Shown here one piece after another: positions 1 through 24,698 of a DNA stretch of 24,698 nt; positions within the stretch are counted from its first letter, which is position 1; the number at the start of each line of letters is the position of its first letter. The position numbers and the translations under genes were made by a program. Below the pieces are notes generated by a model that did not search any database, was not told where the DNA came from, and worked only from the letters and a program-made list of their open reading frames with translations. Source of the stretch: a virus; IMG/VR virus record IMGVR_UViG_3300036521_000002, positions 1 through 24,698 of that record; one strand, written 5' to 3'.

Positions 1-82
1 CCCCCCCGCACAGCTGCAGCGTGTGTGGCGGAAAGGACGTCGGTACATGGTGTAACGGGGGAGGTAAGGGCTAGGAACTGTG

Positions 83-1552
83 CTAAGCTTTGAAGAATTG
101 CGGCGGGGGCGGCATCTGCATCGGATGCCTAAGGCGCCTGTCCGCCGCCTTTGCAAACAATATAAGCCAACGATCGAGGAATTCGATTTCATCCTCAGCG
201 TCGATGGCGAGTGGGCCATGGGCGACGCTCGTCATGCCGGCCACGTTTGACAGCGCCACACTGAATTCGCGGTCGCGCGGATTGATTGCATAGGGTGTTG
301 ATGAATTGTCGGACCTGAAAGACCAGAACGACACCTCACGCCAGCGGTGCTCCGGGTCCTTTGGCGTCTTACAAAACACTAAGCTGGCCGAGAATGTGTA
401 GATCGAGGAGCTTCCGTAAGACAGCGGCTCCATTTGGCAGCGCAAAACAATCTTAGAAGCAGCCGCGACGTCCCACCCACTTTGATTTGGATCGGCCCGG
501 TTGTCGATTCTTTCGGGCGGGTCAAACATCAGATGGGCGGGGCCAAGAACAATTGCGCGGTCCGAGCGACTAGCATTTTCAGAGCTAGACTCTATTTCGT
601 CGAATAGCCGCTGCATAAGGCTCTTCAGGCTCTCTATTGCCTCCGTCACCATAGCTGCGCGAGCCTTCCGCGTAGCCTCAATTTCCCGCTGCTGCGCCTC
701 TTTCGCCGCCTCCTCCTGAGAAACCCTGAGGGCGGCTTCAACCAAGAGTCCACGCGCCCCGCTCTGCGTGGCCCGCACGTTGGTGATAACTCGCAAACAA
801 CGGTCCAGGTTGGGGCGCACCTCCTGAACTTTGCGCAACATAGCGTTTACAAGGCTGGCAAGGCGGGGTTCAACGCCCTTTAGGTCCGGCGGCGGGGAGT
901 GGAGGTGCGCGTTCCTGACGCTATCGACGTCGCCGCGGAACGGCGGGTGACCGTTCAGTATCGCATGAATGATGCAGCCGAGAGCGTAGACGTCTGTGGC
1001 CGAAGTCGGCCGCAGTCCCATCCACTGCTCAGGCGCGGCATATGACGGAGTGAGCGCTGATCGTAGCGTTTCTAGCGAGGTGCTATCTTCAACAAACTTT
1101 GCGATGCCAAAATCGGCAATCTTCCAACGGTCTTCATGCAGAAGAACGTTGCCTGGCTTTAAGTCGCGGTGCACGATATCGCCGACTTCTTGAAGGCCCG
1201 CGACGATATCGAGCACAATCTCTTGCGCAGACGCCCAATCTAGAGGTCCTTCACGCTTGAGCTTGTCGTGTAGACTCTCTTCGCATATTGGCATTACCAA
1301 AAAATATCGGTCGCTATCCGGATCCTGCCCGTAGTCGAGTATAGGAACGACATGATCGAGCGGCTTCGATGCTAGTACCTTGCCAATGCTTAACTCCCGG
1401 TGAGCCGCAGCCTCAGCGCTAATATTGAGACGCTTGATCGCCACGGGGCCGTCCGGACCGATGCCGCGAAAGACCTCTCCAAACCCGCCTTTCGCCCCAA
1501 GCCGGGCGCTTTCGTCAAGTCGCCAAACTGCCCGCTCAAGCCTAATTTCCAA
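83..1552 (-). CDS. Hanks-type serine/threonine protein kinase with unrecognised C-terminal domain
   Basis: The 489-residue product should transfer phosphate from ATP to Ser/Thr of protein targets in the cytoplasm. All key kinase elements are visible: a glycine-rich loop at residues 19-25 (GAKGGFG), the VAIK lysine K40, a likely alpha-C glutamate E53, HRDLKPGN at 128-135, DFG at 147-149 and APE at 173-175. It is therefore predicted to be active. The kinase domain ends near residue 260. A charged helical, probably coiled-coil stretch (about 270-325) follows, then about 160 residues I do not recognise. No signal peptide or membrane segment is evident. The start is a TTG preceded by GGAG six bases upstream; no closer ATG fits. 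The gene is visibly AT-richer than the phage genes to its right, suggesting separate acquisition. It may be prophage cargo, for example defence or superinfection exclusion, or a host gene next to the prophage. The kinase call is secure and the role is not. Confidence 0.93.
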   Translation of the reverse strand: MEIRLERAVWRLDESARLGAKGGFGEVFRGIGPDGPVAIKRLNISAEAAAHRELSIGKVLASKPLDHVVPILDYGQDPDSDRYFLVMPICEESLHDKLKREGPLDWASAQEIVLDIVAGLQEVGDIVHRDLKPGNVLLHEDRWKIADFGIAKFVEDSTSLETLRSALTPSYAAPEQWMGLRPTSATDVYALGCIIHAILNGHPPFRGDVDSVRNAHLHSPPPDLKGVEPRLASLVNAMLRKVQEVRPNLDRCLRVITNVRATQSGARGLLVEAALRVSQEEAAKEAQQREIEATRKARAAMVTEAIESLKSLMQRLFDEIESSSENASRSDRAIVLGPAHLMFDPPERIDNRADPNQSGWDVAAASKIVLRCQMEPLSYGSSSIYTFSASLVFCKTPKDPEHRWREVSFWSFRSDNSSTPYAINPRDREFSVALSNVAGMTSVAHGPLAIDAEDEIEFLDRWLILFAKAADRRLRHPMQMPPPPQFFKA

Positions 1553-1599
1553 GGTCAGCTCCAGACTACCATTTCGCCCGCGAACATATTGAGTGCCTG

Positions 1600-1628
1600 A
1601 CTATCACCTCCATCCGAATCAAGAACAA
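1600..1628 (-). promoter_or_regulatory. possible sigma70-type promoter for the kinase gene
   Basis: On the minus strand TTGTTC (1623-1628) is followed after 17 bases by GATAGT (1600-1605), which would start transcription about 40 bases before the TTG start. Spacing is ideal, but the -10 box matches the consensus at only four of six positions. The surrounding 1553-1690 stretch is clearly AT-richer than the phage genes and holds no ORF of note and no clear terminator. Confidence 0.35.
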
Positions 1629-1690
1629 GCTAAGCCACTCCGTTATCAGACGAAGAATTTGAAAAGCACTCTTAGCGGAATTCCAATAGC

Positions 1691-2068
1691 TCACCCCACT
1701 CCGGGCGGCTTCCAGCCCGGCGGGGGACCGTCGCGCCAGAGGCGCACCCAGCGGATTGCCGCTTCGCAAAGGCTCATTCCGGTGAGGCCCAGCGCGAAGC
1801 CGACCATCCCCTCGAGCGAGCCCACCGGAAAGTCCGGCGAGGCCAGCCAGCGCGTGGCGAAATGGGCGCCGAGCGGCGTGCCATAGCCGGCAACGGCCGT
1901 GCCGACGATGGCGGTCGCGATGTGTCGGGCCAGCGAGCCGCCGGGCTTGGTGAGCGAGCGCGCGAGCCCGCCGACGGCACCAGCGAGGAGGTGGTGGATC
2001 TTGAGCCCGAGCAGGCTGAGTAGCTCGGCCGAGCCCGGCGGTGGATCGGGCGGAGTGAAGCCGGCCAT
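1691..2068 (-). CDS. small membrane-associated protein of the lysis cassette (function unknown)
   Basis: A 125-residue protein with a proline-rich N-terminus (residues 5-12), a hydrophobic Ala/Gly-rich stretch around 26-64 and a second one around 84-108, ending in a basic, proline-rich tail. The ATG overlaps the TGA of the holin gene (TGATG), so the two are translationally coupled. It is the last gene of the lysis operon. Position and hydrophobicity suggest an accessory lysis protein, such as a second holin-like or anti-holin protein, but I recognise no catalytic or spanin motif (no lipobox, no signal peptide plus coiled coil). The frame stays open upstream inside the holin gene. The coupled ATG is preferred because it gives a clean membrane-protein sequence. 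Confidence 0.7.
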   Translation of the reverse strand: MAGFTPPDPPPGSAELLSLLGLKIHHLLAGAVGGLARSLTKPGGSLARHIATAIVGTAVAGYGTPLGAHFATRWLASPDFPVGSLEGMVGFALGLTGMSLCEAAIRWVRLWRDGPPPGWKPPGVG

Positions 2069-2481
2069 CAGCGCCCCCAGCGTGCGGAAATGGTGCTCGC
2101 CACCTTTTCGACGGTGCGGCCGCCGACATAGGTGGTGACGATGGCGCCGGCCCATTCGGCCGCCGCGCCGGTGAGCGGGTCGGTGCTGCCCCAGCCGAGA
2201 ACCTTGTCCCACACGATCACCTTCCAGAAGAAGATGATGACAGGCAGCGCCAGCAGCGGCCGGATCGCCGCCGTGTACCAGCGGCCTTGCTCGGCAATGA
2301 GGATGTCGCGCCCGGATTGCTGTGCGGCCACCTCGGCGCGGATCGCCTCGATTGTCACTTCCTTGCGGACTTTCTCCCGCTCGGTCTGTGCATCGGCGCG
2401 CCGGTCGAGTGTGTCGAGGATCCTGCCGACCGTGCCGCCGGAAAGGAACGACAGCAGCCAGGCGCCCACCTTGAACAGCAT
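2068..2481 (-). CDS. 3TM-type holin (gene-transfer-agent/phage holin family)
   Basis: A 137-residue protein expected to form lesions in the cytoplasmic membrane and release or activate the endolysin. An N-terminal hydrophobic segment (about 3-20) is followed by a charged helical stretch (25-65). A strong hydrophobic segment (about 73-90, with RPLLALPVIIFFWKVIVWD) comes next, and then a weaker C-terminal segment containing AEWAGAIVTTYVGGRTVEK. That central RP...W.K...D pattern and tail are typical of the three-transmembrane holins of alphaproteobacterial phages and gene transfer agents. GGGAG precedes the ATG and lies within the end of the endolysin gene. The gene sits three bases after the endolysin stop and overlaps the next gene by its TGATG, so the lysis genes are co-translated as a block. 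Confidence 0.85.
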   Translation of the reverse strand: MLFKVGAWLLSFLSGGTVGRILDTLDRRADAQTEREKVRKEVTIEAIRAEVAAQQSGRDILIAEQGRWYTAAIRPLLALPVIIFFWKVIVWDKVLGWGSTDPLTGAAAEWAGAIVTTYVGGRTVEKVASTISARWGR

Positions 2482-2484
2482 GGC

Positions 2485-3675
2485 TTAGGCTCCCGTATCG
2501 CGGCCGAGCTTCACTGCCCGCACCGTCTGGTCGACGGCCGCGCGTGTGCGAAGCCACATGAGAATTGAAAGAGCGAGCACCGCGCCGAAGAACAGCCACG
2601 GCGCCATCGCCGTGATGTCCGCCTTGAAAGGCGAGAGCGTCGAGAGCGCGTCGCCGGATCGTTCCCAGGCGCCGAAAATCACGGCGCCGCCCGCCGCAGC
2701 GACAGCCTGCACCTTGGCCCAGAAGCCGCCCTTGAGCGCCGCCTGCGCCGCTGCGGGCAGCCGGCCGGTCTCGGCCAGGCTCTTGGCCGTGGCATTCTCG
2801 CGTTCGGCCGACAGCTGGCGGGTCGGCACGCCATGGGCGACAATGAAGGCACGCGTTTCTGTGTTCATCTCGCCGGTAGCGGGCAGGGCGTTGTCGGTCT
2901 GGAAGGCGAAGATCGCCGCACGGGTGCGGGTGCCCATCTTGCCGTCGACGAAGCCGACCTCGGTGTAAAGGGCGTCCTGCAGTTGTTGCTGCAACGCGCG
3001 GACCTCGTAATCCGTCATCTTCGGCGCCGCAGGCGGCGGAGCGGGGGACGGCGGAGCCGGAACATAGAAGTCGCGCAGATCCTCCCGCGCCTTGGCCGGA
3101 CGCGCGGCAGGCTCCACGGAGGCCGAGGCCAGCGCCGCCGTTAAGGCGGCGCGAGCATCAACACGGCAGCCGCTCTTCCAGTCCGGCGTCATCTTCGCCG
3201 TGAGACGGGTGTACTCGGTGATGGTGCCGTCGTTCGACCACTTGCCATCGAAGAAGAGATCGCGCTCCTTCTCGCGGCGCGGGATGATCTCGGGCGGCTT
3301 ACGCCAATCCATGAAGGCCTTGCGCGCGCCGGCGACGTCACCGGCCAGCCACTTCTTAACCCAGCCTGCGCGGCCAATGGCGCCGGCGTTGTAGTGGAAA
3401 GAGAGGGCGGCGGTGAACTGCGCCGATGTCAGCAACCGCCCACCGAACGCCTTGCGCACGGCCGGCGCGTATTTGGTTTCGAGCAGCCAGGCGAAAACAG
3501 CGAGGCAGTGCTCCAGCGTCTGTGGCTTGCCAATATAGCGATCGACATCATGTCCGCTCTTGCTCGTCACGCCGATCGACCAGGTCGGGATGCCCTTGCT
3601 GTCTTTATAGGTCTGGCGCACCAACCCCTCATGTGACGCGACTTCCAGCGCCACATCGACATCGACGTGGTTCAT
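2485..3675 (-). CDS. endolysin: GH24 lysozyme with peptidoglycan-binding domain and C-terminal membrane segments
   Basis: This 396-residue muramidase should cleave the MurNAc-GlcNAc bond of peptidoglycan. The T4-lysozyme-type triad spacing E-x8-D-x5-T is exact: E16, D25 and T31, followed by W-S-I-G-V-T, with HYNAG at 94-98. A proline-rich linker (206-218) leads to a peptidoglycan-binding-type domain (about 222-281, with ALQQQL, FVDGKMGTRTRAAIFAFQ). Two hydrophobic segments follow, at about 318-337 and 357-376. There is no N-terminal signal peptide, so export would need the holin. The C-terminal membrane segments are unusual for a simple endolysin and may tether it to the inner membrane. GGAG precedes the ATG by seven bases. 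The gene begins just after an intrinsic terminator, so it must have a promoter or readthrough of its own. The lysozyme call is firm. Confidence 0.92.
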   Translation of the reverse strand: MNHVDVDVALEVASHEGLVRQTYKDSKGIPTWSIGVTSKSGHDVDRYIGKPQTLEHCLAVFAWLLETKYAPAVRKAFGGRLLTSAQFTAALSFHYNAGAIGRAGWVKKWLAGDVAGARKAFMDWRKPPEIIPRREKERDLFFDGKWSNDGTITEYTRLTAKMTPDWKSGCRVDARAALTAALASASVEPAARPAKAREDLRDFYVPAPPSPAPPPAAPKMTDYEVRALQQQLQDALYTEVGFVDGKMGTRTRAAIFAFQTDNALPATGEMNTETRAFIVAHGVPTRQLSAERENATAKSLAETGRLPAAAQAALKGGFWAKVQAVAAAGGAVIFGAWERSGDALSTLSPFKADITAMAPWLFFGAVLALSILMWLRTRAAVDQTVRAVKLGRDTGA

Positions 3676-3698
3676 GGTCTTTCTCCACGGTGGGAATG

Positions 3699-3725
3699 AA
3701 AAAGGCCGCCCAGAAGGGCGGCCTT
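3699..3725 (-). terminator. intrinsic (rho-independent) terminator
   Basis: On the minus strand a perfect GC-rich stem GGCCGCCC / GGGCGGCC with a four-base loop (extended by two A-T pairs) runs straight into five T residues. It lies just after the stop of the 61-aa gene and before the endolysin RBS, so it ends or attenuates the tail-fibre transcript ahead of the lysis genes. Confidence 0.88.
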
Positions 3726-3734
3726 GTGAGGCGG

Positions 3735-3920
3735 TTAGTGGCGGCTCGCCGGTCGTGGCGGCGCCTCGGTGCCGGCAGCGTCAGCGATATGCTCGGCGAG
3801 CGCCAGGACGAGCATGGAGGCCAGATAGGCCGCCAGCCGAAGGTCAGGATCGTCGCGCAGTGTATCGTGAAGGCGCTGCGCCTCGTGGCGCAGCATGAGC
3901 AGAGCGTCGATGTGTGGCAT
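3735..3920 (-). CDS. small alpha-helical protein of unknown function (61 aa)
   Basis: A 61-residue product with an acidic/basic helical first half (RHEAQRLHDTLRDD) and a hydrophobic helix at about 28-47 (LRLAAYLASMLVLALAEHI), which could be amphipathic or membrane-associated. I do not recognise a family. Several in-frame ATGs exist. The one at 3918-3920 is chosen because AAGGGGGG lies seven bases upstream; the next ATG, six bases further up, would sit almost on the RBS. The gene stands alone between a hairpin that includes its own Shine-Dalgarno and an intrinsic terminator, so it seems controlled apart from its neighbours. A regulatory or lysis-timing role is possible but unproven. Confidence 0.6.
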   Translation of the reverse strand: MPHIDALLMLRHEAQRLHDTLRDDPDLRLAAYLASMLVLALAEHIADAAGTEAPPRPASRH

Positions 3921-3929
3921 GTCCATTCC

Positions 3930-3948
3930 CCCCTTGGGTTGCAAGGGG
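3930..3948 (-). promoter_or_regulatory. hairpin covering the ribosome-binding site of the 61-aa gene
   Basis: On the minus strand CCCCTTG and CAAGGGG form a perfect 7-bp stem with a 5-base loop. The right arm is part of the AAGGGGGG Shine-Dalgarno, so folding would mask most of it. There is no T-run after it, which argues against a terminator. Confidence 0.5.
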
Positions 3949-3978
3949 AACACGATCACACGTTGCGACGGTGTCTGA

Positions 3979-3991
3979 TTACGTTCCGTAA
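3979..3991. promoter_or_regulatory. inverted repeat, possible operator
   Basis: TTACG-TTC-CGTAA is a perfect 5-bp inverted repeat with a 3-base centre, in the short non-coding gap upstream of the 61-aa gene. Its AT-containing dyad stands out from the GC-rich surroundings. No convincing -35/-10 pair was found beside it, so the operator reading is tentative. Confidence 0.3.
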
Positions 3992-4010
3992 CTGGGCAGC
4001 CAAGACGGCG

Positions 4011-4421
4011 TCAGGATTTCGGCGCCATCACCGGCGCTCCGATGAGGTAGGGTCGGCCAGCGAACATCGGCCCAATGCCCAACGTCTCGAGATCCTCCAC
4101 GGTGGTGATCGTAAACAGAATATCCCCTGTCTCCGCCGACGCGACCAGCACGCAGGCCTCACCCTCAAGGGCTGGATCGCGCTCGGCGCGGGCAACCCAG
4201 ATATACCAGCCGGGCAGGTGGTCGCGGATCTCGCGCTCATAGGCGCTGCCCATGCCGTCATCCACGGTCTCGGTGCCCGTGATGCGATAGGCTTTGACGT
4301 CCGGAAGAACGTAGGTCGTGTCCCACAGGCGCACGCCCGGCTCGATGCCTTCGAGGGTGTGGGTCGGCAGCGCCGCCATCGCGGCCACCTCGTCGGGATA
4401 GCGCAGAAGATAATCGATCAT
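4011..4421 (-). CDS. tail-fibre cassette protein of unknown function (136 aa)
   Basis: An acidic, soluble-looking 136-residue protein without signal or membrane segments and with several Trp/Tyr-rich stretches (RLWDTTYVLP, PGWYIWVAR). I do not recognise its family. Its ATG overlaps the TGA of the preceding spike-like protein gene (ATGA), so it is made in step with it. This suggests a partner, chaperone or tip component of that protein. A longer in-frame ORF runs upstream to 4805, but that part is an arginine-rich shadow of the neighbouring gene. It is the last gene of the fibre operon before the regulatory gap at 3921-4010. Confidence 0.7.
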   Translation of the reverse strand: MIDYLLRYPDEVAAMAALPTHTLEGIEPGVRLWDTTYVLPDVKAYRITGTETVDDGMGSAYEREIRDHLPGWYIWVARAERDPALEGEACVLVASAETGDILFTITTVEDLETLGIGPMFAGRPYLIGAPVMAPKS

Positions 4422-5686
4422 GACAAGAGCCCCTGCAAGGTCGCGTCTGAGTGGGGCGTGCCGCGCCAGACGGCGATGCTCTCTACTGCGTCTCCCCAGG
4501 CGTAGGGTCCCAGCAGGCCGCCTATGTCGAGGAATGTTGAGCCGGCCGGCATTGCCGTGCCTGCGCGCGTGGCGATGCCTCCGCCGTTGATGCACATCCG
4601 GTAATCGCCTGTCGTTGCCGAGGAGATCGCGACGCGGGCGGGCGCGCCGCCGGCGACGACTTGATAATGCGTTGTGGCGAATGGCGCCGGGGTCCCTCCT
4701 GAGCCGATGCCTAGCGCCGACGCCGCATAGGCGAATGCGCTCAGCCTGGTGGCGAGACTTGGCACACCAAACGAAAACAGATTCGAGCTGGAGGGGTTGA
4801 TCCATCGGGGCATCCGGCCCTTAGCCGCGATGGTGATGCCCTCCTCGCCGGCATCGAAAGGCAGCGTTAGCGTGAGCCGGTCCGCCGCTCTCGCCCCGCC
4901 TGGAATGAAAGACGTCGGCCAGCCGCCGGCTTCCAGCTGCGGCATCGAGAAATCAATGACCATGCCAACGAGATTGTGCTGCGTCCCGGCACCCAGCTGG
5001 AACGAGGCCGCCTGCGTAGTCGCGCTCACCGCCTGCATCACAAAGCGCCCGGTCGTCAGAGCGCTGGCGGCGCCGCCAGCCGGGTTCGCCGGGCATGCGG
5101 GATAGGTGAGCGTGACGCCCGCCGTGCCGCAGAAGAGAGCATGCGCCGCGGCGAGGGCGCTCACTACTCTCTCCGCCTCGACGCTGAAGGTGTAGGTGAC
5201 TCCTGCCGCAAGGGTCACTGCCTGGTGTAGGCGGGGCCGGTTTCCCTCGGCCGTGAACCGGCGCGCCGAGACGTTCGGTCCGAATTTCGACGGCACGATC
5301 GACACGCCTTCGGGGCTGTAGGAGCCCCACGACGTCGGGGTTGTTGGCCCGCTCCAGATGGGATTTGCGAGTGCGTTCGTCCGGGCCGCCTCGGCCAAAA
5401 AGCCGAGCGGCGCCAAGGTCTCCTTGTCATAGGTGAAGCGCGGCTGGCCGCTCGCCGCAAACTGGATCTGGCCGGCTGCATCAATGTAAGAGGCGACCGA
5501 GGCGCGGGCGAAGGTCAGCTCCGGCAGACCAGCCGCTGGGCCAAGATACTCAGCACCGGAGATGGTCGAGAGCGCGCGCCGCTGATCGGAGAAATCGAGA
5601 GCGATGCCCGGCTGACCTCGCAGCATTTCAGCGACGGGTAGCGCGAGGGCCGGCTTACCGAGGCCGTTGTAATTGATCGACGGCAT
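4418..5686 (-). CDS. phage tail spike/fibre-like protein
   Basis: A 422-residue secreted-virion-type protein. Near residues 58-100 it has the pattern often seen in phage fibre and spike proteins: F-A-R-A-S-V-A-S-Y-I-D, then G-Q-I-Q-F-A-A, P-R-F and EAARTN. After that comes a beta-rich region with a Gly/Ala/Ser/Thr bias consistent with jelly-roll or carbohydrate-binding domains. No enzymatic motif is evident. GGGAGG lies seven bases before the ATG. It starts one base after the stop of the upstream fibre gene and overlaps the downstream 136-aa gene. It is probably a receptor-binding or decoration component at the distal end of the baseplate. The specific receptor cannot be told from sequence. 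Confidence 0.75.
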   Translation of the reverse strand: MPSINYNGLGKPALALPVAEMLRGQPGIALDFSDQRRALSTISGAEYLGPAAGLPELTFARASVASYIDAAGQIQFAASGQPRFTYDKETLAPLGFLAEAARTNALANPIWSGPTTPTSWGSYSPEGVSIVPSKFGPNVSARRFTAEGNRPRLHQAVTLAAGVTYTFSVEAERVVSALAAAHALFCGTAGVTLTYPACPANPAGGAASALTTGRFVMQAVSATTQAASFQLGAGTQHNLVGMVIDFSMPQLEAGGWPTSFIPGGARAADRLTLTLPFDAGEEGITIAAKGRMPRWINPSSSNLFSFGVPSLATRLSAFAYAASALGIGSGGTPAPFATTHYQVVAGGAPARVAISSATTGDYRMCINGGGIATRAGTAMPAGSTFLDIGGLLGPYAWGDAVESIAVWRGTPHSDATLQGLLS

Positions 5687-5687
5687 A

Positions 5688-6842
5688 TCAGGACCTCCCG
5701 TCCAGCTGCAGGAGCATCAGCCACGGCCCGGTGAGCGTGCCGCCCACGCGATAGGCCGAGACATTGTCGCCGGGCGCGAGGACGAGGGTCAGGCCGGTGA
5801 TAATCGTCGGCGCCGCGCTGGAGAGCGCAAAGGGGCCGGCGAAGGGCAGACCGTTCTTCTCGATATAGAGGCTCACGCCAACCGCTGCGCCCGCGAGCAT
5901 TTCCACGCGAAGGCGCGTGAAGGTCGCTGCGCCGTGGTAGTCTCGCGTGGCCCACCATCCTCCTGGCTCGATGTCTGTTGCATCGCTCACCGCCAGCACC
6001 AGCGGCTCGCCGGGCGCGCCCGGAAGGCCCTGTACGCCGGCCGGGATCGAGAACTGCAGGTTGGCCGCGTTCGGCGAACCCTCATTCACCACGGTCGCCG
6101 GCTGGCCGGGAGCAAGAGTGATAGTTCCGGCGACCGCAAGCGTCGCGGCGACGCCGGGAGCACCCTGGTCACCGGCGGGGATAGAGAAGCGCAGCTTCGG
6201 CCCTTCCGGCGTGCTGCTCGGGTCGAGCGTTACCGTGGCGGGCTGGCCGGGCGGGAGTGTGGTGGTGGAGAACACCGAGATGTCAGGTGTCAGGCCGACG
6301 CCGCCTCGGATGTCCGTCGCCTCGGCAATATCGTCCACCAGCCCTTCCCGGCTGAGATATTGCCCCGCAGGCAGCTTGTCGCCGCCGCCTCCGGTCCAGT
6401 CGGCAACCTGCAGCACGATGGCTTCGCCGCGCGCGGCAGCGGCGAATAGGGGCGCCCATCCGCGCGGACCCTGGAGGCTAGGCCCGCGCAAGGTCACGGT
6501 CGAGCGCACGAACTCGCCCGGCCCGTAAAGCCGGACGTGGCCGGCAGCGATCTTGTCGCGACGACCTTCGAAGCGCCGGAAGACATCGAAATAGCCCGGC
6601 TCAGCCCGGCGGAAGTTCATCCATTCAGCGGGGCCATAAGTCATCGCGACCCGGTGCGGAGGCTCCACCGCAAGCGCAGTCGCCTCACCCGAAACGAGCA
6701 GAAGAGGGGGGTCGTCCGGGCGCCCGCGCAGCTCGATCTCGACGACAGAACCCGTGAGGTCATAGTCCGGGAAGTCGAGCCAGGTGATCGCAGCCTCCGC
6801 CCCCATGCAGAGGGGGAGGACAGGGGGGCATGCAGCGGCCAT
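5688..6842 (-). CDS. tail fibre protein with fused BppU-like N-domain and collagen-like repeats
   Basis: A 384-residue fibre. Residues 15-117 look like a BppU-type N-terminal domain (DLTGSVVEIELRG, later YFDVFRRFEG and AAGHVRLYGPG), expected to attach to the baseplate. Residues 118-169 form a module, LRGP...GWAP...AA..GE.IV...W.GGGGD..PAG, that is also present in the fibre at 7424-8269. Two diverged repeats follow at 195-230 and 242-275 (TLxPGQPATV...FSIPAGxQGxPG), a collagen-like stalk. A beta-rich tip ends the protein (about 285-384). GAGG precedes the ATG. No signal peptide is expected, as it is assembled in the cytoplasm. The fibre role is well supported; the receptor is unknown. Confidence 0.85.
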   Translation of the reverse strand: MAAACPPVLPLCMGAEAAITWLDFPDYDLTGSVVEIELRGRPDDPPLLLVSGEATALAVEPPHRVAMTYGPAEWMNFRRAEPGYFDVFRRFEGRRDKIAAGHVRLYGPGEFVRSTVTLRGPSLQGPRGWAPLFAAAARGEAIVLQVADWTGGGGDKLPAGQYLSREGLVDDIAEATDIRGGVGLTPDISVFSTTTLPPGQPATVTLDPSSTPEGPKLRFSIPAGDQGAPGVAATLAVAGTITLAPGQPATVVNEGSPNAANLQFSIPAGVQGLPGAPGEPLVLAVSDATDIEPGGWWATRDYHGAATFTRLRVEMLAGAAVGVSLYIEKNGLPFAGPFALSSAAPTIITGLTLVLAPGDNVSAYRVGGTLTGPWLMLLQLDGRS

Positions 6843-6885
6843 AGCGATGCCTCAAGGATCCAGGAAAGAGGGGGAGGTTGCCCGC

Positions 6886-7158
6886 TCAGAGCCGCGTGGA
6901 TGCCGCGATGAAAAGTGCGTCGATCGCTTCGGCGGACAGGCCGAGCTCATCAGCCAGCGCGTTCAGATAGGCGTTGTTGCGCTCGAAGGTCAGCGCATTG
7001 TCCCACCACAGGCGCAGCACCGGGTAGGAATGCGCGGCGATGGCGGCTTCCACAGCCGCCAGCAGCCCGGCTTCGTGCAGTGCCACCTTGGCCCGCGCTC
7101 GGGTGATCTGTGTCGGCACTGCGGGCGGCGGCGCGGGCCGAAGAGTGATCACGGTCAT
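6886..7158 (-). CDS. small tail-fibre-associated protein (90 aa)
   Basis: A 90-residue, mostly helical protein: QITRARAKVALHEAGLLAAV is followed by WWDNALTFERN and a C-terminal LADELGLSAEAIDALF. This layout (an ITR.xAxxAL..AGLL.AVEAA helix, then an aromatic stretch and LGLS...IDxLF) recurs in small proteins beside phage tail-fibre genes. They are generally taken as fibre-assembly or accessory proteins, with no established activity known to me. The ATG overlaps the TGA of the preceding 86-aa gene (ATGA), so the two are coupled. The in-frame extension up to 7422 overlaps that gene and is Arg/His-rich, so it is rejected. Confidence 0.75.
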   Translation of the reverse strand: MTVITLRPAPPPAVPTQITRARAKVALHEAGLLAAVEAAIAAHSYPVLRLWWDNALTFERNNAYLNALADELGLSAEAIDALFIAASTRL

Positions 7159-7415
7159 TCCCCACTCTCCTGAGCGGTGCGCGAGGCCCAGAACGCCACC
7201 GCGCCGAGGCCGAAGCCATCCGGGGCCGAAAAGTCCGCCGTCCAAAGAGCCCGCATCGAGCGATCGGCGGGAATGTCGGCCGCACCGACAATACGAAAGG
7301 GCACACCGGCCGGCGTGTCCTTGGCGGCGATGTCGTCGATGGAAAGGCCGGCACCAGGCGCGGGGATGATGACCGCGACGCCACCGTCGAGCGGGTAGAT
7401 GATGCGAAGATCCAT
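7155..7415 (-). CDS. small tail-fibre-associated protein (86 aa)
   Basis: An 86-residue protein beginning DLRIIYPLDGGVAVIIPAPG, then DTPAGVPFRIVGAADIPADR and a C-terminal W-T-A-D-F. The pattern RIIYPxDGGVAVIxPAPG...xPAGVPxxIVxxxDIPxDR is familiar from small conserved genes next to tail fibres of many temperate phages. Their function is not established. GAGGTG precedes the ATG. It forms a translationally coupled pair with the 90-aa gene after it and directly follows the fibre at 7424-8269, which suggests a role in fibre maturation. Confidence 0.75.
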   Translation of the reverse strand: MDLRIIYPLDGGVAVIIPAPGAGLSIDDIAAKDTPAGVPFRIVGAADIPADRSMRALWTADFSAPDGFGLGAVAFWASRTAQESGE

Positions 7416-7423
7416 GCTGCACC

Positions 7424-8269
7424 TCAGTGGAAGACGGCGACGCAGGCGCGGGCGAGATCGTTCTTCACCACCACGCCATTGGGCGAGCCGACTGCGAACA
7501 GCCGAACGCTGGCCGTGGTCGGTGGCGACGACGTGTTGGTCACCATCGACTGCACGGAGCCGCCATCGCCGTTGCCGCCGGCGAATACGGCGTAGTCGGC
7601 CGTCGGCAGCGGCGACGCGAAATTGACGGTGTAGTCGCCCGTGCCGTTGTCGGTGATGCTCGAAACGTTGTGAGCCCGGGTGATCGCAACGGTGCCCGTG
7701 CCGTTGAACCGCACCCAAGCCTTGGCAGCAGCCCTGTGTGCGCCGATGGCATCGGCTGTCCGCGCCGGCGTCATGGCGGTGGTGTCGTCAAGGCCTGCGG
7801 CGGCCTGAGCACTGGAAGACTTCGGCACCGTGATACTGCGATTGGCGGTCAGGTCACCGCCCCCGGCGGCGAGCCCGCCCCCGGTGATCGTGCGCGAAGT
7901 GGGCACAGCGACTGTCCCACCGGCTCCGCGAAAATCGACGGCCGCGGCCGCTGTCGCGACAATTCCGGTAGGGCCGACATAGCCTAGCCCACCCGCCGGC
8001 GGATCGCCGGAGCCGCCGAGCCAGCCGATGATGCGCATCACAATACGCTCGCCGTCGGCCTCCGCGGCGATCGCCGGCGCCCAACCATAGCCTTGCGGCC
8101 CGCCCGGACCGCGCAGCGGCTGCCAGGGGCCCCATTCGCCATCCGGCAGGCGGAAATGCAGGGAGAAGCCGTCGGCACCGCCCCACTCATGAGCCGGCAC
8201 CGGTCCCCGGGGTCCAGGGCTGCCGATAAGCCCGCCGCCCTCGACCTCGATCGTGTACTCTTCGCTCAC
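7424..8269 (-). CDS. tail fibre protein
   Basis: A 281-residue fibre. The N-terminus is a Gly/Pro-rich collagen-like stretch (GSPGPRGP). Residues 52-104 carry the LRGP...GWAP...AA..GE.IV...W.GG.GD..PAG module also found in the fibre at 5688-6842. Residues 139-175 have the LTANRSITVPKSSSAQAAAGLDDTTAMTPAR type sequence common in fibre shafts. Residues 183-281 form a beta-rich tip (AWVRFNGTGTVAI...YTVNFASPLPTADYAVFAG) typical of fibre C-termini. The start is GTG, overlapping the TGA of the BppU-like gene upstream (GTGA). It should bind a host surface receptor. Confidence 0.85.
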   Translation of the reverse strand: MSEEYTIEVEGGGLIGSPGPRGPVPAHEWGGADGFSLHFRLPDGEWGPWQPLRGPGGPQGYGWAPAIAAEADGERIVMRIIGWLGGSGDPPAGGLGYVGPTGIVATAAAAVDFRGAGGTVAVPTSRTITGGGLAAGGGDLTANRSITVPKSSSAQAAAGLDDTTAMTPARTADAIGAHRAAAKAWVRFNGTGTVAITRAHNVSSITDNGTGDYTVNFASPLPTADYAVFAGGNGDGGSVQSMVTNTSSPPTTASVRLFAVGSPNGVVVKNDLARACVAVFH

Positions 8270-8613
8270 CGCGTAACTCCCTGCTCGACCGTGAAGGTGC
8301 CGCGATACAGGCGCTTGCGTTCGGCATCAGGCGGGGTGATGACCAGATCGTGCACATAGGTCTGCGCCGGAAGCTGCGCGAGCTTCGCGGCCGCGAACAC
8401 GACCTGGAACTGCCCGGCCGCCGCGTCGATGACCACGAAGTCGCCGGCCGCGCTGGAGAATTCCACTTCGACGACGCGACTGGCAGCCTCCCGCCGCACA
8501 TGCATGCGGAACTGCCACCCGGTGATGTTCACCGGGCTTCCGGCGGCATCCTTCACCGCGAAGCGCCGGCCGCTGGCGGCGTTGTTCGTCACCGCAAAAT
8601 CCATACCCGCCAT
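8266..8613 (-). CDS. BppU-like baseplate/fibre-attachment protein (115 aa)
   Basis: A 115-residue beta-rich protein with the layout of BppU N-terminal-type domains: RRFAVKDAAGSPVNITGWQF near the start, a middle GDFVVIDAAAGQFQVVF, and a terminal PAQTYVHDLVITPPD...YRGTFTVEQGVTR. These domains usually join fibres to the baseplate. Its stop overlaps the GTG of the next fibre gene. The neighbouring fibre at 5688-6842 has a similar domain fused to its N-terminus, supporting the idea that this protein and the next one work as a split version of that fibre. Family assignment rests on pattern only. Confidence 0.7.
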   Translation of the reverse strand: MAGMDFAVTNNAASGRRFAVKDAAGSPVNITGWQFRMHVRREAASRVVEVEFSSAAGDFVVIDAAAGQFQVVFAAAKLAQLPAQTYVHDLVITPPDAERKRLYRGTFTVEQGVTR

Positions 8614-8616
8614 GGA

Positions 8617-9507
8617 TCACGCCCCCCCAGGCAGCGGCCCGGTGCTGATGACGTAGGGATAGGCGATGTTGGCCGGCCGGGTCTCGGTGTCGCCCGACAC
8701 CACGGCCTCAACATCCATCTCGAAGCCGGAATCTATCGTGTCCATCCCGGCCGCGGTTCGCTTCTCTCCGGCCTTGGAGAGCCGGGCGAAACCGACCTGC
8801 GAGGGATGGCTGGGCGCCGGAGATTCGATGCCGCGCCCGGTGAAGGTCGGCGACGTCTCGCCGCTGTTGAGCACCATCTCGGGCGAGGTCGTCTTCGGCC
8901 GCGCCGTGGCGTAGTCCTGCCAGGATCCGAGGGTCCGCCCTGCCGCCAGGCCGCGCAGAAAAGCCCCGCCGAGGTTCGGCACGCGGAAGGTCGTGGCCCC
9001 GTCTCCCGCCGAATACATGCCCTGATAGGCGTTGGCGGGGTTCAGCCATTGCGCATCGGTCACGAGCATAGCGCTCGTGAGCGCGTGCGCCCACAGGGCG
9101 GGATAATCCGCGCGCAACCGCAGGCCTCCGTCGGCGAGCAATGTGTTTGCTGGCGCGACCAGCCCGGTGAAAGGCCAGATCAGCCCCGCCGGCAGCACGG
9201 CCGGCGAGAGCTCGGGAGCCGACGCATTGGCCAAGGCAATCGCGCGGATCGCCTTGTAGAGCATCTGGTCGTCGGCGTTGTCCTCCGGGATCGCAGCGGC
9301 CCGTATCACCACCCGGATCTGCGCCACCAGCTTGTTCAGGAAGCGCGCGGCAATCCAGGTGCCATCGCGGCGCGAGGGATCGGTACAGTCGCCGAACCAG
9401 GTGTCGTCGGTCCCGTAGTCGCCCGCCGGCTCTTCCGGGCGGGTCGGGCGGGCGAGGGTGCCCAGGCTGCCGTTGAAAAGCGAGCCGGGACCAAGAAGAT
9501 CCGTCAT
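8617..9507 (-). CDS. tail fibre protein with phage tail-collar domain
   Basis: A 296-residue protein. Residues 108-184 match the tail-collar pattern: PAGLIWPFTG, L-A-D-G-G, YPALWAHA and DGATTFRVPNLGGAFLRG. R-T-L-G-S-W-Q follows, and the C-terminus has ETRPANIAYPYVI, the usual ETRPxNxAxxYxI end of collar fibres. The N-terminal 90 residues, with several acidic and aromatic residues, probably attach it to the baseplate. It directly follows the gp48-like gene with a 4-base ATGA overlap, as the fibre gene does in Mu. Role: short or long tail fibre for host recognition. Confidence 0.88.
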   Translation of the reverse strand: MTDLLGPGSLFNGSLGTLARPTRPEEPAGDYGTDDTWFGDCTDPSRRDGTWIAARFLNKLVAQIRVVIRAAAIPEDNADDQMLYKAIRAIALANASAPELSPAVLPAGLIWPFTGLVAPANTLLADGGLRLRADYPALWAHALTSAMLVTDAQWLNPANAYQGMYSAGDGATTFRVPNLGGAFLRGLAAGRTLGSWQDYATARPKTTSPEMVLNSGETSPTFTGRGIESPAPSHPSQVGFARLSKAGEKRTAAGMDTIDSGFEMDVEAVVSGDTETRPANIAYPYVISTGPLPGGA

Positions 9508-10133
9508 GCCACTACCTCATAGATCGGCTCGACATGAGCCTGAATGACCCGCCCGAGCAGGCAGAACAGCGCTGAAAGGTCTGGTTCGCAGGCCAGGTAT
9601 CCGCCGGCCTGCAGGCATCCGGCCTGCGAGGCCGGGTCGAAGCTGCCGTGAAAGGCGGGGGAGGCGGAGAGCACCACGACGATGCGGATGCTGGCGCCGC
9701 CCGGCCCGCCCGTCTGGTCGCCGCCGGCAAAGGCGCCGCCGGCCTGCGCGCCGCAGAACCCGTTGGGGATACAGGCTACCGACCAGCCCGCTCGCGCCGC
9801 GACAGCGACGATATCGGCGCAACGCGAGCGCTCGCCGCCGCGCACCTTGGCGCAGATCTCCCCATAGGGGTCGCAGGGGTCGGGCAGGCCGTAGTCGGCC
9901 AGCCATTCCGGCCGCGTCTCCACCATGCTGGCGCAGAAGGCCTCCTCCATCGCCGCGCAGATGCGGGCGTTCATGAAGGCGAAGAGGTGCGCGAGCGCGC
10001 GCCAGAACCGCCAGCGCACACCGCCGGGCCGCGTGTCCCACGCCCGCCCGCGCGGCTGCAGCGCCATCAGCACCCCATGGCACTGGTCGAGATCGGGGCA
10101 GATGTCTGGTGCCGCACCGGTGCCGCAGGTCAT
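9504..10133 (-). CDS. baseplate protein of the Mu gp48 / YmfQ (DUF2313) family
   Basis: A baseplate component that in this family sits between the gp47/J wedge protein and the fibres. The visible family pattern is ALQPRGRAWDTRPG near the N-terminus, a helix FWRALAHLFAFMNARICAAMEEAF, then ETRPEWLADYGLPDPCDPYGE and a C-terminal half with a hydrophobic beta strand (RIVVVLSA). The ATG at 10131-10133 is chosen because GAGG lies nine bases upstream; the in-frame GTG nine bases further up would leave no space for an RBS. The 209-residue form has 13 cysteines, high for a virion protein. Gene order (after gp47, overlapping the collar fibre gene by ATGA) supports the call. Confidence 0.85.
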   Translation of the reverse strand: MTCGTGAAPDICPDLDQCHGVLMALQPRGRAWDTRPGGVRWRFWRALAHLFAFMNARICAAMEEAFCASMVETRPEWLADYGLPDPCDPYGEICAKVRGGERSRCADIVAVAARAGWSVACIPNGFCGAQAGGAFAGGDQTGGPGGASIRIVVVLSASPAFHGSFDPASQAGCLQAGGYLACEPDLSALFCLLGRVIQAHVEPIYEVVA

Positions 10134-10148
10134 CGCCGCCACCCTCGC

Positions 10149-11258
10149 TTACGCCTCGAAATAAAGGGAGCCGAGCACCGGCACGGCGCCGGTCGGCACC
10201 ACCAGGTCGGTGCCGGGCGCGGTGAGGCTGTGCCGCTCTTCGCCGGTGGCGTTCGCGACCGCCTGCCACGCCCATGACCTTGACCATATCTGCGGCGTGG
10301 CGAGGAAGGGCTGACCGGACAGCGTTTCGGCACCGCCGCTCACACGGGCCAGCCGCCGGAAGGTGTCGGCGAGTTCGGCCTCGACGGCGGCACGCACCAC
10401 GCCCGTGTCGGGCGAAAGCCCGGCGACGCGGATGTCGATGGGAAAGGGCCATGCCGCCGCCACCTCCACCTCGCACCCGGCCGGCACCTCGGCGGCCAGC
10501 GCCAGCCGCACCGGATCGAGATCCTCGGGGCGCGGAATGCCGTTCGGCCGCCGGTCGTCGAAGAGCGGAAACACCCGCACCGTGCCGCGGCCAGCCCAGC
10601 GCGGCTCGACATAGACGCGCGTCACCCCCGGCACAGACGACGCCCAGGTGACGTAGTCCGCCGGCGCGCCGCCGCGCGGGGGAAAGCGTTTGCGGAACAG
10701 GATGCGGGCGCGCAGCGCCTCGAGGTCCTCGACATCGGCGCCGCCGGCCAGCCCGTCGGGCCCAACCTCGGCCGAGGCCGAGCCGGTGACGCCGGAAAGG
10801 GCGGTCAGCGCCGTGCCTGCCAGGCTGCTGCCGGCAAGCCCGTCCGCCACCGCCACCACGGGAATGTCGAGCGTCGCCGCACCGAGTGTGGCGCCGCCGG
10901 CAAGCGCGCGAAACCGCCGGCCGTCAGAGCGCTCGAAGATCGCTCCCGCAAGGACCGACACCGGCCCGACCGTGATCAGCCGGGCCGTGCCGCCCGCGGC
11001 CGCTGCGGGGCGGCGGGACAGGCCCATGTCCTCGGCATGCCGCACGAGCCAGGCCTCGCTGGTTGCGGTCGAGGCGAAGAGCTGCTCCATGCCCCAGGCG
11101 AGCTTGCCGAACACCTCGTGGATGGCTCCGGCCACCACCTTGGCGGTCGGCGTGACATTGTTCGGCCAGATCCACGCATCGGAGCCGGGAAGCTCGGCGC
11201 GAAAGCCGGCGCGGGCCCGGGCGATCAGCTCGGGGAGGGTCGGGATGGAAAGTGCCAT
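10149..11258 (-). CDS. baseplate wedge protein J-like (Mu gp47 family)
   Basis: A 369-residue wedge protein of the contractile-tail baseplate, equivalent to P2 gpJ, Mu gp47 and T4 gp6. Family hallmarks are PTLPELIARARAGFRAELPG at the N-terminus, SEAWLVRHAEDMGLSRRPA (68-86), and the Baseplate_J core at about 178-230 (DLEALRARILFRKRFPPRGG, then ADYVTWASSVPGVTRVYVEP and GTVRVFPL). Length matches the family. GGGGA precedes the ATG. It lies 11 bases after the gp46-like gene and 15 bases before the gp48-like one, in canonical order. Confidence 0.95.
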   Translation of the reverse strand: MALSIPTLPELIARARAGFRAELPGSDAWIWPNNVTPTAKVVAGAIHEVFGKLAWGMEQLFASTATSEAWLVRHAEDMGLSRRPAAAAGGTARLITVGPVSVLAGAIFERSDGRRFRALAGGATLGAATLDIPVVAVADGLAGSSLAGTALTALSGVTGSASAEVGPDGLAGGADVEDLEALRARILFRKRFPPRGGAPADYVTWASSVPGVTRVYVEPRWAGRGTVRVFPLFDDRRPNGIPRPEDLDPVRLALAAEVPAGCEVEVAAAWPFPIDIRVAGLSPDTGVVRAAVEAELADTFRRLARVSGGAETLSGQPFLATPQIWSRSWAWQAVANATGEERHSLTAPGTDLVVPTGAVPVLGSLYFEA

Positions 11259-11269
11259 TTAATCCCCGC

Positions 11270-11842
11270 TCAGCGGTCGGCAGCCTGCCGCCAATAGATG
11301 TCGAAGCGCCGGTCGAAAGTGTGGGAGCCATCTCGCCCATAGAGCGCCACGGTCAGTTCCAGCCGGCCTTCGGCCTCGACGGCGGCGGCGGATAGCTCGA
11401 TCCGCGCGACTGCCTGTTGGCGCAGCAGCGGATCGAGTGCCTCTCGTGCATAGATTTCCGCTGCGCGGGCGGTGCGATAGGTGAGGGGCGACCGTTCCAG
11501 CAGCCACAGATGCGAGCCGAGGTCGGTCTCGCCGTCATCGGCGCGCAGGTCGATGCCGTCTCCCCACCAGCCGCGCGGATCGCCATCGTCGAGGCGTGGC
11601 GGCAGGCCGCCAGGTCCACCGGTCGCGGTCTGCGCCTCCGGCGGCGCGCGCCGATCCGTGAACAGCGCCAGCACCACGGCTGTTTCAAGCGCCCTCTCGG
11701 CGGCGAGCCCCCCGGAATTCAGCGGCGCGCCGGGGCCGGCGAGGCTCCAATCGGCCGCGCCCTCGGCGGGCTGCCAGAGGCTGTCCCACAGCAGCAAGGG
11801 CTGCTCACTGCAGCCCTCGGCCACGCGCATGCGCACATCCAT
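11270..11842 (-). CDS. baseplate protein of the Mu GP46 family
   Basis: A 190-residue protein in the position of Mu gp46. Features are an N-terminal LLLWDSLWQPAEGAADW, a central LETAVVLALFTDRRAPPE, DPRGWWGDGI, then GSHLWLLERSPLTYRTARAAEIYAREALDPLL and a C-terminal strand pair. The ETAVxxxLFTDxRA..D and RGWWGDxx..GS.LWLL patterns are diagnostic of the family. By gene order it corresponds to the baseplate wedge protein of P2 gpW/T4 gp25 type; that equivalence is inferred. GAGGTGAGCG precedes the ATG. It sits 17 bases after gp45-like and 11 bases before gp47-like. Confidence 0.92.
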   Translation of the reverse strand: MDVRMRVAEGCSEQPLLLWDSLWQPAEGAADWSLAGPGAPLNSGGLAAERALETAVVLALFTDRRAPPEAQTATGGPGGLPPRLDDGDPRGWWGDGIDLRADDGETDLGSHLWLLERSPLTYRTARAAEIYAREALDPLLRQQAVARIELSAAAVEAEGRLELTVALYGRDGSHTFDRRFDIYWRQAADR

Positions 11843-11859
11843 CGCTCACCTCGTGACCG

Positions 11860-12351
11860 TCAGAGGACGGCGAAAACCTTGGAAGATGGCCCCGCGACGG
11901 TGACGACCGGCACGCCGCCAGCGGCACCGAGATCGACGCGGGGCGCCGTCACCGTCACGCGCGCCGTGGATGTGATGGTGATGTCGGCTTCGCCAACGAT
12001 ATCGAGCTTCGCCGCGACAACCCGGATGTTCTTCTCCACCAGCGAGACGATCGCACCGGAGGCGTCGTAGATCGCCGTCGCGCCTGCCGCGAGGCCGGCG
12101 GGCCGGGTGCCAGCCTGCTCGCCGCCGAGAAAGAGCGCCCGATCAGAGCGCCCGCCCAGCGACAGGAGCAGCCCCTCGGAGCCCGAGGGCGGCACCGAGG
12201 TAAAGCCGTGGGGCTGCGGCCGGTGCACGCGCTCGAAGGCTTCGGATTTCAGCCCGCGCGCGCCGACCATTTGCTGCGTGCCGGCATCGTCCACCGATAC
12301 CAGCGTCGCCCGGCGCAGCATGCCGCGCTGCCCGTCATAATAGCCGGTCAT
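11860..12351 (-). CDS. baseplate spike/assembly protein V-like (Mu gp45 family)
   Basis: A 163-residue central spike protein expected to form the trimeric membrane-piercing tip. Family marks are MLRRATLVSVDDAGTQQMVGARGL near the N-terminus, FERVHRPQPHGFTSVPPSGSEG (39-60), LGGRSDRALFLG, RPAGLAAGATAIYDASGAIV, and a C-terminal repetitive beta region (about 107-140, ADITITSTARVTVTAPRVDL) typical of the beta-helical spike. The ATG overlaps the stop of the hub gene (ATGA). The long upstream in-frame extension reaching 12945 is a shadow of the hub gene. Confidence 0.93.
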   Translation of the reverse strand: MTGYYDGQRGMLRRATLVSVDDAGTQQMVGARGLKSEAFERVHRPQPHGFTSVPPSGSEGLLLSLGGRSDRALFLGGEQAGTRPAGLAAGATAIYDASGAIVSLVEKNIRVVAAKLDIVGEADITITSTARVTVTAPRVDLGAAGGVPVVTVAGPSSKVFAVL

Positions 12352-13406
12352 TGCTCGGCTCCCGCGCCGGACTGCCAGCCGGCGCCGGACTTGCCGCCCT
12401 TGCTGGCCTTGGCGCCATAGGCCTTCGGGTCGACCAGCGTGAGGGCGGAGAGCGAGCCGTCGCGCTCCGATTGCGTCCAGGTGACGGACTCCAGCAACAT
12501 GTCTTGGTGCACGGCCAGCGACGGGCTCTCCACATAGACCAGCCGGCCCGGCTCCCAGACCGTGCCACCCTCGTCGCGAAAGCCCTGCACGGTGACATTG
12601 CAACGCAGCGAGGCGCCGGATTGGCGGTCGCGCCGGTTCTTCGCCCTTCGGTCGGCGCGGCTGTCGTCGATATCCTCTTCCATCACGATGATCAGCGGCC
12701 GGTGCCGATCGACCGAAGGGTCGTTCGCCGCCCGCTCGATCTCCAGCGCGGAAGGCCCGTGCCCGTCCGGCCGCTGTCCGCGCACCACATAGCGGGAATA
12801 ACGGTTCGACCAGTTGTGGTCGGCGTCGGCCTGAAGAATGTTGCGGCCCTCGATCAGCGCGCCGGCGTGCCGTTGCCGCCCGCCGCGTGTGATGAGGATG
12901 CCGCCATCTGCCTGGCCGCACAGGGTGAGCCCCTGCGAGCGACACAGGCGCTCGACGGCGGCGAAAGCGGTCTCGCCGGGCACCAGCCGCGCAACAGGGA
13001 TCCTCTCCAGCTTCTCGTCACTTCGGACACCGATGCCGAACTTGTCCAGCTCGTCGGCGATATCGATCACGGTGCGGTTCCGCCACTCGCCGGTCGGGTG
13101 CTCGGCGGACGAATCGACGAAGTCCGCCGACTTCGACCGCCCCTCGATGAGGGCGGAACGCTCGCGCGCGCCGAGCCGCGGATTGTAGCGGTCGACATAG
13201 CCTTCGAGCACAGGCGAACCTGAGAGGGCGATCGCCACCTTTTTGCCGGCACCGAAGGTCCATCGCGTGACGCCCGGCCCGCCCTCGTGCACGCATTCAA
13301 GGCTGAAAGAGCGGGCCGCCTCGTTCATCGCCGCCCGCACCTCGACCCGTTTCCACGAAACATAGGCGGAGCCCCCGGCGCTGACCGAGACGGTTTCGGC
13401 TCCCAT
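12348..13406 (-). CDS. baseplate hub protein (Mu gpP/gp44 family)
   Basis: A 352-residue hub protein; Mu gp44 is structurally like T4 gp27 and forms the ring that connects spike and tail tube. Visible features are GSAYVSWKRVEVRAAMNEAARSF at 12-34, GKKVAIALSGSPVLEGYVDR (the insertion loop), and ARERSALIEGRSKSADFVDS. A middle domain has TAFAAVERLCRSQGLTLCG and the C-terminus contains ESVTWTQSERDGSLSALTLVDP. The Ala/Gly/Lys-rich tail after residue 335 is probably disordered. GGAG lies eight bases before the ATG. It sits between the N-like gene and the spike gene in canonical Mu order. Confidence 0.92.
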   Translation of the reverse strand: MGAETVSVSAGGSAYVSWKRVEVRAAMNEAARSFSLECVHEGGPGVTRWTFGAGKKVAIALSGSPVLEGYVDRYNPRLGARERSALIEGRSKSADFVDSSAEHPTGEWRNRTVIDIADELDKFGIGVRSDEKLERIPVARLVPGETAFAAVERLCRSQGLTLCGQADGGILITRGGRQRHAGALIEGRNILQADADHNWSNRYSRYVVRGQRPDGHGPSALEIERAANDPSVDRHRPLIIVMEEDIDDSRADRRAKNRRDRQSGASLRCNVTVQGFRDEGGTVWEPGRLVYVESPSLAVHQDMLLESVTWTQSERDGSLSALTLVDPKAYGAKASKGGKSGAGWQSGAGAEQ

Positions 13407-13419
13407 GGTCGTCGCTCCG

Positions 13420-14634
13420 TCAGGATATCAGCGCCTCGAAGCGCGCAGGTATGAAGCTCGGATGCGGGACGCCGTTCCGGGCGACGATCTCCGCAGCCCG
13501 CGCCGGATCGCCATACAGCCGCCAGGCCCACCAGAGCGAGGGCATGGAGCGCGGCGCCTCGACGATGGCCACCGGGGCAAGATCGGTTATCAGGCGGGTG
13601 AGATAATCGCAGGTCACGCCGCGCAGGTTGGCAAGCGCCACATAGAGATCCGCCGTGGCGGCACCGATGCACAACGACATCTCGGCCGCGAAGATCTCGG
13701 CCACATCCGCCCGCGCCGACACACCATCGGGCCGCGAGGCATAGCTCATACGGCACACGCTTTCCGCATAAGCGGCGAGAGCTGCAAGCCGGGCGGCCTG
13801 CGCGACGGCGGACACTGCGTCGAGCGTGACCCGCGTCGTCGGCGTGCGCGCAAGGCCGGATGGTTCGACCGGAACGGCGGCTAGATCGGCCATCGCGCGG
13901 ACGGCAGCTCGCTGCTCCATCCCCTCGGCAAGGCTCGACGTCGCCGCAAAGAGACGGTCCACTGTGTCCGGCGCCGCGCCGTACCCTCGCGACAGCAGCA
14001 CGGGGGCGTCGGCGTCGAGGCTTGTGACCGCGTCGCGGACCTTTGCCGAGACTGCCGGATCGACGGTTTCCATCAGCCGCACCGCCTCGATGCCGGCGGC
14101 CGCGTCACGCAGCCTGGCGACGGTCGCGTCCGCCACCCTTTCGGGCCGGCCGGCGATATCGGCCTGCCGGGTGAAGGCCCTGCGGGACGGTTCCAGCAGA
14201 GCGGCCGCCGTACCGTAGACAAGACTGGCCGCCGAGCCGACCGTGGCGAGGCCGAGCGCTGCCCCCTCGCGCATGAAGGAGAGCCGCACGCCGACATAGC
14301 CATGCCGGTCGCCCTCGCGGCGCGGCTCCACCGACAGGCAGCGCACATGGCGCGGACCGATCAGCGGCAGCACCAGCATGCCGGGGTCCGGCCGGGTGCA
14401 GGTCGCGACGAGCGCGAGATAGGCGGCGTCGGTCCGGTCGCCATGGATATAGGCGTCGACCTCATAGGAGCGCGCTGCCTCGCCCATATCCTCGAGGAAG
14501 GGCTCATCGCGCATGGGGAATTCATGCACGACGACGCGGCGCCCACCCACCTCGCGATCTTCCTCGACCTCGAAAGGCACGCCCCGGAATGAGGCCGGCA
14601 GCAGGTCGGCGAGCCAGTCGCGGCACGTAGCCAT
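13420..14634 (-). CDS. tail/DNA circularisation protein N-like (Mu gpN family)
   Basis: A 404-residue tail protein carrying the DNA_circ_N domain at residues 5-110: W-L-A-D-L-L-P-A-S-FRGVPFEVE, then GGRRVVVHEFPMRDEPFLEDMG, then YEVDAYIHGD and GMLVLPLIGPRHVRC. The name is historical; in Mu the protein is needed for tail assembly and lies between tape measure and hub. The rest is helical and Ala-rich, with a conserved-looking SRGYGAAPDTVDRLFAATSSLAEG stretch and a C-terminal PSLWWAWRLYGDPARAAEIVARNGVPHPSFIPA, which resembles a short LysM-like or tail-tip segment. The ATG at 14632-14634 is preferred over an upstream TTG because GGGAG lies seven bases ahead. Confidence 0.92.
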   Translation of the reverse strand: MATCRDWLADLLPASFRGVPFEVEEDREVGGRRVVVHEFPMRDEPFLEDMGEAARSYEVDAYIHGDRTDAAYLALVATCTRPDPGMLVLPLIGPRHVRCLSVEPRREGDRHGYVGVRLSFMREGAALGLATVGSAASLVYGTAAALLEPSRRAFTRQADIAGRPERVADATVARLRDAAAGIEAVRLMETVDPAVSAKVRDAVTSLDADAPVLLSRGYGAAPDTVDRLFAATSSLAEGMEQRAAVRAMADLAAVPVEPSGLARTPTTRVTLDAVSAVAQAARLAALAAYAESVCRMSYASRPDGVSARADVAEIFAAEMSLCIGAATADLYVALANLRGVTCDYLTRLITDLAPVAIVEAPRSMPSLWWAWRLYGDPARAAEIVARNGVPHPSFIPARFEALIS

Positions 14635-14658
14635 GGGCAATCTCCCAAGCGGGTAGGG

Positions 14659-16431
14659 TCAGGGCTGCTGTGCCGGCGTCATCCAGGTCTCCGCCATGGA
14701 CACGCCGGTCGAGGCCTTTAAAGGACCCGTAGTGCGCGCCGTTGCAGACTGCACCCGCGAGATCAGGTCGGGTGAGGCATCGACGCGGACATTGACCGTG
14801 ACGTCAGCCGAACCCTTTAGCTCTGCGGTGACCGGGCCCTCCACCGTCGCCGTGAGGTCGCCGAGCAGGGAGCGGATATCCGGAGCGGCGCCCCGGCGAG
14901 GATCTCGCGGGGGGCTCGGCACGCTGCCAATATCCTGCGGCGTGGAGGCGTCTTGGAGCCAGGCCGGCGGCGCCTGCGGGTACCCGCGATCGACGGCATT
15001 CCAATAGGCGCGCGCCTCAGCCTGCGACCGATCGGCCAGTAGACGTTGATAGTCGGCCTGCGCCTGTGCCTGGCCACGCTCGGCCTCACCAGGCACATAG
15101 GGGAACAGCCGGTTTTCGCGCGCCTCGCCGGCCTCGTTGAAAAGCCGCTCCGCCCTTGCGATATCGCGATCCGTGACTTTCAAGGCGTTGGTGTCGTTGC
15201 CGAACTGGATGTCGCTGGCCCGTTTCTGCCGATAGTCGGGGTCGGTGGCGAGGCGCACCGCGTCGGTGATGACCTCGGTCGCGCCTTCCATCACGGAGGT
15301 GGCGCCGGCTGCATCGGCGCCAGTGCCGATTGCCTTCCAGAGGTTGCCCCAGGCATTGGTCAGGCGGTCAATGGCCGCCTGCTGGTCAGCAAGCACCCGA
15401 TTGAGATTCTCCTGCGTCGCGCCCGGTGACGCATTGATGCTCGCGAGGTACTTTTCGTACTCATCGCGCAGCGTGATCATCGCCGAAATGGCCCGGCGCG
15501 CTTCCTTGTCCGTGAAAATCGAGCCCAGCAGCATGTTGCGCTGCGTCTCGTCCATGCCGCGCGTCATGCGGGCAAGAACGTCGAGCACGGCCTCGAACTG
15601 ATCCTTGCCGTCGCGCGCCGCCTTGCTCAGCACCTTGCCGATGTCGACACCGCGCTTCTTGAAGGCGTTCGCCACCGTCGGCGAGAGGAGTTTTTCGAAG
15701 GCATCGCCGACCGCGGTCGCCGCCTCGCCGGATGTACCCGACACTTGCCGCACCACCTGCAGCATGGCCACGATCTTCTTGGTTCCTTCCAGCCCCTCAT
15801 AGCCGAGCTTGGCGGCCGAAGCCGCCAGCGAGGGCAGGTACTGCGCCATGTCCTTGAGCTCGAACTGGCCGAGCTGGCCGCCCACCACCAACGCATCGAA
15901 CGCCGCCTGCATCTGGTCGGCGGGCAGCTTGAGAGATGTCGCGAGCGCAGCCGCCGAGGCCGCCATGTCCTGGGTCGCGGCACCCGTCGCCTGCGCCGTG
16001 CGCAGCACCGCCGGCAGGAAGGCCATCGCTTCGGGAAGCGACTTGCCCGTCGCCACCAGCGCGTCGAGGCCGGCAACCGCCTCGTCGAAGGGGAGGGCGA
16101 TATCCTGCGCCATCTGCGATAGCCGGGCCGTCGCCGTCTTGGTCTCGGCATCCGTCGCGCCGGCGGCGAGGCCGACGCGTGTCATGGTCCGCTCCAGCGC
16201 GGCATAGTCCTTGATGCCGCTGATGACTGCGGCACCGGCAGCCGCGGCACCAATGCCGGCCCCAAGCATGGCACCGCCGAACGCCAGCGCCGATCGGGTC
16301 GCGCGGTCCACGACCGCGCCGGTCCGGCCGGCCTGCTCAAGCATCCGGGAATTGCGCGCGACCTTGGCGAAAACCGGGCTCGCCTTGTCCGTCGCCGAGA
16401 TGACGGCGCGGGCCTCGATCGTGCGGGCCAT
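14659..16431 (-). CDS. phage tail tape measure protein
   Basis: This 590-residue scaffold-ruler sets tail length and is ejected on infection. The PhageMin_Tail/TP901-type core is visible around residues 85-330: RTMTRVGLAAGATDAETKTA, SLPEAMAFLPAVLRTAQATG, then FELKDMAQYLPSLAASAAKL and GTSGEAATAVGDAFEKLLSPTV. A hydrophobic Gly/Ala-rich segment (48-70, FGGAMLGAGIGAAAAGAAV) would be a membrane-insertion stretch. The C-terminal 200 residues are helical and charged. The start is set at ATG 16429-16431 (MARTIEARAVISATDKAS) because the longer N-terminus is arginine-rich and overlaps the chaperone's -1 frame. It follows the frameshifting chaperone, the usual order. Confidence 0.95.
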   Translation of the reverse strand: MARTIEARAVISATDKASPVFAKVARNSRMLEQAGRTGAVVDRATRSALAFGGAMLGAGIGAAAAGAAVISGIKDYAALERTMTRVGLAAGATDAETKTATARLSQMAQDIALPFDEAVAGLDALVATGKSLPEAMAFLPAVLRTAQATGAATQDMAASAAALATSLKLPADQMQAAFDALVVGGQLGQFELKDMAQYLPSLAASAAKLGYEGLEGTKKIVAMLQVVRQVSGTSGEAATAVGDAFEKLLSPTVANAFKKRGVDIGKVLSKAARDGKDQFEAVLDVLARMTRGMDETQRNMLLGSIFTDKEARRAISAMITLRDEYEKYLASINASPGATQENLNRVLADQQAAIDRLTNAWGNLWKAIGTGADAAGATSVMEGATEVITDAVRLATDPDYRQKRASDIQFGNDTNALKVTDRDIARAERLFNEAGEARENRLFPYVPGEAERGQAQAQADYQRLLADRSQAEARAYWNAVDRGYPQAPPAWLQDASTPQDIGSVPSPPRDPRRGAAPDIRSLLGDLTATVEGPVTAELKGSADVTVNVRVDASPDLISRVQSATARTTGPLKASTGVSMAETWMTPAQQP

Positions 16432-16439
16432 GGGGCAAC

Positions 16440-16601
16440 CTAACGCTGGCGGGCGGGATACTGGCGACGGAAGGCGAGGCCGCGGCCCACCCAGCCGAGC
16501 AGATCGGGGAGCGGAAGCGGCGCGACGTCCTGCAGCCGCCAACCGAAGTGGAAGATCAGGATGTCGGCGGCGAGGTCGAGTTGGCCGCCGACGCCGCCGT
16601 G
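16440..16601 (-). CDS. GpE-type extension made by -1 frameshift (tail assembly chaperone, second half)
   Basis: This is the -1 frame reached from the chaperone gene at the slippery site. It adds 53 residues: H-G-G-V-G-G-Q-L-D-L, then AADILIFHFGWRLQDVAPL and PLPDLLGWVGRGLAFRRQYP. The D-I-L-I-FHF...L...PLPDLLGW..RGLAFR pattern is what is expected for the GpE-like partner of P2-type and Mu-type chaperones, and no independent start with an RBS is evident. The predicted fusion is 153 residues. It ends nine bases before the tape-measure ATG, the normal position. Confidence 0.75.
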   Translation of the reverse strand, partial: HGGVGGQLDLAADILIFHFGWRLQDVAPLPLPDLLGWVGRGLAFRRQYPARQR

Positions 16602-16900
16602 AAAAAACCCTTCACGGCGTCCCGAAGCGCGAGAGAGTCCGGGAGCGAGCACTGCACCAGCAGCGGCGGGGCGACATTGGCCAGACGCTCCACATAGCCG
16701 CGGATGGCCGCCATGTCGTCCTGCGGAAAGCCGACCTGAGGCGTCACGATGATCGCCGTGGGATCGCCGAGCTCCATGAAATCCCTGTAGCCGGGGGGCT
16801 TGAGTGTGATCGACGAGATGTCGCCCTCATGGCCCTTGATCGGTCTGACCAGCGGCACCGTCTTGGAGCCGTCGGGATTGTCGATGATGCGGGTGGCCAT
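16556..16900 (-). CDS. tail assembly chaperone (Mu gp41/TAC-like), zero-frame product
   Basis: A 114-residue chaperone that coats the tape measure during tail assembly and is absent from the finished tail. Visible: KTVPLVRPIKGHEGDISSIT, then PPGYRDFMELGDPTAII, then FPQDDMAAIRGYVERLANVAPPLL and LPDSLALRDAVKGFF, a helical layout with a hydrophobic-acidic core like Mu gp41 family members. ATG 16898-16900 is preferred over the upstream TTG because GGAGAG lies about nine bases ahead. Near its end it carries a slippery sequence. It sits directly before the tape measure gene and, in the reading direction, after the plus-strand insertion 16957-17766. Confidence 0.85.
   Translation of the reverse strand: MATRIIDNPDGSKTVPLVRPIKGHEGDISSITLKPPGYRDFMELGDPTAIIVTPQVGFPQDDMAAIRGYVERLANVAPPLLVQCSLPDSLALRDAVKGFFTAASAANSTSPPTS
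16601..16610 (-). promoter_or_regulatory. programmed -1 ribosomal frameshift site
   Basis: The minus strand reads GGGTTTTTTC. In the chaperone's zero frame (G GGT TTT TTC) it offers two overlapping X-XXY-YYZ heptamers, GGGTTTT and TTTTTTC. A -1 slip leads straight into the 53-residue GpE-like frame. Gene order, frame relation and heptamer all match the conserved tail-chaperone frameshift. Confidence 0.85.
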
Positions 16901-16956
16901 ATTGCGCAACTCTCCAATCGCTCTCAACGTGAGCGGGTACAGGCTGGGGAATGCCG

Positions 16957-17430
16957 ATGTTCAGAAATTTCATTCAGGTCGCCATCGCGACCATCGCGCT
17001 CCTGGCGCCGGCGGCTGCCGTCGAGCCAGTGATCATTCGCAACGACACGCCATGGTCGAATGAGACGGTACTGCGCGCCGTCGCCATGTTCAGCGTCGCC
17101 TGCAAGCCCCTCGGCGGCGCCATGTGGGACGAGCTCGAGAGCATTGAGGTGGAAGCGCTTCCCGAGTTCGCCGAATTCCGAAAGGACAGGGGCTGGAAGT
17201 ACACGATCTTCGTCCGCGCCAAGGTGCCGGACAGCCCATCGCTGATACCTGCTTCCCGCGCTGACATCGGGGTGATAGCGGGACACACGCTTCACTACGA
17301 CATTGGCGGAGGCAAATCGCCAGGGTTCTTCTCGACCAAGCGAGCGTCGAACTATCTCTGTGGCATCAAGAACTACGACACAGGGGACAGTTTGTTCGTC
17401 TCTGTGCCGGGTCTGAAGTTCCTGAAATAG
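16957..17430 (+). CDS. exported protein of unknown function, antisense insertion in the tail operon
   Basis: A 157-residue protein on the opposite strand to the rest of the late region. A signal peptide is clear: R3, a hydrophobic run at 5-18, and an AxA-type cleavage site after APAAA near residue 21, giving a mature periplasmic or secreted protein of about 136 residues. It has two cysteines in the mature part (C49 and C135), which could form a disulphide. I recognise no catalytic motif or family; the remainder is mixed alpha/beta and includes GWKYTIFVRAKVPDSPS and IGVIAGHTLHYDIGGG. ATG 16957 is preferred because GGGGA is six bases ahead; the first ATG at 16951 abuts it. It is likely a moron, perhaps for superinfection exclusion or lysogenic conversion. 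No good promoter was found. Confidence 0.75.
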   Translation: MFRNFIQVAIATIALLAPAAAVEPVIIRNDTPWSNETVLRAVAMFSVACKPLGGAMWDELESIEVEALPEFAEFRKDRGWKYTIFVRAKVPDSPSLIPASRADIGVIAGHTLHYDIGGGKSPGFFSTKRASNYLCGIKNYDTGDSLFVSVPGLKFLK

Positions 17431-17517
17431 GGATGCCGACTGCAGGTATGTGCCGATACGCAGATTGGCCTCCGCTACGGGTTCCGCTACCTTTCGTTGC
17501 GGAATCAGGAGACGCCT

Positions 17518-17766
17518 ATGAGCATCGTGGTGGCCATTTGCGGTATTTTACTGCTGATCGAGGGCGGCGCGACTGTGGTGAAGGCGTCCACAGCGATGCA
17601 TCAGATTTCGGGAGTTGTGAGCCTTGCCGGCGGTGTGACGGCCATCGGCCTCGCCGCGGTGATCTGGCAGCTTTCGGCAATTCGTCGGCATCTTGCGAAA
17701 GCTACCGATCCGGAAGTGAGCCTGGATGACTTCAGCAGCCGCGCGCGCGAGCCTCAGATCCGCTGA
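17518..17766 (+). CDS. small two-transmembrane protein of unknown function
   Basis: An 82-residue inner-membrane protein with two hydrophobic segments (about 2-20 and 32-54) separated by a short polar loop (SAIMHQ-like), then a charged cytoplasmic tail rich in Arg/Asp/Glu. AGGAG lies eight bases before the ATG. It follows the exported protein by 87 bases on the plus strand and the two probably form a small operon. Its stop overlaps the 3' end of the minus-strand tail tube gene by 13 bases. A holin is unlikely given the separate lysis cassette. The family resembles widespread small bacterial membrane proteins, and no function can be assigned. Confidence 0.7.
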   Translation: MSIVVAICGILLLIEGGATVVKASTAMHQISGVVSLAGGVTAIGLAAVIWQLSAIRRHLAKATDPEVSLDDFSSRAREPQIR

Positions 17767-18134
17767 TAGGCCTGGCCGGCGAAGCTCACGCCGGTGACCT
17801 CGCCCGTGGTGAGGTTCTGGCGCGGCCGACCGACGAGGCGGCACGCCGTGAAAAGGTGCGTCCGGTCGTTGTCTTCCTCTTCGATGGAGACATTGATCTT
17901 GCACTTCTTCGTCAGGGCGGCCCAGTCGACATCGCAATTGTTGCGGAACGTCACCTCCGCTCCCGGCAGGCGGGGGCGCACGATGAAGGCGGCGCTGCCG
18001 TCCTGATTGGCCTGCGCCTCGACCTCGCGGTCCGTCACGTCGAGGATGACATCCGCGTCGGTCGGCGAGAGGCGAACGCCGTCGACCTCGAAATAGACGC
18101 GGCCGCCGAAGGAATTACAGCAATTCGAGGCCAT
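17754..18134 (-). CDS. tail tube protein (Mu gpM/gp40-like)
   Basis: A 126-residue tube protein whose hexameric rings stack inside the sheath as the DNA conduit. The pattern fits the Mu-type tube family: F-G-G-R-VYFEVDGVRL, then DVTDREVEAQANQDGSAAFIVRPRLPGAEVTF, then NCDVDWAAL, INVSIEEED, LFTACRLVGRP and EVTGVSFAGQ at the C-terminus. GAGGAG precedes the ATG. A tandem Cys-Cys at residues 5-6 is unusual. It comes directly after the sheath gene (49-base gap), as in Mu. On the minus strand the next late gene, the tail chaperone, is separated from it by about 850 bases of opposite-strand cargo. Confidence 0.92.
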   Translation of the reverse strand: MASNCCNSFGGRVYFEVDGVRLSPTDADVILDVTDREVEAQANQDGSAAFIVRPRLPGAEVTFRNNCDVDWAALTKKCKINVSIEEEDNDRTHLFTACRLVGRPRQNLTTGEVTGVSFAGQAYQRI

Positions 18135-18183
18135 GACGGCTCCTCGTCAGTCCATGGGTGGAGAGGGGGGCGTAGTACCGGGA

Positions 18184-19659
18184 TCAGTAATCCCGATACT
18201 GAAGGAAGGTGGTGACGTTCGCCGCGAAGACGCGCAGCTGGTTGACAACATCGACCGGGATGTAGGCGTTCACTCGCGTCGCGTTGTTGCCGTCGCGTTC
18301 GACCTGAACGAACTCGGCGAAAAGCTCGGGCTTTTCCGTCACACCGAGCGCGACGAGGTCGCGATAGGCATGCACGAGCGTGTTGCGGATCGAGGCGGGC
18401 GTGGCAACTTCCGCCACGTTGAACGGGTTCTCATCCGCCAGCGCCTGCCGGGCGTGGCGGTTCGCGACCTCGGTGCGCATGTAGCGCACCGTGAACATCA
18501 TCTGGGCGATCGTCTCGATGTCGCGGAAAGTCGCGTCAGGCGCGCCAGCGGCGTTCACCTGCTCGGTCGTCACCACCCGGTCGATGGCGACCTGGCCGTC
18601 GACCGTCACCTTGTAGCCAGACATGCCGTCGACATAGAGCGCCTGGCGGTCGTCGATATCCCACCACACGGATCGGTCGTCGGGCGGCAGGATGCCGTCG
18701 AGGATCAGAGTCTGCAGCGGTCGCGAGAGTTCCGGCGCGTCCGTGAGATGCGCCGCAACCTGGCCACCGAGTGCCGCCGCCCATTCCCACACCGGCGACG
18801 GGCTGATCTGGCTCGCCATGATCGAGACGTGCCGATCGTTGCGACTATTGCCAAGCGTGACGTTGCTGGACAGCGTGCCAAAATTGGCGGTGATGTAATG
18901 GCCGTAGAGCTGCTTGGTCGGCGACCAGCGGCCGGAGGTGCCGGACAGGAAATCGCGGATCGTGTTCAGCGCGTTCGAATCGGCATAGGGCGCGGCGATC
19001 CAGTCGAACTCGTCGTCGCCGAGATTGGCGAGCGGCGTGATCAGGTCGGGCACGCCGGTACCACCGGCCAGCGCAACGATGGCCGTGTTGCCGGCGGTCA
19101 GCACATTCGGCTCGTCATTGACAATCCTCACCGCCAGGCCGTTACCCAGCGTGCCGACATGGCGCGCGGTGAGCGTGACCACACCCAGCGCGGCAGTCGC
19201 CGTGACTGGCAGGCCGGCGCCGTTGATGGCGGCAGCGAGCGCAGCCGCGACGAGGGTTACCGTGTCGGAGCTCAGCACCTGCACGGCAAGGCGCCGACCG
19301 AGGACCCGCAGCACGGCCACGCCGGTGCCGCCCGGCGCCGAGGAAAGGGTGATGGTGCCGGTCGCCGCGGCGCCGGCAGGGTCGGCCAGCGGAAGGGTCC
19401 AGATCGGCTGGAACGGCGCATTGCGGCGCGCCTTCAGATACATGTGGTGCAGCATCGAGCCGTTGCCGAAAAGCGCAATGGCCTCGGCCTCGGACTGGAT
19501 CGGGCCAACCGGCACGCCGGCCGTGGCCGAGCCTGCCGCCGTCTTCTGCCCGGCAAGCAGCAGGCGCGACTGGCCCTCATAGGGCGAGCCGCCTGAATTG
19601 ATCTCGGCATACCAGAAGGGCACCAGGATGTTGCCCGGGATGGTGTTGAAGGCGACCAT
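18184..19659 (-). CDS. contractile tail sheath protein (Mu gpL-like)
   Basis: A 491-residue sheath protein, the outer contractile cylinder of the tail. It matches the Mu gpL-type layout: VAFNTIPGNILVPFWYAEIN at the N-terminus, RLLLAGQKTAAGSATAGVPV, then SEAEAIALFGNGSMLHHMYLKARRNAP, and a C-terminal domain with DIETIAQMMFTVRYMRTEV, NTLVHAYRDLVALGVTEKPELF and ARVNAYIPVDVVNQLRVFA. Its length is typical for the family. GGAGA lies seven bases before the ATG. With the tube gene just downstream it identifies the particle as a myovirus. Confidence 0.96.
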   Translation of the reverse strand: MVAFNTIPGNILVPFWYAEINSGGSPYEGQSRLLLAGQKTAAGSATAGVPVGPIQSEAEAIALFGNGSMLHHMYLKARRNAPFQPIWTLPLADPAGAAATGTITLSSAPGGTGVAVLRVLGRRLAVQVLSSDTVTLVAAALAAAINGAGLPVTATAALGVVTLTARHVGTLGNGLAVRIVNDEPNVLTAGNTAIVALAGGTGVPDLITPLANLGDDEFDWIAAPYADSNALNTIRDFLSGTSGRWSPTKQLYGHYITANFGTLSSNVTLGNSRNDRHVSIMASQISPSPVWEWAAALGGQVAAHLTDAPELSRPLQTLILDGILPPDDRSVWWDIDDRQALYVDGMSGYKVTVDGQVAIDRVVTTEQVNAAGAPDATFRDIETIAQMMFTVRYMRTEVANRHARQALADENPFNVAEVATPASIRNTLVHAYRDLVALGVTEKPELFAEFVQVERDGNNATRVNAYIPVDVVNQLRVFAANVTTFLQYRDY

Positions 19660-19693
19660 TGAAGGGTCTCCGGTGCGCGGTCAGGGGAAAAGG

Positions 19694-19918
19694 TCAGTCG
19701 CGGCGGGCGCGGGTGGGTTTCGAACTCGCCGGCTCGGGATCGGGCCCGGCCGTGCCGGCGGCGATCACGTCGCCATCGCGCAACCGGCGCATCCAGAAGG
19801 AGGTTGCCGGCACCTCGCGGCCCTCGGCTGGCAGCGGAGACAGGTCGATCGGATCGCGCACCACGCGCACGACTTCGGCGCCATCGACCATGTCGACGGC
19901 CGGCTTGACGAAGGGCAT
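19694..19918 (-). CDS. DUF2635 protein (Mu gp38-like)
   Basis: A 74-residue protein: F-V-K-P, then VVRVVRDPIDLSPLPAEGREVP, W-M-RRLRDGDVI, then an acidic/basic tail. The VRDP...LPAEGxxVPxxxxWxRRLxDGDV signature is that of the DUF2635 family, which sits just before the sheath gene in Mu-like phages. Its precise role is not established; it is needed or conserved for tail assembly. It is 34 bases before the sheath start and 23 bases after the preceding gene's stop. Confidence 0.9.
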   Translation of the reverse strand: MPFVKPAVDMVDGAEVVRVVRDPIDLSPLPAEGREVPATSFWMRRLRDGDVIAAGTAGPDPEPASSKPTRARRD

Positions 19919-19941
19919 GGATGCCTCGCGAGAGTTGGGGG

Positions 19942-20718
19942 TCAGTCCTGCGGAAGGTCGGCGCGGGCCTCGATGTCGGGCTCGCCATCAGGCACGCCGG
20001 AGGGCGGCACGGTCTCGAAGCCGAGATTGACGCGGTCCAGCGGGTTGCGCGGCGGCATGGCTGGCGCCGCGCCGGCAAGTGCCAGCGAGATCGTCCGCCC
20101 ATAGGCGGTATCGATCAGTCCGGCCGCGACCTCGCGCAGAGGATGCGGCAGCCGGTCAAGCCCGGTCTCGTTGCCGGTCGGTGTCGGGTCGAGGCAGTCG
20201 TCCGGCACGCGCACACGTAGAGTGAGGGTGCGCTGCGCCAGCGGAATGCGTTCCTCGCCGGTGCGAAAGGGCACCGAGCGCTTGCTGAAGATCTGTTTGC
20301 CAGTCAACCGGCGCCAGAGCCTGCCAGACGGAAGTCCCAGCAGCGCGGCCATGATCTGCGTCTCGACAAGGTCGAGCGAGGCCTCGAGTTCGGCATCCGT
20401 CACCGGCACCAGCGGCGCATAGCCGCCGGCCGGCTCCCCGGTCTCGCCGAGCGCGACCATGGATATTTCCAGCACGAGTTCGACCGCGCGTCGGAAGGGC
20501 GGGCCGCCGGCGCTCTGGCCGGAATCGGCATCGTCCTGCTCGGTGTAGATCGAGATGACCGCCTGTCGCCGTGCCGGGTCGAGATCGTCGACCGGGTCGA
20601 GCGCACTGTCCATCACATGCGCGCCGGCGAGTGTCGGCCAGGGACCATCGGGCAGCGCGGCGCTGGGGCGCAGCGCCTCGACGGTGGCAAGGCGGAGTGC
20701 CGTGCGGGCGAGCGACAT
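19942..20718 (-). CDS. candidate tail terminator/completion protein (258 aa)
   Basis: The protein lies where Mu has its gp37 tail terminator, between the head-tail attachment gene and the gp38-like gene. The N-terminus (LARTALRLATVEALRPSA...AHVMDSALDPVDDL..ARRQAVISIYTEQDDAD) is of the kind found in proteins that cap the tail tube. The middle is acidic and helical (AELEASLDLVETQIMAALLG), and the C-terminus has basic and proline-rich stretches. At 258 residues it is longer than typical terminators, so a fusion or a distinct family is possible. GAGGAA precedes the ATG. Function is inferred from position and a weak pattern only. Confidence 0.6.
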   Translation of the reverse strand: MSLARTALRLATVEALRPSAALPDGPWPTLAGAHVMDSALDPVDDLDPARRQAVISIYTEQDDADSGQSAGGPPFRRAVELVLEISMVALGETGEPAGGYAPLVPVTDAELEASLDLVETQIMAALLGLPSGRLWRRLTGKQIFSKRSVPFRTGEERIPLAQRTLTLRVRVPDDCLDPTPTGNETGLDRLPHPLREVAAGLIDTAYGRTISLALAGAAPAMPPRNPLDRVNLGFETVPPSGVPDGEPDIEARADLPQD

Positions 20719-20727
20719 GGAAGTTCC

Positions 20728-21123
20728 TCAGGCGGCCGGCGGCCGCGATCGAAGATGCAGCCGCACGCGAGACTGACCGTCCGGCAGGGCTTCGGACACC
20801 TCGTAGGTCGCCCCTGTCCGGCGTCGCACAAGGTGGTCACCCTGGCGCGGAGTGTAAGGAAGGACGGAGACGGGAAGTGAGACGAAGGCGCGTGCCGAGC
20901 TGTGCGCGCCGCGGTCCGGCGTCACCGAGGACGCAGGTGAATTGCCCTGGCCCGCCCGGACACCCCGGTCGTCGAACACAGCGTCGAAAGGCATCTCTGC
21001 CCGTTCCGGGTCCGGCTCGGCGCGCGCATTCTTGTCAAGCTTGCGCATGGGCTGGAAGACGAAGCCCTCGGCGAATTCGTCGTCGACGGCAGCATCAAGG
21101 GCCGCCAGCAGAAACTCCCACAT
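20728..21123 (-). CDS. head-tail attachment protein (lambda FII-like)
   Basis: A 131-residue protein at the head-tail junction. The C-terminal half has GDHLVRRRTGATYEVSEALPDGQSRVRLHLR, matching the GDxLxRxxxxxYxVxxxxPDGxGxVxLxL pattern of FII-type attachment proteins, preceded by FVSLPVSVLPYTPR. The N-terminal part is acidic and low complexity. GGAGG precedes the ATG. It follows the major capsid gene and precedes the tail module, exactly where an FII equivalent is expected. In-frame sequence upstream to 21660 overlaps the capsid gene and is rejected. Confidence 0.75.
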   Translation of the reverse strand: MWEFLLAALDAAVDDEFAEGFVFQPMRKLDKNARAEPDPERAEMPFDAVFDDRGVRAGQGNSPASSVTPDRGAHSSARAFVSLPVSVLPYTPRQGDHLVRRRTGATYEVSEALPDGQSRVRLHLRSRPPAA

Positions 21124-21164
21124 GGCGGCCTCCGAAGTTGAGATGCGGCTAAGGCCCGGCGTCG

Positions 21165-22220
21165 TCAGGTGCGCTTGCCGGGCACCAGGACCTGGGGGCG
21201 CACGCAGTACTGCAGGGCGTTCATCTGCGCGTCGAGCTTGTAGCCCTTGCGGTTCTCGGTCTCGCGGATCGGCGGAACGATGATACGCCGACCCGGCTGG
21301 TTCACGCCGCCCTCGACGCTCGGGTTGAAGTCCGAAGGTCCATAGGCGGTCTTGAAAAGGCCGGGAACGCCGGTCGGGAATATCTGGCACTTGTCGGCAT
21401 CGATGAAGCCCGTCGCGCCGACTGCGCCACGGTAGTTCTCCCACACGATGCCGCCGAACTCGAAGATCGGGTAGGCACCGCGATTGGCGCCTATATAGCC
21501 CTCGCGCAGGATCTGCGCCTCGCTCCAGCCCTTGAAGGTCTCGCGCACTTCCTTGTGCGCGAGCACGTCGTCGAAGAAATTGTCGCCGCAGAACACATGA
21601 ACGCCGGTGAACGGCACGCCGCCGAGCGTATCCTGCAAGCCACGCACGATGCCGGCGCATTTCTTGCGGAAGGCCCCCTCGGCAGGTGCCGCGTTGTCGA
21701 GATCGAAGTCGACCTCCGCCGGCGCCGCGATGCCGAATTCCGAGAACAGGTCCAGATTGCCGATGGCGGACCCGGCCGGGTAGCTCACCACGCCCTTGAG
21801 GGCACCCATGCGGGTATATTCCTCGGTAGCGGAGAACGAGTTGACGATGATGCGCAGCCGGCTCGCCACCTTGTTGGCGATCGTCTCGCGGGCGCGCTCG
21901 GCGCCGAAGGCCAGGACGTTCTGGATCTCCTCCGCCATGATGGCGTCATTGACCTCGAAATGCGGGATCGAGAACACCCGCATATTGGCCTTCTGCTTGT
22001 CGATGGTGATGCCGGGCGCGCCGCGCGGGGTGGCCGGGACCAGCACCAGGATGTCGCCCTTCTTGGCGACGGCGATCGTGGTGGTGTCGACCGGCTCGGC
22101 GTCGAACAGGCCGAGCTCGCCGATGCGGCCCGGAACATAGGCGACGTCGTTGACGGCGTCGGTCAGCGACAGCTCCGAGAACGCCGGATCGCTGCCGAAG
22201 ATGTCGGCAATGGTGGGCAT
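21165..22220 (-). CDS. major capsid protein (lambda E family)
   Basis: A 351-residue HK97-fold shell protein (lambda E is 341). Visible family traits are an N-terminal FGSDPAFSELSLTDAVNDV region, GLFDAEPVDTTTIAVAKKGD, VFSIPHFEVNDAIMAEEIQNV (E-loop to spine) and a central helix with KCAGIVRGLQDTLGG. FEFGGIVWENYRGAVG and a C-terminal RENRKGYKLDAQMNAL-like end complete it. AGGAGA lies before the ATG. The upstream 73-base gap holds a strong hairpin. It is the most abundant virion protein and should be strongly translated. The call is firm. Confidence 0.97.
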   Translation of the reverse strand: MPTIADIFGSDPAFSELSLTDAVNDVAYVPGRIGELGLFDAEPVDTTTIAVAKKGDILVLVPATPRGAPGITIDKQKANMRVFSIPHFEVNDAIMAEEIQNVLAFGAERARETIANKVASRLRIIVNSFSATEEYTRMGALKGVVSYPAGSAIGNLDLFSEFGIAAPAEVDFDLDNAAPAEGAFRKKCAGIVRGLQDTLGGVPFTGVHVFCGDNFFDDVLAHKEVRETFKGWSEAQILREGYIGANRGAYPIFEFGGIVWENYRGAVGATGFIDADKCQIFPTGVPGLFKTAYGPSDFNPSVEGGVNQPGRRIIVPPIRETENRKGYKLDAQMNALQYCVRPQVLVPGKRT

Positions 22221-22241
22221 GGTGGTCTCCTGGAAGGCCCC

Positions 22242-22282
22242 GGCCGTCCGGCGGGGGTGACGAAGGGACTGGCCGGACGGCC
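22242..22282 (-). promoter_or_regulatory. strong hairpin in the 5' leader of the major capsid gene
   Basis: GGCCGTCCGGC (22242-22252) and its exact complement (22272-22282) form an 11-bp perfect stem with a 19-base loop, ending about ten bases upstream of the capsid AGGAGA ribosome-binding site. No T-run follows, so it is not a simple terminator. It may protect or process the mRNA. Confidence 0.5.
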
Positions 22283-22293
22283 CGGCGGGGAGA

Positions 22294-22665
22294 TCAGCGG
22301 ACGAGGATGCCGACAGCGGCGAGCTGCGCCGCCTTGGCAGCGCGCTTCGCGTCGTCGTTCACGCTCGCCTCGTAGGAGAGGATGTTCCGGTTCACCTCGG
22401 CATCGCGGGCGACGACGGCGACCTTCACGTCAGCCGCGGTCGCGTCGACGGCATAGATGTTGAGAGCGAGACCGATCTGGCTGCCATCCGCGCCAGCAGC
22501 CGGCGAGGGCACATATTTGCTGTCCGCCGTCAGCTTGCCGAGCACGGTGCCCGCCTTAACGAGCCCGGAGCCGGACTTGATCGTGACGGTGTCGCGCGAG
22601 ATGTTGCCGTTCGCTTCGGTGAGGATGAATTCCCCGGCGCGACGGGGTTCTGTGAGCACGGGCAT
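22294..22665 (-). CDS. head decoration protein (lambda D family)
   Basis: A 123-residue capsid-stabilising protein that would sit as trimers on the outer shell. The D-family layout is clear: RAGEFILTEANGNISRDTVTI, VKAGTVLGKL near the middle, YVPSPAAGADGSQIGLALNI, then VKVAVVARDAEVNRNILSY and a hydrophobic C-terminus ending AAVGILVR. GGAGACC precedes the ATG. It lies between the protease and the major capsid gene, the standard lambda-type order. Confidence 0.95.
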   Translation of the reverse strand: MPVLTEPRRAGEFILTEANGNISRDTVTIKSGSGLVKAGTVLGKLTADSKYVPSPAAGADGSQIGLALNIYAVDATAADVKVAVVARDAEVNRNILSYEASVNDDAKRAAKAAQLAAVGILVR

Positions 22666-22689
22666 GGAGGTCTCCGTCGTTCAGGGTGA

Positions 22690-22705
22690 CCGCGCCGAGG
22701 CGCGG
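22690..22705 (-). other. short GC-rich hairpin between protease and decoration genes
   Basis: CCGCGC and GCGCGG form a perfect 6-bp stem with a 4-base loop, 12 bases after the protease stop on the other side of the intergenic gap. No T-run follows. It may affect relative expression of the protease and decoration genes, but stems this short are common in GC-rich DNA. Confidence 0.25.
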
Positions 22706-22717
22706 AGGCTTGGAGCA

Positions 22718-23080
22718 TCAGCGCTTGTTGAGCGCGCCAACCGCTCGCTTGAGGGGATTGTCGGCGGACGGCTCCGGCATGCCGGCCACCAGGCCAAGCG
22801 GCTGCGTGCCGGCGCGGTTCTGCGGCGGCGCGGGCGGTGCCGCTGCCGGCGATGCAGGGGAGGCGGCGAGCACGGCAGAGGCCTGTTCCAGCGTGGCGCC
22901 AGTGCGCGCGATCGCCAGCGCCGCCCCGCCGCGATCCTTGGCCGCGTCGCTGTCGAGGATAGCGTTGAAGCGGGCGCGCTCCTCGGTGACGCCGGCCGCG
23001 TGGCCTTCGGTGCGGGCGGCGGCGATGGCGGTGTCGAAAATGGCCTGAGGGACGAAGCCCTCCGGGATCTGAAGGGTCAT
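22718..23080 (-). CDS. probable nested scaffold protein (Nu3-like), internal start in the protease gene
   Basis: An in-frame ATG at codon 308 of the protease gene is preceded by AAAGGA six bases upstream, a good ribosome-binding site inside the reading frame. The 120-residue product would carry only the helical C-terminal part: FVPQAIFDTAIAAARTEGHAAG, ERARFNAIL, then an Ala/Pro-rich stretch and a C-terminal ADNPLKRAVGALNKR. In lambda the scaffold Nu3 is made the same way from within C. The site is visible; use as a start is inference. Confidence 0.6.
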   Translation of the reverse strand: MTLQIPEGFVPQAIFDTAIAAARTEGHAAGVTEERARFNAILDSDAAKDRGGAALAIARTGATLEQASAVLAASPASPAAAPPAPPQNRAGTQPLGLVAGMPEPSADNPLKRAVGALNKR

Positions 23081-24001
23081 CGAGGGTCCTTTCGTGGTGG
23101 TGGAGCGAGCGGAGCCGCCGCCCCTGAAATCGGCGAGAACGTCGTCGAGCGTGCCGACGGCATCGGCCAGGCCGGCGGCGACGGCGGCCGGTCCCATGAA
23201 GATCCTTGCCTCCGTGGCGCGGATAGCGGCCTCGGTAAGCTGGGGGCGACCTGCGGCGACGCCGGCGACGAAGGCTTCGTAGAAGGTATCGACCTCGGCC
23301 TGCAGGTCGGTCCGCACCGCCTCGGGCAGTGCCTCGAAGGGGTTGCCATCAACCTTGTGGGCGCCGGCATAGATCAGGGTGGGCGCGATGCCGGCCTTCG
23401 CCAGCTTTTCGCTCATGTCGAGATGCAGCAGCACGACGCCGATCGAGCCCACGAGGCCGGACGGGATGGTGACGATCCGCCCGGCGCCCGAGGCCATGGC
23501 GTAGGCCGCCGAAGCCGCCATGCCGTCGACGAGCGCGGTGACCGGCTTTTCAGCGTTCACCTTGTGGACGAGACTGCCCAGTTCGAAGGCGCCGACCGCC
23601 TGTCCGCCGGGACTGTCGATGTCGAGGATGATCGAGGAGACCTTGGGGTCGATTGCGGCTCGCGTGATCTGTGTCGACACCCCCTCATAAGAGGTGAGGC
23701 CGGAATCAGCGCCGATCCAGGCGCCGCGATTGACGAGCTCGCCCTCGACGGTGACCACGGCCGTGGAACCGACCCGGCGGTAGAGTTCGACATAGGTGCC
23801 GTGTTCCAGACTGCCGATGCCCACGCTTTGCCCGTCAAAACGGCTGGCCGCCGGAACGCGGGCCTTGGTGGCGCGCGGCTCGTCAGGTCCCGCACCCTGC
23901 ATCCGCGATAGCAGATAGGCGCCGATGGCCTCCGCCACTGACGGAAGTACCAGCAGCGGCCGCCCGAACAGCAGGCTCGCCGCGCGATGATAGCTGGGCA
24001 T
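22718..24001 (-). CDS. S49-family head maturation protease with C-terminal scaffold region
   Basis: A 427-residue protein (lambda gpC is 439) that cleaves the scaffold and itself during prohead maturation. Residues about 75-295 form the ClpP-like S49 domain, including SSIILDIDSPGGQAVGAFEL (122-141). The nucleophile S164 lies in GMAASAAYAMASG and the general base K216 in YAGAHKVDGNPFEAL, a spacing of 52 as in lambda. GSIGVVLLH is visible between them. Residues from about 308 on are charged and helical, like a scaffold tail. GAGGAAG lies seven bases ahead of the ATG at 23999-24001. The longer reading up to 24376 overlaps the joining-protein gene and is rejected. Confidence 0.96.
   Translation of the reverse strand: MPSYHRAASLLFGRPLLVLPSVAEAIGAYLLSRMQGAGPDEPRATKARVPAASRFDGQSVGIGSLEHGTYVELYRRVGSTAVVTVEGELVNRGAWIGADSGLTSYEGVSTQITRAAIDPKVSSIILDIDSPGGQAVGAFELGSLVHKVNAEKPVTALVDGMAASAAYAMASGAGRIVTIPSGLVGSIGVVLLHLDMSEKLAKAGIAPTLIYAGAHKVDGNPFEALPEAVRTDLQAEVDTFYEAFVAGVAAGRPQLTEAAIRATEARIFMGPAAVAAGLADAVGTLDDVLADFRGGGSARSTTTKGPSMTLQIPEGFVPQAIFDTAIAAARTEGHAAGVTEERARFNAILDSDAAKDRGGAALAIARTGATLEQASAVLAASPASPAAAPPAPPQNRAGTQPLGLVAGMPEPSADNPLKRAVGALNKR
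23087..23092 (-). promoter_or_regulatory. internal ribosome-binding site for the nested scaffold start
   Basis: AAAGGA on the minus strand, six bases before the internal ATG at 23078-23080. Confidence 0.55.
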
Positions 24002-24012
24002 GGTGGACTTCC

Positions 24013-24243
24013 TCAGCCGAGCTGCATGGCGAAGCGCCGGCGGCCCTGCCCGGTGCTGGCGGAGCATTCTTCCTCGAGGCGGGCAATGACCCGGGCGAGC
24101 TCGGGGGCATTGCCGGGGTGATACTCGACCTCGCGGTCGTCGAACTTCACCCGGCGGCGGGAGCCGCCGAGCACGGCGTAATATTGCGGGCGAAGGGCCG
24201 CGAGCGCGGCGCAGGGGTCGGACCAGTCGACGGCATCGCTCAT
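24013..24243 (-). CDS. head-tail joining protein (gpW-like)
   Basis: A 76-residue protein (lambda gpW is 68) that plugs the portal after packaging and allows tail attachment. Family pattern: AALRPQYYAVLGGSRRRVKF, DREVEYHP, then ELARVIARLEEEC and a basic RRRFAMQLG end. The ATG overlaps the TGA of the portal gene (ATGA). It lies 11 bases before the protease start, the usual portal-W-C neighbourhood, though the order here is portal, W, protease. Confidence 0.9.
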   Translation of the reverse strand: MSDAVDWSDPCAALAALRPQYYAVLGGSRRRVKFDDREVEYHPGNAPELARVIARLEEECSASTGQGRRRFAMQLG

Positions 24244-24698
24244 CTTCCGGTGCCTTCCCTGTCCTCGGGATCGTCATCGAGAGGCGGACCGCCATCATGG
24301 CCCGCGCCAGGCTCCGGCAGCTTGCGTTCCTCACGCATGTCGCGCTCGTCGGCCATATCGTCGAGCTCCTCGTCATAGTCGAAGCCGAGGAGATCGGCGG
24401 CGCGGCGGCGGCTCATCACGCCGCAGGCGTTGAGCAGCGTGTCGAGCTGCTTGGCGGTCTTGAGTTCGTCCGCCGGCGGACGGCCGGAGCCGACCCACTC
24501 GCACGACACCAGCGCCGAGCGATTGGCGAGGAAACCGGCCAGTCCGCCAGGGAAGGGCACGCGGCCCTGCTCGATCTCGTCTTCCAGCCACGCCTGGTAG
24601 ATCATCTCCAGCCATCGGCCGAGGATGTGCTTCCGGCGGTACTTGACGATCTCCCACACGACCGCCGTGCCGATATTGAGCGAAGCGTAGGTCGCCCC
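24240..24698 (-). CDS. portal protein, C-terminal part (lambda B family), truncated by the window edge
   Basis: Only the last 152 residues are in the window; the frame is open to the right edge with no start. Y-A-S-L-N-I-G-T-AVVWEIVKYRRK, then RWLEMIYQAWLEDEIEQGRV and a downstream VSCEWVGSGRPPADELKTAKQLDTLL match the lambda-type portal C-terminal pattern. The tail has MSRRRAADLLGFDYDEELDDMADER and a disordered acidic, Gly/Pro-rich end. The portal is the DNA-packaging channel at one capsid vertex. It is coupled to the gpW-like gene (ATGA). The missing N-terminus and the terminase presumably lie to the right. Confidence 0.9.
   Translation of the reverse strand, partial: GATYASLNIGTAVVWEIVKYRRKHILGRWLEMIYQAWLEDEIEQGRVPFPGGLAGFLANRSALVSCEWVGSGRPPADELKTAKQLDTLLNACGVMSRRRAADLLGFDYDEELDDMADERDMREERKLPEPGAGHDGGPPLDDDPEDREGTGR

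Follow-up and report, generated by a model that had tools for sequence, protein, structure and literature searches.

A Hanks-type serine/threonine kinase behind the lysis genes of a contractile-tailed phage is probable prophage cargo with a possible antiviral role

The KKP system (PfkA/PfkB/PfpC), found in Pf and other prophages, consists of two Hanks-type kinases with CSD and FHA domains and a PP2C phosphatase (PMC11341870). A phage protein releases the toxicity of the kinases, which results in phage defence, and the kinases also control the production of the Pf prophage via phosphorylation of MvaU (PMC11341870). In staphylococci, a single eukaryotic-like Ser/Thr kinase, Stk2, is reported to protect against phages (Depardieu 2016, cited in PMC9122126). 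A tyrosine kinase (Stk) of the 933W prophage is reported to be activated by a heterologous phage and to bring about abortive infection (Friedman 2011, cited in the same article). Here, we describe a kinase gene at the end of a phage late region that resembles KKP as a Hanks-type Ser/Thr kinase most probably borne by a prophage, Stk2 as a single Ser/Thr kinase, and the 933W protein as a prophage-encoded kinase, the last by description rather than by sequence.

The window, i.e., the whole stretch of DNA analysed (24,698 bp), is the entire IMG/VR record IMGVR_UViG_3300036521_000002, a fragment of a contractile-tailed phage with genes for the sheath, tube, tape measure, and capsid E. The kinase gene (83–1552, minus strand) encodes 489 aa, begins with TTG, and ends with a stop codon at 83–85; a Shine-Dalgarno-like GGAG (1559–1562, minus strand) is located 6 nt before the start. 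Upstream on the same strand are an endolysin of 396 aa (2485–3675; lysozyme and PG_binding_1) and two holin-like genes, one at 2068–2481 (phrog_12264 and phrog_3427 holin, with a weak match to GTA_holin_3TM) and the other at 1691–2062 (phrog_13918 and phrog_2359 holin). The kinase gene lies 138 bp beyond them, and its position straight after the lysis cassette, which had been read from the sequence alone, is therefore confirmed. The record stops 82 bp past the kinase stop (1–82), a stretch in which neither an att site nor a tRNA was recognised, so the prophage boundary and its att site lie outside what the record shows. No tRNA, tRNA fragment, att-like repeat, or other notable repeat was found in the first 2000–2600 bp of the record.

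The C-terminus of the endolysin has hydrophobic stretches that resemble a membrane anchor, and its relatives in L006 and L007 likewise end in such a stretch. Elsewhere in the record, two frames on the plus strand (16951–17430 and 17497–17766), opposite to the late genes, are located between the tail chaperone and the tail tube in DNA of lower GC (0.57–0.63). The first encodes 159 aa with a start resembling a signal peptide and the second 89 aa with hydrophobic stretches. The pair looks like a moron cassette, and its membrane protein could have a role in superinfection exclusion.

The composition of the kinase gene is foreign to the phage. Its GC content is 0.572, as compared to 0.642–0.733 in 20 other phage genes of the record, its GC3 is 0.63 against 0.777–0.889, and it is the only gene in this comparison with a negative codon-fit score. 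The AT-richer DNA described by the sequence-only reading is thus borne out, with GC and GC3 below those of all 20 genes. The promoter of its own that the same reading had suggested was not recovered. The gap between the lysis cassette and the kinase gene (1553–1690, AT-richer) showed no sigma-70-like promoter, tRNA fragment, or terminator, and positions 1–2500 contain 0 sigma-70-like sites, as compared to 0.7 in shuffled sequences, although a search with the E. coli consensus has little power for this DNA.

The kinase domain covers residues 17–253 (794–1504, minus strand; Pfam PF00069, Pkinase, E = 1.9e-35). A glycine-rich loop (18–28), K40, E53, the HRD motif (H128-R129-D130), K132, N135, the DFG motif (D147-F148-G149), the APE motif (A173-P174-E175), D187, and R246 are all present, in agreement with the earlier claim of a complete Hanks-type kinase (K40, D130, N135, D147, and APE), and the core catalytic residues are invariant in the alignment of full-length homologues. 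By its residues, then, this is a Hanks-type Ser/Thr protein kinase with an intact catalytic set that looks competent. T158 and T162, two threonines between DFG and APE that are invariant among the homologues, are natural candidates for autophosphorylation. No transmembrane segment was found in the protein (the maximum hydropathy over 19 residues is 1.18), which is best explained as soluble.

The kinase domain is followed by a predicted long helix or coiled coil (residues ~262–329; 566–769, minus strand), which is helical in both AlphaFold2 models and has a pLDDT of ~67–84 in the C-terminal one. Beyond it lies a conserved C-terminal domain (residues ~340–482; 107–535, minus strand) with no Pfam family, the kinase domain being the only Pfam match of the protein. 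A profile made from the C-termini of five plasmid homologues matched the C-terminus of the kinase at E = 2.6e-23, as against 0.12 for the best-scoring decoy among 5000 shuffled ones; the homology therefore extends beyond the kinase domain. In the C-terminal model, built from two sequences (pLDDT 69), the long helix leads into a part made of four beta strands and further helices; this model had no fold match in the PDB at E ≤ 0.001. The model of the whole protein from two sequences was too poor to use (mean pLDDT 43).

Among plasmids, tblastn detected nine records, from Rhodococcus, Streptomyces, and Variovorax, in which the match spans 80% or more of the kinase. Five of these homologues were aligned and are 26–34% identical over nearly the whole length, with the same architecture. 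No partner gene is common to the five plasmid loci, so the kinase probably works alone. Members of the family on plasmids are mostly without recognised defence genes as direct neighbours, and the gene preceding the Variovorax copy has an AbiTii domain. An exact-word search of viral and genome collections returned the homologue in prophage L013 as the sole full-length relative. The scan of 84,980 species genomes by exact words, which detects close relatives only, gave no close homologue, and 145 genomes sampled from the phylum to which one MAG belongs yielded matches to the kinase domain only. The kinase family is uncharacterised, and it travels on phages as well as on plasmids in bacteria that are only distantly related.

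Comparison with relatives of the phage shows that the gene is accessory. A profile search found the kinase in none of the 20 records with a related sheath (35–73% sheath identity, half of them above 60%), some of which are fragmentary. In one such relative (G163), only ~29 bp separate the end of the late region from an integrase that it faces, and this gap is empty. The L013 prophage record (IMGVR 2775506733_000001) encodes a homologue that is 48% identical to the kinase; its frame runs to 1290, and an integrase (phrog_1) starts at 1300, tail to tail with it across a 9-bp gap. The other 26 proteins of our record that were tested had no match in the L013 phage. The kinase is thus found near an extremity in two phages that are not otherwise related. 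The L013 record is cut at the kinase, and an att core would need the 9-bp gap or an overlap with a gene; the longest word shared by this region with the end of its record is 13 bp, which is at chance level. Near the other end of the L013 record, two AT-rich genes of no known family (428 and 134 aa; L061 15962–17652) adjoin an SRAP gene, and they are a possible second cargo of this kinase-bearing prophage.

We examined what follows the holin-like gene 2068–2481 in related phages, which share a lysis gene but not the structural backbone with the kinase phage. Among the 33 closest loci, ten are non-redundant and have at least 2.5 kb beyond the holin-like gene; restriction- or defence-type genes follow in four, host-type genes in five, and the remaining one continues into phage genes. 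The slot contains Vsr, an AspBHI-like endonuclease, and a C5 methylase in L138, a methylase with proteins of 814 and 232 aa in L142, a methylase with an AAA_5 protein in L148, and a methylase with HerA in L166. Two relatives of the endolysin carry an anti-phage dCTP deaminase (L007, 8.5e-165) and a pair of HEPN and GmrSD_N proteins (L054). The latter pair (5804–7557, behind the lysis genes; HEPN of the MAE_28990-like type and GmrSD_N/DUF262) matches the NsnA and PD-T4-2_A models.

In the record to which L142 belongs (G176), a perfect 49-bp att repeat within a tRNA-Met gene is present at 2288–2336, near the integrase, and at 50391–50439. The cargo at 45397–49688 (L142 6698–10989) is located between both copies, which indicates that the slot behind the lysis genes can be inside the prophage and can be used for antiviral-type cargo. 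No such att repeat was found in G175 and G178. The 814-aa and 232-aa proteins encoded beside the methylase in this interval match no Pfam or PADLOC family, and the interval is a candidate for an unannotated defence system. To the left of attL, positions 1–2287 of the same record (L219) repeat the tail region of this prophage, with exact stretches of 59 and 56 bp, which suggests that another prophage is integrated in tandem at this tRNA-Met.

The post-lysis position can also be read in another way: the late region would end at the lysis cassette, the att site would lie in 1553–1690, and the kinase gene would belong to the accessory genes of the host next to the prophage, unconnected with the phage. 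In five non-redundant phages whose holin-like gene is 48–56% identical to ours, host-type genes (a P-type ATPase, a phosphoketolase, a LacI regulator, a glycogen debranching enzyme, and Usp) begin a few hundred to ~2700 bp beyond the lysis gene, so a prophage can also end right after its lysis cassette, and the provirus record L013 likewise has the homologue at its margin. However, the start of our record has no tRNA fragment or att-like repeat, and the kinase has no close homologue in the exact-word scan described above, with its reach of close relatives, unlike a conserved host gene. This reading would moreover require that an AT-rich member of one kinase family happened to flank each of two prophages with no other tested gene in common. 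We consider a location outside the prophage distinctly unlikely. The kinase might instead be expressed late in the lytic cycle and, like the T7 gene 0.7 kinase, target host proteins while its own phage is infecting. This would fit with the shared strand of the kinase and lysis genes and with the lack of a separate promoter in our search, which makes read-through from the late operon possible. The T7 kinase acts early, however, and host take-over kinases are early genes, whereas the present gene is the last in the late region; it is also compositionally foreign and missing from the backbone relatives, and such a role appears very unlikely.

The kinase could also be prophage cargo for regulation or lysogenic conversion, which phosphorylates host regulators and tunes induction or host physiology with no antiviral effect. 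The KKP kinases offer a precedent, as they govern the production of the Pf prophage through MvaU (PMC11341870), and the scarcity of recognised defence genes directly next to the plasmid copies is compatible with this idea. On the other hand, no regulator or phosphatase adjoins the kinase here or is common to the plasmid loci, and other cargo of the slot is mostly of the antiviral or restriction type. We regard a purely regulatory function as unlikely.

The kinase gene is probably prophage cargo, as the sequence-only reading had proposed. Its absence from the backbone relatives, its foreign composition, and its place beside an integrase in an unrelated prophage support this interpretation, as do the antiviral-type systems that occupy the post-lysis slot of phages sharing lysis genes, in one case within att repeats. 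In our best explanation, its site is an accessory slot that extends from the lysis cassette to the integrase or the end of the prophage. A defensive role is our leading guess, to which the analysis gives roughly even chances; bacterial kinases have many non-defensive roles. The fuller proposal, in which a temperate phage with a contractile tail acquired the gene horizontally as cargo and the product is a stand-alone kinase for abortive infection or exclusion, is about evenly balanced between right and wrong.

Under this proposal, the kinase would be expressed and work alone in the lysogen, and its C-terminal part would hold it quiet before infection. We infer that an infecting phage would be the trigger, upon which the kinase would phosphorylate itself and presumably host proteins. 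Growth would then stop and the rival phage would fail, through either abortive infection or exclusion. KKP, Stk2, and the 933W kinase serve as precedents for this scheme. The broader idea that the family is a single-gene antiviral system carried by proteobacterial and actinobacterial phages and plasmids, with a C-terminal sensor and a growth-stopping kinase that has no phosphatase antidote, is tentative, and we consider it somewhat doubtful. If it were true, a compact stand-alone kinase family would join the few known kinase-based antiviral systems, the C-terminal domain would become a candidate for a new type of sensor, and further systems might be sought behind the lysis genes in this group of phages. 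If the family is not antiviral, it would nevertheless be a mobile and uncharacterised group of kinases, carried by plasmids and phages across distantly related bacteria.

KKP consists of two kinases and a phosphatase, whereas this locus, as far as the record extends, has one kinase, a different C-terminal domain, and no phosphatase gene. The genes upstream are lysis genes and not a PP2C phosphatase, none was seen in the 82 bp downstream, and the plasmid loci have no shared partner. Membership in KKP was rejected on the pair of kinases with CSD and FHA domains: Pfam recognises the kinase domain alone, and lysis genes stand upstream. The best PADLOC match of the kinase is MAD6 of MADS (2.5e-47, residues 21–301); identity with MAD6 was rejected at 93.6 bits against the curated NCBIfam cut-off of 460, and the other MADS genes are absent. 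PglW of BREX/Pgl was likewise rejected (28.1 bits against a curated cut-off of 990). PADLOC models of PD-T4-6 match up to 1.1e-39 through the kinase domain and respond to such domains broadly. Of these, PDLC04042 was run against control genomes and also hit 11 of the 14 (E ≤ 0.001); it is thus non-specific, so PD-T4-6 calls made with no cut-off need care. Stk2 differs from the present kinase in architecture, and identity with it was rejected on a match of 60.6 bits that covers residues 51–203 and not the full length. The kinase of 933W is described, in the article that cites it, as a tyrosine kinase, in contrast to the Ser/Thr type found here. The plasmid kinases of Variovorax, Rhodococcus, and Streptomyces, which are annotated only as serine/threonine-protein kinase, have the same full architecture including the C-terminal domain; they are borne on plasmids, whereas the kinase described here is located in the late region of a phage.
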